Positions 1-64,000 of a DNA stretch of 64,000 nt are shown here, piece by piece (within the stretch, counting starts at the first letter, position 1; each line of letters opens with the position of its first letter). Origin of the DNA: Asanoa ferruginea. Its GTDB lineage: Bacteria > Actinomycetota > Actinomycetes > Mycobacteriales > Micromonosporaceae. Position numbers and translations under genes: made by a program. Location: positions 8,122,001-8,186,000 of the forward strand of contig NZ_QUMQ01000001.1 of the NCBI RefSeq assembly GCF_003387075.1, written 5' to 3'. Under the pieces are notes generated by a model. It was not told the DNA's origin and searched no databases. It saw only the letters and a program-made list of their open reading frames with translations.

Positions 1-43
1 CGCGGGCGCGGCGGGCCGTATCCGGTGGGGACTCGGTCGTCAT
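1..43 (-). CDS. 5' end of an unidentified gene leaving the window
   Basis: An ATG read on the minus strand at 43 opens a frame MTTESPPDTARRAR that runs off the window edge. It is preceded by a very good ribosome binding site (GGGGAGG on the minus strand, 51-57, seven bases before the ATG). This makes it likely to be a real gene divergent from the fumarylacetoacetate hydrolase family gene and sharing its 170-bp promoter region. Fourteen codons are too few to suggest a function. Confidence 0.55.
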   Translation of the reverse strand, partial: MTTESPPDTARRAR

Positions 44-124
44 GGGTTTGCCTCCCCTATGGACCACATTCGAGCCACAGACTAGCTTTCACTCTCAACG
101 TCGCTCAAGGAAATGTCGCCCTGT

Positions 125-153
125 TTTCGAAACTCTATTGACTACTCGAACAC
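125..153 (+). promoter_or_regulatory. Shared operator/promoter element, copy A
   Basis: This 29-bp element contains TTCGAAA, then TATTGAC, then CTCGAAC. The TTGACT hexamer (138-143) can serve as a -35 box, with a weak -10 candidate TGATGC at 161-166. The same element, 22 of 29 positions identical, occurs in the same orientation relative to the downstream gene at 15906-15934 ahead of the enolase-superfamily operon. Two TCGAA-centred half sites flank the -35 box, as expected for a repressor that competes with RNA polymerase. The GntR/FCD regulator encoded at 15993-16685 is the natural candidate to bind both (inference). Confidence 0.7.
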
Positions 154-213
154 TTGGGCCTGATGCTGAGGCGGGCCGGGCGGCCGGCCCTCTTGGCGAG
201 CAAGGAGCGGCAC

Positions 214-1071
214 ATGCGGATTGCCAACGTCGCCGGCCGGCTGACCGTCGTCACGCCGTCCGGTGGCATCGACGTCGAGCGCGCGAGCGGCGGCCGCTTC
301 CCGGCCGACGTGGCCGCGGTCTACGCCCGCTGGGCCGAGTTCACCGCGTGGGCCGCCGGTCTTGACCTCGCCGCCGACGCGACGCCGATCGACGAGGCCG
401 CCCTGGGCGCCCCGTCGCCGCGCCCGGCACAGGTCTTCGCGATCGGCCTCAACTACGGCGCGCACGCGCTCGAGGCGGGCTACGACATCCCCGAGGTGCC
501 GATCACGTTCACGAAGTTTCCGACCTGCATCACCGGCCCACACGGCGACCTGCCCATCCCCGGCGACACGGTCGACTGGGAGGTCGAGCTGGTCGCCGTC
601 GTCGGCCGGCTCGCCAGCAACGTCTCGACCGACGACGCGTGGTCTTTTGTCGCGGGCCTGACCGTCGGCCAGGACTATTCCGAGCGCCGGGTGCAGACCC
701 TGGGCCAGTCGCCCCAGTTCAGCCTGGGCAAGTCGTTCCCGGGCTTCGGCCCGACCGGCCCGTGGCTGGTCACCCTCGACGAGTTCGACAACATCGACGA
801 CCTGGCCTTGGACTGCACGGTGAACGGCGAGGTGATGCAGTCGGGCCGCACCCGCGACATGATCATGTCGGTGCCCGCCCTGATCTCCCGCCTGTCGGCG
901 ATCTGCCCACTCCTGCCCGGCGACCTCATTTTCACCGGCACCCCGGAGGGCGTCGGCTCGGGCCGCACGCCGCCGGTCTACCTGCGCCCGGGCGACGAGG
1001 TGGTCAGCACGATCGAGCGAATCGGCACCATCCGCCAGCGCTGCGTCGTCGCCGCCCACGCCGCCGTCTAG
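214..1071 (+). CDS. Fumarylacetoacetate hydrolase family protein
   Basis: A 285-residue protein of the FAH superfamily, whose members hydrolyse C-C bonds, decarboxylate or hydrate beta-keto acids with a divalent metal. The C-terminal FAH fold is complete: FAIGLNYGAHALE, the metal-site acids in DWEVELVAVVGR with a later aspartate in GQDYSERR, and the closing GDLIFTGTPEGVGSGRTPP. I start at ATG 214 because AAGGAG lies at 202-207; an in-frame upstream ATG at 154 would add 20 poorly conserved residues. The gene shares an operator-like element with the distant enolase-superfamily operon, so it may process a 2-keto acid formed there (inference). Its last 162 bp are duplicated as a broken copy at 3954-4114. 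Confidence 0.9.
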   Translation: MRIANVAGRLTVVTPSGGIDVERASGGRFPADVAAVYARWAEFTAWAAGLDLAADATPIDEAALGAPSPRPAQVFAIGLNYGAHALEAGYDIPEVPITFTKFPTCITGPHGDLPIPGDTVDWEVELVAVVGRLASNVSTDDAWSFVAGLTVGQDYSERRVQTLGQSPQFSLGKSFPGFGPTGPWLVTLDEFDNIDDLALDCTVNGEVMQSGRTRDMIMSVPALISRLSAICPLLPGDLIFTGTPEGVGSGRTPPVYLRPGDEVVSTIERIGTIRQRCVVAAHAAV

Positions 1072-1171
1072 CAGGCCGTTCGAGCCCTTCCCAGGACGCG
1101 TCCGCCGCCCGACGGGCCGTCCGCCCGATACGCTGGCATAAGCAGCATTCGCCCGGCTCGGGAGGGAGACC

Positions 1172-3715
1172 GTGCCCAGATCGCCGCGACCCTCGCACGA
1201 CGCCTACGTGCGGGTCCGTGGCGCGCGGGTGCACAACCTGCGCGACGTCGACGTCGACATCCCGCGGGACGGGCTCGTCGCGTTCACAGGCATCTCCGGC
1301 TCGGGCAAGTCCTCCCTCGCGTTCGCCACCATCTACGCCGAGGCCCAGCGGCGCTACTTCGAGTCGATCGCGCCCTACGTCCGCCGGTTGCTCAACCAGA
1401 TCCCCGCGCCGCAGGTCAAGGAGATCACCGGGTTGCCGCCGGCGGTCGCGTTGCAGCAACGGCGCGGCGCCGGTGGCGCCCGTTCGACGGTGGGCACGCT
1501 GACGACCCTGTCCAACCTGCTGCGCCTTCTGATGTCGCGGGCCGGCACCTACCCGCGCGGCATGACGGACCGGCTCGACTCCGACGCCTTCTCCCCCAAC
1601 ACCGCGGTCGGCGCCTGCCCGACCTGTCACGGGCTCGGCCGTACCCACGTCGTCTCGGAAAGGTTGATGGTCCCCGACCCGAATCTGAGCATCCGCGACG
1701 GCGCGGTCGCCGCGTGGCCCGGGGCGTGGCAGGGGGTCAACCTGCGCGACATCCTCGTGGCGCTCGGCTACGACGTCGACCGGCCGTGGCGCCGGCTGCC
1801 CAAGCGTGACCGCGACTGGATCCTCTACACCGAGGAACAGCCGGTCGTGGAGGTGCATCCGCAGCGCGACCGCGGCGAGGGCATCTACAACGGACGGTTC
1901 TGGAGCGCCGCTTCACACGTGATGCACACGCTGACCAACTCGAAAAGCCCGAAGATGCGCGAGCGGGCGCTGCGCTTCGTCGAGGTGGGACCATGCCCGA
2001 CGTGCGACGGCACGGGGCTCAAGCCCGAGGCGCTGGCGGTGACGTTCGCCGGGCGCAACATCAGCGAGCTGTCGGCGCTGCCGCTGGCGGAGCTCGCCGA
2101 GGTGCTGCGCCCGACCGCGGCGCTGACCGATCCCGAGCCCGCGTGGGAGTCGTCGTTGTCCGGCGAGCGCAGCGACGTCGCGGTGACGCTCGCCGCCGAC
2201 CTCCGCGACCGGATCACGGTGCTCGTCGACCTCGGGCTCGGCTATCTCCAGCTCAACCGCCCGGCGCCGACGCTCTCGCCGGGCGAGGCGCAGCGGCTGC
2301 GGATCGCCACCCAGCTCCGCTCCGGGCTCTTCGGCGTCGTCTACGTGCTCGACGAGCCGTCGGCCAGCCTGCATCCGGCTGACGCCGAGCCTCTCATGCG
2401 GGTGCTCGACCGCCTGCGCGCCGCCGGCAACTCCATCTTCGTCGTGGAGCACGACATGGATGTGGTACGCCGTGCCGACTGGATCGTCGACGTCGGACCC
2501 GGCGCGGGCGAGGGCGGCGGGCACATCGTCTACAGTGGACCGGTTGCCGGCCTGCGCGACGTCGAAGGCTCGGCGACCCGCCCCTACCTGTTCCCCGCGC
2601 GCCGTCGGGCACCGCGCCGGGCGCCCCGCGAGCCGGCCGGCTGGCTGCGGCTGCGCGGGATCGACCGGCACAACCTGCGCAACCTCGACGTCGACCTGCC
2701 GCTGGGCGTGCTGACCGCGGTCACCGGGGTGTCCGGATCCGGCAAGTCGACGCTGATGACCCAGGTCCTCGCCGGGATCGTGCGCGACCACCTCGGCCTG
2801 CCGGCGCCGGCCGAGCCCGACGACGAGGAGCCGGGCGGCCCCGGTGCGGCACCCGCACGCGACGGGGCGACCACCACCGCCGCCGCCGACGTCCACGGGC
2901 TGGACGCCTTCGACCGCCTGGTGAGCGTCGACCAGAAGCCGATCGGCCGCACCCCGCGCTCCAACCTAGCCACCTACACGGGCCTGTTCGACGCCGTACG
3001 CAAGGTGTTCGCGAACACCGACGGGGCGCGGGAACGTGGCTACGACCCGGGCCGGTTCTCGTTCAACGTGGCGTCCGGCCGGTGCCCGACCTGCCAGGGC
3101 GAGGGCTTCGTGACCGTGGAGCTGATCTTCCTCCCCGGCACCTACGCGCCCTGCCCGACCTGCCACGGCGCCCGTTACAACGCGGAGACCCTGGAGATCA
3201 CCTACCGGGGCGCGACGATCGCCGACGTGCTCGGGATGACCGTGGACACCGCCGCGACGTTCCTCGCCGACGTCCCGGCGGCCGCCCGGAGCCTGCGTAC
3301 CCTCCTCGACGTCGGGCTGGGCTACCTGCGCCTGGGCCAGCCGGCCACAGAGCTGTCCGGCGGCGAGGCACAGCGGATCAAGCTCGCGACCGAACTCCAG
3401 CGCGCCCACCGTGGACACACGCTCTACCTGCTCGACGAGCCGACGACCGGGCTGCACCCAGCCGACGTCGAGCTGCTGACCCGCCAGCTCCAGGACCTCG
3501 TCGACGCCGGCAACTCCGTCATGCTGGTGGAGCACGAGATGAGCGTCGTCGCGGCCGCCGACTGGATCGTCGACCTGGGCCCCGGCGGCGGGGACGCGGG
3601 TGGGCGAATCGTCGCCGCCGGCCCGCCCGACCAGGTCGCCTCGGGCAACGGCGACACCGCGCGCTACCTGGCCCGGGTCCTGGGAAGCCCGCCCCGGCGG
3701 CGCGCGGGCGCCTGA
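1172..3715 (+). CDS. UvrA-like excinuclease ATPase (short paralogue)
   Basis: An 847-residue UvrA-family ABC ATPase, shorter than housekeeping UvrA (about 950). It has two ATPase halves, each with Walker A (GISGSGKS near residue 40, GVSGSGKS near residue 522), an [12 protein letters not shown] or [12 protein letters not shown] signature, and a DEP(S/T)xxLHPAD Walker B with the H-loop VEHDMD or VEHEMS. Zinc-knuckle CPTCxG motifs occur four times. Such short UvrA paralogues are known in actinobacteria and some protect producers of DNA-binding drugs; no biosynthetic genes are nearby, so the role here is open. It starts at GTG 1172 behind GGAGGGA (1161-1167). It lies between a complete FAH-family gene and a broken copy of that gene's 3' end. 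Confidence 0.9.
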
Positions 3716-3762
3716 CGAAGATCCACTCGGCGCCGCTCGGCCCGCAGGCGCACGCGCGTCAG

Positions 3763-3930
3763 GCGGCGCCCGCCGGCGCGTCGCATCCGGCCCTGCGGCC
3801 CTACGTGCGCGGCTACTCCGGCTTCCCCTAGGGCTCCGGCGGGCCCGTCGCCCACCGGGTCCTCCCGCCCGCCACCGCGGTCATCCCATTCTCGGGCGCG
3901 GATCCGCTCACCCGGCGGGCGCGGCTGTCC
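3763..3930 (+). pseudogene. AraC-type regulator N-terminal relic
   Basis: In one frame this stretch reads GASHPALRPYVRGYSGF, a stop (TAG 3829-3831), then GPVAHRVLPPATAVIPFSGADPL. This matches the opening of AraC-family regulators of the type HPALRPYVRGYxGFR with a following HRxLPS segment. No start with a ribosome site, no DNA-binding domain and an internal stop mean that it is a decayed fragment. It is cut short where the FAH-derived relic begins at 3954. The family assignment rests on remembered motif similarity only. Confidence 0.5.
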
Positions 3931-3953
3931 TGCTCGGCGAGCAGCAGTCCCGG

Positions 3954-4114
3954 CCCGGCGACCTCATCTTCACCGGCACCCCAGACGGCGTCGGCTCGGG
4001 CCGCACACCCCGGTCTACCCGCGCCCGGTCGACAAGGTGGTCAGCACGATCGAGCGAATCGGCACCATCAGCCAGCGCTGCGTAGTCGCCGTCCAGCCCG
4101 CCGTTTAGCAGGCC
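3954..4114 (+). pseudogene. Truncated, frameshifted copy of the FAH-family gene 3' end
   Basis: This 161-bp block copies positions 916-1077 in the same orientation, including the stop codon and the CAGGCC after it. Identical runs include GGCGACCTCAT and the stretch around GTGGTCAGCACGATCGAGCG. There are scattered substitutions and a net one-base loss (CACGCCGCCGG has become CACACCCCGG), so the frame is broken. The two copies are direct repeats bracketing the UvrA paralogue, which suggests a segmental duplication or recombination event, old enough to have diverged. Confidence 0.9.
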
Positions 4115-4174
4115 CGCGGCCATCGCTCCCAGGGTCCCGTTCCACCGGGCCCACCGTGGGCTGTGCTTCTTTCC

Positions 4175-4243
4175 GCTTTGCTCTGCACCCCTGTAGGAAG
4201 CGCGCGTCGGCGGGGCGCTTCCTACAGGGGTGCAGAGCAAAGC
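4175..4243. terminator. Perfect 29-bp inverted repeat, probable bidirectional terminator
   Basis: Left arm 4175-4203 and right arm 4215-4243 are exact reverse complements of 29 bp with an 11-base loop. The element lies between the rightward UvrA/relic region and the 3' end of the leftward S9 peptidase gene, where a bidirectional terminator is expected. From memory, palindromes of this kind (TTTGCTCTGCACC...) recur between genes in Micromonosporaceae and give rise to spurious short reading frames. Confidence 0.75.
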
Positions 4244-4275
4244 CTCCAGATGCGCGGGCCGGGTCTCGGGTCCTT

Positions 4276-4325
4276 GCTGCCAGATACGCCCCACCCAGAG
4301 CGTTCGGCGGGGCCTATCTGGCAGC
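4276..4325. terminator. Second inverted repeat, 17-bp arms with one mismatch
   Basis: Arms 4276-4292 and 4309-4325 pair over 17 bp with a single mismatch and a 16-base loop (GCTGCCAGATA... against ...TATCTGGCAGC). It is followed by AGAGCAAAG, which also closes the first palindrome 82 bp upstream. Two strong hairpins in tandem between convergent transcription units probably stop transcription from both sides. Confidence 0.65.
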
Positions 4326-4393
4326 AGAGCAAAGTCTCCCGACAGTGGTGGGTCAGGGGCCGCATCAACGGCGGCTCCGCGTGGCTGGCGCCG

Positions 4394-6184
4394 CTAGGCC
4401 TTGCTCGCCTGGGGGTTTAGGTGGCGGTCGAGGAAGGCGTCGATCGCCGCCGCTCGGCGGGTGCGGCTGGAGGGGCGGCCGTGGAGATTCATCAGGTGGC
4501 CCTCGCCAGGGATGCGGACCAGGTCGACCTCGCGGCCGAGCGAGCGCAGCGCCGCGTGCATCTGCTCGCTCTGCGCGATCGGGACCACCTGGTCGTGTTC
4601 GGCGTGGATGAGCAGCAGTGGGGTGTTGATCCGGTCGGCGTGCATCAGCGGCGAGCGGTCGACGAACCGCGGTGAGGTCCATGGGGTGCCGCCCATCGGC
4701 AGGTCCCAGAAGCCCGGCACCGCCCACGCCGCCACGAAGTCGCTCAGGCCGTTTTCGCTGACCGCGCACGCGAAGCGGTCCGTGTGCGCGATCGCCCACT
4801 GCGCCATGAAGCCGCCGTAGCTGACTCCCCAGATCGCCATTCGCGCCGGGTCGATGCCCGGTAGGGCCACCGCCGCGTCGACCGCCGCGGTGATGTCGGA
4901 CCAGTCGACCCCGCCCCAGTCGCCGCGGATGGCGGTCGCGAACTCCTCGCCGTAGCCCTGGCTGCCGCGCGGATTAAGAGTGAGCACCGCGTAGCCGCGG
5001 GCGGCCAGGCGCTGGACCTCGGCCGTGTGCCGCCAGCCGACCGCGCCGTGCGGGCCGCCGTGCACGTTGACCAGCAGCGGGCGCCGCCCCGAGGCCGTGG
5101 TCAGCCAGGTGTCGATCGCCACGCCGTCGGCCGCGCGCACCTCCAGCGGGGCCATCGGGGCACCCTCACGAACGGCGTCGGTCAGTGCGCGGGAACGGCC
5201 CGTCGGCTCCTCGGCCACGTGCACGTCGCCCGGGTTCAGCGCGTCGCTGCGGACGAACGCGATCCGGCCGCCGCCGACCGACGGGGACAGGCAGGCGTGC
5301 GCGCCGTCGAAGACCCGGCCGCTGCGGCCCGACGACGGGGCGAACCAGGCCAGCGGGCCGCGGCCGCCGACGGCTACCTCGACGTAGATCCGGCCGGAGG
5401 CGGCCGACCAGACCACGGGGGCGTCGCCGGTGCCGCGCGGGTCGTCGCCACGGACCGGGTTGCCCAGGCCGTGCGTCCAGTCGGCGGTCAGCTCCACGTC
5501 GGGGTCGGTGAGCCAGAGGCGCAGGTTGACGTCGCCGGCGTCACCGTGCCGGTGTCCGAGGTAGGCCAAGCGGGTGCCGTCGGGGCTCCAGGCGAAGCCC
5601 CGCACGGGGCCGGCTCCGTCGGTGACGCGGGTGATGTCGTCCGGGCCGGTCGCCACACACAGGTCGCCACCGGAGCTGAACTCGTTGCTGAGAAAGGCCA
5701 ACCGATCGCGAGACCACTGTGGATCGTAAGCATCGCCAGGTAACGTCCACAAAGGATGGCCGTCAACAGCGACAACCTGGAGACGTCGGTGCCGCCGCCA
5801 GCGCCCCGGCAGTCCGTCGACCCGCACCCCGTCGAGTGACGGGACCAGCGCGGATCGGGCCAGCGCCAGCCGGGAGCCGTCCGGTGACCAGGCCGCCGAC
5901 GTGACCTGTCCCCCGCCCTGCCTGGCGAGCGGCGAACCGACGCCGGTGAAAGCGTCGACCAGCCACACCGTCTCGCCACGCGACACCGCCAGCCGGCGGC
6001 CGTCCGGTGACCAGCGCGGCGCCTCGCCCGCGCCCAGCCAGACCGTGGGACCGCCGCCGGCCGGTACGACACCCACCCGGGACGCCACAACGTCGGCAGC
6101 GTGGTCGAGGGTGCGTTCGACGTAGGCGACCCGGGTGCCGTCGGGCGAGAGCCGGGGATCGGCCAGCCAGCGCGGGTCAGTCAC
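4394..6184 (-). CDS. S9-family peptidase (prolyl oligopeptidase/acylaminoacyl type)
   Basis: A 596-residue serine peptidase with no signal peptide, so probably cytoplasmic. The N-terminal 300 or so residues contain repeated WSPDGxRLA motifs, the TolB-like beta-propeller of this family. The C-terminal alpha/beta hydrolase has the nucleophile elbow GVSYGGFM near residue 455, the acid in HAEHDQVVP and the histidine in GEGHLMNLHG. It is the last gene of the 11.4-kb operon: its GTG start overlaps the upstream dehydrogenase stop by 8 bp. In that setting it may cleave an imported peptide or acyl-amino acid delivered by the family-5 ABC transporter (inference). Confidence 0.92.
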   Translation of the reverse strand: MTDPRWLADPRLSPDGTRVAYVERTLDHAADVVASRVGVVPAGGGPTVWLGAGEAPRWSPDGRRLAVSRGETVWLVDAFTGVGSPLARQGGGQVTSAAWSPDGSRLALARSALVPSLDGVRVDGLPGRWRRHRRLQVVAVDGHPLWTLPGDAYDPQWSRDRLAFLSNEFSSGGDLCVATGPDDITRVTDGAGPVRGFAWSPDGTRLAYLGHRHGDAGDVNLRLWLTDPDVELTADWTHGLGNPVRGDDPRGTGDAPVVWSAASGRIYVEVAVGGRGPLAWFAPSSGRSGRVFDGAHACLSPSVGGGRIAFVRSDALNPGDVHVAEEPTGRSRALTDAVREGAPMAPLEVRAADGVAIDTWLTTASGRRPLLVNVHGGPHGAVGWRHTAEVQRLAARGYAVLTLNPRGSQGYGEEFATAIRGDWGGVDWSDITAAVDAAVALPGIDPARMAIWGVSYGGFMAQWAIAHTDRFACAVSENGLSDFVAAWAVPGFWDLPMGGTPWTSPRFVDRSPLMHADRINTPLLLIHAEHDQVVPIAQSEQMHAALRSLGREVDLVRIPGEGHLMNLHGRPSSRTRRAAAIDAFLDRHLNPQASKA

Positions 6185-7289
6185 CGAAGTCGAGCACCGC
6201 GGTCAGGGGCGAGTCGTCGGCGAACAGCGCCCGGTAGGCCGCGGGCGCGTCGTCGAACGGCACCCGGGCCGACGTCATGACGTCGAGGTCGACGCGCTTC
6301 TCGGCGAGCAGCCGGACGAAGTGGCCCATGTTGCGGTTCTCCGTCCAGCGCACGACGCTGATCGGCAGGTCGACGTTGTTCTCCTCGTAGACCGGGTCGT
6401 AGCGGCCCGGCCCATAGGCGATCGACGGCACGAACGTGGCCTGGGCGCCGAAGAAGCGCTTGCGATCGAGGTCCATCCCGAAGTCGCCGAGCGCGACCAC
6501 CCGGCCGCCGGGGCGCAGCAGGTCGAACGCGAAGTTGACCAGCGTGCTGCTCGGGTCGGCGGCCGCCACGATCACGGCGTCGACACCGAAGCCGCCGGTC
6601 AGGCCGCGTACCCGATCGAGCCCGTCAGAAGACGTGTCGGTGAGCGTCGCGACCGCGCCCAGCCGGGTGGCCAGTGCGAGCCGGTCGGTGTTGGTGTCCA
6701 GCGCGACCACGTAGACGCCGGCCGAGGCCGCGAGCTGGGCGATCAGCAGGCCGAGCATGCCGCTGCCGAAGACCGCGACGGTCTCGCCGAACCGGGTTTC
6801 GGTGCGGCGCAACGCTTCGATCGAGACCGCGCCCAGCGTGACGTGCGCGGCCGCGGCCAGGTCGACCCCCGACGGCACCGGGACCGTCAGGTTGCGCGGC
6901 ACGGACACCAGCGAACAGTGGTAGGCGCACTGGCTGCCGCTGCACGCGACGAGGTCGCCGGGGCGCAGGTCGAGCACGTCGTCGCCGACCGCGACCACCG
7001 TGCCGGACAGGCTGTAGCCGAGCGAGGCCGCGTCGTCGGGCGGCGGCTGCGGCATCCGGGTCTGGCCGCGCACCGCGCCCGAGCGGACGGTGCGCCATTC
7101 GTAGTCGGCGTTCGGATACTCGTGGGCCGCCGCGACGCTGGTGCGGGTGGCCCGGACGATCGACCGTTCGGTGCCTGGGCTGATCACCGAGTAGCGCGGC
7201 CGGACCAGGACGTCGCCGGGGCCGGGCGTCGGGTCCGGCACCTCACGCAGGATGATCTCGCCGCCCTGCGCCAACACGCGGCGGGCCAT
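6177..7289 (-). CDS. Zinc-type (medium-chain) alcohol dehydrogenase-like protein
   Basis: A 370-residue MDR-superfamily protein. It has the GroES-like front (REVPDPTPGPGDVLVRPRYSVISPGTER), a SLGYSLSGTVVAVGD segment, and a Rossmann domain with VFGSGMLGLLIAQLA and VVALDTN. The ISPGTER motif places it among sugar-type or bacteriochlorophyllide-like dehydrogenases rather than classical ethanol dehydrogenases, and the classical structural-zinc cysteine cluster is not apparent. It starts at ATG 7289, which overlaps the stop of the D-2-hydroxyacid dehydrogenase by one base (TGATG). It is probably an oxidation or reduction step in the operon's catabolic route. Confidence 0.88.
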   Translation of the reverse strand: MARRVLAQGGEIILREVPDPTPGPGDVLVRPRYSVISPGTERSIVRATRTSVAAAHEYPNADYEWRTVRSGAVRGQTRMPQPPPDDAASLGYSLSGTVVAVGDDVLDLRPGDLVACSGSQCAYHCSLVSVPRNLTVPVPSGVDLAAAAHVTLGAVSIEALRRTETRFGETVAVFGSGMLGLLIAQLAASAGVYVVALDTNTDRLALATRLGAVATLTDTSSDGLDRVRGLTGGFGVDAVIVAAADPSSTLVNFAFDLLRPGGRVVALGDFGMDLDRKRFFGAQATFVPSIAYGPGRYDPVYEENNVDLPISVVRWTENRNMGHFVRLLAEKRVDLDVMTSARVPFDDAPAAYRALFADDSPLTAVLDFGD

Positions 7290-8269
7290 CAGCGGACGCC
7301 CCGGGCGTGCGGCCGGATCGCCGGGTTGACGATCGCGTCGGTCCAACCGGTGCGAAGCCACTCGACGGTGGCGCCGTAGACGGCGCGGCGCAGGTCGACC
7401 CCGGACTGCGGCGAGTTGGCGCCCTCGTGCGGGGTCAGGATCACGTTGTCGCGGCCACGCAGCGGGTTGTCGGCCGGCAACGGCTCCTGCTCGAACACGT
7501 CGAGCCCGGCGGCGCCGAGCCGGCCGGAGTCCAGCGCCTCGACCAGGGCCGCCTGGCTGACCACGCCGCCCCGGCTCGTGTTGACCAGCGCGGCGTGCGG
7601 CTGCATCAGGGCCAGCGTGTCGGTGTCGAAGAGGTGATGGGTCTCGGCCGTGAGCGGCACGTGCACGCTCACGAAGTCGGACGCCGACAACAATTCTTCG
7701 AGCCCTACCTGGCGTACGCCCGGGTCGCTCGACGTGGCCACCGGGTCGTAGCCCAGCACCGTGGCGCCGAACGCGGATGCGACATGCGCGACGTGGCTGC
7801 CGATCCGGCCGAGGCCGACCACGCCGACGGTGCTGCCGGCCAGCCGGCGCTGCCGGGCCGGGCCCGCCCGCCACAGGCCCTGCTGGCCCTGCCGGTCGCG
7901 GTAGACCACCTGGCGCGAGACGGCGAGCAGCAGCGCGAGGGCGTGCTCGGCGACGTCTTCGGTGCAGTAGGCCGGAGCGTTGGCCACCGCGATGCCCAAC
8001 TCGGTCGCCGCGGTCACGTCGATCTGCTCATAGCCGACACCCCAGCGGATCGCCAGGCCAAGCCGCGGCAACCGTTCCAGGACGTCGCGGGTCAGGTGCG
8101 GGGTCCACTCGACCCAGATGACGTCGGCGTCGCGGGCCGCCTCGACGACCGCGTCGCCGTCGGCCGCGCGGACCACGGTCAGCTCGGCGCCGACCTCGGC
8201 CAGCGCGGCCTTCTCCTCGGCGTACGGCGCGAGATCGCCGACGTACTCGAGCTGCACGACCGAACTCAT
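7289..8269 (-). CDS. D-2-hydroxyacid dehydrogenase (C-terminal-binding-protein-like)
   Basis: A 326-residue NAD-dependent D-isomer-specific 2-hydroxyacid dehydrogenase. The Rossmann motif is GVVGLGRIGSHVA. The catalytic residues typical of the family are visible as arginine in LVNTSRGGVV, glutamate in LDVFEQEPLP and histidine in ILTPHEGANSP. Serine or threonine after that histidine is common in CtBP-like members. It would reduce a 2-keto acid or oxidise a 2-hydroxy acid. The PLP enzyme lies 6 bp upstream and the alcohol dehydrogenase overlaps downstream, so translation is probably coupled. Confidence 0.92.
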   Translation of the reverse strand: MSSVVQLEYVGDLAPYAEEKAALAEVGAELTVVRAADGDAVVEAARDADVIWVEWTPHLTRDVLERLPRLGLAIRWGVGYEQIDVTAATELGIAVANAPAYCTEDVAEHALALLLAVSRQVVYRDRQGQQGLWRAGPARQRRLAGSTVGVVGLGRIGSHVAHVASAFGATVLGYDPVATSSDPGVRQVGLEELLSASDFVSVHVPLTAETHHLFDTDTLALMQPHAALVNTSRGGVVSQAALVEALDSGRLGAAGLDVFEQEPLPADNPLRGRDNVILTPHEGANSPQSGVDLRRAVYGATVEWLRTGWTDAIVNPAIRPHARGVR

Positions 8270-8275
8270 CGCGGA

Positions 8276-9367
8276 CTACCTCCGGGTTTCCAGGTGTGGC
8301 GCCAGCACGTCGGCGACGAGCCGCGCCTGGGACAGGTCGTTGTAGAGGTGGAACGACAACCGGATCAGGGCGCCGGGGCCGGTGGGCGGCACCGACGTCA
8401 CGATGTTGGCGGCCCGCAACGCGGAAGCGGCCGCGGCGCGGTCGGCGACCGGCACCGCGAGCACCGACGAGCCGGTCGGTGGCAGGCCGAGCAGCTTGGC
8501 GGTCTCGTCGGCCAGGCCGACACACCAGTCGCGCCGGTCGGGGGCGGGCACCGATGCCAGGAACTCCAACGCCGGCACCGCGCCGACCCAGGCGTGCCAG
8601 GCCAGCGAGACGTCGTAGCGGGCCGCGGTCGGCGCGAGGTCGTCGAGCGAAGGGCCGTAGTAGTGGGCGTAGGCGTCGCCGGCCGACCGCCAGGACGCGA
8701 CGAACGCCGGCACCTGAGACCACCGGGAACGAGCCACCCGCATGAGGGCCACGCCGCGCGGGCAGAGCAGGTGCTTGTAGGCCGCGACGAGCACGTAGTC
8801 GAGGCCGAGCGCTGCCGCGTCGACCGGCAGCACGCCGGCCGCGTGGGTGGCGTCGACCAGCACCGCCGCCCCGACCGCACGGGCCGCGGCAGCGACCGCC
8901 GCCAGGTCCTGCACCCGACCGTCGTTGGAGCGCACCTGGCTGGTGGCCACCAGCGCCGTGTCCGGGTGGACCTCCTCGGCGAGCGCGTCGAACGGCACCT
9001 GGCGCACGGTGACGGACCGCGACCGGGCCGCCACCAGCGCGGGCAGCAGCACCGACGCGAACTCACCGGAAGGCACCAGGATCTCGTCGCCGGCGGACAG
9101 CGAACCGAGCACGACGCCCGCGCCGACCGAGACGGCCGGCAGCAGCGCGATCTCGTCGACCGGGGCGCCGAGCAGCGGACCGGCGGCCGCGCGGCACCGC
9201 TCGGCCTGAACGTCCCAGTCGTTGACCCAGTCGGCCGAACCGTCCTGCCACGCGGCGAGCGCTCCTTCGAGCGCCGCCACGGTGCGGCGGGACGGCAGGC
9301 CGTAGCCGGCGGTGTTCAAGTAGGTGCGGGACAGGGGTGAAAACTCGGCGAGTGCGGCGGGATGCAC
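8276..9367 (-). CDS. Class V aminotransferase-fold PLP enzyme
   Basis: A 363-residue fold-type I PLP protein of the class V group (NifS, isopenicillin-N epimerase and kynureninase relatives). It opens with RTYLNTAGYGLPS, carries the aspartate/histidine pair in VLVDATHAAG and the Schiff-base lysine in VAAYKHLLCPRG. Known relatives desulfurate cysteine, epimerise amino acids or lyse selenocysteine, so the reaction cannot be assigned from sequence. Its operon position between an ABC ATPase (2 bp away) and a hydroxyacid dehydrogenase suggests that it makes a 2-keto or aldehyde product which the following enzyme uses. Confidence 0.88.
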   Translation of the reverse strand: MHPAALAEFSPLSRTYLNTAGYGLPSRRTVAALEGALAAWQDGSADWVNDWDVQAERCRAAAGPLLGAPVDEIALLPAVSVGAGVVLGSLSAGDEILVPSGEFASVLLPALVAARSRSVTVRQVPFDALAEEVHPDTALVATSQVRSNDGRVQDLAAVAAAARAVGAAVLVDATHAAGVLPVDAAALGLDYVLVAAYKHLLCPRGVALMRVARSRWSQVPAFVASWRSAGDAYAHYYGPSLDDLAPTAARYDVSLAWHAWVGAVPALEFLASVPAPDRRDWCVGLADETAKLLGLPPTGSSVLAVPVADRAAAASALRAANIVTSVPPTGPGALIRLSFHLYNDLSQARLVADVLAPHLETRR

Positions 9368-9369
9368 GG

Positions 9370-11223
9370 TCAGGACCCTCCACTGAGGAACTCACTGGAC
9401 CGCTCCGGGTTGGGAACGGCCGCGATCAGCTCCTTCGTGTAGGGATGGGTCGGCTCGCGCAGCAGCTTGGTGGTCGGCCCCTCCTCCCGGATCGCACCGT
9501 TCTGGAGGATGATCGCCTCGTCGGCGACCGCCCGCAGCACGCCCAGGTCGTGGGTCACGAAGACCACCGTCAGCTCCCGGTCGGCCTGGAGGCCCACCAG
9601 CAACTCCAGGATCGACGCCTGCACCGACACGTCGAGCGCCGAGGTCACCTCGTCGCAGAGCAGCACCTCGGGCTCGGCGAGCAGCGCCCGGCCGATCGCG
9701 ACCCGTTGCCGCTGGCCGCCCGACAGGTTGCGCGGGTAGCGGTCGAGCAGGTCGGGCGAGAGCCGGATCTGCTTCATCATCGCCGCTACGGCGTCGCGCC
9801 GGTCGCGCTTGGCGATGTCGGCCCGGAACAGCTTGAGCGGCCGTTCCAGCGACTGGTAGACGGTGTGCCGCGGGTTGAGCGTGGCATCCGGGTTCTGGAA
9901 CACGATCTGGATCGCCTGGCGCAGCGCGACCGGGCGCTCGCCGGCCAGCCCGGCCAGTTCGGCGCCGCGATAGCTGACCGAGCCGGACGACGGGCGCACC
10001 AGGCCGGCGATCGAGCGCAGCAGCGTCGACTTCCCGCTGCCGCTCTCCCCCGCGATGCCCAGTGCGCGACCCGCCGGCACCCGCACCGACACGTCGTCAA
10101 CGGCGACGAACGGCTCACCGGTGCCGGGCCGGGAGAAGACGACGCCGACATTGTCGACGGTGAGGATGGCATCGACGGCCGGGGCAGAGCGCGGCGCGAC
10201 GACGGCCGACACCGAGGCATGCGAGGCGGCCGGCGCGAACGGTGGCAACTCGTCCAGCCGGATGCACCGCGCCGACCGGTCGTCGGCCAGGGTGACCAGC
10301 GGGATGTCGGTGGCACAGGCGTCGGTGCGGAACCCGCACCGCTGCGCGAAACCGCAGGTGTGCACCGGCACCGACGGCAGGGGAATGCCGGGGATACCGT
10401 GCAGCGGCCGGTCGGACGCGATCGTGGGCACGGCACCGATCAGCGCCGACGTGTACGGATGCCGCGGCGCCGCGTACACGGCCGAGGCGACGCCCTGCTC
10501 GACGATCTGGCCCGCGTACATGATGGCGAGCTCGTCGCAGACGGTGGCCAGCAACGCGAGGTTGTGGCTGACGTAGAGCGCGGCGATGCCCGCGTCCCGG
10601 GCCAGGGCCACGATCAGCCGGTTGACGTGTGCCTGGGTGACCACGTCGAGCCCGGTCGTCGGTTCGTCGAGGATCAGCACCTCGGGCTCGACCGACAGCG
10701 CCAGCGCCAGCGCGATCCGCTGCTGCTGCCCGCCACTGAACTGGTGCGGATACTTGTGCAGCGCCGACTCCGGCTCCGGGATCTCTACCCTGGCCAGCCA
10801 TTCGGCGCTGCGCGCGACGGCGGCCGCCGTGTCGAGCCCGCGATGCCGGCGCAACCCCTCGACGAAGTGCCGCCGGATCGTCAGCGCGGGGTTGAGCGAG
10901 GTCGCGGTGTCCTGCGGCAGGTAGGCCAGCCGCGCTCCCCACACCTTGCGCAACTCCTTGATGGACGCCCGGTCGAGGTCGCGGCCGTCGAACGCGACCT
11001 GGCCGGCCAGCGTCTCCTGCCCCGCGACCCGGTAGCCCAGCAGCGACAGGGCCAGCGTGCTCTTCCCGGAGCCGGACTCGCCGGCCAGGCCGAGGATCTT
11101 GCCGGCGTGCAGGCGCACCGAGACGTCGGCGAGCACCTGGGTCAGCCCGGCGCGCGACCGGTAGCCGACCGAGAGGCCCTCCGCCGCGAGGTCGCCGTCG
11201 CGTTGCGTTGTCTGCGTCGTCAC
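9370..11223 (-). CDS. Fused double ATPase of a family-5 ABC importer (DppD-DppF type)
   Basis: A 617-residue protein made of two ABC ATPases. The N-terminal half has [28 protein letters not shown] and [11 protein letters not shown], followed by the cysteine-containing oligopeptide/dipeptide transporter C-terminal segment (HPYTSALIGAVP, CGFAQRCGFRTDAC). The C-terminal half has [25 protein letters not shown] and LLCDEVTSALDVS. Separate DppD and DppF proteins are the usual arrangement; fusions are also known. The start overlaps the permease stop by 4 bp. It powers uptake by the two permeases and the binding protein encoded just upstream. Confidence 0.95.
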   Translation of the reverse strand: MTTQTTQRDGDLAAEGLSVGYRSRAGLTQVLADVSVRLHAGKILGLAGESGSGKSTLALSLLGYRVAGQETLAGQVAFDGRDLDRASIKELRKVWGARLAYLPQDTATSLNPALTIRRHFVEGLRRHRGLDTAAAVARSAEWLARVEIPEPESALHKYPHQFSGGQQQRIALALALSVEPEVLILDEPTTGLDVVTQAHVNRLIVALARDAGIAALYVSHNLALLATVCDELAIMYAGQIVEQGVASAVYAAPRHPYTSALIGAVPTIASDRPLHGIPGIPLPSVPVHTCGFAQRCGFRTDACATDIPLVTLADDRSARCIRLDELPPFAPAASHASVSAVVAPRSAPAVDAILTVDNVGVVFSRPGTGEPFVAVDDVSVRVPAGRALGIAGESGSGKSTLLRSIAGLVRPSSGSVSYRGAELAGLAGERPVALRQAIQIVFQNPDATLNPRHTVYQSLERPLKLFRADIAKRDRRDAVAAMMKQIRLSPDLLDRYPRNLSGGQRQRVAIGRALLAEPEVLLCDEVTSALDVSVQASILELLVGLQADRELTVVFVTHDLGVLRAVADEAIILQNGAIREEGPTTKLLREPTHPYTKELIAAVPNPERSSEFLSGGS

Positions 11224-12110
11224 ACCATCAACCGTTCGTGGATGCGGTCGCCGAAGAACTGGGTGAGCGCGTCGGCGATGAGGTTGACCGCGATCGCGAG
11301 CACGCCGATCAGCAGCGCGGGCACGAGCACACCGACCGGCGAGACCAGCAGCAGCGCCCGGTTCTGGGCCACCATCACGCCCCAGTTGGCGCTGGGCGGC
11401 TGGACGCCGAGACCCAGAAAGCTCAGCGAGGCGATGAACATGATGGCGTACGTGAACCGCAGCGCGATCTCGACCAGCAGGGTCGGCCCGATGTTCGGGG
11501 TGATCTCGCGGAACAGGATCCAGCCGAGCGACTCGCCCCTGGCCCGGGCGGCCAGCACGAACTCGCGTGGCGCGATGGCCTGGGTCGCCGACCGGATGAC
11601 CCGGGTGATGTAGGGCGCGTAGACCACCGCGACCGCGGTGACCACCACCGCCCCGCCGCCGCCGAAGGCCGCGACCACGACGAGCACCGCCAGGTAGGAC
11701 GGGATCGCCAGGGCGATGTTGATGATCCAGGTGACCACCGCGTCGGTCTTGCCGCCGAGATAGCCGGCGAGCAACCCGACCAGCGTGGCGACCACCATCG
11801 CGGCCGAGACCGCGACCAGCGGCAGCAGGATCACCGAGGCGCCGCCGTGCAGCACCCGGCTGAAGATGTCGCGGCCGTAGGAGTCGGTGCCCAGCCAGTG
11901 CTGCGCCGACGGGCCGAGGATCGGCTGGTCGCTGATCTCGTTGGGCGAGTCGGGCGCGATGAACGGCCCAATCACCACCAGCGCCAGCAACAACAACAGC
12001 AGCCCGACACCGAACCCGCCCTGCGGAATCGCCAGGAAGCTACGCCACCGCCGCTGGCGCGGCATCGGGAGATCGGCCGCAGTGACGTTGTCGAGAACCG
12101 ACGCGCTCAT
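11220..12110 (-). CDS. Family-5 ABC importer permease (DppC/OppC type)
   Basis: A 296-residue inner-membrane permease with six or so hydrophobic helices. It starts MSASVLDNVTAADLPM at ATG 12110, overlapping the preceding permease gene by 4 bp. The DppC-type N-terminal motif HWLGTDSYGRDIFSRVLHGG is intact, as is the EAA-like cytoplasmic loop around RARGESLGWILFREITPNIGP that docks to the ATPase. It pairs with the DppB-type permease to form the channel for a peptide, nickel-chelate or glycoside-like substrate. Confidence 0.95.
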   Translation of the reverse strand: MSASVLDNVTAADLPMPRQRRWRSFLAIPQGGFGVGLLLLLLALVVIGPFIAPDSPNEISDQPILGPSAQHWLGTDSYGRDIFSRVLHGGASVILLPLVAVSAAMVVATLVGLLAGYLGGKTDAVVTWIINIALAIPSYLAVLVVVAAFGGGGAVVVTAVAVVYAPYITRVIRSATQAIAPREFVLAARARGESLGWILFREITPNIGPTLLVEIALRFTYAIMFIASLSFLGLGVQPPSANWGVMVAQNRALLLVSPVGVLVPALLIGVLAIAVNLIADALTQFFGDRIHERLMV

Positions 12111-13108
12111 CGGACGGTGTCCCGGAGCTTGGGCGTCACGTAGACGACGATCGCGTCGGCGGCCAGGTTGGCGATGACGAACACGGCGCCGATCAGCAGC
12201 GCCATCGCCTCGACCACCGGGGCGTCGCGGGACGCGGCCGACTGGGCGAGGAGCTGGCCCATTCCGGGGAAGCCGAACAGGGTTTCCGCGACCACCACGC
12301 CTCCGATCAGACCGGCGAACTGCAGGCCCAGCGCGGTGACCACCGGCGGGGCCGCGTTGGGCAGGATGTGCCGCAGCGACAACGACGGCTCGGTGACGCC
12401 GCGCAGCACCGCCGCCCGCACATAGGTCTCCGACGCCACTTCGCGGGCGTTCGCCCGCATGAGCCGGATGATGTAGGGAATCGTGCCGAGCGCGATGGTG
12501 ATGGCCGGCAGCACATAGGCCGACGCGCTGTCGAACAGGCCGCCGTAGCTGACCGCCGTCGAGTCGACCGGCAGCCAGGCGAGCCAGACGCCGAGCAGGA
12601 TCGCGAGCATGAGGCCGAGCACGAACTCCGGGAACGCGGCGACGATCAGCGTCACGAACGTGAGCGAGGCGTCCCGCTTGCCGCGCAGGCGTACCCCCGA
12701 ATAGAGGCCGATCGGCACCGAGATGACGACGGTCAGCACCCAGGAGAGCAGCACGAGGACGATCGACGGGCCGAGCCGGGGCGAGATGACATCCCAGACC
12801 GGACCATTCGATTGGTACGAGACGCCGAGGTCGCCGTGCAGCACGCCGCCGAGCCACTCGAAGTAGCGCACCACCACCGGCTGGTCGAGGTGGTGCAGTT
12901 GCTGGAACGCGGTCACCTGCGCGTCGGTCGCGTATTGCCCGAGGATGTCGCGGGCCGGGTCGCCGGCGATCGCGGTCAGCCCGAAGATCACGATCGTGAT
13001 GGCGAAGAGCGTCACCACGAGCGTGATGAGCTGGCGGACGAGGTAGGGCAGGCGGCGGGGCGCCCTCCGGATTCGAGGGCGCCCGGCCTGCTGTGCGGTC
13101 TGTGTCAT
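12107..13108 (-). CDS. Family-5 ABC importer permease (DppB/OppB type)
   Basis: A 333-residue permease with the N-terminal TM segment LVTLVVTLFAITIVIFGL, the DppB-type LDQPVVVRYFEWLGGVLHGDLGVSYQ region and the EAA-like loop VRAAVLRGVTEPSLSLRHILPNA. The sequence after the binding-protein gene is tightly packed (3-bp gap upstream, 4-bp overlap downstream), which shows one transcription unit. It is the first of the two channel subunits. Confidence 0.95.
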   Translation of the reverse strand: MTQTAQQAGRPRIRRAPRRLPYLVRQLITLVVTLFAITIVIFGLTAIAGDPARDILGQYATDAQVTAFQQLHHLDQPVVVRYFEWLGGVLHGDLGVSYQSNGPVWDVISPRLGPSIVLVLLSWVLTVVISVPIGLYSGVRLRGKRDASLTFVTLIVAAFPEFVLGLMLAILLGVWLAWLPVDSTAVSYGGLFDSASAYVLPAITIALGTIPYIIRLMRANAREVASETYVRAAVLRGVTEPSLSLRHILPNAAPPVVTALGLQFAGLIGGVVVAETLFGFPGMGQLLAQSAASRDAPVVEAMALLIGAVFVIANLAADAIVVYVTPKLRDTVR

Positions 13109-13111
13109 GGG

Positions 13112-14671
13112 TTAGCTGAGGTAGGCGCCGGACAGGTACATGTGCGCGCCGTTGGCCGCGTCCAGCCCCTGCACATGCTTGCTCTTCCCGTAGACCTGAC
13201 CCTCCCAGCCGGGGATCACGTTGGCGGCGCCGTCGTTGACGATGGTCAGCGCGTCGGAGAAGAGCTGCTTCTGCTTCGCCTGGTCGGACGACGCGGTGGC
13301 CTGTGCGACCAGGTCGTCGAACTGCGGGTTGCTGAAGTGGGTGATGTTGAGGTCGCCGCCCTTGCCGTAGAGCCGGGGCAGGGCCTGCGAGATGTGCAGG
13401 CGGGCCACGCTGATGCCGATCGCCGGCTTCTTCTTGAAGATGTCGGTGAAGAACGTGGCGTGCGGCCAGGTGATCACGTTGGCGTTGATGCCGGCCGCCT
13501 CGGCGGTGCTCTTGAAGCTGACCGCGGTGTCCAGCTTGTCGCCCTCGTAGGCGTAGACGTCGAAGCTGAAGTTGCCGCTGACGCCCGCCTCCTTGAGCAG
13601 CGCCTTGGCCTTGTCGGGGTCGTAGGCCCGCGGCTGGAGCCCGGAGGGGAAGAACGGGTCCTCCGGCGGGATCGGGATGTCGGGCGAGATGATGTCGATG
13701 CCCGGCGCCACGACCGACATGATCTTCTTGCGGTCGGCGGCGTACTGCATCGCCTGGATGATCTTCTGGTTGTTGAACGGCGCGGTGTCACCGAACATGG
13801 TCAGCCCGACCCAGCCGCCGTTCTTCAGCATGTAGGGCTCGACGCTGCCCTTGAGCAGCAGCGTGTTGGCGCCGGTGATGTTGTCGACGACGTCCTGGCT
13901 GCCCGAGGTGACGGCCTGGAGGCGGGTGGCGTCCTCCGCGATGACCACGATCTGGATGGCGTCGAGGTAGGGCTTGTTGTCCTGCCAGTAGCCGTCGAAC
14001 CGGGCCAGCGAGGTGCGGGCGGCCGCGTCGAAGCCGGTCAGCGTGAACGGGCCGGTGCCGTTGCCCTTGCTGAAGTCGGTGGTGCCGTCCTTGACGATGC
14101 TGAAGCCGGCGTGCGAGACCATCACCGGGATGAACGCGTTGGGCTTCTTCAGCGTCAGCTTCACCGTGGTCTGGTCGGCCGCCGTGATGCCGGACGCGTC
14201 GAGGTAGGGCCCGATCTGCGCGAGACCGACGGCGGCCAGGGCCGGGTCGAGGATCCGCTTGAACGAGTAGACGACGTCCTGCGCGGTGAGCGGGCCGCCG
14301 TCGTGGAACTTGACCCCGGGCCGGAGCTTGAAGGTCCAGGTCAGGGCGTCGGCGCTGGACGACCACTCGGTGGCCAGGGCGGGGGTGAGCTGGTAGTTCT
14401 CGTCGGCCCGCACCAGCGTGTCGTAGCAGTTGGTGGCGATCAGCAGCGGCATCGTGCCGCCGGCCTTGGCCGGGTCGGCGACCTGCGTGGCGTTGCCGGC
14501 GGCCACCGCCCAGCGCAGCGTGCCGCCCTTCTTCGGGCCACCGGCGGCACCGGCACCGGCGGGCGCCGGCGAACCGTCGTCGCCGCACGCGGCGAGGCCG
14601 AAGACTCCGAGGCCGAGCGCGGCGCCGGCGCCCGTCTTCAACAGGGTGCGTCGATTGATCACATTCGTCAT
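13112..14671 (-). CDS. Family-5 extracellular solute-binding lipoprotein
   Basis: A 519-residue SBP_bac_5 protein that captures substrate outside the cell for the adjacent DppBC-DF importer. The N-terminus combines a twin-arginine motif (NRRTLLKTG, residues 6-14) with a lipobox (LAAC, cysteine 29), so it is probably a Tat-exported lipoprotein. Family motifs include TFKLRPGVKFHDGGPLTAQDVVYSFKR and the later DPDKAKALLKEAG. Ligand cannot be read from sequence; relatives bind peptides, heme, nickel, opines and oligosaccharides. The gene lies 38 bp downstream of the enolase-superfamily gene. Confidence 0.93.
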   Translation of the reverse strand: MTNVINRRTLLKTGAGAALGLGVFGLAACGDDGSPAPAGAGAAGGPKKGGTLRWAVAAGNATQVADPAKAGGTMPLLIATNCYDTLVRADENYQLTPALATEWSSSADALTWTFKLRPGVKFHDGGPLTAQDVVYSFKRILDPALAAVGLAQIGPYLDASGITAADQTTVKLTLKKPNAFIPVMVSHAGFSIVKDGTTDFSKGNGTGPFTLTGFDAAARTSLARFDGYWQDNKPYLDAIQIVVIAEDATRLQAVTSGSQDVVDNITGANTLLLKGSVEPYMLKNGGWVGLTMFGDTAPFNNQKIIQAMQYAADRKKIMSVVAPGIDIISPDIPIPPEDPFFPSGLQPRAYDPDKAKALLKEAGVSGNFSFDVYAYEGDKLDTAVSFKSTAEAAGINANVITWPHATFFTDIFKKKPAIGISVARLHISQALPRLYGKGGDLNITHFSNPQFDDLVAQATASSDQAKQKQLFSDALTIVNDGAANVIPGWEGQVYGKSKHVQGLDAANGAHMYLSGAYLS

Positions 14672-14709
14672 GAGGGGGGTCTCCGATCGCGATCAGTGCA
14701 TGCGTGGTG

Positions 14710-15834
14710 TCAGCCGGCGGAGGCGTGCCGGACGAAGTCCTCGTCGACCGTGATGCCGAGGCCGGGACCGTCCGGAATGGCCATCCGGCCGGTGGTGGTG
14801 GTGAGGGTGAGCGGCTCCTGGGCGAGCCGCGTGCGCATCGGGTTCTCGAACCGGTCCACCTCGAGCAGAGGTGAGTCCGGTCCATCCAGTTCGGAGGGTT
14901 CGGGCAGCAGGCTGATCGCCTGGAGGGTGGCGGCGAGCAGCACCGCGCCGCCCCAGGCGTGCGGCACGCACTGCCGGCCGCGCAGGGCGGCGAGGTCGGC
15001 GACGAAGAGCAGTTCGCCGATCCCGCCACAGATCGCCACGTCCGGCTGGACGATGTCGACCGGGGTGCGGGTCAGATAGGAGTCGAAGGCACCGCGGGTC
15101 TCCAGGCCCTCGTAGGCGGCGATCGCGATGCCCAGGCCGCCGAGGTGCTCGTAGCCCGGGTAGGTCAGCCCGCCCCGGTGCCGGATCAGCGGCTCCTCGA
15201 GCCAGCGGAAGCCAAGGTCGGACAGGCCCCGGGCGACCTCGCGGGCCCGCGGCACGGCGTAGGCGCCGTTGGCGTCGACCATCAGGTCGACATCGGGGCC
15301 GACCTGGTCGCGCACCTTGGCCAGGATCGGCAGCTCGCGGGTGGGCGCGAAACGGCCGATCCGGATCTTGCAAGCGGTGAAGCCGTCGCGGGTCGCGGCG
15401 GAGACCTCGTCGGGCCAGCTCTGCTCGGGGTCGACGCCGTCGACGTAGCCACCGCTGGACGCGTAGCCGCGGACGCTGTCGCGCCGGCGGCCACCGTACA
15501 ACGTGGACACCGGCACGCCGAGGCGGCGGGCGCGCAGGTCGTCGAGGGCGATGGCGAGCGCGCTGAACGCGAGGCCGTCGGCGGTCGCGATGCGCAGCGC
15601 GTCGAGGAGCGGGCGGGCGTCGGCGGCGTCGCGGCCGATCAGCACCTCGCCGACGTCTTCGATGGTGGCGGCGACACCGACGCGGGCGTAGGTCTCGCCC
15701 CAACCGTCGAGCCCGTCGCTGTCGCGGAGCCTGACCAGGACGCTGTTGCGCTCGCGGTAGGTGGCGCCGGACGGGCCGGCGGCCGCGGTGACGGGCTGGC
15801 TGAGCCGGAAAACCTCGACCCGCTGGATCGCCAT
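14710..15834 (-). CDS. Enolase-superfamily (mandelate racemase/muconate lactonizing) enzyme
   Basis: A 374-residue protein with the two-domain enolase-superfamily layout. Visible active-site elements are KIR (lysine 156) for the catalytic base strand, DANGAY (aspartate 187) and EEP for metal ligands, and a late PHAWGG that resembles the histidine of sugar-acid dehydratases. It would abstract the proton alpha to a carboxylate to dehydrate, racemise or cycloisomerise an acid. I start at ATG 15834 because GAGGAG precedes it; a longer frame to 15921 adds unrelated residues and overlaps the promoter. It is the first gene of the 11.4-kb operon and divergent from the GntR regulator. Confidence 0.9.
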   Translation of the reverse strand: MAIQRVEVFRLSQPVTAAAGPSGATYRERNSVLVRLRDSDGLDGWGETYARVGVAATIEDVGEVLIGRDAADARPLLDALRIATADGLAFSALAIALDDLRARRLGVPVSTLYGGRRRDSVRGYASSGGYVDGVDPEQSWPDEVSAATRDGFTACKIRIGRFAPTRELPILAKVRDQVGPDVDLMVDANGAYAVPRAREVARGLSDLGFRWLEEPLIRHRGGLTYPGYEHLGGLGIAIAAYEGLETRGAFDSYLTRTPVDIVQPDVAICGGIGELLFVADLAALRGRQCVPHAWGGAVLLAATLQAISLLPEPSELDGPDSPLLEVDRFENPMRTRLAQEPLTLTTTTGRMAIPDGPGLGITVDEDFVRHASAG

Positions 15835-15891
15835 TGGCCACGCTCCTCGTCGGTCAAAGCTGCCCGTCCCACAGGGCCCCTTTGATCGCCG

Positions 15892-15934
15892 AGTATGTTC
15901 AGCCCACGTTCGAGGTGTCAATACATTTTCGAAT
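15892..15934 (-). promoter_or_regulatory. Operon promoter with shared operator element, copy B
   Basis: Read on the minus strand, TTGACA (15921-15916) and CATACT (15897-15892) are separated by 18 bp and form a good sigma-70-type promoter for the enolase-superfamily operon. The 29-bp block 15906-15934 around the -35 box matches 125-153 at 22 of 29 positions (TTCGAAA, TATTGAC, CTCGAAC). The regulator gene diverges from the same 158-bp gap, so it may also be autoregulated from here. Confidence 0.75.
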
Positions 15935-15992
15935 CCGAGCGAGGATCTGTTACTTCACCCGTGACATTCGCGAGTCCGCTAGAGTGTCAGCC

Positions 15993-16685
15993 ATGCCACG
16001 CAGTGAAACGCGCGCGGAGCGCATCTATATCAACCTCCGCGGTGACATCCTGACCGGGCGCCTGCTGCCCGGGCAGCGGCTGCCGTTCGCTGACCTGGGG
16101 GTCCGCTACGGCACCAGCGTTGGCGTCCTCCGCGAGGCGTTGTCCCGGCTGGTCGAGCAGGGCCTCGTGCTCTCGGAGCCGCAGCTCGGGTTCCGGGTCA
16201 CGCCGGTCTCGGAGGAGGACCTCCGCGACCTGACCAGCACCCGGATCGACATCGAGACGCTCTGCCTGCGGCACGCGATCAACCACGGCGACCTGGCCTG
16301 GGAGTCGCGGGTCGTCGCGGCCTACCACACCCTCGACCGCACCCCCGAGCTCGCGACCGTCCAGCCGCGCGCGGTCAACGAAGACTGGGCGACGGCGCAT
16401 GCCGCCTTCCACGCGGCGGTGCTGGAGGGCTGCCCGAGCCGGCGGCTGCGCGACATCGCGGCGTCGCTGCGCGACGCGGCCGAGCTCTACCGGCGCTGGT
16501 CACGTCACCTGGGCAGCGAGGACACCCGCGACATCGCGGGCGAGCACCGCGCGCTGCGCGACGCCGTGCTGGCCCGCGACGTCGACCAGGCCGAGGCGGC
16601 GCTCACGAAGCACATCTCCTATACCACCCAGGCGCTGCTCGACTCGGCACCGGAAGAGCTGATGACGGCCCCGGCCGACGCCTGA
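15993..16685 (+). CDS. GntR-family transcriptional regulator (FCD/FadR subfamily)
   Basis: A 230-residue regulator. Residues from about 5 to 70 form the GntR winged helix (AERIYINLRGDILTGRLLPGQRLPFADLGVRYGTSVGVLREALSRLVEQGLV). The C-terminal helical FCD domain has aspartate in RIDIETLCLRHAI and later histidines in AHAAFHAAVL and AGEHRALRDAV that normally bind a metal and an acid ligand. I start at ATG 15993, downstream of the promoter region; a longer frame from 15834 would be translated across the divergent operator. FadR-type members sense organic acids, so the likely effector is the operon's substrate or product (inference). Confidence 0.9.
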   Translation: MPRSETRAERIYINLRGDILTGRLLPGQRLPFADLGVRYGTSVGVLREALSRLVEQGLVLSEPQLGFRVTPVSEEDLRDLTSTRIDIETLCLRHAINHGDLAWESRVVAAYHTLDRTPELATVQPRAVNEDWATAHAAFHAAVLEGCPSRRLRDIAASLRDAAELYRRWSRHLGSEDTRDIAGEHRALRDAVLARDVDQAEAALTKHISYTTQALLDSAPEELMTAPADA

Positions 16686-16698
16686 CCGGCCCGCGCGG

Positions 16699-17829
16699 TC
16701 AGCCGGGCCAACCGCCGAGCCGGTCGCGCACGAGATCGGCGAGGTCGGCGACCTCCCGCCCGTCGGTGTCGACGCGGAGGTCGCCGATGTCGGCCCGGTC
16801 GAGTGCCGCGGCGACCTCGACGGCCTGGGCCGCACGCCGGTGCAACTCCTCCGGCGGTCGACCGCGCAACTCGTCGCCGGCGATCGCCGGCCCACCGCCC
16901 TGGCCGCGCAGTTCGACGCGCTCGGCGAGCGTGCCGGGCTCGGCGCGCAGCCGGCAGACGCTCCACCGGGCCGACGGAAGCGCGGCCCGGTAGCGGTCGA
17001 GGGCCTCCGCGTCGGCGACGCTGCCGGACAGGACCAGACATTGCGCGCCGGCGGCGTGGAATCCCGGCCACAACCGGGCGAGCAGCGGCGCCGTGAGCCG
17101 GTGCCGGTCGGTCGACGGCCGGCAGAAACCGATCTGCGCCAGGTCGACGTAGGCGGCCGGGATGCCGTCACCGACCACCCGCCGGAAGATCTCGTAGCCC
17201 ACGGTGGACTTGCCGACCGCGGGCGGACCGCAGACCAGCAGGACCGGGAACGCGGCGGGGCGGGGCACCGGCGGCGGTGTGGACGGTGGCGCGGGTAGCG
17301 CTGCCGGCGGCGCCACGGTGCCCGGCCAGCCGCTGTCCCGGATCCGCGCGACCAGCTTCGCGACCGCGGTTCCCGACGTGTCGACGACCAGGTCGGCGAA
17401 GTCGCTGCGATCGAGCGCGTCGGCGTTGCGGATCGCCTCCTCGGTCTGGTCGACGAACGATCCCCGGCGGGCGATCCGGCCGCGCAGTTCGTCATGGCCG
17501 ACCCGTAGCCGGCACACCGTCACGTCGCTGTCGGGCAGCAGTTCGGCGTGCCGGCGCACCTCCGCGGCATCGTCGACCAGGCCGCTGACCACCAGACACC
17601 GCGCACCCGCGGCCGCGAAGGCCGACCACGCCTCGCTCAGATTGCGCGCCCGCAACCGGTGGTTCCGCGGATCGTGCGGTGGCGCGGGGTAGCACAGACC
17701 GAGCTGGTCCAGGTCGACGAAGGCGATCGCGATGCCGGCCCTGCTCAGCTCCTCGAAGAGCGCGAAGCCGACCGTGGTCTTGCCGACCCCGGACGGTCCG
17801 CAGATCCACAGCACCGGGCGTCGCGTCAC
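16699..17829 (-). CDS. Duplicated P-loop kinase-like protein, two AAA/kinase domains
   Basis: A 376-residue protein that is an internal duplication. Walker A GPSGVGKT is at 11-18 and a second, GPPAVGKS, at 201-208, joined by a proline-rich linker (about 171-194). Parallel motifs follow in each half: FVDLDQLGLCYP and YVDLAQIGFCRP, GARCLVVSGLVDDA and GAQCLVLSGSVADA, then VCRLR, and a final ALDRxD...VDT. The layout resembles small-molecule or nucleotide kinases of the AAA_33 or chloramphenicol-phosphotransferase type, but the substrate is unknown. It lies 21 bp behind the JmjC oxygenase gene and is the last member of the repeat-peptide operon. Confidence 0.8.
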   Translation of the reverse strand: MTRRPVLWICGPSGVGKTTVGFALFEELSRAGIAIAFVDLDQLGLCYPAPPHDPRNHRLRARNLSEAWSAFAAAGARCLVVSGLVDDAAEVRRHAELLPDSDVTVCRLRVGHDELRGRIARRGSFVDQTEEAIRNADALDRSDFADLVVDTSGTAVAKLVARIRDSGWPGTVAPPAALPAPPSTPPPVPRPAAFPVLLVCGPPAVGKSTVGYEIFRRVVGDGIPAAYVDLAQIGFCRPSTDRHRLTAPLLARLWPGFHAAGAQCLVLSGSVADAEALDRYRAALPSARWSVCRLRAEPGTLAERVELRGQGGGPAIAGDELRGRPPEELHRRAAQAVEVAAALDRADIGDLRVDTDGREVADLADLVRDRLGGWPG

Positions 17830-17850
17830 CAGCCCAGGCTAGTAGGCCGG

Positions 17851-19122
17851 CTACGCAGGGACGGCGATCGCCTCGCGGAGCAGCCGGCGGGCCAGCACCA
17901 GGCGGTCCTCGTTTTCGTCGAGGCCGGGCAGGTCGCCGACCCGGGTGACGCCGCCGTCCAGGAAGGCGCGCAGGGCGAGCGCGCAGCCGGCCGGGAAGGT
18001 CACCGCGCGGTCGAACACCCGCAGCGTGATCCGGTCGTCGCCGTCGGGCTCCAGCCGCCAGCGCAGCCGTTCCCGGGGCACGATGCGGTCGTCGGGCGCG
18101 AGCGCGCGGATCGCCGCGGCCTGGGCCAGCGGGCGCAGCGCGGCCGGGCGGGCGGCCGGCCAGGCCCGGCGGCGCAGCCGCTCGGCGACCGCGGCCGGTG
18201 ACGCCGTGTCGAGCCAGTCGCGCAGGGCCTCGATCGTCTCGGTCAGCTCCGGCTCGAGCTGGTCGGGGTCGCTGACGTCGAGCGCGTAGGGCAGCGTGGC
18301 CCGCAGTCGCGGGTCGTTGGCCGCCTCGCCGAGCAGGGCCTCGACCAGGGCGTAGCGGGTCAGCGCGCGGATGCCGATGGTCAGGTGCAGGGAGGAGTCG
18401 TCCTGCGCGGCGGCGCTGTGCAGCCAGCCGCGCGGCAGGTAGAGCGCGTCGCCGGGCTCGAGCACCACGTCGAGCGCGGGTTCGCCGGCCGCGGTCGCGG
18501 TCACCTCGTCGGCCCGGCCGTTCCAGTTCTGCCGCTCCAGCGGGTCGTCGAGCACCGGCGGGTGGATCTTCCAGCGCTTGCGACCGTCGACCTGGAGCAC
18601 GAACACGTCGTGGGTGTCGTAGTGGGTGGCGAAGCCCTGGTTGCCCGGCGGGGTCAGGTAGGCGTTGATCTGGAGCGGCTGGCCGAGGGCGGCGCCGAGC
18701 TCGCCGGCGAACTCGATCAGCGGCGGCCAGGTCCGATGTAGACCCTGGAAGACCAGGGTCGCGCCGTCGGCGTACAACGTCAGGATCTTCTCGTCCAGGA
18801 CCTGGTCGTCGATCTCGGCGCCGGATCCGCCGCTTCCGGTGTAGCGGCCGGGCGGCACGAGCGCGCCGTCTTTGGCGACCCTGATGAACGGGGTACGCAG
18901 GCCCCGCCGGCTCAGCAGTTCGTCGGCGTCGTCCGGTGACAGCAGGTCGCGGAAGCCGTCGGCGCCCTCGAGTTCGCTCGCCAGGGAGAGCAGCGGCGCC
19001 CGGCCCCAGTAGGCGCCGGCGAACTTGGCCGGGTCGACGCTGACGCAACGGGACAGCGCCGGGCGGTGTGCACCGCCCGGCGCTCCGGTTGTCAGCCCGC
19101 GGTTCCCGTCAGGCGCTGCCAT
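17851..19122 (-). CDS. JmjC/cupin-4 2-oxoglutarate-dependent oxygenase (ROX family-like)
   Basis: A 423-residue Fe(II)/2-oxoglutarate oxygenase of the ROXA/MINA/NO66 type. The iron triad is visible: H167-Y-D169 in FATHYDTHD and H235 in LPRGWLHSA, with the family core LQVDGRKRWKIHPP. The C-terminal 150 residues fit the winged-helix part of such proteins. Known members hydroxylate arginine or histidine in ribosomal proteins. The usual homology begins at RCVSVDPAKFA; the only in-frame ATG just before it is at 19122, inside the end of the repeat-peptide gene (14-nt overlap through the stop codon), which would couple the two translationally. The N-terminal 25 residues are therefore uncertain. Confidence 0.85.
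   Translation of the reverse strand: MAAPDGNRGLTTGAPGGAHRPALSRCVSVDPAKFAGAYWGRAPLLSLASELEGADGFRDLLSPDDADELLSRRGLRTPFIRVAKDGALVPPGRYTGSGGSGAEIDDQVLDEKILTLYADGATLVFQGLHRTWPPLIEFAGELGAALGQPLQINAYLTPPGNQGFATHYDTHDVFVLQVDGRKRWKIHPPVLDDPLERQNWNGRADEVTATAAGEPALDVVLEPGDALYLPRGWLHSAAAQDDSSLHLTIGIRALTRYALVEALLGEAANDPRLRATLPYALDVSDPDQLEPELTETIEALRDWLDTASPAAVAERLRRRAWPAARPAALRPLAQAAAIRALAPDDRIVPRERLRWRLEPDGDDRITLRVFDRAVTFPAGCALALRAFLDGGVTRVGDLPGLDENEDRLVLARRLLREAIAVPA
19055..19084. promoter_or_regulatory. 30-bp GC hairpin at the peptide/oxygenase junction
   Basis: Arms AGCGCCGGGCGGTG (19055-19068) and CACCGCCCGGCGCT (19071-19084) are exact reverse complements, separated by two bases. It lies 25 bases beyond the peptide gene stop, inside the first codons of the oxygenase. 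It could attenuate transcription or block nucleases so that peptide message exceeds enzyme message, an arrangement common in precursor-peptide operons. No T-run follows, so a strict intrinsic terminator is not shown. Confidence 0.55.
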
Positions 19123-19411
19123 CGGCGCCGCCGTCGTGGGCGTTCGGGTTGGTGCCGCCGTCAGCGGGGCCTTCGGCGCTGCCGTCGGCGCCACCGTCGT
19201 GGCCCTGTGGGTTGGTGCCGCCGTCGGCGACCCCTTCGGCACCGCCGTCGGCGCCACCGTCGTGGCCGGACGGGTTGGTGCCGCCATCCGCCGGGCCCTC
19301 CGCGCTGCCGTCGGCACCGCCGTCATGGCGTCCTGGCATCGCCCCGCCGTCGGCCGGGCCTTCCGCGCTACCGGATCCAGTCGTGGCCATGTCGTCGTCG
19401 TCGAGTGTCAT
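19109..19411 (-). CDS. Repetitive acidic small protein, candidate modified peptide
   Basis: A 100-residue protein with short leader MTLDDDDMATTGSG followed by four imperfect 21-residue (63-bp) repeats. Each repeat contains AEGPADGG or AEGVADGG, then TNP or AMP, and closes with one histidine before DGGADG. There are four histidines, no cysteine, and almost no hydrophobic residues, so it is predicted to be disordered and soluble. The ATG at 19411 follows GAGGGGGC, a good ribosome site. The overlapping JmjC oxygenase gene and the kinase gene downstream make it a plausible substrate of post-translational hydroxylation. I recall similar unassigned proteins in Micromonosporaceae but cannot confirm a family. 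Confidence 0.75.
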   Translation of the reverse strand: MTLDDDDMATTGSGSAEGPADGGAMPGRHDGGADGSAEGPADGGTNPSGHDGGADGGAEGVADGGTNPQGHDGGADGSAEGPADGGTNPNAHDGGADGSA

Positions 19412-19563
19412 CGAGTAAGCCCCCTCGCGCTTGCGGCGCCCCGGGTACGGGGGCGCTCCAGACGCCCCTGTACCCGGCCAGCGATCACCTGTAACCGGCG
19501 ACCGCCCTCAGAATGACCCGCGGCGCCCGGGCTGCGGGGACGAATGCGGGGTATGGAGGACCC

Positions 19564-20304
19564 GTGATTCTCGTCGGCACGTCCGGGTGGCAGTACCGGG
19601 ACTGGCGCGGCCCGTTCTACCCCGAGAAGCTGCCTCAGCGGGCCTGGCTGGAGCACTACGCCGGGCAATTCGCCACGGTGGAGGTCAACAACGCCTTCTA
19701 CCGGCTGCCGGAGCGCGACACGTTCGCCCAGTGGCGGTCCCGCACGCCCGGCGACTTCGTCGTGGCCGTCAAGATGAGCCGCTACCTCACCCACATCAGG
19801 CGCCTCAACGACCCCGCGGAGCCCGTGCGCCGTTTCCTGGACCACGCGGCCGGGCTGGGCGATCGGCTGGGGCCAGTGTTGATCCAACTGCCGCCGAACC
19901 TGAAGGCCGCGCCATCCTCCCTCGATGCCGTGCTGGCCTGCTTCCCGAGGGAGGTCCGCGTCGCGGTCGAGCCGCGGCATCAGAGCTGGTGGACCGACGA
20001 GGTGCGCACGGTTCTTGAGAAACATCGCGCGGCGCTGGCCTGGGCCGATCGGCTGGGCCGGCCGATGACACCGCTGTGGCGCACTACCGACTGGGGTTAC
20101 CTGCGGTTTCACGAAGGAAGGGCGACACCCCGGCCGCGGTACGGGCGAACCGCGCTGCGCACCTGGGCGGGGCGGCTGAAGGACGCGTTCGCCGACGCGT
20201 ACGTCTACTTCAACAACGACCACGGTGGGGCGGCCGTCGTCGACGCGGAGGCGTTCGCGCGCCAGGTGTCGGCGGTCGGGCTGTCCCCGTCGCGTACGCC
20301 ATGA
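19564..20304 (+). CDS. DUF72 family protein
   Basis: A 246-residue DUF72 protein (TIM-barrel-like, function unknown). It opens ILVGTSGWQYRDWRGPFYP and carries EVNNAFYRLP, FVVAVKMSRYLTH, VLIQLPPNLK and AVEPRHQSWW, all typical of the family, and ends with YVYFNNDHGG. I start at GTG 19564 because GGAGG sits at 19555-19559. Its stop overlaps the surE start by 4 bp, so both are co-translated. A second DUF72 gene of a different branch lies at 24838-25704. Confidence 0.93.
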   Translation: MILVGTSGWQYRDWRGPFYPEKLPQRAWLEHYAGQFATVEVNNAFYRLPERDTFAQWRSRTPGDFVVAVKMSRYLTHIRRLNDPAEPVRRFLDHAAGLGDRLGPVLIQLPPNLKAAPSSLDAVLACFPREVRVAVEPRHQSWWTDEVRTVLEKHRAALAWADRLGRPMTPLWRTTDWGYLRFHEGRATPRPRYGRTALRTWAGRLKDAFADAYVYFNNDHGGAAVVDAEAFARQVSAVGLSPSRTP

Positions 20305-21098
20305 GGGCCCTGGTCACCAACGACGACGGCATCGACGCCGTCGGCATCCGGGTGCTCGCGGCGGCACTGGCCGACCGCGGCTGCGACCTGGTCGTCGCCG
20401 CGCCCCGGGCCGACTCCAGCGGGACCAGCGCCGCGCTGCGGGCCACCGAGGACGACGGCCGGGTGCTGATCGAACGGCACGACCTCGACGGCAGCACCGG
20501 GTATGCGATCGCCGGCTCGCCCGCCTACATCACGCTGCTCGGCCTGCACGGCGCCTTCGGTCCCCCGCCCGACCTGGTCTTCTCGGGCATCAACCGGGGC
20601 GCGAACGCGGGCCGCGCGGTGCTGCACTCGGGCACGGTCGGCGCCGCGCTGACCGCGTCGGCCGCCGGCTGCCGGGCGATGGCGGTCTCGCTCGACATCC
20701 TCTCCGCCTCCAACGCGACCACGGCCAGCGGCGGCGGCGTGGTGACGCTGTCGCCGGCGGACGAGGCGGCCCGCAACTGGGCTTCCGCCGCGGCGACGGC
20801 CGTCGACCTGGTCGACGCGCTGCTGGCCGCGCCGGCCGGCGTGGTGCTCAACGTCAACGCACCGGACCTGCCCGCCGACCAGCTGCGCGGGGTACGCCGG
20901 GCCACGCTCGCCGCGTTCGGCCAGGTGGTGATGACGGTGGTGGAGTCCGGCGAGGGCTATGTGCGCACGGCGTTGCGCCAGTCCGATCAGGACCTGGTGC
21001 CCGGCACCGACCTCGCGCTGCTGGCCCAGGGCTATGCGGCGGTGACCCCGTTGCGCGCACTCGGCGAGGCCACCGACGTGCGACTGCCCGGGCTCTGA
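20301..21098 (+). CDS. surE: 5'/3'-nucleotidase SurE
   Basis: A 265-residue SurE-family phosphatase that removes phosphate from nucleoside monophosphates, and in some bacteria from polyphosphate. The metal-binding start MRALVTNDDGIDAVGI (D8, D9), the serine/asparagine loop DLVFSGINRGANAGR, and LHSGTVGAALTA are intact. It starts at ATG 20301 within ATGA shared with the DUF72 stop. Its length is in the normal family range. It converges on the leftward paralogous pair at 21102-22091. Confidence 0.93.
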   Translation: MRALVTNDDGIDAVGIRVLAAALADRGCDLVVAAPRADSSGTSAALRATEDDGRVLIERHDLDGSTGYAIAGSPAYITLLGLHGAFGPPPDLVFSGINRGANAGRAVLHSGTVGAALTASAAGCRAMAVSLDILSASNATTASGGGVVTLSPADEAARNWASAAATAVDLVDALLAAPAGVVLNVNAPDLPADQLRGVRRATLAAFGQVVMTVVESGEGYVRTALRQSDQDLVPGTDLALLAQGYAAVTPLRALGEATDVRLPGL

Positions 21099-21101
21099 TG
21101 G

Positions 21102-21581
21102 TCACGCCCACCGTTGCCAGAACCCGGTCCCCCGGAACGTCACCTGTGCGTCGCGCCCGGCGATGACCACTGCCAGCAGGAAGACCTGCACCAGCTCCGG
21201 CGCGCCGGGGAGTTCGAGCTCGACGGCACGCTCCGCGCCCCCGGTCCGGTAGACCCGGCCGAGCGGCGGATCCCCGGAGTCGAGTCGGTCGCGCGCGGCG
21301 ACGATGAAGGTGCGCCGCAGGTGGTAGGTCTGCCCGGCCGAGGTGATGCTCCACCATTCGTCGCGGCCCCGTTCGGCCACGCCGAGCGCGCCGCCCGTCT
21401 CGTCGTGCAGCACGAGCCGGGTGTCCCAGATGGCGCCGGGGATCGAGTAGCGCCGGCCTTCGAGCGTGAACGACGCGGGCTGGCCGTCGCGGAGCACGGC
21501 GTCGAGCGTGGTGACCCGCCGGCCGTCACGGATCACCGCGTAGCGGTTGGTCCACCTGCTGACTTCGCGTGCGACCAGCAC
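21102..21581 (-). CDS. Conserved hypothetical protein, LURP-one-like beta fold (paralogue 1)
   Basis: A 159-residue protein with a run of beta-strand-like segments (RWTNRYAVIRDG, SFTLEGRRYSIPG, WDTRLVLHDETGG, WSITSAGQTYHLRR) and a hydrophobic end VQVFLLAVVIAGRDAQ. The same pattern recurs in its neighbour at 21591-22091, so they are tandem paralogues. The strand pattern recalls the LURP-one/Tubby-like fold, but I cannot assign a function. It lies in a leftward run with the DinB-like gene. Confidence 0.75.
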   Translation of the reverse strand: MLVAREVSRWTNRYAVIRDGRRVTTLDAVLRDGQPASFTLEGRRYSIPGAIWDTRLVLHDETGGALGVAERGRDEWWSITSAGQTYHLRRTFIVAARDRLDSGDPPLGRVYRTGGAERAVELELPGAPELVQVFLLAVVIAGRDAQVTFRGTGFWQRWA

Positions 21582-21590
21582 GCCATCAGG

Positions 21591-22091
21591 CTAGCCCCGC
21601 GCGGCCGGCCGGGCATAGACGCCGCTCAGCTCGACGTGGCGGCGGCCCGCTCGGCGTCCCACATCGCGATGACGACGGCGAGCACGAACACCTGGACCGG
21701 GGGCCGGGACGCCGGGCAGGTCGGCGTCGACGTCGCGGCGCCAGGCGCTGCGCCGGGCCACCGAGCCGACCGGGCGGTCGTCGACGTAGAGCTCCTGCCG
21801 GCTGCTGTTCCACCATGAGGTGCGCTGGAACCGGTAGGTCTGGCCGGCGGACGTGACTGTCCAACGCCGACGCCCGACCCGCTCAGCCGCAGCGAGTTCG
21901 CCGCCCAGCTGGTCGACCAGCGTCGAGCGGGTGCCCCAGAAGTTGCCGCGCACCTCGTAGGGCCGGCTGTCGAGGGTGAAGGTGCCGCCGTGCTTCCAGA
22001 ACGACTGGTCCCAGGTGGTCAGCGGCCGGCCGTCGACGGCGATCTCGTAGCGGTTGCGCCACACGCTGGTGGGCCGCGCGGTCAGCATCAC
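21591..22091 (-). CDS. Paralogue 2 of the LURP-one-like pair, C-terminus frameshifted
   Basis: A 166-residue frame whose first 120 residues align with paralogue 1 (VWRNRYEIAVDG, TFTLDSRPYEVRG, TVTSAGQTYRFQR). The end of the present frame is arginine-rich and unlike the family. In another frame the sequence reads VFVLAVVIAMWDAERAAATSS and stops at 21626-21628, matching VFLLAVVIAGRDAQ of paralogue 1. Removing one of the two C bases at 21697-21698 restores that ending. This is either a recent real frameshift or a sequencing error. The start overlaps the DinB-like gene stop by 4 bp. Confidence 0.75.
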   Translation of the reverse strand: MMLTARPTSVWRNRYEIAVDGRPLTTWDQSFWKHGGTFTLDSRPYEVRGNFWGTRSTLVDQLGGELAAAERVGRRRWTVTSAGQTYRFQRTSWWNSSRQELYVDDRPVGSVARRSAWRRDVDADLPGVPAPGPGVRARRRHRDVGRRAGRRHVELSGVYARPAARG

Positions 22092-22729
22092 CCCACGCTA
22101 AGCCGCATGGCCGCCGGGCGCCCGTCCCAGCGCCACGAGTCGCGCTTCGGGTGGCCGGGCAGCATGCCGCGGCCGGTCGCCCAGAGCAGCCGCTCCCACG
22201 GGTCGGGGTGCTCGGGCAGGTCGGGGAAGAGCCGGTCGATCACCCGCTGGCACAGGTCGGCCGGCGGCTGGAAGGTGACGCCCAGCGTGCCCGCCACGTC
22301 GAAGCCGTGCACCAGGGTCTCCACGACCCCCATGGCCGCGAACCCCTCCGGGTCGCTGATGCCGTAGCCGTGGTGGGACAGCCGGTCGGCGGGCGCCGCG
22401 GCGACCACGCCGGCGAGCATCGCGCCGCAGCCCTCCAGCACCCGGAGCAGGCCGAGCGTGCCGGAGTCGCGCTCGACGAAGATCGTGAGGGCCGGACCGC
22501 CTTCGCGCAGGTATTTCCAGCCGGCCGGCATGTGGGTGTCCTGCGGCGGATCGGACGGCGCGATCTGCAGGGCGTAGGCGAACAGGTCGTCGGCCGTGTG
22601 CTCGATCGTCTCCCAGCACGTCCAGGTCAGCGTGCCGGCCGGCACGTCCCAGGCGTCGTCGGGCACGTCGCGCAGGGTGGTGCGGAGCAGGGCGACCGCG
22701 GTCGTCACATCAGCGGGGGTAACCGTCAC
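22088..22729 (-). CDS. DinB/maleylpyruvate-isomerase-fold protein
   Basis: A 213-residue protein with the N-terminal helical pattern of DinB-like, often mycothiol-dependent, proteins: TTAVALLRTTLRDVPDDAW followed by CWETIEHTADDLFAYA. The metal-binding histidines would be H48-type in IEHTADD and later VVETLVHGFDVAGTLG, which is the conserved EhxVHgxDia segment of the family. Actinobacterial members often detoxify electrophiles using mycothiol, but the substrate here is unknown. The ATGA overlap with the following gene suggests joint translation. Confidence 0.8.
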   Translation of the reverse strand: MTVTPADVTTAVALLRTTLRDVPDDAWDVPAGTLTWTCWETIEHTADDLFAYALQIAPSDPPQDTHMPAGWKYLREGGPALTIFVERDSGTLGLLRVLEGCGAMLAGVVAAAPADRLSHHGYGISDPEGFAAMGVVETLVHGFDVAGTLGVTFQPPADLCQRVIDRLFPDLPEHPDPWERLLWATGRGMLPGHPKRDSWRWDGRPAAMRLSVG

Positions 22730-22750
22730 GCGCGGAACCGTAACAAAACC

Positions 22751-23668
22751 TCACGTCAGGAGCGCGGCGATTATCACCAGCGCGGGGACGGCCGCGAGGG
22801 TGGACAGCACGATCGCGTCGCGGGCCAGGGCGGTGGCGCGGTCGTAGCGGGTCGCGTACACGAAGAGGTTCTGCGCACTCGGCAAAGCGGAGAGCACCAC
22901 GGCGGCGAGCAGCGCGTGGCCGTCGAGGCGGAAGGCGAAGTGGCCGATCGCCCAGGCGACGGCGGGTTGCACGGCGACCTTGAGCGCGACGGCGAGGTAG
23001 CGCTGCCCCGCCTCGGGACCGGCGGCCAGCGGGCGGCTGCCGCGCAGCGCGAGCCCGAGGGCGATCAGCGCCAATGGCACGGCGGCGCCGCCGACCAACT
23101 CGAACGGGCGGAGCACCTCGGCCGGCGGGTGCCAGCCCACGGCGGCCACCACCAGACCGCAGAGGCAGGCGACGCTGATCGGGTTGCGCAACGGTGCCGA
23201 CAACAGCCGCAACGCCTTCGGCCGATTTCCGGCCGCGGTCACGTCGAGCACGGCCAGGCCGGTCGGGGTCGCGATCAGAAGCTGGAAGAGCAGCACGGGT
23301 ACGACCAGCGAGGCGTCACCGAGGACGTAGGCGGCGATCGGCAGGCCGAGGTTGCCGGCGTTGACGTAGGAGGCGCAGAGCGCGCCGATGGTCACCTCGG
23401 AGGCGGGGTGACGTCTGATGGTGAGCGCCACGTAGAGGGCGGCGACCACGACCGTGCTGAGCACGAACACCGCGAGCGCCGGCGTGAACACCTTGTCGAG
23501 GCTCGAGGTGGCCAGGGTGGAGAACAGCAGCGCCGGTGCGGCAAGGTAGAAGACCAGGCGGGCGAGCAGCGCGGTGGCGTCCTGGCCCAGGACGCCGAAC
23601 CGGCCCGCCAGGTAGCCGGCCAGGGTCACCAGCCAGATCCCGGCGAACCCGGTGAGGACCGCCCGCAT
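22751..23668 (-). CDS. AEC-family (auxin efflux carrier-like) permease
   Basis: A 305-residue integral membrane protein with about ten hydrophobic segments in the 5+5 arrangement of AEC transporters. The signature SYVNAGNLGLPIAAYVLGD (the conserved N-x-G-x-x-G-L-P region) and the late LPSAQNLFVYATRY are present. Bacterial relatives transport dicarboxylates such as malate. I start at ATG 23668 with CAGG nine bases upstream; ATGs at 23677 and 23698 are alternatives. The opposite-strand kinase-like gene begins within 40 bp, so they are divergent. Confidence 0.88.
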   Translation of the reverse strand: MRAVLTGFAGIWLVTLAGYLAGRFGVLGQDATALLARLVFYLAAPALLFSTLATSSLDKVFTPALAVFVLSTVVVAALYVALTIRRHPASEVTIGALCASYVNAGNLGLPIAAYVLGDASLVVPVLLFQLLIATPTGLAVLDVTAAGNRPKALRLLSAPLRNPISVACLCGLVVAAVGWHPPAEVLRPFELVGGAAVPLALIALGLALRGSRPLAAGPEAGQRYLAVALKVAVQPAVAWAIGHFAFRLDGHALLAAVVLSALPSAQNLFVYATRYDRATALARDAIVLSTLAAVPALVIIAALLT

Positions 23669-23704
23669 GCCGGCCATCCTGCCGTGTCGAGAGATCATGG
23701 GCGG

Positions 23705-24382
23705 GTGCGTGTGCGGCCGATCACTCCGGAACTGTTCGTCGACGATCTCGCCGACCGGATCGCGGCGGCGCCGTCGGACGGCCGGCTGCGGGTGGCGCTC
23801 GACGGTCCGCCGCCGGCCGGCGCGACGCCGCTGAGCCGGGATCCGGTGGCCGACAGTCCGCTGGCCGGACCCGATCCGCTCGCCGCCGCGCTGGTCGAGG
23901 CGCTGCGGTTGCGCGGGCGGCCGGCGCACGCCGTACCCGCGAATGGTTTTCTGCGGTCTGCCTCTCTTCGGTTCGAGCAGGGCAGGACCAATCCGGACGC
24001 GTTCTACACCGACTGGCTCGACGAGTCGGGGCTGCGCCGGGAGGTGCTCGATCCGGCCGGGCCGGACGGCAGCGGCGAGATCCTGCCGTCGCTGTGGGAC
24101 CCGGCCACCGACCGGGCCAGCCGCGCCGGCTACCTCCCCCTCGAACCGGCGGCGGTCGTGCTGGTCACCGGCGGTTTCCTGCTCGGCGGCGGGCTGCCCT
24201 TCGACGTCACCGTCCACCTGGTGGTGTCGCCCGCCGCGCTGGCCCGCCGCACGCCGCCGGACTGGGCCTGGACGCTGCCCGCGTGGGACCGCTACGTCGG
24301 CGAGGTCGACCCGGCCGGCTGGGCCGACGTGGTGGTGCGCACTGATGACCCACGTCACCCGGCATTGGTGAAACGGGAGTGA
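23705..24382 (+). CDS. Uridine/nucleoside-kinase-like protein lacking the Walker A lysine
   Basis: A 225-residue protein with the layout of actinobacterial uridine-kinase-like NTPases: LADRIAAA...RLRVALDGP, LVEALRLRGRPAHAV, NPDAFYTDWLDESGLRREVLDP, the Walker-B-like AAVVLVTGGFLLGGGLPFD, and a final WADVVVRTDDPRHPAL. At the place of the phosphate loop it has GPPPAGATPLS rather than GxxxxGK(S/T), so the catalytic lysine is missing. It may be a non-catalytic homologue. Start is GTG 23705 or GTG 23711. Confidence 0.75.
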   Translation: MRVRPITPELFVDDLADRIAAAPSDGRLRVALDGPPPAGATPLSRDPVADSPLAGPDPLAAALVEALRLRGRPAHAVPANGFLRSASLRFEQGRTNPDAFYTDWLDESGLRREVLDPAGPDGSGEILPSLWDPATDRASRAGYLPLEPAAVVLVTGGFLLGGGLPFDVTVHLVVSPAALARRTPPDWAWTLPAWDRYVGEVDPAGWADVVVRTDDPRHPALVKRE

Positions 24383-24449
24383 AGGGTTTGACTTAGGTGG
24401 TCGCGGGGTAACAGCCCGCATCCGCGACACAACCCGGAAGGCGGCCGCC

Positions 24450-24827
24450 ATGCCAGTCGACGAAGCGACCCGGACCGAGCAGATCCGGCTCACCCTGTTG
24501 GCCCGCTACGACGAGCTGACCGCGGAATACGAGGCCGAGCACGAGCGCGGCCAGGTGCTGCGGCTGGTCGAGGTCAGCGACTCGGCCGGCGACGACCAGG
24601 CCGACAGCGGCTCGAAGACCGCCGAACGCGACACCGCCGGCTCGGTGCTGCGCACGATCCTCGACCGGCGCGACCAATACGAGCACGCGCTCAACCGGCT
24701 CGCGGCCGGCGGCTACGGGTCCTGCGAGGGCTGCGCGGCCCCGATCCCGGTCGAGCGGCTGGAAATCTTCCCCGCGGCGACGACCTGCGTGGCCTGCAAG
24801 CAGACGCGGGAGCGGCGGGCCGCTTAG
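24450..24827 (+). CDS. TraR/DksA-type C4 zinc-finger protein
   Basis: A 125-residue DksA/TraR-like protein. An N-terminal coiled-coil-like helix pair (residues 5-85, with DSGSKTAERDTAGSVLRTILDRRDQYEHALNRL) precedes the zinc finger CEGC-x17-CVAC near the C-terminus. Such proteins reach into the secondary channel of RNA polymerase or bind other partners; actinobacterial versions are poorly characterised. GGAAGG lies eight bases before ATG 24450. A possible -35 box TTGACT is at about 24388. Confidence 0.88.
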   Translation: MPVDEATRTEQIRLTLLARYDELTAEYEAEHERGQVLRLVEVSDSAGDDQADSGSKTAERDTAGSVLRTILDRRDQYEHALNRLAAGGYGSCEGCAAPIPVERLEIFPAATTCVACKQTRERRAA

Positions 24828-24837
24828 GGTTTTGGTT

Positions 24838-25704
24838 GTGGGCGACATCAAGGTCGGCACCGCGTCGTGGACCGACAAGACGCTGCTCGCGTCGGGCTGG
24901 TATCCGCCCGACGCGGACACGCCCGAGAAGCGGCTGGCCTACTACGCCGGCCGGTTCCCGCTGGTCGAGGTCGACGCGACCTACTACGCGCCGCCGTCGG
25001 AGCAGACCGCCACGCTGTGGGCCGCCCGCACGCCGCCCGGGTTCACCTTCAACGTCAAGGCCTACAGCCTGCTGACCGGGCACCCGACGAAGGTCAGCTC
25101 GATCTTCAAGGACCTGCGGCCTGACACCGACAAAACGAACATCTACCCCAAAGACCTGCCGACGCAGGCGTACGAGGAGATCTGGACTCGTTTCCTGACC
25201 GCCCTCGACCCGCTCGTCGCGGCGGGCAAGCTCGGGGCGTTGCTGTTCCAGTTCCCGCCGTGGTTCGGCATCCGCCGGTCAAACAAGAACTTCCTCGTCG
25301 AGGTGCGCGACCGGGTCAAGCCGCTGCGGCCCGTGTTCGAGTTCCGCAACGCGTCGTGGTTCGAGGGCGACAACCATGCCGAGACGCTCGAGTTCCTGCG
25401 GCACCACCGGTTGCCCTACGTCGCGGTCGACATGCCACAGGGGCACCGCTCCTCGATCCCGCCGATCCTGGAGGCGACCGCGGAGCTGGCGGTGATGCGC
25501 TTCCACGGGCACAGTCTCAAGTGGACCAGCAAGAACATCTACGAGAAGTTCGGGTACGAGTATTCGGAGCGCGAGCTGAAGGCGTGGGCGCCGAAGCTGC
25601 GCAAGCTGGCCTCGACGGCCGACGAGACGCACGTGCTCATGAACAACTGCTACTCGGACTATGCGCAGCGCAACGCGCAGGGGTTGCTCGACCTGTTCGA
25701 CTAG
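24838..25704 (+). CDS. DUF72 family protein (second copy, different branch)
   Basis: A 288-residue DUF72 protein. It begins GDIKVGTASWTDKTLL and has VEVDATYYAPPSEQTA, FTFNVKAYSLLTGHPT, LLFQFPPWF, PVFEFRNASWF, VDMPQG and a closing VLMNNCYSDYAQRNAQGL, the conserved end of this branch. It is about 40 residues longer than the DUF72 protein at 19564 and not a close duplicate. I start at GTG 24838 with AGGG eight bases upstream. Function is unknown for the family. Its stop overlaps the leftward winged-helix gene by 4 bp. Confidence 0.93.
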   Translation: MGDIKVGTASWTDKTLLASGWYPPDADTPEKRLAYYAGRFPLVEVDATYYAPPSEQTATLWAARTPPGFTFNVKAYSLLTGHPTKVSSIFKDLRPDTDKTNIYPKDLPTQAYEEIWTRFLTALDPLVAAGKLGALLFQFPPWFGIRRSNKNFLVEVRDRVKPLRPVFEFRNASWFEGDNHAETLEFLRHHRLPYVAVDMPQGHRSSIPPILEATAELAVMRFHGHSLKWTSKNIYEKFGYEYSERELKAWAPKLRKLASTADETHVLMNNCYSDYAQRNAQGLLDLFD

Positions 25705-26117
25705 TCGTCGGCGCTGAGGGTGACGCCGGCGTCGTCGGCCAGGCGGTAGCCGACGCCGTAGATGGTGCGCACCACCGGCACGTCCAGCTTGGCCCGCAAC
25801 CGTCTGATGTGGACGTCGACGGTGCGCGGCCCGGCGATGTCGTAGCCCCAGACGTTGCGCAGCAGTTGGTCGCGGGTGAAGACCCGGCGCGGGTGGCGCG
25901 CGAAGAACACCAGGAGGTCGAACTCGAGCCGGGTCAGCGGCACCTCGCGGCCGTGCCGCACGACCTGGCGGGCGGCGACGTCGATGTCGACCTGCGTCTC
26001 GGCCTGTGTCCCGGCCCTCGTCTCGGCCCTCGTCTCGGCCCTCGTCTCGGCCCTCGTCTCGGCCTGGATGCGTTCGGGCGCGAAGGCGAACAGCGAGGTG
26101 TGTGCGGTGACGGTCAC
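25701..26117 (-). CDS. Stand-alone OmpR-type winged-helix regulator without receiver domain
   Basis: A 138-residue protein whose last 95 residues are a trans_reg_C winged helix (LTRLEFDLLVFFARHPRRVFTRDQLLRNVWGYD, then VDVHIRRLRAKL and IYGVGYRL). There is no response-regulator receiver. The N-terminal 45 residues contain four AETR units in a row encoded by a 12-bp tandem repeat (about 26000-26064). GTG 26117 follows GGGAGGA and overlaps the rhodanese gene stop by 4 bp, so it belongs to the cysteine dioxygenase operon and may regulate sulfur metabolism (inference). Confidence 0.85.
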   Translation of the reverse strand: MTVTAHTSLFAFAPERIQAETRAETRAETRAETRAGTQAETQVDIDVAARQVVRHGREVPLTRLEFDLLVFFARHPRRVFTRDQLLRNVWGYDIAGPRTVDVHIRRLRAKLDVPVVRTIYGVGYRLADDAGVTLSADD

Positions 26118-26560
26118 CGGTCCTCCCGGGGGGCGGGATGTGCGCCGACGAGTTGCGGTGCCTGGGTCACGCCTGGCTGGAGCACCGGCAGGCCGGCCGC
26201 GAGCCAGGCGATGAAGCCGCCGGCCAGGTCGGTGGCCCGGTGCAGGCCGAGGTCCTGAAGCGAGGCGGCGGCCAGCGACGAGGCGTAGCCCTGCTGGCAG
26301 AACAGGATGTAGTGGGTGTCGTAGGAGTCGGCGAACGGCAGCCGGGCGTCGCTGCGCGGGTCGAGCCGCCACTCCAGCACGTTGCGGTCGATGATCACAG
26401 CACCGGGGATCGTGCCGGTGGCCTCGCGCTGGCCGATCGGCCGCGTGTCGATCAGCACCGCGCCGCCCTCACGCTCGGCGATGTGGGCGGGCTCAGGGTC
26501 GAGCCGCACCAGCCGCTTCCGCGCCGCTTCCAGAACCTCGTCGATCGAACGGCTCACCAC
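26114..26560 (-). CDS. Rhodanese-domain sulfurtransferase-like protein
   Basis: A 148-residue single-domain rhodanese. The fold markers GAVLIDTRPIGQREATGTIPGAVIIDR and DLAGGFIAWLAAGLPV are present, and the active-site loop is CQQGYASS, with the catalytic cysteine in FCQQGY. It probably moves sulfane sulfur produced in cysteine breakdown. It overlaps the cysteine dioxygenase gene (GTG 26560 or 26557; stop of the dioxygenase at 26554) and the winged-helix gene, so the three form one translationally coupled operon. Confidence 0.9.
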   Translation of the reverse strand: MVSRSIDEVLEAARKRLVRLDPEPAHIAEREGGAVLIDTRPIGQREATGTIPGAVIIDRNVLEWRLDPRSDARLPFADSYDTHYILFCQQGYASSLAAASLQDLGLHRATDLAGGFIAWLAAGLPVLQPGVTQAPQLVGAHPAPREDR

Positions 26561-27006
26561 GCCACCCCCGCACGCGCCACTTCGGCGACCCGGAGGACGC
26601 CGTCGGTCAGGTCATACCGGGTCATGCTACGCAATTCCGGCGCGTAGCAGTGCACGCTGATAGCCGGGTCGGGGCCGAGGTTGCTGACCCGGTGCACGTA
26701 GCGCGGGCCGAACCGGCGCCCGGCGCCGGCCGGCAGCGGGCGGGCCTTCAACGCGCCGCCCCGGCTGACCGTCTCCTCGGTCAGGGTGCCGGAGACGACG
26801 GTGAAGCCGCCGCTGGCACCGCCGTGGTCGTGCAGGTCGGTGTGCTGGCCGGGCAGCCAGGTGAGCACCCAGACCTCGTGGTCGGGCGTGGCCGCGATCC
26901 GGTGGTACCACCGCTCGACGGGGTCGAATCGGGGCGCGACCGGCCAGCCGGCCGGGTCGCCCGCGTATTGCCGGGCGACGCTGAGCAGGTCAGATGACAG
27001 GAACAT
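26554..27006 (-). CDS. Cysteine dioxygenase type I
   Basis: A 150-residue cupin that oxidises cysteine to cysteine sulfinate with iron and O2. The three-histidine iron site is visible as H59 and H61 in DLHDHGG and H105 in YVHRVSN; the second-shell histidine and tyrosine appear in SVHCYAPELR. The length is short, as for other actinobacterial members. The start ATG 27006 has only CAGGA close upstream. A promoter region with repeated CCTACTAA-type motifs lies immediately before it. Confidence 0.9.
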   Translation of the reverse strand: MFLSSDLLSVARQYAGDPAGWPVAPRFDPVERWYHRIAATPDHEVWVLTWLPGQHTDLHDHGGASGGFTVVSGTLTEETVSRGGALKARPLPAGAGRRFGPRYVHRVSNLGPDPAISVHCYAPELRSMTRYDLTDGVLRVAEVARAGVAW

Positions 27007-27020
27007 GGTCCTGAGATTAG

Positions 27021-27046
27021 CCTACTAATCCTACTGACTTAGTAGG
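27021..27046. promoter_or_regulatory. CCTACTAA motif cluster before the cysteine dioxygenase gene
   Basis: CCTACTAA (27021-27028), CCTACTGA (27030-27037) and the inverted TTAGTAGG (27039-27046) lie within 26 bp, 15 bp ahead of the cysteine dioxygenase start. The first and last are exact reverse complements. An operator overlapping the promoter is the simplest reading. No regulator can be named; the winged-helix gene of the same operon and the GntR gene at 27074-27316 are candidates. Confidence 0.5.
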
Positions 27047-27073
27047 AGGTCCCGACATGTGGGACGCCGGTGA

Positions 27074-27316
27074 TCAGCGGACGTACCGCCCCTTCCCCGG
27101 CACGCCGCGGATGAGCTGACGATCCTCCAGCGTCGTGGTGACGCGGTGGATCGTGGAGATGCTCACGGCGTATTCGGCGGCTAGTCGGACGGTGGACGGC
27201 AGCTTCTCGCCGGGCGCCAGGTCGCCGGATCCGATCCGGCGGACCAGGTCGTCGAGCACGCGGCGGTATTCGGTCGTGGGTTCCACGGTGGAGTCGCTCG
27301 CTTTCCAGTTGGCCAC
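27074..27316 (-). CDS. Short GntR-type winged-helix regulator
   Basis: An 80-residue protein consisting of a GntR DNA-binding domain and nothing else: YRRVLDDLVRRIGSGDLAPGEKLPSTVRLAAEYAVSISTIHRVTTTLEDRQLIRGVPGKGRYV. No effector domain follows. Single-domain GntR proteins of this size are common in actinobacteria, often encoded beside transfer or housekeeping genes. The GTG start at 27316 has no strong ribosome site. The AT-richer DNA upstream carries direct repeats that could be its own operator. Confidence 0.82.
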   Translation of the reverse strand: MANWKASDSTVEPTTEYRRVLDDLVRRIGSGDLAPGEKLPSTVRLAAEYAVSISTIHRVTTTLEDRQLIRGVPGKGRYVR

Positions 27317-27350
27317 CGCGAGTCCACCACACCCACCCTTGTCATGTCAT

Positions 27351-27399
27351 CTTGTTGCAACAAGTTGAGATTGCACATTGACCAGCTGCAACCAGTTGG
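27351..27399. promoter_or_regulatory. Putative operator repeats upstream of the short GntR gene
   Basis: CTTGTTGCAACAAG (27351-27364) is a perfect 14-bp palindrome. Its right part TTGCAACAAGTTGA (27355-27368) recurs as CTGCAACCAGTTGG (27386-27399), 31 bp away, about three helical turns. The stretch is visibly less GC-rich than its surroundings and starts 35 bp upstream of the regulator's GTG. This is a typical picture for an autoregulated GntR gene. Confidence 0.55.
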
Positions 27400-27497
27400 A
27401 ATAGGTTGACTCCTGGAACGCGACGGTTCACTTCCGGTTGGCGCCTTTTGTGACCGACCCGCGTCCACGGGCGGGGGCACGCCGGCTGGGCAGCGCG

Positions 27498-27569
27498 GCG
27501 ACCCCCGCCCCCTGCCGGCCGGCGACCCCCGCCCCCTGCCGGCCGGCGACCCCCGACGCCGGCCGGCAG
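27498..27569. repeat. 24-bp tandem repeat, about three copies
   Basis: The unit GCGACCCCCGCCCCCTGCCG plus GCCG begins at 27498 and 27522, with a partial, altered third copy from 27546. It is non-coding as far as can be seen; it lies between the GntR operator region and the M23 peptidase gene, about 45 bp before the latter's start. The CCGGCCGGC junctions are self-complementary. Confidence 0.7.
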
Positions 27570-27611
27570 GCTGCCAGGATGCCGCGGCACCGGTGATGCG
27601 ATCCTGCGCCG

Positions 27612-28949
27612 ATGGTGCCTGAGCCAGAGTTCCGCGAGCGGCTGACCAGACCGCTCCCCGAGCCGGAGTTCGACGAACGGCTGAACCCAGTGCCCCCTGA
27701 GCCGCAGTTCAACGAACGGCTGAACCCAGTGCCCCCTGAGCCGCAGTTCAACGAACGGCTGAACCCAGTGCCCCCTGAGCCGCAGTTCAACGAACGGCCA
27801 GGCCGAGTGCCCCCTGAGCCGCAGTTCAACGAACGGCCAGGCCGAGTGCCCCCTGAGCCGGAGTTCGGCGAGCTGCTGACCAGACTGCTGTTGGGCGGTC
27901 CGGCGGCCGACTGCCCGCTGCTCGCGCCGGCCCTCCGCGAGCCGGCCGCAGCCGGCCGGATCGACGCGGTGACCAGGCTCGGTGAGCCGTTGTCCTTAGT
28001 GGCGCAGGGCGCCGGCCGCGTCGAGGTCACCGTCGGCGGCACCCGCTACGGCGTGTTCTATTCGCGCAACGCCGACGGCCTCGCCGACCGGGTGGAGATC
28101 TACCCCCTGGTCCCGGTGCGCTCCGCTCCCCGGCTCCTGCGCGGTCCGGTCTTCCGCGGCGTGCTGCTCGCCGTGCCGGTCTATCTCGCCGTCGTTATCG
28201 CCCTCTCGCCGTCCACTCTCGCCCGCGCGGCCTGGACTGTGGCCGGGCTGGCGTTCCTCCGCGGGCAGTGGACGAACCATCGCTGGGACCTGACCGGCGT
28301 GCGGCTGCGGCCATGGTGGGCAGGCTTGTCAGCAGCGGCGCTGGCGGCCGGCTGGCTCGGCACGGGCACGGCCTCCTTCGGCCACCTGGATCTGCTGGTC
28401 GCCGCCGTCATCGTGGCCGCCGCCCTGCCGGCCACGCTGGCGGGCCGCGCACCGGACATACCGCCGCTGTCGGTGGCGCATCCGCTCGGCCCTGGCCACG
28501 GCGGCTACGTGCTCCAGGGTGGCGCGTCCCGCTGGCTCAACCACCACCACGTGCACCCACAACAGCGTTGGGCGGTGGACCTGCTTCCGGTGTCCGGGAC
28601 CCTATGGCGCAACTCCGGCCGGGCACCGGTCGTCGCGCCGGTGTCGGGCACGGTCGTCCGGGCCGTCGACGGCTACCCGGACGGTCCGGCGGTGGCGCCG
28701 CCCTACGGCAACCATGTGGTCATCGGCGGCGCGACGCGGCTCTTCCTCTGCCATCTCGCCGAGGGGTCGGTCGCGGTCCAGGAAGGCCAGACGGTGTCGG
28801 CCGGCGAGGTCGTCGGCCTCGTCGGCAATTCGGGTCGCTCCACCGAGCCCCACCTTCACCTGCACGCGGTGGGCCCGGACGGCGCCGCTGTTCCGCTACT
28901 CATCGAGGGCAGCGTCCCTTGGCGGGGCCGCCTGCTGGTCCACCGGTAG
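27612..28949 (+). CDS. M23-family metallopeptidase with an N-terminal 13-residue repeat array
   Basis: A 445-residue membrane protein. Residues 3-93 are seven 13-residue units of the form PEPQFNERLNPVP (39 bp each). Four or so hydrophobic segments follow (for example GVLLAVPVYLAVVIAL and LLVAAVIVAAALPATL). The C-terminal LytM/M23 domain has the zinc ligands in HPQQRWAVD and the HLHLH motif in EPHLHLHAVG, so a peptidoglycan endopeptidase activity is possible. No ribosome site precedes ATG 27612; because each unit contains an in-frame GTG, a start inside the repeats cannot be excluded. Confidence 0.82.
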   Translation: MVPEPEFRERLTRPLPEPEFDERLNPVPPEPQFNERLNPVPPEPQFNERLNPVPPEPQFNERPGRVPPEPQFNERPGRVPPEPEFGELLTRLLLGGPAADCPLLAPALREPAAAGRIDAVTRLGEPLSLVAQGAGRVEVTVGGTRYGVFYSRNADGLADRVEIYPLVPVRSAPRLLRGPVFRGVLLAVPVYLAVVIALSPSTLARAAWTVAGLAFLRGQWTNHRWDLTGVRLRPWWAGLSAAALAAGWLGTGTASFGHLDLLVAAVIVAAALPATLAGRAPDIPPLSVAHPLGPGHGGYVLQGGASRWLNHHHVHPQQRWAVDLLPVSGTLWRNSGRAPVVAPVSGTVVRAVDGYPDGPAVAPPYGNHVVIGGATRLFLCHLAEGSVAVQEGQTVSAGEVVGLVGNSGRSTEPHLHLHAVGPDGAAVPLLIEGSVPWRGRLLVHR

Positions 28950-29021
28950 TAATCGGGGGGCGCCCATTCGTCGTGTCTGTGTGCGGTGCCCGCCGGGGGT
29001 GCCGCGGCGGGAGGACGAGAC

Positions 29022-30197
29022 ATGGCCGCACGGGCGCGCTGGGCGATCACCGCGGTATTCGCCGTCAACGGGTCACTGATCGCCACGATGGCGGCACGGA
29101 CGCCGTCGCTCAAAGTTGACCTGGGGCTCTCCCCCGGACAGCTCGGCCTGGTCACGGCCGCCTTCGGGGTCGCCGCCGTCGGCGCCATGCAGGGCGCCGG
29201 TGCGCTCGCGGGCCGGTTCGGCAGCCGCTGGGTGGTGCGCTCCGCCGTGACCGCATTGCCGATCGCCCTGGTCGGCACCGCTCTGGCCCGCGAACTGCTG
29301 AGCCTCCTCGCGGTGCACCTGCTGTTCGGCGCTGTGCACGGGCTGCTCGACGTGACGATGAACGCGCACGCGGTCGCGGTCGAGCGGGCGCTGGGCCGGT
29401 CGATCCTCAACGGGTGCCACGCCGCCTGGAGCATCGGCGCGGTCGGTGGGTCGCTGGTCGCCTCCGGTGCCGCGCAGTTCGGGCTCTCCCGCGCCGTGCA
29501 CTACGGCGTGCTCGCGGTGGTGCTCGTCCCGGTCGCCGCCGCCTGGACAAACCGGCTTCTGCCGGCGGCGACCGACCGCGGCTCGGTCGTGCGCGCCGAG
29601 CGGGCGCGCTGGAGCCGGCCGCTGGTCGTGCTCGGCGCCATGGGCGCGACCGTGCTCACCGTCGAGGCGGCCGTGGCCAACTGGAGCGGGATCTTCCTGC
29701 ACGAGCGGCTGACCGCCCCACTGGGCGTGGCCGCCCTCGGGTACGTCGCGTTCACCGCCTGCCAGACCGCCGGCCGGCTCGTCGGCGATCGTCTGCTCGC
29801 GCGGCGGACGGCGCACGAACTGCTCCGGGTCGGCACCCTTACCGCCGCTGGCGGGCTGGTCGTCGTCGTGGCCAGCCCGTGGCCGGCGGTGGCGATCGCG
29901 GGCTTCGCCCTCATCGGGATCGGCCTCGCGACTCCCCTGCCCGTGCTCTTCGGCGCCGCCGGGCATCTGGGTGCGGCCACCACCGGCGCGGCTGGCACCG
30001 TGGCCCGGTTCAGCACGATGACCTACACCGGGATCCTGCTCGCCCCGCCGGTCATCGGCGCCGTCGCCGGGCTGATCGGCCTGACCTGGACCCTCGCGGC
30101 CTTGGCACCGCTGCTGGCCTCCGTCGCGGTGGTGAACCTGCGCGGGTTGACCGAGGCCGCGCCGACCGGGTCTCCGGCGGAGCCGGTCAGGGCCTAG
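29022..30197 (+). CDS. Major facilitator superfamily transporter
   Basis: A 391-residue MFS protein with about twelve hydrophobic segments. The conserved loop after helix 2 appears as GALAGRFGSRWVVRSA, and the set LSPGQLGLVTAAFGVAAVGAM is typical of drug- or sugar-type exporters of the Mdr/FucP-like group. ATG 29022 follows GGGAGG (29010-29014). The gene ends at TAG 30195-30197, but the same frame continues for 115 repeat codons to TAA 30543-30545. Substrate is unknown. Confidence 0.88.
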   Translation: MAARARWAITAVFAVNGSLIATMAARTPSLKVDLGLSPGQLGLVTAAFGVAAVGAMQGAGALAGRFGSRWVVRSAVTALPIALVGTALARELLSLLAVHLLFGAVHGLLDVTMNAHAVAVERALGRSILNGCHAAWSIGAVGGSLVASGAAQFGLSRAVHYGVLAVVLVPVAAAWTNRLLPAATDRGSVVRAERARWSRPLVVLGAMGATVLTVEAAVANWSGIFLHERLTAPLGVAALGYVAFTACQTAGRLVGDRLLARRTAHELLRVGTLTAAGGLVVVVASPWPAVAIAGFALIGIGLATPLPVLFGAAGHLGAATTGAAGTVARFSTMTYTGILLAPPVIGAVAGLIGLTWTLAALAPLLASVAVVNLRGLTEAAPTGSPAEPVRA

Positions 30198-30545
30198 GCG
30201 GCGGCGAACCTGGACGGACCGACCACGGCCGCGCCAAACGCGCCGCCGCCACAGCCAGTCAGAGCCAAGGCGGCCAACCTGGACGGACCGACCACGGCCG
30301 CGCCAAACGCGTCGCCGCCACAGCCAGTCAGAGCCAAGGCGGCCAACCTGGACGGACCGACCACGGCCGCGCCAAACGCGTCGCCGCCACAGCCAGTCAG
30401 GACCAAGGCGGCCAACCTGGACGGACCGACCACGGCCGCGCCAAACGCGTCGCCGCCACAGCCAGTCAGGACCAAGGCGGCCAACCTGGACGGGCTGACC
30501 ACGGCCGCGCCAAGCGCGTCGCCGCCGCAACCAGTCAGGGCCTAA
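30198..30545 (+). repeat. 69-bp tandem repeat, five copies, in frame with the MFS gene
   Basis: GGACGG marks the unit at 30212, 30281, 30350, 30419 and 30488, a strict 69-bp period (23 codons). In the MFS frame each unit reads AANLDGPTTAAPNAS then PPQPVRAK or PPQPVRTK, the same PVRA that ends the MFS protein. The stop TAG at 30195-30197 corresponds to AAG in the internal copies, and a TAA ends the array. The region is open across its length and looks like repeated duplication of the gene's own 3' end. Open reading on the minus strand through it is a by-product of the 3n period. Confidence 0.9.
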
Positions 30546-30599
30546 GCGGCGGCCGCGGGTCGACCACGGCCGCACCAGGTGACTCGGCGGCGGAGAAGG

Positions 30600-32087
30600 T
30601 CAGGACTTGGGGGGCGGTGGTGGCGCCAGCGCCGCGACCGGATCCAGGTCGCGGTTGAGCGCGTCGTAGCCGGACTGGGTCAGCCGGCCCTCCCGGCGGA
30701 GGTCGGTGAGCTTGGTGCGCAGGTCCTTGACCTTCTTGGGGAGATCTTTGTCGTCGTCGGCGCCGAGCCGTTTGGCGATGTCGTCGACCCGCTTGTGGAG
30801 ATCGGTCGCGGTGGCCGCGGTCAGTGCCCCGGCCGCCACCTGCTCCTCGATGGACAATCGCAGCCTGGCGATGGGGTCCGTCGGTCGGGTCCGCGTCGGA
30901 CGTGCGGACGGCGACGTCGGGACGGCGCTCGGCGACGTGCTGGTGCGCGTCGGCTGAACGGCCGGAGCGCGGGTCGGCCGCGCTGTCGCCGCCGACGGCG
31001 GCGGTGGCGCCGACGCCGATCCCGCTGACGGCGACGCGGCGGTGACCACGACGGGCGGGCCTTCCCGGGTCGCGAGGAACGACGTCACGATGATCGCGAC
31101 CAGAGCGGCCGAACCGCACCCGGCCAAACCCCAGAGCCACCACCGACGGCGGTCCTCGCCCGGAGGCGGCGACGACGACGGCCCCGATAGCGACGGCGAC
31201 GACGGCCGCGATGACGGCAAAGACAGCGGCGAAGCGAGCGGTAGCGGCACGGCCCCAGCCGCGTCGTCGCGCAACGCCGCCAGCCGGACGGCCACGGCCC
31301 CGGCGTCGCCGGGCCGATCGTCCGGAGACTTCGCCAGCAGCTCATCGACCAGCGCCGCCAACGCCGCCGGCACATCGGGCCGCGCCGTGCGCAGATCCGG
31401 CGGCGCCGCGGTGACGTGCTGGTGCACCACGGCCAGCGGGCTCTCCCCGACGAACGGCGGCCTGCCGGTCAGCATCGCGTAGATCGTGCAGCCCAACCCG
31501 TAGAGATCCGCACGGGCGTCGACCGACCCTCCGTTGATCTGCTCCGGCGCCATGTAGCTGGTGGAGCCCATCGCGACCGCCGTGCCGGTCAATCGGGCCT
31601 GGCCGGCCGCCTGCGCGAGGCGGGCGATGCCGAAGTCACAGACCTTGACCACCCCGGCGGGCGTACGAATGAGGTTGGCCGGCTTGATGTCGCGATGGAT
31701 CACCCCGGCCGCGTGTGCCGCCGCCAGGCCGTGACAGGCCTGCGTCGCGATGTCCAGCGTCTCGCCCACCGGGAGTGGGCCGTCGCCGATCACCGTGGCC
31801 AGGCTGCTGCCGTCGACCAGTTCCATCACCAGGAACGAGTCGTCGCCGTCGGTGCCGACGTCGTAGATGGCCACGATGTTGGGGTGGTTGAGCCGCGCGA
31901 CCGTGCGGGCCTCGCGGTCGAAGCGGGCGACCACGGTCGGGTCCGCCAGCACCTCCCCGGCCACCAGCTTGACCGCGACCGCGCGACCGAGCCGCAGGTC
32001 GCGAGCGCGCCAGACGACACCCATCCCGCCCTTGGCCACCACCTCCGCGATCTCGTAGCGGTCAGCCAGCCGACGCCCTGTCACCAT
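30600..32087 (-). CDS. PknB-type Ser/Thr protein kinase, single-pass membrane
   Basis: A 495-residue eukaryotic-like kinase. The kinase domain occupies about residues 10-270: glycine loop VAKGGMGVVW, lysine in VAVKLV, catalytic HRDIKPANLI, DFG in VCDFGIAR, APE in YMAPEQ. A low-complexity Ser/Pro region leads to one TM helix (WWLWGLAGCGSAALVAIIVTSF). The extracellular part is Pro/Ser/Thr-rich, then helical (EEQVAAGALTAATATDLHKRV and LPKKVKDLRTKLTDL), without PASTA repeats. It probably senses an envelope signal. It is a monocistronic leftward gene. Confidence 0.93.
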   Translation of the reverse strand: MVTGRRLADRYEIAEVVAKGGMGVVWRARDLRLGRAVAVKLVAGEVLADPTVVARFDREARTVARLNHPNIVAIYDVGTDGDDSFLVMELVDGSSLATVIGDGPLPVGETLDIATQACHGLAAAHAAGVIHRDIKPANLIRTPAGVVKVCDFGIARLAQAAGQARLTGTAVAMGSTSYMAPEQINGGSVDARADLYGLGCTIYAMLTGRPPFVGESPLAVVHQHVTAAPPDLRTARPDVPAALAALVDELLAKSPDDRPGDAGAVAVRLAALRDDAAGAVPLPLASPLSLPSSRPSSPSLSGPSSSPPPGEDRRRWWLWGLAGCGSAALVAIIVTSFLATREGPPVVVTAASPSAGSASAPPPPSAATARPTRAPAVQPTRTSTSPSAVPTSPSARPTRTRPTDPIARLRLSIEEQVAAGALTAATATDLHKRVDDIAKRLGADDDKDLPKKVKDLRTKLTDLRREGRLTQSGYDALNRDLDPVAALAPPPPPKS

Positions 32088-32100
32088 CCGCTTCCCATCC

Positions 32101-32147
32101 GCGAGCTGAACTCATAGTTGCCAATCCGCAACCATAGTTCAGCTCGC
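32101..32147 (-). terminator. Hairpin terminator of the NMT1/hydantoinase operon
   Basis: GCGAGCTGAACT (32101-32112) and AGTTCAGCTCGC (32136-32147) are exact 12-bp reverse complements, and the pairing continues with a bulge through ATAGTTGC. It lies just beyond the stop of the last operon gene (32176) and before the kinase gene start (32087), so it probably separates the two transcription units. The AT-rich centre contrasts with the flanks. Confidence 0.65.
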
Positions 32148-32175
32148 GGGGGACAGCATTCCGAGGCGAAAGTTG

Positions 32176-33306
32176 TCAGGCGCCGCCCTCGGTCAGGGTG
32201 ACGGTCTTCGGGGCGAACGACGCGCCGTTGACGTCGACCCCCGCCTTCTTGAGGGCGTCGAGGGCCTTCGTCACGTAGTCGTTGGTGTAGGCCAGGCCTT
32301 CCGGCGCCTTGGTCAGCACCGTCTGGCCGTCGGCGTTCTTCGTGGTCATCGACAGGTCGACCGTCGCCTTCCAGGCCGCGTCGTCGATCATGCCGGCGCC
32401 GGCGGGTGCCGGCCAGACGAGCTTGTTGACCTCGTTGACCTGCCAGAGTTGGTGGCTGGCGCCGAGCTTCGAGCCGCGCTTGACGACCAGGTCGCGGCAT
32501 TCCTCCGGGTTGTCGCGGCAGTAGGCCCAACCCTTGATCGACGCGGTCAGGAACTTCACCGCCGTGTCCTGGTAGGACGGGTCCGACAGCTTGCCGGTGT
32601 TGGCCCAGACCGCGTCCTGGAGCATCGACGTGCCGACCGTCTGCCAGTCGAGCACGTTGAACGCCGACGGCTGGAAGAGCTGCCCGGTGGCCGGGTCCTT
32701 GGCCTCGAGCAACTGGGCATACTCGTTGTAGCTCATCGCCTGTGCCGCGTCGATGTCATGGCGCAGCAGGCCCTGCATGTCGAACTGCTGCTGCACCAGC
32801 GTGACGTCCTTGCCCGGGTCGAGGCCGGCCTTGGTCATCGCCGCGAACAGCTCGAACTCGTTGCCGAAGCCCCAGTTGCCGACCTTCTTGCCCTTGAGGT
32901 CGGCCGGCGACTTGATGTTGGACGAGGCGAACGAGACCTGGTAGGTGCCGGATCGCTGGAAGATCTGGCCGATGTTGGTGATCTGCGCGCCCTGCTCCCG
33001 CGACGCCAGCGCCTTGGGCACCCAGGCGATCGCGAAGTCGGCCTGGCCCTGCGCCAGCACGGTCTGCGGGACGATGTCGACGCCGCCTTCGAGGATCTCG
33101 ACGTCGAGACCCTGCTCCTTGTAGAAACCTTTGTCGGCCGCGGCGATGTAGCCGGCGAACTGACCCTGCACGAACCATTGGAGTTGCAGCTTCACGCTCT
33201 TCGTGCCGCCGCTGCCGGTCGGTGTCGACGGCTGGTCGGCGGTGCCGCACGCGGTGAGCACCAGAGTGGACAGGGCTAAGACAGCAATGGCGAATCTCGT
33301 ACGCAT
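32176..33306 (-). CDS. NMT1/SsuA-type ABC substrate-binding lipoprotein
   Basis: A 376-residue binding protein with a lipoprotein signal peptide (LALSTLVLTAC, cysteine 20). The mature part shows the NMT1/THI5-like pattern: LQLQWFVQGQFAGYIAAADKGFYKEQGLDVEI, then QGQADFAIAWVPKALASREQG and LKGKKVGNWGFGNEFELFAA. Such proteins bind pyrimidine precursors, sulfonates or similar small heterocycles. The operon context (dihydropyrimidinase, ureidopropionase) favours a pyrimidine, hydantoin or ureido compound (inference). Confidence 0.9.
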   Translation of the reverse strand: MRTRFAIAVLALSTLVLTACGTADQPSTPTGSGGTKSVKLQLQWFVQGQFAGYIAAADKGFYKEQGLDVEILEGGVDIVPQTVLAQGQADFAIAWVPKALASREQGAQITNIGQIFQRSGTYQVSFASSNIKSPADLKGKKVGNWGFGNEFELFAAMTKAGLDPGKDVTLVQQQFDMQGLLRHDIDAAQAMSYNEYAQLLEAKDPATGQLFQPSAFNVLDWQTVGTSMLQDAVWANTGKLSDPSYQDTAVKFLTASIKGWAYCRDNPEECRDLVVKRGSKLGASHQLWQVNEVNKLVWPAPAGAGMIDDAAWKATVDLSMTTKNADGQTVLTKAPEGLAYTNDYVTKALDALKKAGVDVNGASFAPKTVTLTEGGA

Positions 33307-33324
33307 AACCGGTCCTCCAGGGTT

Positions 33325-34149
33325 TCAGACCCTCCGCCATGGCATCGCGAGCCGTTCCAGGGCGAGGGCCGCCAGATAGAAGACGAGACCGAGCACACAC
33401 GCACCGACCACAAAGGCCCAGGCACGGGGGTACGCGGTGTTGGCCGCCGCCGAGGTGATCCGGGAGCCGAGGCCGTTCTGCAGACCGCCGAAATACTCCG
33501 CGACCACCGCCGCGATCACCGCCAGGGAGGACGCCTGGCGCAGACCGGTGAAGACGAACGGCAGGGCGGCGGGAAGGCGGACCAGCCGGGTCACGGTCCA
33601 GCCACGCGCCGCGTAGCTGGCCATCAGGTCCCGGTGGATCGGGTCGACCTCGCGCAGCCCGCGTAACGCGTTGACGAACACGGGAAAGAACACGACGATC
33701 GCGACGACCAGGCGACGGGGTACGTTGCTGGTCGACTCGAACATGTTGTTGAGGATGGGTGCCAGGGCGATGATCGGCAGCGCCCCCGCTGCGGCCGCCA
33801 CCGGGATCGACACCTCGCCGAGAAACCTGAACCGCGCGGCGACCATGGCCGCGAGCAGCCCCGCCAGCGCGCCGACGAGCAGGCCGATCAGCGCGTTCTC
33901 CCCGCTGGCCAGGCCGGTGCGCCAGACCACCTCGCGGGTCTGCCAGAACTCCTGGCCGATCGCCGACGGCGCGGGCAGCACGTAGGGCGCGATCCGGCCG
34001 AGCTTGACGATCAGCTCCCAGGCGAGCAGCCCAGCCACGCCGACGAGCACCGGCGGCACGACGGCGAGCAGCCCGCCGCCCCGGCGGCGGGTCGACAGGA
34101 CCGGTGCGGCGGGGTCGGCCGCGACCACCGGGTCGACGGCCTGCGTCAT
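33325..34149 (-). CDS. ABC transporter permease (SsuC/TauC type), subunit 2
   Basis: A 274-residue BPD_transp_1 permease with about six TM segments and the EAA-like loop DLMASYAARGWTVTRLVRLPAALPFVFTGLR that contacts the ATPase. It is one of two different permease genes in the operon, which suggests a heterodimeric channel. It lies 34 bp after the ATPase gene and 18 bp before the binding-protein gene. Confidence 0.92.
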   Translation of the reverse strand: MTQAVDPVVAADPAAPVLSTRRRGGGLLAVVPPVLVGVAGLLAWELIVKLGRIAPYVLPAPSAIGQEFWQTREVVWRTGLASGENALIGLLVGALAGLLAAMVAARFRFLGEVSIPVAAAAGALPIIALAPILNNMFESTSNVPRRLVVAIVVFFPVFVNALRGLREVDPIHRDLMASYAARGWTVTRLVRLPAALPFVFTGLRQASSLAVIAAVVAEYFGGLQNGLGSRITSAAANTAYPRAWAFVVGACVLGLVFYLAALALERLAMPWRRV

Positions 34150-34183
34150 GCGCGTGCCCCGCTCGGCTGACTGAGCCCGCCGC

Positions 34184-34969
34184 TCATGCCGGCGCCTCGG
34201 CCGGGACAGGCCCGCCGCGCAGGGCCCGGCGGACCTTGGTGATGCCGGTGAAGAAGCCGGGCGACTGCCGGGTCGCCTCGCCGCGCTCGCCGAGGTCGAC
34301 CGGCACGATCTCGGTGATCCGGCCGGGCCGGGCCGACATGACGACGACCCGGTGGGAGAGGTAGACCGCCTCGGGGATCGAGTGGGTGACGAAGACGACG
34401 CTGGTGCCCGTGCTGGCGCAGATCCGCAGCAACTCGTCTTGCAACCGCTCGCGGGTCATCTCGTCGAGCGCCCCGAACGGCTCGTCCATCAGCAACAGTG
34501 GCGGGTGGACGGCCAGCGCCCGGGCGATCGCGACCCGCTGCTGCATGCCGCCGGAGAGCTGGGCGGGATAGTGGCCGGCGAAGTCGGCCAGGCCGACCAG
34601 CTCGAGCATCTCGCGGGCCCGGTCGTGCCGCTCCGACCGCGACGAGCCGCGCAGCTCCAGCGGGAGCTCGACATTGCGCTGCACCGTGCGCCAGTCGAAG
34701 AGGCCGGCCTGCTGGAACGCGATGCCGTATTCCTGGTCGATCCGGGCCTGTTTGGCGGGCTTGCCGGCGACGGTGACCGTGCCGGCGGTCGGCTGGATCA
34801 GGTCGGCGACCAGCCGCAGCAGCGTCGACTTGCCGCAGCCGGACGGGCCGATCAGCGAGACGAACTCGCCGTTCTCGACTGTCAGGTCGATAGTGGCCAG
34901 CGCGGTCACCTCGTCGGTGCGGCCCGCGTTGAAGACTTTGGTGACCCCAGCTAATGCGACTGCCGTCAT
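34184..34969 (-). CDS. ABC transporter ATPase (SsuB/TauB type)
   Basis: A 261-residue nitrate/sulfonate-type ATPase. Walker A GPSGCGKS (about 41-48), Q-loop in AFQQAGLFDW, signature LSGGMQQRVAIARAL, Walker B LLLMDEPFGALDE and the switch histidine in VFVTHSIPEA are all present. I start at ATG 34969, which overlaps the preceding permease stop by 4 bp (ATGA). It energises the NMT1-type importer. Confidence 0.95.
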   Translation of the reverse strand: MTAVALAGVTKVFNAGRTDEVTALATIDLTVENGEFVSLIGPSGCGKSTLLRLVADLIQPTAGTVTVAGKPAKQARIDQEYGIAFQQAGLFDWRTVQRNVELPLELRGSSRSERHDRAREMLELVGLADFAGHYPAQLSGGMQQRVAIARALAVHPPLLLMDEPFGALDEMTRERLQDELLRICASTGTSVVFVTHSIPEAVYLSHRVVVMSARPGRITEIVPVDLGERGEATRQSPGFFTGITKVRRALRGGPVPAEAPA

Positions 34970-35832
34970 GCGTCGGCCCTCCGCCGGCGGACCAGGAACT
35001 CGCTGAGACCGACGACCGCGGCGACCGCCAGACCGAGCGCGGCCGCACCGATCATCGCCGTGTAGACCTTGGCGGGATCCGTGGTGGCCTCCCGTGAGTA
35101 TTCGATCACCAATCGACCAACTCCACCACGGGTGCCGGTGGAAATCTCGCCGACCACCGCCCCGACCACGGCCGCGGCGCCGGCGAGCCGCAGGGCCGGG
35201 AACAGGTAGGGCGTCGATGCCGGCAGCCGGAGCTTGACCAGCGTCTGCCACCAGCCGGCGGCGTAGCTGCGCATCAGCTCCTCGGCGATCGGCGCCGGTG
35301 ACTGGAGGCCGCGCAGCATGCCGACGGCGACCGGGAAGAACGCCAGGTAGGCCGCGATCACCGAGACCGACATCCAGGGCTGCCACGGGTAGGAGCCGAT
35401 GGACAGCGCGCCGCCCCAGCCGGCGATCACCGGGGCGAGGGCGATCAGCGGCACGGTCTGCGACAGGATCACGTAGGGCAGCAGCCCGCGCTCGACGATC
35501 CGCAGCCGCTGCATCAGCACCGCGAGCAGCAGCCCGACCAGGCCGCCGGCGACGAAGCCGATCGCGACGCTGCGCAGCGTGACCAGGCAGGCCCGCAGCA
35601 CGACCAGCCAGATCGGGTCGCCGCCGGCCAACTCGGGGTCGCCGAAGCGGGACAGGATCGTGCCGATGTGCGGCATCGCGGCGTCGTCGGTGCGGGGCAG
35701 CACCCTGGCTCCCCACACCTGCACGCCGTCGGCGGGACCGACGGCCTTGTAACCCTCCCAGAGCAGCACACCCACGACCACGGCACCGAGGATGCCGACC
35801 GCCAGGCGCAGTCGGCGCTGCCCGGGGCTCAT
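34966..35832 (-). CDS. ABC transporter permease (SsuC/TauC type), subunit 1
   Basis: A 288-residue permease with a TM helix near the N-terminus (LAVGILGAVVVGVLLWEGY), further helices and the EAA-like loop ELMRSYAAGWWQTLVKLRLPASTPYLFPALR. It has a longer periplasmic region after the first helix than its partner at 33325. Both ends overlap neighbouring genes by 4 bp, so it is translationally coupled to the LLM oxidoreductase and the ATPase. Confidence 0.92.
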   Translation of the reverse strand: MSPGQRRLRLAVGILGAVVVGVLLWEGYKAVGPADGVQVWGARVLPRTDDAAMPHIGTILSRFGDPELAGGDPIWLVVLRACLVTLRSVAIGFVAGGLVGLLLAVLMQRLRIVERGLLPYVILSQTVPLIALAPVIAGWGGALSIGSYPWQPWMSVSVIAAYLAFFPVAVGMLRGLQSPAPIAEELMRSYAAGWWQTLVKLRLPASTPYLFPALRLAGAAAVVGAVVGEISTGTRGGVGRLVIEYSREATTDPAKVYTAMIGAAALGLAVAAVVGLSEFLVRRRRADA

Positions 35833-36836
35833 CGCGCCGGTTGCGACAACGCTGGGATGATCTTCTCCCCGTACGCCTGGAGGGTGTTTTCCTTGTCGTC
35901 GTGTTGCAGGTAGAGCGCGAACTGGTCGACACCGAGCTCGCGGAGCCGCTCCAGCTTCTCCAGATGCGCTTCGATCGGCCCGAGGAGGCAGAACCGATCG
36001 ACGATCTCATCGGGTACGAAGTCGGTGTGCGTGTTGCCGGCCCGCCCGTGCTCGGCGTAGTCGTAGCCCTTGCGGGCCCGGATGTAGTCGGTCAGCGCCT
36101 GCGGCACCGCGCCTGACTCGCCGTAGCGCTCGACGATGTCGGCCACGTGGTTGCCGACCATGCCGCCGAACCAGCGGGTCTGGTCGCGCTGGTGTGCCAG
36201 GTCGTCGCCGACGTAGGCCGGCGCGGCGACGCAGAACTTGACCGACAGCGGGTCACGGCCGGCCTTCTCGGCCGCGGCCCGCACCGACCCGATCATCCAG
36301 GCGGCGATGTCGGGGTCGGCGAGTTGCAGGATGTAGCCGTCGCCGACCTCACCGGCCAACGCGAGGGCGCGCGGCCCGTACGCCGCGATCCACATGTCGA
36401 GTTGGCCGTCCTTGACCCACGGGAAGTGCACCGGGCGGCCCTTGTAGTCGGCCTCCCGGCCGTGCGCCAGCTCGCGGATCAGCGTGACGCACTCGCGGAG
36501 CTCGGCGATCGTCGTCGGCTTGTAGCCGAGCGTCCGCAGCGCCGAGTCACCCCGGCCGATGCCGCAGACCGTGCGGTTGCCGAACATCTCGTTGAGCGTG
36601 GCGAACAGCGATGCCGTCACCGTCCAGTCGCGGGTCCCCGGGTTGGTGACCATCGGCCCGACCATCACCCGCGAGGTCTGGGCGAGGATCTGGCTGTAGA
36701 TGACGAACGGCTCCTCCCAGAGCAGGTGGGAGTCGAAGGTCCACACGTGACTGAAGCCCAGCGTCTCCGCCTGCTTCGCGAGGCGGACGACCTCGCTCGC
36801 GGGCGGGTCACACTGGAAGACGACACCGATGTCCAT
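35829..36836 (-). CDS. LLM-class F420-dependent oxidoreductase (TIGR03842-like)
   Basis: A 335-residue luciferase-like (bacterial TIM-barrel) flavin/F420 protein. The start MDIGVVFQCDPPASEVVRLAKQAETLGFSHVWTFDSHLLWEEPF, the later VCGIGRGDSALRTLG and WIAAYGPRALALAGEVGDGYIL are characteristic of the F420-binding branch. I recall a TIGR03842 clade of this type near hydantoinase genes but could not check it. In this operon it could reduce or oxidise the ring of the pyrimidine-like substrate, since no flavin/Fe-S dihydropyrimidine dehydrogenase is encoded here (inference). Confidence 0.88.
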   Translation of the reverse strand: MDIGVVFQCDPPASEVVRLAKQAETLGFSHVWTFDSHLLWEEPFVIYSQILAQTSRVMVGPMVTNPGTRDWTVTASLFATLNEMFGNRTVCGIGRGDSALRTLGYKPTTIAELRECVTLIRELAHGREADYKGRPVHFPWVKDGQLDMWIAAYGPRALALAGEVGDGYILQLADPDIAAWMIGSVRAAAEKAGRDPLSVKFCVAAPAYVGDDLAHQRDQTRWFGGMVGNHVADIVERYGESGAVPQALTDYIRARKGYDYAEHGRAGNTHTDFVPDEIVDRFCLLGPIEAHLEKLERLRELGVDQFALYLQHDDKENTLQAYGEKIIPALSQPAR

Positions 36837-36850
36837 CCAGAGGCTCCTTT

Positions 36851-38332
<1,482 letters not shown>

Positions 38333-38342
38333 CGCTTTCACC

Positions 38343-39749
38343 TCAGCGGAGGTAGGAGGAGAGGCCGCGCTTGAGGTAGCGGCCGCGGCCCTTGCGGCCG
38401 TGGTAGCCGCCGTCGCGGTCGACGATGACCTCGCCGCGCGAGATGACCGTGTCGACCTTGCCGGCGATCTGAACGCCCTCCCACGCGGAGTAGTCGAGGT
38501 TCATGTGGTGGGTCGCCGCGCTGATCGTGGTCTGCCCGTTGGGGTCGTAGAGCACGATGTCGGCGTCGGACCCGGGCGCGATCACGCCTTTCTTCGGGTA
38601 GAGCCCGAACATCCGGGCCGGCGTCGTCGCGATCGTCTCCACCCAGCGCTCGACCGACAGCTTGCCCTCGGCGACACCCTGGTAGACCAGGTCGACCCGG
38701 TGCTCGACTGTGCCGATCCCGTTGGGGATCTTGGAGAAGTCGCCGAGCCCCAGCTCTTTCTGGTCTTTCATGCAGAACGGGCAGTGGTCGGTCGACACGA
38801 TCGCCAGGTCGTTGGTGCGCAGGCCGCGCCAGAGATCGTCGCGGTGCGACTCGTCCTTCGGGCGCAACGGCGGCGAGGCGACCCACTTGGCGCCCTCGAA
38901 GCCGGGCGCGCCGAGCTGGTCCTCCAGCGTCAGGTAGAGGTATTGCGGGCAGGTCTCGGCGAACACGTTGCGACCGGCGTCGCGGGCCGCGGCCACCTCG
39001 GCGAGCGCCTCGCTGGCTGACAGGTGCACGAAGTAGAGCGGGGTGTCCTTGGCGACCTGGGCCAGCGCGATGGCCCGGTGGGTGGCCTCGCCCTCGAGGA
39101 TCGAGGGGCGGGTCAGCCCGTGGTAGACGGGGTCGGTCTGGCCCTTCGCGAGGGCCTGGGCGACCAGCACGTCGATCGCGATGCCGTTCTCGGCGTGCAT
39201 CATGATCGTCGCGCCGTTCTCCCGCGCCGTCTGCATGGCGCGCAGCACCTTGCCGTCGTCGGAGTAGAAGACGCCCGGGTAGGCCATGAACAGCTTGAAG
39301 CTGGTCACGCCCTCGTCGGCGACGAGCTGGTCCATGGCCTTGAGCGCGTCGTCGTCGACCCCACCGATGATCATGTGGAAGCCGTAGTCGATGTGCGCGT
39401 TGCCGTCGGCCAGCGCGTGCCAGGCGGCCAGCCCGTCCTGCACGACCTCGCCGGTGCGCTGCACCGCGAAGTCGACGATCGTGGTGGTGCCGCCGAACGC
39501 CGCCGCCTTGGTGCCGGAGTCGAAGTCGTCGGAGGCGAAGGTGCCGCCGAACGGCAGCTTCATGTGGGTGTGCACGTCGATGCCGCCGGGGATGACCAGC
39601 TTGCCGGTGGCGTCGATCCGCTCGTCGACCTCGGCGGGCCCGGTGCCGGGCGCCAGCAGGGCGCTGATCGTCTCGCCGTCGACCAGGACGTCGGCCGCGA
39701 AGCGGCCGGTCGGGCCGACCACCTCGCCGCCGGTGATCAGGAGAGTCAC
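38343..39749 (-). CDS. hydA: Dihydropyrimidinase / D-hydantoinase
   Basis: A 468-residue amidohydrolase that opens dihydrouracil, dihydrothymine or hydantoins to N-carbamoyl products. The binuclear metal site is visible: GGIDVHTHMKLP, the carbamylated-lysine region TSFKLFMAYPG, MMHAENG, FVHLSASEAL and STDHCPF. GTG 39749 follows GGGAG. A sequence ending SADIVLYDPN...TTISAATHHMNLDYSAWEG is typical of dihydropyrimidinases. It feeds the beta-ureidopropionase encoded 11 bp upstream. Confidence 0.95.
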   Translation of the reverse strand: MTLLITGGEVVGPTGRFAADVLVDGETISALLAPGTGPAEVDERIDATGKLVIPGGIDVHTHMKLPFGGTFASDDFDSGTKAAAFGGTTTIVDFAVQRTGEVVQDGLAAWHALADGNAHIDYGFHMIIGGVDDDALKAMDQLVADEGVTSFKLFMAYPGVFYSDDGKVLRAMQTARENGATIMMHAENGIAIDVLVAQALAKGQTDPVYHGLTRPSILEGEATHRAIALAQVAKDTPLYFVHLSASEALAEVAAARDAGRNVFAETCPQYLYLTLEDQLGAPGFEGAKWVASPPLRPKDESHRDDLWRGLRTNDLAIVSTDHCPFCMKDQKELGLGDFSKIPNGIGTVEHRVDLVYQGVAEGKLSVERWVETIATTPARMFGLYPKKGVIAPGSDADIVLYDPNGQTTISAATHHMNLDYSAWEGVQIAGKVDTVISRGEVIVDRDGGYHGRKGRGRYLKRGLSSYLR

Positions 39750-39760
39750 GGGTCGCTCCC

Positions 39761-40600
39761 TTACGGCTGGACGAGTTGGTCGTAGGCGTCGGGGCGGCGG
39801 TCGCGGTAGAACTGCCACCGGTCGCGGACCTCGGCCAGCAACTCCATGTCGAGGTCGCGGACGATCAACTCGGGCTCGTGCGCGTCGCCGACGTCGCCGA
39901 CAAACTTGCCCTCGGGGTCGACGAAGTAGGACGAGCCGTAGAAGTCGTTCTCGCCGAGCGGCTCGATGCCGGTGCGGTTGATCGCGCCGATGAAGTATTC
40001 GTTGGCCACGGCGCTGGCCGGCTGCTCGAGATTCCACAGGTAGCTGGACAGGCCGCGGTGGGTCGCGCTCGGGTTGAACACGATCCGCGCGCCGGCCAGG
40101 CCCAGGGCCCGCCAGCCCTCGGGGAAGTGCCGGTCGTAGCAGATGTAGACGCCGATCCGGCCGACCGCGGTGTCGAACGTCGGGTAGCCGAGGTTGCCGG
40201 GCCGGAAGTAGAACTTCTCCCAGAAGCCCTTCACCTGCGGGATGTGCGTCTTGCGGTATTTGCCGAGGTAGGAGCCGTCGGCGTCGACCACGGCCGCGGT
40301 GTTGTAGAGGACGCCCGGCTGCTCCTGCTCGTACATCGGCAGGATCATGACCAGGCCCAACTCTTTTGCCAACGCTTGGAAGCGCTCGGTGGTCGGCCCG
40401 GGGATGCTCTCCGCGTAGGAGTAGTACTGCTTGTCCTGCACCTGGCAGAAGTAGGGACCGTAGAACAGCTCCTGGAAGCAGATGACCTTGGCGCCCTGTG
40501 CTGCCGCCTGGCGGGCGTACTCCTCATGAGCCTTGATCATTGATTCTTTGTCGCCGGTCCAACTCGTCTGCACCAGCGCCGCGCGGATGCTCTCCGCCAT
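39761..40600 (-). CDS. Beta-ureidopropionase / N-carbamoyl amidohydrolase (nitrilase superfamily)
   Basis: A 279-residue carbon-nitrogen hydrolase. The Glu-Lys-Cys triad is in ICFQELFYGPYF, YRKTHIPQVKGFWEKFYF and IGVYICYDRHFPEGWR, and the flanking sequences match N-carbamoyl-beta-alanine amidohydrolases rather than general nitrilases. It would release beta-alanine, CO2 and ammonia from ureidopropionate. GAGGAGG lies six bases before ATG 40600. It is the first gene of the eight-gene catabolic operon. Confidence 0.93.
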   Translation of the reverse strand: MAESIRAALVQTSWTGDKESMIKAHEEYARQAAAQGAKVICFQELFYGPYFCQVQDKQYYSYAESIPGPTTERFQALAKELGLVMILPMYEQEQPGVLYNTAAVVDADGSYLGKYRKTHIPQVKGFWEKFYFRPGNLGYPTFDTAVGRIGVYICYDRHFPEGWRALGLAGARIVFNPSATHRGLSSYLWNLEQPASAVANEYFIGAINRTGIEPLGENDFYGSSYFVDPEGKFVGDVGDAHEPELIVRDLDMELLAEVRDRWQFYRDRRPDAYDQLVQP

Positions 40601-40699
40601 CGGAACCTCCTCGTCCCCCGGCCAGCGTGAATCCGTTCAGCCTATGACCGAGGAGGCCCCGACGACAGATCGCAAGGCCGTGGCGGTATCCCGATTTGG

Positions 40700-41113
40700 C
40701 TAAAGCCCCAGCGTGGCGGGCTCGGGAGTGATCGCTTTCCACCGTTCCCGGGGGTCGGCGACCAGTTTGCGGGTGTTCAGATCGATCAGTCCCCCGACGC
40801 CGTCGAGCTCGGCGGAGAGGGTGCCGTCGGCCTTGCGGATCTCCTGGTGCATGCCGAAGGTGCGCCCGTCGCCCCAGCGGAACTCGCAGCTCACGTCGAC
40901 CTCGTCGCCGGCGCGCAGCTCACGGCGGTATTTGATGGTGGTCTCCAGGACGACGGGCGCGATGCCCTCCTTCAGCAGGCTCTCCTGGGTGAGCTTGGCG
41001 GCGCGCAGGATCTCCCACCGCGCGTGTTCGGCGTATTGCAGGTAGACCGCCTGGTTGAGATGGCCCAGGCTGTCGAGCTCGTAGCCGCGGACGATGATCC
41101 GGACCTGGAACAC
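40700..41113 (-). CDS. 4HBT-family acyl-CoA thioesterase
   Basis: A 137-residue hotdog-fold protein of the YbgC/FadM type. The active-site region is DSLGHLNQAVYLQYAEHARWEIL, in which the aspartate of the usual DxxGHxNN motif is in place (D14). It hydrolyses acyl-CoA or acyl-carrier thioesters of unknown chain. It is 4 bp after the metallo-beta-lactamase-fold gene and 99 bp before the ureidopropionase gene, so membership of the latter operon is uncertain. Confidence 0.9.
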   Translation of the reverse strand: MFQVRIIVRGYELDSLGHLNQAVYLQYAEHARWEILRAAKLTQESLLKEGIAPVVLETTIKYRRELRAGDEVDVSCEFRWGDGRTFGMHQEIRKADGTLSAELDGVGGLIDLNTRKLVADPRERWKAITPEPATLGL

Positions 41114-41117
41114 GCTG

Positions 41118-41801
41118 CTAGTCCTTTCGTTCGCCGGGCATCCAGACCGCGGCGTCGTGTGCGAAGACGATCGCGCGAGGATCGAGCTCGACGAGCCTTT
41201 CGACCCATTTCGGGTACGGGATGTCCTGCCCGCTCTGGTGCGCCAGCAGATCCCGGCCGTAGGTGGTGGCGTCGTCGCGGGCCTGCCCGGCGAGCACCAC
41301 GGTGCCGTCGGCCCGGCGCACGGCGACCGACTGGTGCCCGTCGGTGTGCCCCGGCGTCGGGATGATCCACACCCCCGGCCACAGCTCGGTCTCGCCGCTG
41401 ACCTCCAGGTAGTGCGCGCCGGCGAAGTCGACCAGCTCGGGCAGGGTGTAGTCGGTGATCTTGCGGGCCGCGGCCAGCTCCTCGGCCTGCACCAGGATGG
41501 GCCGCCCGGTGAAGAGCGGGTTGCCGCCGCAGTGGTCGAAGTGCAGGTGGCAGTTGACGATCATGGTGACGTCGTCGATGCTGACGCCGGCGTGGTCGAG
41601 TGCCTCGCTTATCGGCCGCCGGGTCGGCTGGTAGTGCGCGTCGGCATCGGGATGAGCGCCCATGCCGGTGTCGAAGAGCAGCAGGCCCTCGGGGCGGCGG
41701 ACCAGGTAGCCGTAGACCGGCTCGACCCGTGGGTGCGGCGCGCCGGCCTCTTCGGCCGGGCGGACGAAGAAACCGAGATCGATCCGGCGTACGTCTCCCA
41801 C
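41118..41801 (-). CDS. Metallo-beta-lactamase-fold hydrolase (lactonase-like)
   Basis: A 227-residue MBL-fold protein with the dinuclear zinc motif NCHLHFDHCGGN, the later histidine in PTPGHTDGHQS and the aspartate region LAGQARDDATTYG, and a last histidine in VFAHDA. The pattern resembles N-acyl-homoserine lactonases and 4-pyridoxolactonase. I start at GTG 41801 with AAGGA nine bases upstream; a longer frame to 41870 runs through the divergent promoter. The reaction may be ring opening of a lactone, but the substrate is unknown. Confidence 0.87.
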   Translation of the reverse strand: MGDVRRIDLGFFVRPAEEAGAPHPRVEPVYGYLVRRPEGLLLFDTGMGAHPDADAHYQPTRRPISEALDHAGVSIDDVTMIVNCHLHFDHCGGNPLFTGRPILVQAEELAAARKITDYTLPELVDFAGAHYLEVSGETELWPGVWIIPTPGHTDGHQSVAVRRADGTVVLAGQARDDATTYGRDLLAHQSGQDIPYPKWVERLVELDPRAIVFAHDAAVWMPGERKD

Positions 41802-41853
41802 GTTCTTGATCCTTGCATGGTGGGCCGCTTCGCGGGTGTGTGAGGCTGGACCC

Positions 41854-42792
41854 GTGAGCATCGACGACACCTCTGCCGCCGGTCTGGCCGAATCGATGGC
41901 CGCCGCGGCCGGCGAGTTCCTGGCGCTGGTCGGGCCGCCGCTGCCCTACCCGTTCGAGGACTCGGGCCGTCGGTGGATCGAATACCGGCCACACACCCGT
42001 CCGGGCGTCTCGCTGGCCACGCTGGAGGTGCCGGCGCGGAAGGCGGCGTTCCGCTTGCTGGCGACGGGGCTGAGCCCACACGCGTACGCCCAGGCGTTGT
42101 CGATCGTGTCCTTGGAAGAGGTGTTGGACCGTTCGGAGGGATTCGCCCGCGGCCGGCACCTCAACGACTACTGGGTGTCGGTGTTCGGGACGCCCGGCTC
42201 GTCGGCGCCGTGGTCGTGGCGGTTCGAGGGGCACCACCTGTCGGTGTCGATGACGGTGGCCGGCGGCCTGGTCTCCCCCGCCCCGGTGTTCTTCGGCGCC
42301 AACCCGGCCCGCGTCTCCTACGGCGCGCACACCGTGTCCCGGCCGCTGGCGCCGGAGGAGGATGTCGCGTTCGCCCTGCTGGCGGCGCTGTCGCCGACGG
42401 AGCGCTCGTTGGCGGTGGTGTCGGAGGCGCCGCCGCCGGACATCGAGAGCGGCGTGTCGCCTGTCGCCGTGCCGCTGTCGCCCGCCGGCATCTCGGCGAC
42501 GGTGCTCAATCCCGCGGCTGGTGCGCTGCTGGCCGCACTGGTCGGGGTCTATCTCGATCGGCTGCCGGCTTCGTTGGCCGAGGAGTTGAGCCCGGGTCTC
42601 GAGGAGTTGCGCTTCGCGTGGGCCGGCCCGGACCGTCCCGGGGTGCCCTACTACTACCGTCTCCAGGGCGCCGACCTGTTGATCGAGTACGACAACACCG
42701 CGGGTGGCAACCACGCGCACACGGTGCTGCGCCGGCCGTCCGCGGACTTCGGGGCGGACCTGCTGGCCGAGCACCGGTCGGCGTACCACTGA
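41854..42792 (+). CDS. DUF3500 family protein
   Basis: A 312-residue protein with the DUF3500 pattern: RRWIEYRPHTRPGVSL, AQALSIVSLEEVLDR, DYWVSVFGTPG, WSWRFEGHHLSVSMTV, FFGANPARVSYG and a final YRLQGADLLIEYDNTAGGNHAHTVLR. The late histidines and aspartates could bind metal, but no activity is established for the family. It starts at GTG 41854 behind GAGGCTGGA. It diverges from the lactonase-like gene across about 50 bp. Confidence 0.88.
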   Translation: MSIDDTSAAGLAESMAAAAGEFLALVGPPLPYPFEDSGRRWIEYRPHTRPGVSLATLEVPARKAAFRLLATGLSPHAYAQALSIVSLEEVLDRSEGFARGRHLNDYWVSVFGTPGSSAPWSWRFEGHHLSVSMTVAGGLVSPAPVFFGANPARVSYGAHTVSRPLAPEEDVAFALLAALSPTERSLAVVSEAPPPDIESGVSPVAVPLSPAGISATVLNPAAGALLAALVGVYLDRLPASLAEELSPGLEELRFAWAGPDRPGVPYYYRLQGADLLIEYDNTAGGNHAHTVLRRPSADFGADLLAEHRSAYH

Positions 42793-42928
42793 TCATGCTT
42801 CTTTCGGGTTAATCCGGGCGGCCGAGACCACCCGTCGATCGTGTGGTTGTTCCGGCCGCGGGCGGCATGGGCGGTTTCGTCTAGTTCAATGGCGGAGTCC
42901 CGCACCCCCGCGCGACGGAGCTGCCCAG

Positions 42929-43321
42929 ATGTCACCTTCTCCGGCCGCCACGCCCGAGTGGCAGATGACCACCCGCGCCCGCAAGTCCTTCATCGGCCTG
43001 ATCGTGGGCGCGGTGATCGTGCTGTTGGCGGGCAGCGTCTGGATGACCTACGACGAGCAGATCCGGCAGGACCCGGGCCTACGCGCGTGCAGCTCGTTCG
43101 CCCGGCGAGCGCCGGTCGAGCTGACCGAGCCGGAATACCAGCGGTTGCAGGACATGTTCGCCCGCTCCACGAAGGCATCGCTGCGCGAACACGGCGTGCG
43201 AGCGATCGAGGCGGCCATGACGGCCCGAGGCCCGTCGATGGTGGCGGTGGTCCGCCCGTCCAACGCGGAGGCGGCGGCCTTGCGGGCGGCATGCGTGTCC
43301 GAGGGCGCACTGCCGCGCTGA
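42929..43321 (+). CDS. Small single-pass membrane protein
   Basis: A 130-residue protein. After a short cytoplasmic N-terminus comes one hydrophobic segment (SFIGLIVGAVIVLLAGSVWM, about residues 21-40), then a soluble, charged domain with two cysteines (LRACSSFAR and AACVSEGAL) that could pair outside the cell. I do not recognise a family. GGAG lies eight bases before ATG 42929. The TIGR03089 gene starts 21 bp downstream, so they may be co-transcribed. Confidence 0.7.
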   Translation: MSPSPAATPEWQMTTRARKSFIGLIVGAVIVLLAGSVWMTYDEQIRQDPGLRACSSFARRAPVELTEPEYQRLQDMFARSTKASLREHGVRAIEAAMTARGPSMVAVVRPSNAEAAALRAACVSEGALPR

Positions 43322-43342
43322 GGTTCTATATCGTGGTCGTCC

Positions 43343-44098
43343 GTGGACAGTTCTCCGTCGTCTCTGGTTTCCCGCGCCGGCGCGCTGACGGATGCGTCGC
43401 GGCCGCTGCTCACGTTCTATGACGACGCGACGGGTTCGCGGGTCGCGCTGTCGGCCGTCGAGCTGGGCGGGTGGGCCGCTCGCGTGGCTGGCCTGTTGAC
43501 CTCGGGTTGCGGCCTTGGTCCGGGCAGCCGGGCCGCGGTCCTGCTGCCGCCCCATTGGCAAACGGCGGCGGCGCTGCTCGGTGCGTGGTCGGCCGGGGTG
43601 GCGGTGTCGTTCCGCTTGTCGGCCACGGCGGGGTTGCCGACGCTCGAGCCTGGGCTCAACGAGCCGCTGGACGCGGTCTTCGTGTCTCGTGGGCAATTGG
43701 ACGACTGGCTAGTCGACGTGCCGGCGGCGACGCACCGGTTCCTGCTATCGGTCTACGACTCGAAGCGGCCGGTGTCGACGCCTTCCGGTTACCAGGAGTT
43801 CCTGCCGTCGCTGTCGGGGTTCTCGGCTTCGCCGTCGGTCTCGCTGCTCCCCACGGACCCGGCCAGCGTCGACGGGACGACGTATGCGCAGTGGGGTGCG
43901 CTGGCGCGCTGGGTCGCGACCGACGCCGGGCTGGCGGCGGGTGACCGGTTGCTGATCGACGCGGCTGAGCATGAACATCCGTTGAAGTGGCTGTTGGCTC
44001 CGCTGTCGGTGGGCGCGTCCGTGGTGCTGTGCGCCAACCTCGACCAATCCTTGATCGAGTCCCGCGTGGCCGCCGAAGGCGTGACCCGCGTCCTCTGA
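43343..44098 (+). CDS. TIGR03089 family protein (truncated AMP-ligase-like)
   Basis: A 251-residue actinobacterial TIGR03089 protein, a family related to the N-terminal half of acyl-CoA synthetases. The front PLLTFYDDATGSRVALSAVELGGWAARVAGLL and VLLPPHWQTAAALLGAWSAGVAV resemble an AMP-binding enzyme, but the phosphate loop and the C-terminal domain are absent. A catalytic ligase activity is therefore unlikely. It starts at GTG 43343. The function of the family is unknown. Confidence 0.85.
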   Translation: MDSSPSSLVSRAGALTDASRPLLTFYDDATGSRVALSAVELGGWAARVAGLLTSGCGLGPGSRAAVLLPPHWQTAAALLGAWSAGVAVSFRLSATAGLPTLEPGLNEPLDAVFVSRGQLDDWLVDVPAATHRFLLSVYDSKRPVSTPSGYQEFLPSLSGFSASPSVSLLPTDPASVDGTTYAQWGALARWVATDAGLAAGDRLLIDAAEHEHPLKWLLAPLSVGASVVLCANLDQSLIESRVAAEGVTRVL

Positions 44099-44842
44099 CC
44101 GCGCGGCGTTGGAGACCTAGCCGCAGTCGGCGCCGGCCCTCCGGGGCCGCCTGCCGGCTATTCCGTTGGAGACAGACCTAGCTGCGGATCCTGCCAGGCC
44201 CGCGTGCCGCCCGCGCCGTTTGAGACCTAGCCGCAGACGCCGCCGGACCCGCCTGCCGGCTACGCCATCAGACACCTAGCCGCAGCGCAGCCGGATGCAC
44301 CAGCCTGCCACGCCCTTGGGACCCGGCCCTCGACGCCTCTGGGCCCCGCTTCCCGACCCGCGCCGTTTGGGACCCGGCCGCAGACGCCGCCCACCCGCCG
44401 GCCCGCCATGCCGCAGGAGACCCGGCCCCAGACACCTCCGGGCCCGCTCCCGACCCACGCCGTTTGAGAACCGGCCGCAGACGCCACCGGACCCGCCTGC
44501 CGGCTACGCCATCAGACACCCAGCCGCAGCGCAGCCCGGATGCACCAGCCTGCCACGCCGTTGGGACCCGACCCTCGACGCCTCTAGGCCCCGCGTCCCG
44601 ACCCGCGCCGTTTGAGACCCGGCCGCAGACGCCGCCCACCCGCCGGCCCGCCATGCCGCCGGAGACCCGACCACCGATACCGCCCGGCCCACAACCTGCC
44701 ACCCGTTGGCGACCTAGCCGCGGGCGCTGCCGATCGCAGACGCGGAGAGCCGCAGACGCGCCGACGAGACCTGCGCGCCCCGAGCAGCGCTGCCCGCCGG
44801 CGTGTCGCCGCCGCCACGCCGGTCACGACTTCTGTCTGCGCG
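44099..44842. repeat. Gene-free region with a 244-bp tandem duplication
   Basis: GCCGTTTG, GACCTAGCCGCAGACGCC and ACCAGCCTGCCACGCC recur at a period of about 244-245 bp: 44215 and 44459, 44362 and 44607. Each large unit contains shorter copies of the GCCGCAGACGCC motif. Frames on both strands are open only because stops are rare in this composition; none has a convincing ribosome site or a recognisable product. No RNA gene was seen. Confidence 0.75.
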
Positions 44843-44891
44843 AGATCTAGGTAAATAAATGCCCCCATGGCAGCAAATTTTACCTAGATCT
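44843..44891. terminator. 13-bp inverted repeat around an AT-rich loop
   Basis: AGATCTAGGTAAA (44843-44855) and TTTACCTAGATCT (44879-44891) are exact reverse complements separated by 23 bases. The lower GC content and the A- and T-runs at the inner ends suit an intrinsic terminator acting in both directions. The nearest genes are the TIGR03089 gene ending at 44098 and the leftward DUF2231 gene ending at 45230. Confidence 0.6.
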
Positions 44892-44955
44892 GCTGTAGCG
44901 CACGGCGCCGAAGAGGGCTTGAGGTGCTGGGTTGGGCAACGCACATCGAACGCCT

Positions 44956-45102
44956 TGATCGTTTGCATTGGATCTGCACGATTCCAACGCCCAGGCATGA
45001 TCATGTGCGTCAGAACTGCACGACACGCCGCGCTACGTCTCGATGAGACTCAAACGATCATGGGCGCCCCACCCACCGTGGCCGGCCGGATGCAAACGAT
45101 CA
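44956..45102. promoter_or_regulatory. Three copies of CAAACGATCA, two forming a 13-bp inverted repeat
   Basis: TGATCGTTTGCAT (44956-44968) and ATGCAAACGATCA (45090-45102) are exact reverse complements 121 bp apart, and a third CAAACGATCA lies at 45051-45060. The region 44892-45229 has no credible gene. Repeats at such spacing could be protein-binding sites or parts of a decayed element; there is no evidence for transcription. Confidence 0.45.
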
Positions 45103-45229
45103 CCGACCAAGCCCCGGCACGCTCGGTGTCCAGAGCGATCGACTCGCCAGGATGTGCCGGCCAGATTCCACAGCCGGCCCCTTCACGCCGCGCCGGACCC
45201 ATTACGGGCCATCGGGGGTGCTGCTGGCG

Positions 45230-45868
45230 TCAGGCAGCAGCGTTCGGTTTGTCAGCGCCGAGGCCACCGAGACCACCGAGGCCGGGGCGGATCTCGGTAG
45301 TGAGGTCGAGATCGTTCGCGTCGGGCTGCCGGAAATTGAGCCCGGCACGACTGGCGGCACGGTTGGTGGCGTACACGGTGCCCGATCCTTCCGCGTCGGG
45401 CCTGGCGACGAGTCGCCGACCGCGCGGCGCGACGCGGTCGCCGGCCATCGTGCCGAAGCGGCGCATCAGCCGCGCGCCGAGCCAGATTCCGAACACGCCG
45501 ACGCCGAGGGCCACGCCCTCCATGATCACCATCGGGACGCTGGCCAGCGGATGCCCGCTGCCAGCGCGCATCAGGCAGACGAGCAGAAAGATTCCGGCCA
45601 TGGCGCCGTTGACCGCGTTGAAGGTCACGACGTCGCGGCGGATCGGGCCGGCGGGCACGTCCCAGATGTCGATCAGGCCGGCAACCATCGTCAAGGCGGT
45701 GCCGACCAGTCCGGCAACCGCCGTCCAGTAGCCCACCTCTCCGACGACGCTCGGTGCGCCGACCAACCGTCCAACGTCGAAGACGACGGCACACACGAAA
45801 AGGCCGACGGGAAATGTCATCAGCACCGGCTGGATCGGATGGCCGGAGATTCGAAGGCGGGTATCCAC
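45230..45868 (-). CDS. DUF2231 membrane protein
   Basis: A 212-residue protein with four hydrophobic segments. The DUF2231 hallmark ISGHPIQPVLMTFPVGLFV sits at the N-terminus, followed by YWTAVAGLVGTALTMVAGLIDIWDVP and a conserved R-x-x-x-x-N turn. The C-terminal 60 residues are hydrophilic and end in a glycine-rich stretch. I start at GTG 45868 because GGAGGAG precedes it. Function is unknown. Confidence 0.82.
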   Translation of the reverse strand: MDTRLRISGHPIQPVLMTFPVGLFVCAVVFDVGRLVGAPSVVGEVGYWTAVAGLVGTALTMVAGLIDIWDVPAGPIRRDVVTFNAVNGAMAGIFLLVCLMRAGSGHPLASVPMVIMEGVALGVGVFGIWLGARLMRRFGTMAGDRVAPRGRRLVARPDAEGSGTVYATNRAASRAGLNFRQPDANDLDLTTEIRPGLGGLGGLGADKPNAAA

Positions 45869-46260
45869 GAGCTCCTCCACCCCTGTTGTCGAGGTCAGGG
45901 TGCCACGCAGCCATACCCGAAACCGCCGGACGAAAACCCACGTCGCCCGATTCACCCGATCGATACGCCTAAAGCCCTGTTGGCACCATCCGTCAGGGTC
46001 GCCGGTTCGGCCCATGCCTTAGTCCGTTCGGCGATCGCACCGTCGCCGGCGCCCCCACCCTCCACAGCCGACAGTCCGGTAAGGCGCCACCCCAGCCGCC
46101 AGATCTACGCCCAAACCGACGCGCTGCCGACCGCAAATCCGATGTGGATCACCAGACCACGCACCGAACCGCGCTCCCCCCGGCCCGTTAGGTCCGGCCA
46201 AGACCGCCGGGAAGGTCACGGCTCGAGGCGACTTGGCGCCAAGGCCGCGGGACGTCCCCG
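45869..46260. other. Intergenic, no feature recognised
   Basis: About 390 bp upstream of the DUF2231 gene. I see no gene with a plausible start, no RNA gene and no strong hairpin. The less GC-rich stretch next to the DUF2231 start probably contains its promoter. Confidence 0.5.
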
Positions 46261-46399
46261 CCGGCGAGGCCCAGCGCGAAGTCACGGACCGTGCTCAGCT
46301 GGCGCGAGCGCGGGCCTCGGCCGAGCCGGCGAGGCCCAGCGCGAAGTCTCGGAACGCCCTGCTCAGCTGGCGCTGGCCCTAGCGCGGGCCTCGGCCGAG
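46261..46399. repeat. Tandem duplication of the ANTAR gene 3' end
   Basis: Copy 46261-46325 (65 bp) and copy 46326-46399 (74 bp) both begin CCGGCGAGGCCCAGCGCGAA and end GCGGGCCTCGGCCGAG. The second contains the stop and last codons of the leftward GAF-ANTAR gene (ends at 46363), the first is a downstream non-coding repeat with a 9-bp length difference. Confidence 0.85.
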
Positions 46400-47112
46400 T
46401 GCACCAGGCGGCGGGCCACGTCCTCGACCGGCAGGGAGAGCGCGGTCGACGCGCCGCGCAGCACGTCGAGCGCCTCGGCCGGCGGGCATCGGCGTTGCAT
46501 CATCACCACGCCGATCGCCTGGCCGATCACCTCGCCAGAGGCGAGCGTGTCGGCGAGGTCGCTCGGCACCGAGTCGCGGCGGTCGCGCTCGCGCACGGCG
46601 GCGAGCAGCAGCCCGGCGTGCTCGGCGAGCAACATGGCGGTCAGTTGCGCGCTCTGCTCGAGGACTCCCGGCTCGCACGCGTAGAGGCTGATCGAGCCGA
46701 GCACCTGGTCGTCGACGTCGACCGGCGCCGCTAGCACCGCGCACGCGCCGTAGGTCACCGCCCGCGGCGTCCACTCCGGCCAGCGGGTCTCGGTGACCAG
46801 GTCGTCGCAGAGCACGACCTCGCGCTGGCGGATGGCGCTCATCGCTGGCCCGTCGGCCGCGTATTGCAGTGAGTCCAACCGCCGCGCCCGGCGGTCGGAG
46901 GCGGAGACGCTGGCGGGCTCACCCGCCCGGAGCAGGGTCACGCTCGACCAGGACACCCCTGGTAGGGCGTGCCGGCTGGTCTTCGCCAGGTGGTCGAGCG
47001 CCTCTTCGAGGTCGTTGCTGGCCAACAGACCGGCGGTCAGTTCCCGGAGCAGAGCCGCGGTCTCCACGGCCACCAAACTGATCGGATCCCGATCCGAACC
47101 CGGACCCGCCAT
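46363..47112 (-). CDS. GAF-ANTAR antitermination regulator
   Basis: A 249-residue regulator. Residues about 20-165 form a GAF domain (VSWSSVTLLRAGEPASVSASDRRARRLDSLQYA and AVLAAPVDVDDQVLGSISLYA). The C-terminus is an ANTAR RNA-binding three-helix bundle: LASGEVIGQAIGVVMMQRRCPPAEALDVLRGAS. ANTAR proteins bind paired hexaloop hairpins and prevent transcription termination. The start ATG 47112 follows GGGAGG. No target hairpin pair was identified nearby. Confidence 0.9.
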   Translation of the reverse strand: MAGPGSDRDPISLVAVETAALLRELTAGLLASNDLEEALDHLAKTSRHALPGVSWSSVTLLRAGEPASVSASDRRARRLDSLQYAADGPAMSAIRQREVVLCDDLVTETRWPEWTPRAVTYGACAVLAAPVDVDDQVLGSISLYACEPGVLEQSAQLTAMLLAEHAGLLLAAVRERDRRDSVPSDLADTLASGEVIGQAIGVVMMQRRCPPAEALDVLRGASTALSLPVEDVARRLVHSAEARARASAS

Positions 47113-47342
47113 ATCGGTTGTCCTCCCCCCGCACCACGGACGCCGAGGCACCCCTGTGCGCGCCGCGCGACACCGGGGTACCCCCAGCGCCCGCCTCCAC
47201 GCCATCCTGCCCGGACGCAGATCGGCCCGGGCAGGATCCGGCGCGCTCTGCGATGCACGTCACCAAATCGACCGGACGCGCCATCCGTCACCGGACGTCC
47301 GGATCAGCTCCGGCGCCGTGGCGGACAGCGGTCGGAGCCGCC

Positions 47343-49649
47343 CTAGTTGCCGCCGCCGGAGCTGAGGCGGCGGCCGACGGAGGCGATGAGGCGGTCGAGC
47401 TCGGAGCCGAACGGGTTGTCGTGCACCAGGTAGGTCCATGTCGCGCTCGGCCGGACCAGCGTCTTGTCGTCGGGCGCCCAGTTCTCGTCGAACTCGTTCT
47501 CGTCGAACGTCTCGACGGTGCGCTCCTCGATCGCCGGGACCACCGCGTTGAAGGCGGGGACCGCAGCGCGGTGGAACTCGTCGAGGGGGTCGAGGCGGCC
47601 GAGGGCACGCAGGTGCACGCCCTCGCGTACCTCCGAAAGCTCTGCCAAATGCTCCGCCCACAACCGGTCGATGTGGTAGAGCGCGATCGACCGCGCCACC
47701 CGCGGGAGCAGCTCCCCGTCGAGCTCGACCAGCTCCTCGGCCTTCTCCGGGCTGCGCTTCTTGAGCATGTCGGCGGCCACGTCAGTGGTCAGCACCCGCT
47801 CGCGCCGCTCGGACAGGGCTTTGCGCTGCTGCTCGATCACCACGCTGTAGCGCCACGTGTTCTTGTGGATCTCGTGCTGCACGCCCTCGGACACCCGCTG
47901 CGCGTGCTCCACGGCGTAGTCGACCTGCTCGTCGGTGACGAGCCCGTCGAAGTTCATCCGCGGCGACGCGGGGATCGCGTCGGGCGCGTTGCGCTGGATC
48001 AGGTCGTCTTCGAGGCTCACGAAGAACGCCGAGGAGCCCGGGTCGCCCTGCCGGCCGGCACGGCCACGGAGCTGGTCGTCGACGCGGCGGCTGTGGTGCC
48101 GGCCGCCGCCGAGGACGTAGAGGCCGCCGAGCTCGGCGACCTGCTCCCGGTCGGCCTGGTCGCTGCCGCCCAGCCGGATGTCGACGCCGCGGCCCGCCAT
48201 CTGCGTGGAGACGGTCACCGCGCCGGCCTTGCCCGCCTCGGCGATGATCGCGGCTTCCTCGTCGTCGTTCTTCGCGTTGAGCACGACACACGGGATGCCG
48301 GCGGCGTCGAGCGCCTTGGCCAGACTCTCCGACTCCTTCACGTCGAGGGTCCCGACCAGGACCGGGCGACCCTTCTCGTGGCTCAGGGTGATCTCGGCGA
48401 CGAGCGCGTCTTCCTTCTCGGCGCGGGTCGCGTAGATGCGGTCGGGCTCGTCGACCCGGATGCACGGGGTGTTGGGCGGGATCACCGCGACCTCGAGCTT
48501 GAAGTATTCGCGGAGCTGCTCGCCGACCAGCACGGCGGTCGCGGTCATGCCGCACACCGTCGGGTAGAGCGCGATGTAGGCCTGGACCGTTATGGTGCCG
48601 AGCACCTCGCCCTCGGCGGTCGCGTCGAGACCCTCCTTGGCCTCGACCGCGGCCTGGAGGCCGTCGGGCCACCGGCGCCGCTGCGCCACCCGGCCACGCA
48701 TCTCGTCGACCAGCTCGACGGCGCCGTTGCGCACGATGTAGTCGACGTCGCGGTGCAGCAGCGCGTGCGCGTGCAGGGCGACGTTGACGGCGGAGAGCTG
48801 CTCGACGTGCTCGTCGTCGTAGAGGTCGATGCCACCGAGCTTGCGCTCGACCACGGACAGACCGGCGTTGGTGAACGCCACGCTGCGACCGTCGTCGGCG
48901 ATCTCGTAGTGGCGACCGGAGCGCAGCCCTTTAACCACACCGGCGGCGACGTGCACCGGGTCCTGCTCGCCCGGCACCGCGCCGGCCAGCACCATCGGCA
49001 CCCGCGCCTCGTCGATCAGGATCGAGTCGGCCTCGTCGACGATCGCCGTGGCGAGCGTGCTCTGGACCCGGTCGTCGACGTCGGTGGCGAGCTGGTCGCG
49101 CAGGTAGTCGAAGCCCGCCTCGCTGACCGACGCGTAGGTGACGTCGCAGGCATAGGCCGCGCGCCGCTCCTCGGGGGTCGACGCCTCGGTGACCCAGCCG
49201 ACGGTGAGGCCGAGGAGCTTGTAGATCGGCTCCATCCACTCGGCGTCGCGGCGGGCCAGGTAGTCGTTGACCGTGAGCACGTGCACCGGACCGTTGCCGC
49301 TGCGCACGTGCCCGTAGGCCGCGATCGCCGCGGTCAGCGTCTTGCCCTCACCGGTGGCCATCTCGGCGACACTGCCGCCGAGCATCGCCATCACGCCTAG
49401 AAGCTGGACGTCGTAGGGGCGCTCGTCGATCGCGCGCCGGGCGGCCTCGCGCCCGAGCGCGCAGATCTCGGCGACCTTGGTCGCTTCGTCGGCCCGCGCC
49501 GTCAACGCCTCGTCGTCGAGCTCCTTGAGCTCGTCTTCTAACGCCTCGATCTCGGGAAGCACCTTCTGCAGCGGCGCCAGGTCGACGGTCGTGCCGGGAC
49601 GCTGGAGGAACCGCTGGGTCCTGTTCTTCAACCGCTGCATGACTCCCAT
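47343..49649 (-). CDS. secA2: SecA2-like accessory preprotein translocase ATPase
   Basis: A 768-residue SecA-family DEAD motor. Walker A MATGEGKT, the DEAD-like VDEADSILIDEARVP, motif QMAGRGVDIRLGG and LRGRAGRQGDPGSSAFFVSLEDDL are intact. It is shorter than housekeeping SecA (over 900 residues in actinobacteria) and lacks the C-terminal linker and zinc finger, ending SVGRRLSSGGGN, which fits actinobacterial SecA2. It would drive export of a subset of proteins. I start at ATG 49649; the upstream 20 codons of a longer frame look non-coding. No secY2 or substrate gene is adjacent. Confidence 0.88.
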   Translation of the reverse strand: MGVMQRLKNRTQRFLQRPGTTVDLAPLQKVLPEIEALEDELKELDDEALTARADEATKVAEICALGREAARRAIDERPYDVQLLGVMAMLGGSVAEMATGEGKTLTAAIAAYGHVRSGNGPVHVLTVNDYLARRDAEWMEPIYKLLGLTVGWVTEASTPEERRAAYACDVTYASVSEAGFDYLRDQLATDVDDRVQSTLATAIVDEADSILIDEARVPMVLAGAVPGEQDPVHVAAGVVKGLRSGRHYEIADDGRSVAFTNAGLSVVERKLGGIDLYDDEHVEQLSAVNVALHAHALLHRDVDYIVRNGAVELVDEMRGRVAQRRRWPDGLQAAVEAKEGLDATAEGEVLGTITVQAYIALYPTVCGMTATAVLVGEQLREYFKLEVAVIPPNTPCIRVDEPDRIYATRAEKEDALVAEITLSHEKGRPVLVGTLDVKESESLAKALDAAGIPCVVLNAKNDDEEAAIIAEAGKAGAVTVSTQMAGRGVDIRLGGSDQADREQVAELGGLYVLGGGRHHSRRVDDQLRGRAGRQGDPGSSAFFVSLEDDLIQRNAPDAIPASPRMNFDGLVTDEQVDYAVEHAQRVSEGVQHEIHKNTWRYSVVIEQQRKALSERRERVLTTDVAADMLKKRSPEKAEELVELDGELLPRVARSIALYHIDRLWAEHLAELSEVREGVHLRALGRLDPLDEFHRAAVPAFNAVVPAIEERTVETFDENEFDENWAPDDKTLVRPSATWTYLVHDNPFGSELDRLIASVGRRLSSGGGN

Positions 49650-49749
49650 GGACCGAAACGGTACCCGGAAGGTGCGACGAAGAGGAGCCCGGCACGAGCC
49701 TGTGGACAAGTGTTCGAATCTGCCTGTGGATAACCGACCTGATCTTCGT

Positions 49750-50844
49750 TCAGAAGCTCAGAATCACCTGTAGTTCCTGGCGTTTGCGGTCGGCGAGATC
49801 GACCAGCAGCGAGGCGGCCGACTCGAAGGGCACGACGGCCGACACCAGGTGCTGGCGGAGCAGCGCACCCCACGGAGAACGGAGCAGGTCGATGGTCTCA
49901 GCGGAAAGCCGGTCCCGGTCCCAGGCATGGGCGAGCCCACGCGGCACCCGCCCGATCTGCGCACAGCGCACCGAAAGGCCGTTGTGGTGAAACTCCTCGC
50001 CAAGCCGCACCGCGTCGGCGCCGCCCTGATAGAAGGCGAGGTCGACGACCGTGCCCTGCGGTCGCAGCAGCCGCAGCGCCAGCTGCAGCGCATAGGCCTG
50101 CCCCCGGCACTGAAAAACCACGTCGGCGCCGCGGTCGCCAGCGGCGTGCCGCCACCGGGTCTTCAGCACCACGGCGGGGTCCGCGTCGCCGTCCGGGTCG
50201 AGCACATCGAAGCCCAGCGCCGCCGCGACGGCCCGGCGTTCCGGCGTCGGATCCACGACGACGACCGAGGCCGCACCATGCTGCCGGGCCAGCGCGGCGG
50301 TGAGCAGCGCGACGACGCCGGCGCCGACGACCACGACCCGCCGCCCCCGCACGCCGTCGCCGAGGTCGCGCACCTCACCCTGGCCAAGGTCGGCGGCCGC
50401 GTGCAGCAGCCCGTTCGCGCAGATCGGCCCCATGTGGGCGGCATAGACGCCGAGCATCGGGTCGAGGTCGCCCGGCAGCGGCACCACCCGGTCGACCAGC
50501 GGGTCGCCCAGATAGCCGGTGCGATGACCGATGGTCATCGCGACCAGGTCACCGTCCGAGACCGCCGAGGTCAGGCTGGCCACGACCCGCCCGACCTCCA
50601 TATAACCCAACCGCTCAACGGGGTACGGCGACGACGCCGCACCCGGCTCGAAAAGTCCGAGTTCGGCGTTCCAGGTCGACCCGAGATAGGGATTGGTGCC
50701 TTTGACATAGCTCAACTCAGTGCCGGCCGACACCCCGCTGAAGACGGTCTCCACCCGAAACGTCCCGGGTCGCACCGGCTCGGCGGCAACGTCACGGATG
50801 GCGACCTCCCCCGGGCCGGTCACCACCACCACGCGGTCACCCAT
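49750..50844 (-). CDS. Zinc-binding-dehydrogenase-like oxidoreductase
   Basis: A 364-residue MDR-family protein. It has RVETVFSGVSAGTELSYVKG, RLGYMEVGRVVASL, the nucleotide fold VVVVGAGVVALLTAALARQHGA with VVVDP, and FQCRGQAYALQLALRLLRPQGTVVDLAFYQGG. The SAGTE motif is the same branch mark as ISPGTE in the operon gene at 6177. Catalytic zinc ligands are not obvious. It overlaps the Gfo/Idh/MocA gene by 8 bp, so the pair probably acts on one sugar-like substrate. Confidence 0.85.
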   Translation of the reverse strand: MGDRVVVVTGPGEVAIRDVAAEPVRPGTFRVETVFSGVSAGTELSYVKGTNPYLGSTWNAELGLFEPGAASSPYPVERLGYMEVGRVVASLTSAVSDGDLVAMTIGHRTGYLGDPLVDRVVPLPGDLDPMLGVYAAHMGPICANGLLHAAADLGQGEVRDLGDGVRGRRVVVVGAGVVALLTAALARQHGAASVVVVDPTPERRAVAAALGFDVLDPDGDADPAVVLKTRWRHAAGDRGADVVFQCRGQAYALQLALRLLRPQGTVVDLAFYQGGADAVRLGEEFHHNGLSVRCAQIGRVPRGLAHAWDRDRLSAETIDLLRSPWGALLRQHLVSAVVPFESAASLLVDLADRKRQELQVILSF

Positions 50845-52060
50845 CGGCCCGCTCACCGCCCCGAGCGGTCCCCGCCCCACCAGGCCCGTCCATCCCCGCG
50901 GACGCTTGCGGCGACGGCACCGGCGCCGAGTCGGCACGCTGAAGCGGCGCGGGCGGGGCCACCGCCTGCTGCTCGGCCGCTGGGCGCGGGACCGCTGCCG
51001 CCTGCAGCTCAGGCGCCGGGCGAGGCGCGACCCCCGCCTGTCCCTCGGCCGATGGGCGCGGCGCGGGTATGGAGGTGGCGGCTGGCTCGACGAGGGATAT
51101 CGCCTGACCGGTCCGGACCGATTCGGCGATCGCGCAGGTCACGCGGTGCGTCTCCAGCGCCTCCGCGTAGGGCACCCGGACGTCGTCGGCGAGACCGCGC
51201 AGGGCGTCGACGAACGCGCGGTCGACGGCCACCCGGGCGGCCTCGGGATCGCCGGCGATCCGGCGCTCTTCGCCTGATCCGTCCCGGATGAGCAATTCGT
51301 CCTCACCCACGAAGAGCGCCAATCCGTCGGCGATGATCTCGAGGCCGGCACGTTGCTTCCAGCCCAGGACGCAAGCCGAGCTCAGCGTCCCGACCGCACC
51401 GCTGGCGAAGGTCATCGTCGCCGCTGTGGCCGCATCGACGTCGGCGCCCTCAACCGGGGGCGGGGCCCCGGTTCCGACGGCGCGCACCGAGGTCACCGGG
51501 CCGACCAGGGCCCGGGCCAGGTCCACCACGTGGGCCGCCTGCTCCACGACCGGTCCGCCGGACCGGTCGGCACGGATCCACCAGGCAACCGGGGGCACCT
51601 TGTCCCACCACACGCCGTTGACCAACCGCACCGGGCGGTCGGCCAGGAGGTGGGCGGCGGTGCTCACGATGTCCAGGTAGCGCCAGTGATGGCCGACCGC
51701 CGTGCGGGTGCCGCGGCGGGCCACCTCGGCGGCAATCCGGGTCGGCACCGTGAGGTCGACGCCGATCGGCTTCTCGACGAACATCGCCGCCCCGGAGGCC
51801 AGCACGGCTTCCTCGGCATGGCCGTGGGCGAAAGGGGGAACACACACGTAGACGGCGTCGGGTTGGAGCGAGAGGAGGGCCGCAGAGTCGGGAAGTGCGG
51901 GTATGCCGTGCCTCGCGGCCAGCGCCTCAGCAGCGGGCGGCACCACGTCGGTCACGCCGATGATCTCCACGTCGGCGAAACCAGACAGGACGCGCGCATG
52001 CCGCTGAGCGACATTTCCCGCACCGATCATGCCTACTCGACACTTTTCGCTAAACGCCAT
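50837..52060 (-). CDS. Gfo/Idh/MocA-family oxidoreductase with a Pro/Ala-rich tail
   Basis: A 407-residue NAD(P)-dependent sugar oxidoreductase-like protein. The N-terminal Rossmann motif is GMIGAGNVAQRHARVL, followed by FVEKPIGVD (the EKP motif) and GHHWRYLD. The last 80 residues are a Pro/Ala/Gln-rich tail with loosely repeated APRPxAExQA units and are not part of the fold. I start at ATG 52060, eight bases behind AAAGG. Its gene diverges from the GpgS-like gene across about 300 bp. Confidence 0.88.
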   Translation of the reverse strand: MAFSEKCRVGMIGAGNVAQRHARVLSGFADVEIIGVTDVVPPAAEALAARHGIPALPDSAALLSLQPDAVYVCVPPFAHGHAEEAVLASGAAMFVEKPIGVDLTVPTRIAAEVARRGTRTAVGHHWRYLDIVSTAAHLLADRPVRLVNGVWWDKVPPVAWWIRADRSGGPVVEQAAHVVDLARALVGPVTSVRAVGTGAPPPVEGADVDAATAATMTFASGAVGTLSSACVLGWKQRAGLEIIADGLALFVGEDELLIRDGSGEERRIAGDPEAARVAVDRAFVDALRGLADDVRVPYAEALETHRVTCAIAESVRTGQAISLVEPAATSIPAPRPSAEGQAGVAPRPAPELQAAAVPRPAAEQQAVAPPAPLQRADSAPVPSPQASAGMDGPGGAGTARGGERADG

Positions 52061-52358
52061 AAGCCGACCTTTCACCTCGAATGTCGCCGTCACACCAGTT
52101 ACTTTTGCCACCGGCGTATTCGGATCAAACATCTGATATGTGTCGGACCTCGGGAACCATCGACACCTGCCGCGTCATCAAACGTTCACACAGGTGAGTG
52201 GGCAATGCGCAATTCGATGATCAGTATGTGTAAAAGCGGGCACAGTTTGGGGCGGGCAATCCGGGGAAATCGACCGACTCTCAACAGCTTCTGAGGGCCA
52301 CGGCCCCGCTGGATGGCACAGGAGAACTTTTAGGGCACAGCGAATCGCGTCTGGGGGT
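52061..52358. promoter_or_regulatory. Divergent promoter region
   Basis: A 298-bp gap between the leftward Gfo/Idh/MocA gene and the rightward GpgS-like gene, less GC-rich than its surroundings. It must hold both promoters. I could not pick out a convincing operator. A short open stretch MRNSMISMCKSG near 52205 has no ribosome site and no recognisable product. Confidence 0.5.
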
Positions 52359-53390
52359 GTGCCTGTGTGGCACTCGCGAACAAGCGTTTCACCAGTGGTC
52401 GAGGCCTGGTCGACCTACCGCACCGGATCAGCGGGGCAATGGACGCCGCGCCAGCTCGTCGCCGCCAAGCGCGGCACGACGGTGAGCGTGGTCATTCCCG
52501 CCCGCAATGAGGAGGCGACGATCGGAGCGATCGTCGCCACGATCCGGCAGCAGCTCGTCGAACGCGTCCACCTGGTCGACGAGCTGATCGTGGTCGACTC
52601 GCGGTCGTCCGACGCGACCGCCCGGGTGGCGGCGGCGGCGGGCGCACATGTGGTCAGCCAGGACCAGATGACCCGCGGCCTGCCGCGGCTGGAAGGCAAG
52701 GGGGATGCCCTCTGGGCCGGTCTGGTGGCCGCCAGCGGCGACGTCGTGGCGTTCGTCGACGGCGACCTCGAAGATTTCGACGCCAGGTTCGTCACCGGGC
52801 TGGTCGGGCCACTGCTCACCGACCAGAGCGTCGGCTACGTCAAGGGCTTCTACCACCGTGGCCTGCACCACTCGGCCGGCGTGGTCGAGGCCGACGGCGG
52901 CGGCCGGGTGACCGAGCTGACGGCGCGGCCGCTGCTCAACCTCTTCTGGCCGGAACTGTCGGGCTTCGTCCAGCCGCTCGCCGGTGAATACGCCGGCCGC
53001 CGGACGCTCCTGGAGAAGCTCCCGTTCGTCTCGGGCTACGGGGTCGAGATCGCCATGCTGATCGACCTGCTCGAGCTGGTCGGCCTCGACGCCCTCGCCC
53101 AGGTCGACCTCGGCGAACGGCGCCACCGCCACCAGAGCACCGAGGCGCTCGGCCGGATGTCGGGGCAGATCCTGCACACGGTCTGGGTACGCCTCCAGCG
53201 CCAGGGCTGGGTCACCACCGACACACAGCCCTCGACGCTGCTCACCCAGTTCCGCCGCGGCGGCACCGACTCACTGCCCAACCTCGACCGCGAGATCGTC
53301 GTCACCGACGTCTCCGTCCAGGAGCGCCCGCCACTGCGCGACATGGCCGACCTGCAAACCCGGCGACGCCGCAGCCGGGTGGCGGCATGA
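52359..53390 (+). CDS. gpgS: Glucosyl-3-phosphoglycerate synthase-like glycosyltransferase (GT81/GT2)
   Basis: A 343-residue GT-A glycosyltransferase. The nucleotide-binding motif VSVVIPARNEEATIGAIV, LIVVDSRSSDATARVA, GKGDALWAGLVAASGDVVAFVDGDLEDF (metal DxD region) and the acceptor region LSGFVQPLAGEYAGRRTLLEKLPFVSGYGVEIAMLIDLL match actinobacterial GpgS, which makes glucosyl-3-phosphoglycerate for methylglucose polysaccharides. The GTG at 52359 follows GGGGGT; GTG 52365 is also possible. The GT4 gene 37 bp downstream may act with it. Confidence 0.88.
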   Translation: MPVWHSRTSVSPVVEAWSTYRTGSAGQWTPRQLVAAKRGTTVSVVIPARNEEATIGAIVATIRQQLVERVHLVDELIVVDSRSSDATARVAAAAGAHVVSQDQMTRGLPRLEGKGDALWAGLVAASGDVVAFVDGDLEDFDARFVTGLVGPLLTDQSVGYVKGFYHRGLHHSAGVVEADGGGRVTELTARPLLNLFWPELSGFVQPLAGEYAGRRTLLEKLPFVSGYGVEIAMLIDLLELVGLDALAQVDLGERRHRHQSTEALGRMSGQILHTVWVRLQRQGWVTTDTQPSTLLTQFRRGGTDSLPNLDREIVVTDVSVQERPPLRDMADLQTRRRRSRVAA

Positions 53391-53427
53391 CCAGACGACG
53401 CGCCATACGAATAGCCGGGGCACCGGC

Positions 53428-54573
53428 ATGACCTTCACGGTGCTGGTCAACGCCGGGCCCTGGTTGCCCGTGCCGCCGCAGGGCTACGGCGGCATCGAGA
53501 ACATCGTCGCGACGCTCGTGCCGGAGCTACGCCGGCTCGGCGTCACCGTGGTGCTCGCCTCGGTGGGCACCAGCACCGAACCCGTCGACGAACTGGTCGC
53601 GCCCTTCCCGGACGGCCAGTTCGGTTGGCTGCAACGCCCCTTCAACCAGGCCAGCGGCGTGGCCACGGCGCACCAGGCGGCCGTGGTCCGCACGGTGCGG
53701 CAACGCGACGACATCGACCTCGTGCACGACCACGTCGAAGCGATCGGCCTGGCCATGCTGGCCGCGATGGAGCCGAGCGCCACGCCGGTGCTGCACACGC
53801 TGCACTGGGACCTGGCCAAGCATCCGGAGCTCTACGGCGCCTTCGACGGCGGCGGCCGGATCAGCGTCAACGGCGTCAGCGCCGCTCAGCTGAGGAGGGC
53901 ACCGCGCGCACTTCGCGCGCACGCCATAGGCCACGTCTACCTCGCGACCCCGCTCGCGGTCGACGCCGAGACACGACCGATCGCCGACCGCGCCGAGCAC
54001 GTCGTCATGCTCGGCCGCATCACCCCCGGAAAAGGCCAGGATTTAGGTGTACGCCTCGCGCACGAAGCCGGTTTCGACCTCGTGCTGGCCGGCCCGGTCG
54101 GCCCCTACAAGCAGCCCGAAGACCTCGCCGCCGCGCTCCGCGACCCCGCCGCGTCGACCAACCCCGACGTTCGCTTCTGGCGCGAGAAGGTCGGCCCCTA
54201 CGTCGACGGCAACCGGGTCCGCTGGGTCGGCACACTGACCGGCGCGGCCCGCGACAACCTGGTCGCCGAGGCCCGCGCGATGCTCGCGCCGCTGCGCTGG
54301 GAGGAGCCGGGCGGCACGTTCGTCGTCGAGTCTCTTGCGCTCGGCACCCCGGTGGTCGCCACCGCCCGTGGCTGCCTGCCCGAACTGATAGAGCACGGCC
54401 GCACGGGCCTGCTCACCGATTCCGAAGACGAACTGGCCGACCTGGTGCTCGCAGCCGGCAAGCTCGACCCGGCCGAATGCCGGCACGAGGCGGCCCGCCG
54501 CTTCACGCCGGCGGCGATGGCGAAGCGCTACGTCGCGCTCTACGAGGAGGTGGCCGGTCGCCCGGTCGGGTGA
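53428..54573 (+). CDS. GT4-family glycosyltransferase
   Basis: A 381-residue GT-B glycosyltransferase. The N-terminal domain has PPQGYGGIENIVATLVPELRRLG, and IDLVHDHVEAIGLAML; the C-terminal domain has VVMLGRITPGKGQDLGVRLA, a metal-independent donor site and the E-x7-E motif in EEPGGTFVVESLALGTPVVAT. Donor and acceptor cannot be read from sequence. It follows the GpgS-like gene in the same direction, so it may extend the same glycoside or make a polysaccharide. Confidence 0.92.
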   Translation: MTFTVLVNAGPWLPVPPQGYGGIENIVATLVPELRRLGVTVVLASVGTSTEPVDELVAPFPDGQFGWLQRPFNQASGVATAHQAAVVRTVRQRDDIDLVHDHVEAIGLAMLAAMEPSATPVLHTLHWDLAKHPELYGAFDGGGRISVNGVSAAQLRRAPRALRAHAIGHVYLATPLAVDAETRPIADRAEHVVMLGRITPGKGQDLGVRLAHEAGFDLVLAGPVGPYKQPEDLAAALRDPAASTNPDVRFWREKVGPYVDGNRVRWVGTLTGAARDNLVAEARAMLAPLRWEEPGGTFVVESLALGTPVVATARGCLPELIEHGRTGLLTDSEDELADLVLAAGKLDPAECRHEAARRFTPAAMAKRYVALYEEVAGRPVG

Positions 54574-54659
54574 TCGAAAAGCCGATTCATTCACGGGCGA
54601 TCATTCGCGCGGATCAATACACTGGGTGAACACGGCTTAACGCAAAGTGGTGGTCCGCG

Positions 54660-55193
54660 ATGATGAACGACACCGTCTTCTACCACAGTGGTCCGATCCT
54701 GACCGGTCGCGTCGTGCGGCTAATGCCCGGGTACGCCCGCGAAATGAAGGTCGGCCAACCCGTCCTGGTGGCGGTTGTGACGGCGGCGACAGTGGGCCGG
54801 CTGATCGGCCGCGCCCTGCTGTCACTCCTCCAGGCCGGCACCCGAGCCGGCGCGCCAAGAAGGTTCAAGGACCTTCGCAAAGCACCGGAGTTCCTGGTCA
54901 CCCCGCTGCGCCTGCGCGACAGCGCGGGCCGGCTCTGCGAGGTCGAGATCCATGGCCACCTACCGCAGAGTGCCCTCGAACCCTCCGACCACATCCAGGT
55001 CACGGTCATCCGCCCGAAAGACCGCGCCACACCCCCCAAAGTGGAGCGCATCGTGAACATCACGACGGGCCAACTCCTGCGGCCGCGCATCCCGACCCTG
55101 TGGTCCCACATCGGCCCCGCCCTCCTCCTCCAGGCGACGCTTGGCCTCACCCTCCTCGGCGCCGTCTTCGCCGCCTGGACCGCAGCGCGCTAG
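54660..55193 (+). CDS. Hypothetical membrane-anchored protein
   Basis: A 177-residue protein with one probable N-terminal hydrophobic segment (QPVLVAVVTAATVGRLIG) and one C-terminal helix (IGPALLLQATLGLTLLGAVFAAW). Between them is a soluble beta-rich part (FLVTPLRLRDSAGRLCEVEIHGHL and HIQVTVIRPKDR), which resembles an OB- or NfeD-like barrel but is not assignable. The start may be ATG 54660 or 54663. Nothing in the neighbourhood explains its role. Confidence 0.7.
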   Translation: MMNDTVFYHSGPILTGRVVRLMPGYAREMKVGQPVLVAVVTAATVGRLIGRALLSLLQAGTRAGAPRRFKDLRKAPEFLVTPLRLRDSAGRLCEVEIHGHLPQSALEPSDHIQVTVIRPKDRATPPKVERIVNITTGQLLRPRIPTLWSHIGPALLLQATLGLTLLGAVFAAWTAAR

Positions 55194-55204
55194 GCACTTA
55201 AGAC

Positions 55205-55800
55205 GGTCGGCCGGCACCCAGAGGCCTGCGGCCGGACCCGCCTGGCAGAGCCTGCCGTCCCCGGTCGTCAAACGACCCCGTCCAGGAGCGGGCGACCGGG
55301 TGGACTCCCGGCGGGTCCCGCTGTCGCTGGGCGCCAAACCCGACGCAGTCGAGAGCGCGCGACCGGGTTGGCCCGGCGGAGCCTGGCGTCGCTGGCCGTC
55401 GAACCCGACCCCGCCGGGAGCAGGCGGGCCGATCGCCGCCCAGCGGCTTCCGCCGACTAGTCGGCAAACCCGACCCCGCCAGGAGCAAGCGGGCCAATCG
55501 CCGCCCAGCGGCTCCCGCCGACTAGTCGGCAAACCCGACCCCGCCAGGAGCAAGCGGGCCAATCGCCGCCCAGCGGCTCCCGCCGACTAGTCGGCAAACC
55601 CGACCCCGCCAGGAGCAGGCGAGCCGATCGCCGCCCAGCGGCTCCCGCCGACTAGTCGGCAAACCCGACCCCGCCAGGAGCAGGCGAGCCGATCGCCGCC
55701 CAGCGGCTCCCGCCGACTAGTCGGCAAACCCGACCCCGCCAGGAGCAGGCGAGCCGATCGCCGCCCAGCGGCTCCCGCCGACTAGTCGGCGAACCTGGTG
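55205..55800. repeat. 65-bp tandem array with a 14-bp palindrome in the younger units
   Basis: A CAAAC or CGAAC marker occurs at 55269, 55335, 55400, 55465, 55530, 55595, 55660, 55725 and 55790, a 65-66 bp period. The last six units share the palindrome GCCGACTAGTCGGC (centres near 55459, 55524, 55589, 55654, 55719 and 55784) and are nearly identical; the first three are diverged and lack it. The period is not a multiple of three and no frame makes sense, so it is non-coding. It separates the hypothetical membrane gene from the PadR gene. Confidence 0.92.
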
Positions 55801-55941
55801 CGTCGCGTCGGCGCTGGCTGGTGATTCATACATCGCCAAGCGCGGATTGTGACCGTCTCGCGACGCGGCCCTTGCGCTGCTGGCCAAGGACTATGTAGAT
55901 TTCCAACATGTGTCGGGTGCCGAGAGTCGGGTCGGTCGATC

Positions 55942-56268
55942 ATGACCGGTGACGTGCGCGTGACAGCAGGGGTGGCCAAAGTGCTGGCCGCGTTTCTTCA
56001 CGACCCCGCGAGCGACCGCTACGGCCTCGATCTCATGAACGCGACCGGCATGCCCAGCGGCACCCTCTACCCGATCCTCGCCCGGCTGAGGCAGGCCGGT
56101 TGGGTGCGGGCGGAATGGGAGATCCTCGACCCCGAGGCGGCACGGCCGCCGCGCCGCTACTACCGGCTCACCGCCCACGGGGTGGCCGCCGCTCGGCAGG
56201 GCGTCGCACAGCTCTACCAGCAGCTCGGCCCCGCGGTCCGCCCCAGCACGAAGCCGAGGCCGGCATGA
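55942..56268 (+). CDS. PadR-family transcriptional regulator
   Basis: A 108-residue PadR regulator with one winged-helix domain: VTAGVAKVLAAFLHDPASDRYGLDLMNATGMPSGTLYPILARLRQAGWVRAEWE, then PRRYYRLTAHGVAAAR. The gene overlaps the following membrane-protein gene by 4 bp, the standard actinobacterial arrangement of a PadR regulator with its membrane partner. No strong ribosome site precedes ATG 55942. CTATGTAGATTTCCAACATGT (55888 onwards) lies about 50 bp upstream and may contain promoter and operator. Confidence 0.92.
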   Translation: MTGDVRVTAGVAKVLAAFLHDPASDRYGLDLMNATGMPSGTLYPILARLRQAGWVRAEWEILDPEAARPPRRYYRLTAHGVAAARQGVAQLYQQLGPAVRPSTKPRPA

Positions 56269-56999
56269 GCGCGCGAGTGCACCGACGAACCCACGGTCTC
56301 GTCGGCATCCTTCAGCGAGCGGCGGTCCGGCGGTGGCCGGCCCACCTTCGCGACGAGCAGAGTCGCGAGTGGACCGCCGAGCTCGAAACGCTCCGCGGCC
56401 AGCATCGAGGCGGGATCCGGCGGCTGAGGTTCGTGCTGAGTCTCGCCCTCGGGCCGGCACCATGGACGAGACCGGCCGGCGTGACCGTCGCCGTGCGGTT
56501 GCTCTACCTGCTGGCGGCCGTGCAGGTGGTCGGCCTGGTGGTGCAGCTGAGCCAGGCCGGCACCATCGTCGACGCCACCGCCGCCGCCTACTGGGGCACC
56601 GGCGATGAAGAGAGCGTCAGCATCATCGTCACCACGACGGTGGGGGCCGTCCTGGCCGGGCTGTTCACGATCGCCTACCTCGTGCTCGCGGTCCTCAACG
56701 GCCGGGGCAACGTCAAGGCCCGCGCAGCCATCAGGGCCCTCGGTGGCATCGGCGTGTGCTGCGGAGCCTTCACCCTGGTCGACAGCGGCTTCCGCGCCGG
56801 GCTGATCGTCTGGGGTGAGACTCCCGAGGGGACCGATGCCCTCACGGTGCAGCGGCACGTGACCGCCGCGCTGCCTTCCTGGTATGTCCCGAGCGTCGCG
56901 ATCCTCGGCCTCATCGGGCTGCTCACGGTGGTTTCGGTGATCATCCTGCTGGCGCTGCCGCCGTCGAATGAGTTCTTTCGCGCGGCGACCGCCGGATGA
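56265..56999 (+). CDS. PadR-coupled membrane protein
   Basis: A 244-residue protein. Residues 15-65 contain WPAHLRDEQSREWTAELETL...RRLRFVLSLALG, the cytoplasmic segment found in membrane proteins encoded beside PadR regulators. Four hydrophobic helices follow (LLYLLAAVQVVGLVVQL, VLAGLFTIAYLVLAVL, GGIGVCCGAFTLVDSGF and SVAILGLIGLLTVVSVIILLAL). The function is unknown; partners of this type may be part of envelope stress or efflux responses. Confidence 0.82.
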   Translation: MSARVHRRTHGLVGILQRAAVRRWPAHLRDEQSREWTAELETLRGQHRGGIRRLRFVLSLALGPAPWTRPAGVTVAVRLLYLLAAVQVVGLVVQLSQAGTIVDATAAAYWGTGDEESVSIIVTTTVGAVLAGLFTIAYLVLAVLNGRGNVKARAAIRALGGIGVCCGAFTLVDSGFRAGLIVWGETPEGTDALTVQRHVTAALPSWYVPSVAILGLIGLLTVVSVIILLALPPSNEFFRAATAG

Positions 57000-57012
57000 C
57001 TGGGGCGAAAAG

Positions 57013-58491
57013 CTACGGCGACGGCCACTCGTGGACCGGCTGGTTGCTGTGCATCAGGGGCACGTAGCGGCGGACCACCTCGCGCAGCGCCTCGCGGCGG
57101 TCGAGGTTTCCTTCGACCTCCAGGTGGTGCAGGGTGTCGACCTGCCAGCTCGCGCCGTTGCGGCCGAGTAGGCAGCGTTGCTCGATGATGCCCAGCAGGC
57201 GGTCGCGTTCGGCCGGCTCGACGCCCCAGCGGTCAAGGCCCGTCGATGCCAGCGGGAGCAGGCGGCGGAGCACGAGCTCGGTCACCGGGAGGTAGCCCAG
57301 GCCCGGCCAGAAGACCTGGGCGCCGATGCCGTTGCGGGCGCAGTTGTGGAAGTTTTCCTCAGCCGCGCTGAACGACATCTGGGACCACAGCGGACGGTCT
57401 GACTCGGCCAGGGTGCGGACGACGCCGAAGTAGAAGGCGGCGTTGGCGATCGTGTCGACGACCGTCGGGCCGGCGGGCAGCACCCGGTTTTCCACCCGCA
57501 GGTGGGGGCGGTTGCGGACCACGTCGTAGATCGGGCGGTTCCAGCGATAGATGGTGCCGTTGTGCAGACGCAGCTCGGCCAGGCTCGGCGTGTCGCCGTT
57601 GGCCAGGGTCTCCGCCGGATCGGCCGGGTCGCAGATCGGGAGCAGCGCCGGGAAATAGCGCACGTTCTCCTCGAACAGGTCGAACACCGACGTGATCCAG
57701 CGTTCGCCGAACCAGACCCGCGGGCGTACACCTTGAGCTTTGATCTCTTCCGATCTGGTGTCCGTGGCCTGCTCGAACAGCGGGATGCGGGTTTCCCGCC
57801 ACAGCTCGCGGCCATAGAGGAAGGGCGAGTTGGCGCCCAGCGCGACCTGGACGCCGGCGATCGTCTGCGCGGCGTTCCAGTAGGAGGCGAACTGCGTGGG
57901 GCTGACCTGGAGGTGGAACTGGGTGCTCGTGCACGCGGCCTCGGGCGCCACCGTGTCGGCGGTCGTGTTGAGGCGCTCGACGCCGTCGATGCGGATGGTC
58001 AGGTCTTCGCCGCGGGCCGTGAAGATCTGCTCGTTGATCAACGCGTAGCGCGGGTTGGCCGACAGCGACTCGACGGTCAGGTGGCTCTGCCGCAGCGTGG
58101 GGAGGATGCCGATCATGACCATGTGGGCGCCGACCGCGCGGGCCTTGTCTTCGGCGGCGTTGAGGCTCGCCCGGATGTCACTCTCGAACTCGGCGGAGCC
58201 CCGATCGCCGATCCGGCGGGGCGCGACGTTGATCTCCACGTTGAACTGGCCCAGCTCGGTCTGGAAGGCCGGGTCAGCGACGGCGGCGAGCACGTCGGCG
58301 TTGCGCATCGCCGGGTCGGCCGAGTCGTCGATCAGGTTGAGCTCGATCTCCATGCCGGTCAAGGGCCGCTCGAAGTCGAAGCGTGACTCGCGCAGCATCT
58401 CCGCGAACACGTCGAGGCACCGGCGCACCTTCTGCCGGTAGCGCGCCCGGTCTTCGCGGGTGAACTCCCGCTGGTCGACCTCTTCGCCCAT
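57013..58491 (-). CDS. GCS2-type glutamate-cysteine ligase-like protein
   Basis: A 492-residue carboxylate-amine ligase of the GCS2 family. The nucleotide/glutamate site [28 protein letters not shown] and the late [26 protein letters not shown] are conserved. Family members ligate glutamate to an amine or cysteine using ATP; in actinobacteria the product is often unproven because mycothiol replaces glutathione. I start at ATG 58491 ([10 protein letters not shown]); a longer frame to 58533 is less likely. It converges with the PadR pair. Confidence 0.88.
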
Positions 58492-58649
58492 CAGACACCG
58501 CCCGTCGGAGAGGGATCCACCCGATGTACCCACAAAGCTCCCACGACACGCGGCCCGCCGGAAGGGTTACGGCGCGTTGTCCTTCAGCTACGGAACCACA
58601 GACGGGGGTACGGCCGGCCCGTGCGCCCCGATATGGCAGCGTTGACCGG

Positions 58650-60284
58650 GTGTCTCTGCTCCCCGCCCTGACCGGCGCCTTCGGCGACGAACCCGAGGCC
58701 GTCCGCGTCGGTGACCACGCGCTCTCGTTCGCCGACCTGGCCGCGGCCGGCGGTGCCGTGGCCCGGCGGATCCAGGGCGCCAAGGCGGCGGCCGTCCTCG
58801 CCACGTCCACGGTGGAGACCGTCGCCGCCGTCCTGGGTGGGCTGGCGGCAGGCGTTCCGATCGTGCCGGTCCCACCCGACGCGGGGGTCGCTGAGCGCGA
58901 CCACATCCTCCGCGACTCCGGCGCCGACGTGCTGCTCACCGCGACGACCGATACGACGTGGCGGACCGGCCACGCCACGCGGACCGGGCCGACCGCCGCG
59001 ACCGCGCCGAGAGGCGCGACCGGGCCGAGAGGCGCGACCGGGCCGAGAGGCGCGACCGGGCCGACCGGAACGACCGGGCCGACCGGCACGACCGGCACGA
59101 CCGGGCCGACCGGCACGACCGGCACGACCGGGCCGACCGGCACGACCGGCACGACCGGCACGACCGGCACGACCGGCACGACCGGCACGACCGGCACGAC
59201 CCTGCCGACCGGCGTCGAGCTTGTCCCCATCGACATCTCCGAGAAAGCACCCTGGGCTGAGGCCGCGCAGACCGAGACACCGGCGCTCGTCCTCTACACG
59301 AGCGGCACCACCGGCAAGCCCAAGGGCGTCCCGATGACCCGGGACGCGATCGCCGCCTGCCTGGACGGCCTCGCCGCCGCCTGGGACTGGACCGCCGACG
59401 ACCGCCTGGTGCACGCGCTGCCGCTCTACCACGTACACGGACTGGTCCTAGGGGTGCTCGGAGCCCTGCGCACCGGCAGCCGCCTCCACCACACCGGTCG
59501 CCCACTCCCCGACCTCCTGGCGCAGGCTTGCGGCACCCTCTATTTCGCCGTCCCCACCATCTGGCACCGGGTAGCGGCAGCGCCGGAGGCCGCCCGCCAA
59601 CTCAGAACCGCCCGCCTGCTCGTCTCCGGCAGCGCCGCTCTGCCCGCCGGCGTCTTCGCCGCCATCGAAGAGCTGACCGGGCAGGCCCCGGTCGAGCGCT
59701 ACGGCATGACCGAAACCCTGATCACCGTCGCGACGCGGGCCGACGGCCACCGCCAGCCGGGCGCCGTCGGCGTCCCGATCAAGGGCGTGGAAACCCGCCT
59801 GGTCGATGACCACGGCGAGCCCGGAAAACACGACGGCACGACGCCGGGCGCCCTGGAGATCCGCGGTGCCACGGTGTTCGAGGGCTATCTAGGTCGCCCC
59901 GACGCGACCGCGGCCAGCTTCACCGCGGACGGCTGGTTCCGCACCGGCGACGTGGCCACCATCGACGGCGACGGCGTGCACCGGATCGTCGGCCGGGCCT
60001 CGACCGACCTGATCAAGACGGGCGGCTACCGGGTGGGCGCCGGCGAGATCGAGGATGCCCTGCTCACCCACCCGGGCGTCAAAGAGGCCGCGGTGGTCGG
60101 CCGCCCGGACGACGACCTGGGCCAGCGGATCGTCGCCTACGTGGTGGCCGACGGAGCCGACCAGGACGCCCTGATCCGGCACGTGGCAACGACCCTGTCC
60201 GCACACAAGCGACCCCGCGAGGTCGTCTTCGTCGCCGAACTCCCCCGCAACGCCCTGGGCAAGGTGCAGAAACACCGCCTATAA
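58650..60284 (+). CDS. Acyl-CoA synthetase (MatB-like) with an inserted collagen-like tract
   Basis: A 544-residue ANL-superfamily ligase. The phosphate loop [12 protein letters not shown] (about 213-223), the core YGMTETL, the hinge [32 protein letters not shown] and the C-terminal [13 protein letters not shown] (catalytic lysine) are intact. Residues 106-184 are an insertion of G-x-y triplets (GPT, GTT, GAT, GPR) between the N-terminal subdomain and the phosphate loop. The closest remembered type is malonyl-CoA synthetase-like acyl-CoA ligase. GTG 58650 is chosen by frame and homology start; its 3' end overlaps kdpE by 6 bp, convergent. Confidence 0.88.
58965..59201 (+). repeat. 9-bp coding repeat encoding collagen-like G-x-y triplets
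   Basis: The tract is built from GGCACGACC and variants (GGCCGACC, GGCGCGACC) in a continuous 3n phase inside the acyl-CoA synthetase gene. It encodes about 25 consecutive G-x-y triplets, mostly GTT and GPT. The last dozen copies are exact GGCACGACC repeats, which suggests slippage growth toward the 3' side. Confidence 0.92.
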
Positions 60285-60947
60285 CACCAGCCGATAGCCG
60301 ACCCCCGGCTCGGTCAGCAGATGCTGCGGCCGCGACGGCACGTATTCCAGCTTGTGCCGGAGCTGCGTCACGTACTGCCGGAGGTAGTTCGTCGATCCTT
60401 CATACGACGGCCCCCACACCTCCCGCAGCAACTGGCGGTGGCTGACCAGCCGCCCCTCGTGCCGGACCAGGATCTCCAGCAGGTGCCACTCGGTCGGCGT
60501 GAGCCGGACCGACGGATCGCCACCGCGCAGGGTGCGGTCGGCGACGTCCACGACGTAGCGGCCGATCCGCACCGAAGGCACCCCCGACGTGGGAAGCCGG
60601 CGCCGCGCGACCGCCCGCAGGCGGGCCAGCAACTCCTCGACCAGGAACGGCTTCGTCAGATAGTCGTCGGCTCCCGCGTCGAGGGCCGCGACCGCGCCGC
60701 CGCTGCGGCCGGTCAGCACCACCACCGGCACGGCGGTCCAGGAACGCAGGCCGCGGATCACCTCGAGACCGTCCATGTCCGGCAGGCCGAGATCAAGGAC
60801 CACAAGGTCGGGGCGCGCCCGCAACGCCAGCCGCAACGCGCCGGCACCGTCGCTGGCGAAATCGACGGCGTAGCCGCGTACGCGAAGGTTGATCTGAAGT
60901 GTCCGCACGATCTGCGGGTCGTCGTCGACGACGAGCACCCGCATCAT
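60279..60947 (-). CDS. kdpE: Response regulator KdpE
   Basis: A 222-residue OmpR-type regulator for potassium-transport genes. The receiver has the acidic pair VVDDDPQ, phospho-acceptor aspartate in [13 protein letters not shown] and lysine in DDYLTKPF. The winged-helix domain follows ([34 protein letters not shown], then [13 protein letters not shown]). The ATGA overlap with kdpD shows translational coupling. It presumably activates the kdp operon, of which kdpC is the last gene visible here. Confidence 0.95.
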
Positions 60948-63532
60948 CGACGGTGGCGGCGTTCCCGCACAGCCCGCTCGACCGCCTCGGGTGCCGCGCC
61001 GTCGCCCGGGGAGACCGCGGCGGGCAGCGCCAGCACCATGGTCAGCCCGCCGCCGTTGGTGGTCTCCGGCATCAGGGTGCCGCCCATCGCCTCGGCCAGG
61101 CCCCGGGACAGCGCCAGACCCAGGCCGACGCCGTTGTGGTTGTCGCGGTCGCCCATCCGCTGGAACGGCACGAAGACCTTGTCGCGGTCGGCCTCCGGGA
61201 TCCCCGGGCCACGGTCGACCACGCGCAACTCCACCAGTGAGCCGTGGTAGCGGGCGGTGACCGTTGGCGGCCGGCCGGCGGGGCTGAAGCGCAGCGCATT
61301 AGTGATCAGGTTGACCAGGATCCGCTCCAGCAGGCCCGGGTCGGCGGCCACGGCCGGCAGGTCGGCGGTGATCTGGGCGCGGACCAGCCGGCCGGCCTCG
61401 CCCAGCTCGTCGAGCGCCCGTGGCACCGCGTCCTCCAGGCCGATCTCGGCGAGCGTCACGCCGAGCGCGCCGGCCTGGAGCCGGCTCAGGTCGAGCAGGT
61501 TGTCGACCAACCGGGCCAGCCGGTCGAGCGACTCGTCGGCGGTCGCGAGCAGGTCGTCGCGGTCGTCCTCGGAGAACGCCACCTCCTGGCTGACCAGGCT
61601 GTCGACGGCGGCCTTGGCGGAGGCCAGCGGGGTACGCAGGTCGTGGCTGACCGCGGCCAGCAGGGCGGTACGCATCCGGTCGGCCTCGGCCAGCGGGCGG
61701 GCCTGCGCGGCCTGCTCGGCCAGCCGCTCGTGCCGGAGCGCGACCGCGGCCTGGGCGGCGAACGCCTCGATCAGCCGGCGATCGGCGGCCGCGACCGTCC
61801 GCCCGCTCAGTGCCAGCACCAGCCCGTCGTCGACGCTCACCTCCGTCGAAGCGTCCCCGGGCGCGGCGCACGGCGGGCCGCCCACGCAGGCCGCGACCGA
61901 CCAGGCCCGCGGGTCGCGCTGCTGGTCGGGCCGGGCGTCGGCGCGGCGTTCGAGCAGCGTGACGGCCTCCAGCCCGAAGGTCTCGCGGAGCCGCTCGAGC
62001 AAGGCCGTCAGCGGGCGGGTGCCGCGCAGCACGCTGCCGGCGACCGTGGCCAGGGTCTGCGCCTCGGCGCTGGCCTGGGCGGCGTCGCGGGTCCGGCGGG
62101 CGGCTACGTCGACGATCCAGGACACGGCCGCCGCGATCACCACGAACACGAGCAGCGCGAGGATGTTCTCCCGCTCGGCGATCGTCCAGGTGTGCACCGG
62201 CTCGGTGAAGAAGAAATTGATCAGCAGCGACGCGGCGACGGCGGCGAGCAGGGCCGGCCAGATGCCGCCGACCAGCGCGATGCCGACGACCGCGGCCAGG
62301 TAGAGCAGGATCTCGCTGGGCAGCGACAGGTCGCCGCGCAACGGCCACAACAGGCCGGTCAGCGCGGGCAGCCCGAAGGCCGCCAATCCCAGGCCGATCA
62401 GCCGGCGCCGGGCCGAGAGGGCGGGTGCGGGAGCGGCCAGGCGGCGGCCCCGGCCGACCTCGTCGTGGGTCACCAGGTGCACGTCGATGGCGTCGGAGCG
62501 GGCCGAGGTGGTGACGCCGACGCCGGCGGCGAGGAGTTGGGCCAGCCGGCCGCGCCGGCTCACGCCGAGCACGAGTTGGGTGGCGTTGACGCCCCGGGCG
62601 AACTCGAGCAGCGCCCGCGGGATGTCGCCGCCGACCACCTGGTGGTAGCTGCCGCCCAGACTCTCGACGAGCAGCCGCTGCTTGGCCAGCAGGGCCGGGT
62701 CGGCGCCGGTGAGGCCGTCGGAGCGGGCGACGTGCACCGCCATCAGGTCGGTGCCCTTGCTGCGGGCGGCGATCCGGGCGGCGCGGCGGATCAGCGTCTC
62801 GCCCTCCGGCCCGCCGGTGACCGCGACGACGACGCGTTCCCGGGTCTCCCAGGTCGTGCCGATCCCGTTGGCGGCGCGGTAGCGCTCGAGCTGCTCGTCG
62901 ACCTTGTCAGCGACCCACAGCAGGGCCAACTCGCGCAGCGCCGTGAGGTTACCGACCCGGAAGTAGTTGCCGAGCGCCGCGTCGATCTTGTCCGGCCGGT
63001 AGATGTTGCCGTGCGCCATCCGCCGGCGCAGCGCCTCGGGCGTCATGTCGACCAGCTCGACCTGGTCGGCTCCGCGCACGACGCTGTCCGGCACGGTCTC
63101 GCGCTGTGCGACGCCGGTGATCTGCTCGACGACGTCGTTGAGCGACTCCAGGTGCTGGATGTTCACCGTGGACAGCACGGTGATCCCCGCGTCGAGCAGC
63201 TCCTGGACGTCCTGCCAGCGCTTCTCGTTGCGCGAGCCGGGCACGTTGGTGTGCGCCAGCTCGTCGACCAGCGCCACCTCGGGCGCCCGCGCGAGGAGCG
63301 CGTCGACGTCGAGTTCGGTGAACGCGACGCCGCGATACTCCATCGCGCGCCGCGGCACCACTTCAAGATCAGAGACCATCCGGCCGGTGTACGCCCGGCC
63401 GTGCGTCTCGACCAACCCGACCACCACGTCGGTGCCCCGATCGAGGCGGCGCTGTGCCTCCTCGAGCATGGCCACCGTCTTGCCCACACCAGGGGCGGCC
63501 CCGAGATAGATCCGCAGTTCTCCGCGTGCCAT
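60944..63532 (-). CDS. kdpD: Potassium sensor histidine kinase KdpD
   Basis: An 862-residue sensor kinase. Residues 1-210 form the KdpD N-terminal domain with the Walker-A-like GAAPGVGKTVAML and VDELAHTNVPGSRNEKRWQDV. A universal-stress-like domain (about 230-350) follows, then four TM helices of the DUF4118 region, a GAF-like stretch, the H-box VSHDLRTPLASAKA, and the ATPase with DNLLDLSRL, RILVNLITNALRFSP and GPGIPEADRDKVFVPF. It phosphorylates KdpE in response to low potassium or turgor. Confidence 0.95.
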   Translation of the reverse strand: MARGELRIYLGAAPGVGKTVAMLEEAQRRLDRGTDVVVGLVETHGRAYTGRMVSDLEVVPRRAMEYRGVAFTELDVDALLARAPEVALVDELAHTNVPGSRNEKRWQDVQELLDAGITVLSTVNIQHLESLNDVVEQITGVAQRETVPDSVVRGADQVELVDMTPEALRRRMAHGNIYRPDKIDAALGNYFRVGNLTALRELALLWVADKVDEQLERYRAANGIGTTWETRERVVVAVTGGPEGETLIRRAARIAARSKGTDLMAVHVARSDGLTGADPALLAKQRLLVESLGGSYHQVVGGDIPRALLEFARGVNATQLVLGVSRRGRLAQLLAAGVGVTTSARSDAIDVHLVTHDEVGRGRRLAAPAPALSARRRLIGLGLAAFGLPALTGLLWPLRGDLSLPSEILLYLAAVVGIALVGGIWPALLAAVAASLLINFFFTEPVHTWTIAERENILALLVFVVIAAAVSWIVDVAARRTRDAAQASAEAQTLATVAGSVLRGTRPLTALLERLRETFGLEAVTLLERRADARPDQQRDPRAWSVAACVGGPPCAAPGDASTEVSVDDGLVLALSGRTVAAADRRLIEAFAAQAAVALRHERLAEQAAQARPLAEADRMRTALLAAVSHDLRTPLASAKAAVDSLVSQEVAFSEDDRDDLLATADESLDRLARLVDNLLDLSRLQAGALGVTLAEIGLEDAVPRALDELGEAGRLVRAQITADLPAVAADPGLLERILVNLITNALRFSPAGRPPTVTARYHGSLVELRVVDRGPGIPEADRDKVFVPFQRMGDRDNHNGVGLGLALSRGLAEAMGGTLMPETTNGGGLTMVLALPAAVSPGDGAAPEAVERAVRERRHRR

Positions 63533-63567
63533 CGGATCCCTTCCTAAGAACCGCCCCTGGCCCCCCG

Positions 63568-64000
63568 TCAGCGAGCGGGCAGCTCGCGGTCCAGCGCGAG
63601 GTTGAGCTTCAGAACGTTGACACCGGGCTCACCCATGAAGCCGAGCGCGCGGCCCTGGGTGTTCTCGTCGACCAGCTTGCGCACGGCGGCCGGGTCCGCG
63701 CCACGCTCGCGCGCGACCCGGTTGACCTGGAGGTCCGCGTACGCGGTGCTGATCTGCGGGTCGAGGCCCGAGCCACTGGCGGTGACCGCGTCGGACGGCA
63801 CCGCCGGGTCGGCCGGCGCGTCACCGCGGATCGCGGTCAGCACCCCGCCCGAATAGTCCTCGCCGGGCTTGCCGCACTCGACGGCGACGCCCTCGTAGGT
63901 GGCGACGAACGGGGTCGCCGGGCAGGCCTGGTTGACGCTGACCGCCCGGGTGACGGTGCCGGTCAGGCCCTGGGCCCGGAAGACCCGGAGCACGGCGCCG
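63568..64000 (-). CDS. kdpC: Potassium-transporting ATPase subunit KdpC (5' end missing)
   Basis: The C-terminal part, about 143 residues, of KdpC, the chaperone-like subunit of the KdpFABC potassium pump. The conserved block [31 protein letters not shown] and the closing [15 protein letters not shown] are intact. The N-terminal TM helix lies outside the window. The segment [20 protein letters not shown] is not familiar to me from other KdpC proteins. The kdpD start is 35 bp downstream, so kdpC, kdpD and kdpE are one unit. Confidence 0.92.

Follow-up and report, generated by a model that had tools for sequence, protein, structure and literature searches.

In the 64,000-nucleotide stretch of the Asanoa ferruginea genome analysed here (the window), a minus-strand gene for a short Asp/Gly-repeat peptide runs directly into a gene for a JmjC oxygenase, and this two-gene unit, present in many actinobacteria, has the appearance of a so far undescribed system for peptide modification, with kinship to the human ribosome-modifying enzymes. 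In our preferred reading (probability about 0.6) the pair is a RiPP-like system in which the NO66-type oxygenase holds the peptide N-terminus via an RRE-like winged helix and hydroxylates the repeats, most likely at Asp. This reading draws on the conserved gene pair, the coding constraint, the intact iron site, the predicted fold and the invariance of Asp. The features of the locus are as follows.

19109..19411, minus strand: gene for the repeat peptide (100 aa), the proposed substrate/precursor; its place upstream of the JmjC gene is conserved
19367..19411, minus strand: acidic leader-like N-terminus MTLDDDDMATTGSGS (residues 1-15); similar leaders precede different Asp cores
19115..19366, minus strand: four 21-aa repeats AEGPADGGxxPxxHDGGADGx (residues 16-99), from TRF and residue conservation
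17851..19122, minus strand: JmjC (PF08007) 2OG oxygenase gene, 423 aa, NO66/MINA53-like
18616..18624, minus strand: iron ligands H167 and D169 (HYD motif), present in 154/154 orthologs
18418..18420, minus strand: iron ligand H235, present in 153/154 orthologs
17854..18177, minus strand: C-terminal 108 aa of the oxygenase with winged helix, RRE-like, proposed leader-binding part (AF2 pLDDT 90; fold matches)
16699..17829, minus strand: double P-loop kinase-like gene, 376 aa, a neighbour outside the conserved unit

The acidic 100-aa peptide that an earlier note on this DNA had described, with four 21-aa repeats and a single His before DGG in each, was confirmed as the minus-strand ORF 19109-19411, the repeat being returned by TRF with a period of 63, 4.2 copies and 79% matches. 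The reported overlap with the oxygenase gene was likewise upheld, amounting to 14 nt from ATG 19122, which is the sole in-frame ATG, GTG or TTG for the oxygenase within the region scanned about the end of the peptide ORF; a start at 19047 was dropped in favour of this ATG. The peptide frame behaves as coding: its pN/pS was 0.07-0.20 in 18/18 pairs tested, indicating purifying selection, and values for the antisense frame with coinciding third positions are also low (0.09-0.37), so that pN/pS alone leaves the strand unfixed. An NCBIfam search at E up to 1 gave no match for the peptide. The pair is flanked by a divergent DUF72 gene upstream and a convergent GntR/FCD regulator downstream, and a scan of 16500-19700 returned no terminator-like site. 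A perfect 14-bp inverted repeat at 19055-19084 lies within the N-terminal codons of the JmjC gene; its interpretation as an attenuator or terminator hairpin was rejected, since the APGGxxRPAL stretch encoded there recurs in relatives, the repeat being best taken as a coding by-product. Farther out in the window, genes for an SBP_bac_5 solute-binding protein and an MR_MLE enolase-family protein (13112-16685) adjoin the GntR/FCD regulator and look like an uptake/catabolism set, and two small proteins that resemble each other (159 and 166 aa; 21102-22091) are encoded side by side and fall into one cluster, the first having no Pfam match at E 1e-5.

The pairing of peptide and oxygenase is strongly supported by conserved adjacency. 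The oxygenase is present in 6/6 genomes of the genus (its nearest named relatives, 82-86% identical, are in Asanoa) and has an ortholog in 124 of the 200 Micromonosporaceae genomes sampled, the peptide being detected in 123 and both in 121. Coordinates, checked for all 124 family orthologs, place a same-strand peptide directly upstream in 119/124, and 81/124 (80 plus the window) were covered at the sequence level. On reading the DNA, a diverged peptide was seen upstream of the oxygenase in three genomes (G055, G074 and G014), and overall 122/124 orthologs have the peptide directly upstream. In G151 the contig ends 118 nt from the oxygenase, and in genome G114 (L116, L327) peptide and oxygenase are ~2.4 Mb apart on one contig, where tblastn found no JmjC beside the displaced peptide. 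A separate observation concerns the genome G060, in which one oxygenase copy (L094) is split over frames (three tblastn pieces) and the adjoining peptide is intact.

Beyond the family, the same place held an Asp/Gly-rich peptide in 33/34 ortholog loci read in an order survey (298 genomes; the remaining locus, L244, runs into the end of its contig, leaving a peptide fragment visible) and in 43/45 read in a class survey (296 genomes). A phylum survey (246 genomes) gave 19 matches, 10 of them in other classes, where an Asp-rich peptide was found at 9/9 loci having upstream DNA, with leaders (e.g. VEDEDIVTTW, LTDEQIRTTW, LSDADISRV, LDDEDIETV) and with cores (e.g. DGTDGDGTD, DADADASD) almost without His. 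By a strict definition of the Asp/Gly peptide (33% or more D+G, 10% or more D and 3 or more motifs in the last 60 aa), the arrangement expected of a RiPP system, a small precursor beside a modifying enzyme, was found at 151/155 unique ortholog loci versus 0/929 control anchors from the same loci and both strands; the 155 exclude six rows from genomes counted already, L237/L282 being treated as one MAG. The definition failed at four loci, namely L070, whose peptide is short and has two repeats, L116 (in G114), and L322 and L323, which have another acidic peptide; it held at 78/80 named loci, whose genomes overlap with those of the other surveys. Several of these counts rest on regexes or by-eye reading, and the Fisher p of 2e-48 obtained in the analysis counts related genomes as independent. 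The earlier note had staked its proposal on conservation of the peptide beside the oxygenase in relatives, and in this respect it came through strongly.

The oxygenase matches Pfam JmjC_2 (PF08007) with an E value of 4e-30 and 104.5 bits against a curated cut-off of 22, and in NCBIfam, at E up to 1, it gave one match only, far below the family cut-off. The intact JmjC iron triad H167, D169 and H235 reported earlier stands with the start at 19122 (H142/D144/H210 in the numbering of ORF P0002), and these residues, as well as Lys182, are invariant in 28/28 aligned relatives. The protein is NO66/MINA53-like along its full length, NO66 and MINA53 being its closest solved relatives (27% and 22% identity, respectively, by structural alignment), and it has the NO66-like architecture of a helical middle region followed by a C-terminal winged helix. 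The predicted structure of this C-terminal domain shows the bbb-aaa winged helix fold of RREs, and its fold matches are headed by NO66/MINA, followed by many RREs; a sequence-profile comparison gave no match to PqqD (hhalign probability 0.2%). On the peptide side, a loose acidic-hydrophobic-T/S leader motif occurs in 137/153 ortholog peptide ORFs (an approximate count by regex), with a subgroup lacking the motif. The C-terminal domain plausibly binds this leader, and the leader-like N-terminus together with the RRE-like predicted domain strengthens the RiPP-like idea of the earlier note, the modification itself being putative.

A further 26 more distant JmjC_2 loci (L276-L281, L363-L382) were read by eye, 17 of them having a short Asp-rich peptide directly upstream. 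Their cores differ, being (DGTDGDATD)n-like in L364-L372, GGDSDGTDSSSDFI-like in L377/L378 and PSDGGGTGRSDTNDGIR in L379/L380. In a tree of 71 oxygenases the rows mostly grouped by core type and the repeat-linked rows fell mostly together, with L257, L324 and L326 (repeat type) outside the main group; the deep forks of this tree are weak, and long branches meet. The broadest generalization, that of an undescribed RiPP-like class spanning the phylum, in which NO66-type JmjC oxygenases with a built-in RRE would hydroxylate Asp-repeat precursors to poly-beta-hydroxyaspartyl peptides, is offered tentatively, as we place it somewhat below even odds.

That the peptide is the substrate of the oxygenase is very likely; which residue would be modified is best approached through the repeats. 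Across the 253 repeats that 80 Micromonosporaceae peptides provided, the three Asp positions are filled by Asp in 253, 253 and 252 cases, respectively, with a search pattern that left these positions free and partly fixed the neighbouring residues. The number of repeats per peptide is 1-5 in the family (by regex), as compared to four here. The earlier note favoured His as the modified residue, one per repeat before DGG, and the closest solved relatives, NO66 and MINA53, are indeed His C-3 hydroxylases. However, His, the commonest residue at this position (H 142, R 49, Q 36, V 10, E 9, others), is replaced in 111/253 repeats, 19 of the 153 peptides contain no His and none is without Asp (both approximate, some scripted starts being wrong), and the other-class cores retain Asp with almost no His. 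Moreover, of the Tyr and Ser by which NO66/MINA53 histidyl hydroxylases bond the substrate His, the Tyr is kept in 154/154 orthologs (one short row dropped), whereas the Ser (Ser421 of NO66) is Gly in 153/154. The His assignment was therefore set aside as improbable, and Asp is the likely site of modification. Oxidation at neither residue, but at the Gly alpha-carbon, Pro or Asn of the repeats, appears rather unlikely: several Gly and Ala positions are near-constant in the Micromonosporaceae repeats (partly fixed by the pattern used), while some of the other-class cores contain little Gly, Pro and Asn and 9/9 of those read are rich in Asp.

Alternatively, the oxygenase would act on a ribosomal or other cellular protein, and the peptide would regulate it, serve as its chaperone or bind it as a competitive ligand; this alternative has a precedent in NO66, MINA53 and YcfD, which belong to the fold group of this oxygenase and modify ribosomal proteins (in the available part of PMC6006756), and regulation by non-oxidised peptides is raised in a passage of PMC9994133. 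We nevertheless hold it unlikely, as regular repeats of varying number, the invariance of Asp and the different Asp-rich cores beside related enzymes are substrate-like. As for the gene downstream, the earlier note was right that a two-domain P-loop kinase-like protein is encoded 21 bp past the oxygenase (P-loop/AAA matches were found in both halves), and the shared strand and short spacing would suit a three-gene operon in which this protein phosphorylates the (hydroxylated) peptide. On the other hand, tblastn with the kinase (P0003) found nothing at the remaining loci searched in the family, order and class, among them those of five congeners, and the homologs (~50% identical) that two congeners possess sit on different contigs from the oxygenase. 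Hence, of the three-gene co-occurrence proposed for actinobacteria, the peptide and oxygenase are borne out, and the kinase, found beside the oxygenase in this genome only, drops out as a third member; the operon reading is largely refuted and very improbable. The conserved unit, judged from these gene neighbourhoods, comprises two genes. Crude gene calls at 81 Micromonosporaceae loci showed a convergent FtsK-like gene at 39, DUF72 at 23 and a LacI-type regulator ~1.8 kb upstream at 21, no neighbour cluster beyond the pair exceeding 39/81. Nine frequent neighbour clusters were scanned (including FtsK-like, LacI, DksA-like, DUF2267, aminotransferase and GH10; three had no Pfam match), and no protease or exporter was found among them; the peptide may accordingly work intracellularly at full length, or depend on general proteases.

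According to the preferred reading of a two-gene RiPP-like system, the peptide, short, acidic and probably disordered, with its leader-like N-terminus and Asp/Gly repeats, would be translated first and the oxygenase next, probably by coupled translation. The acidic N-terminus would dock on the C-terminal RRE-like winged helix, and the Fe(II)/2-oxoglutarate JmjC site could then hydroxylate along the flexible repeats, most likely at C-3 (beta) of the invariant Asp residues, of which the repeats of this peptide contain 12. The predicted product, a poly-beta-hydroxyaspartyl peptide, could plausibly bind metals, a function that a repeated pattern of beta-hydroxy-Asp would suit.

Repeat cores and beta-hydroxylated Asp both have counterparts among RiPPs: plesiocin-type graspetides carry several cores per precursor, and cinnamycin contains beta-hydroxy-Asp made by a 2OG enzyme. 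Both differ from the pair described here, in which the JmjC protein is the only conserved enzyme. With respect to NO66 (RIOX1) and MINA53 (RIOX2), the differences are the co-encoded repeat peptide as the partner and the replacement by Gly of the Ser bonding the substrate His; the uL16 Arg hydroxylase YcfD/RoxA, which is known to act on a ribosomal protein (PMC6006756, in the part available), is clearly farther from this oxygenase than NO66. Among the literature matches listed, JmjC and RiPP terms occur together only in PMC12710340, PMC12257519 and PMC12707348. Judging from excerpts of the latter two, BipG/BpmG and PbsQ are JmjC/cupin hydroxylases of biphenomycin-type RiPPs (BpmG by prediction), which resemble the present case in combining such a hydroxylase with a ribosomally made precursor; in contrast, theirs hydroxylates ornithine and belongs to a cluster of several enzymes (MNIO, radical SAM, protease), whereas here the oxygenase is the sole enzyme of a two-gene unit. 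The RRE-Finder update (PMC12710340) mentions fusions of RRE with JmjC (PF08007), with bacterial homologs in RiPP-like contexts, and the RRE-like domain on a PF08007 protein is common to both cases; in the accessible part of that paper this is a single sentence that gives neither a precursor family nor a substrate residue, and that part does not say if the present clade belongs to the fusions found. The literature matches listed, drawn from outside subscription papers, contain no description of these Asp-repeat peptides.

The pair works like a RiPP system yet is not classed as one, because the modification is putative and neither a protease nor an exporter is conserved alongside. For a clade of bacterial JmjC oxygenases resembling NO66, the pair supplies a co-encoded candidate substrate and a clear chemical prediction. 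If the proposal is true, actinobacteria would possess a widespread and minimal form of peptide modification (a peptide plus one enzyme), which could serve as a simple tool for producing repeated hydroxy-aspartates. It would also connect the recognition domains of RiPP systems with the human ribosomal oxygenases NO66/MINA53, whose winged helix would then be the same fold as is used for peptide recognition in bacteria.

Several minor observations were made at the distant JmjC_2 loci. In L277 a peptide with an LNDDDIT leader (-262 from the JmjC gene) and an unrelated Asp/Trp core stands in a row with the genes for the JmjC oxygenase and for a protein of the ABC exporter type. Precursor-like short ORFs with PSDGGGTGRSD... 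endings or GDSDGTDSSSDFI lie directly upstream of the JmjC_2 genes of L379, L380 and L382 and of L377 and L378, and L279 has a 50-aa ORF with the end DHDPSDPAHIGHDTDPTDCCDH at -230. Upstream of the JmjC_2 gene of L281 there are three identical 20-aa ORFs MSFEIVIVEEQSELLHHPTL (at -1751, -1639 and -1525), which also adjoin genes of the nitroreductase family and of the MFS type, and L278 has one ORF MAFEIVIVETDEELLHHPTT at -1297; the ORFs of these two loci are a separate micro-precursor candidate.
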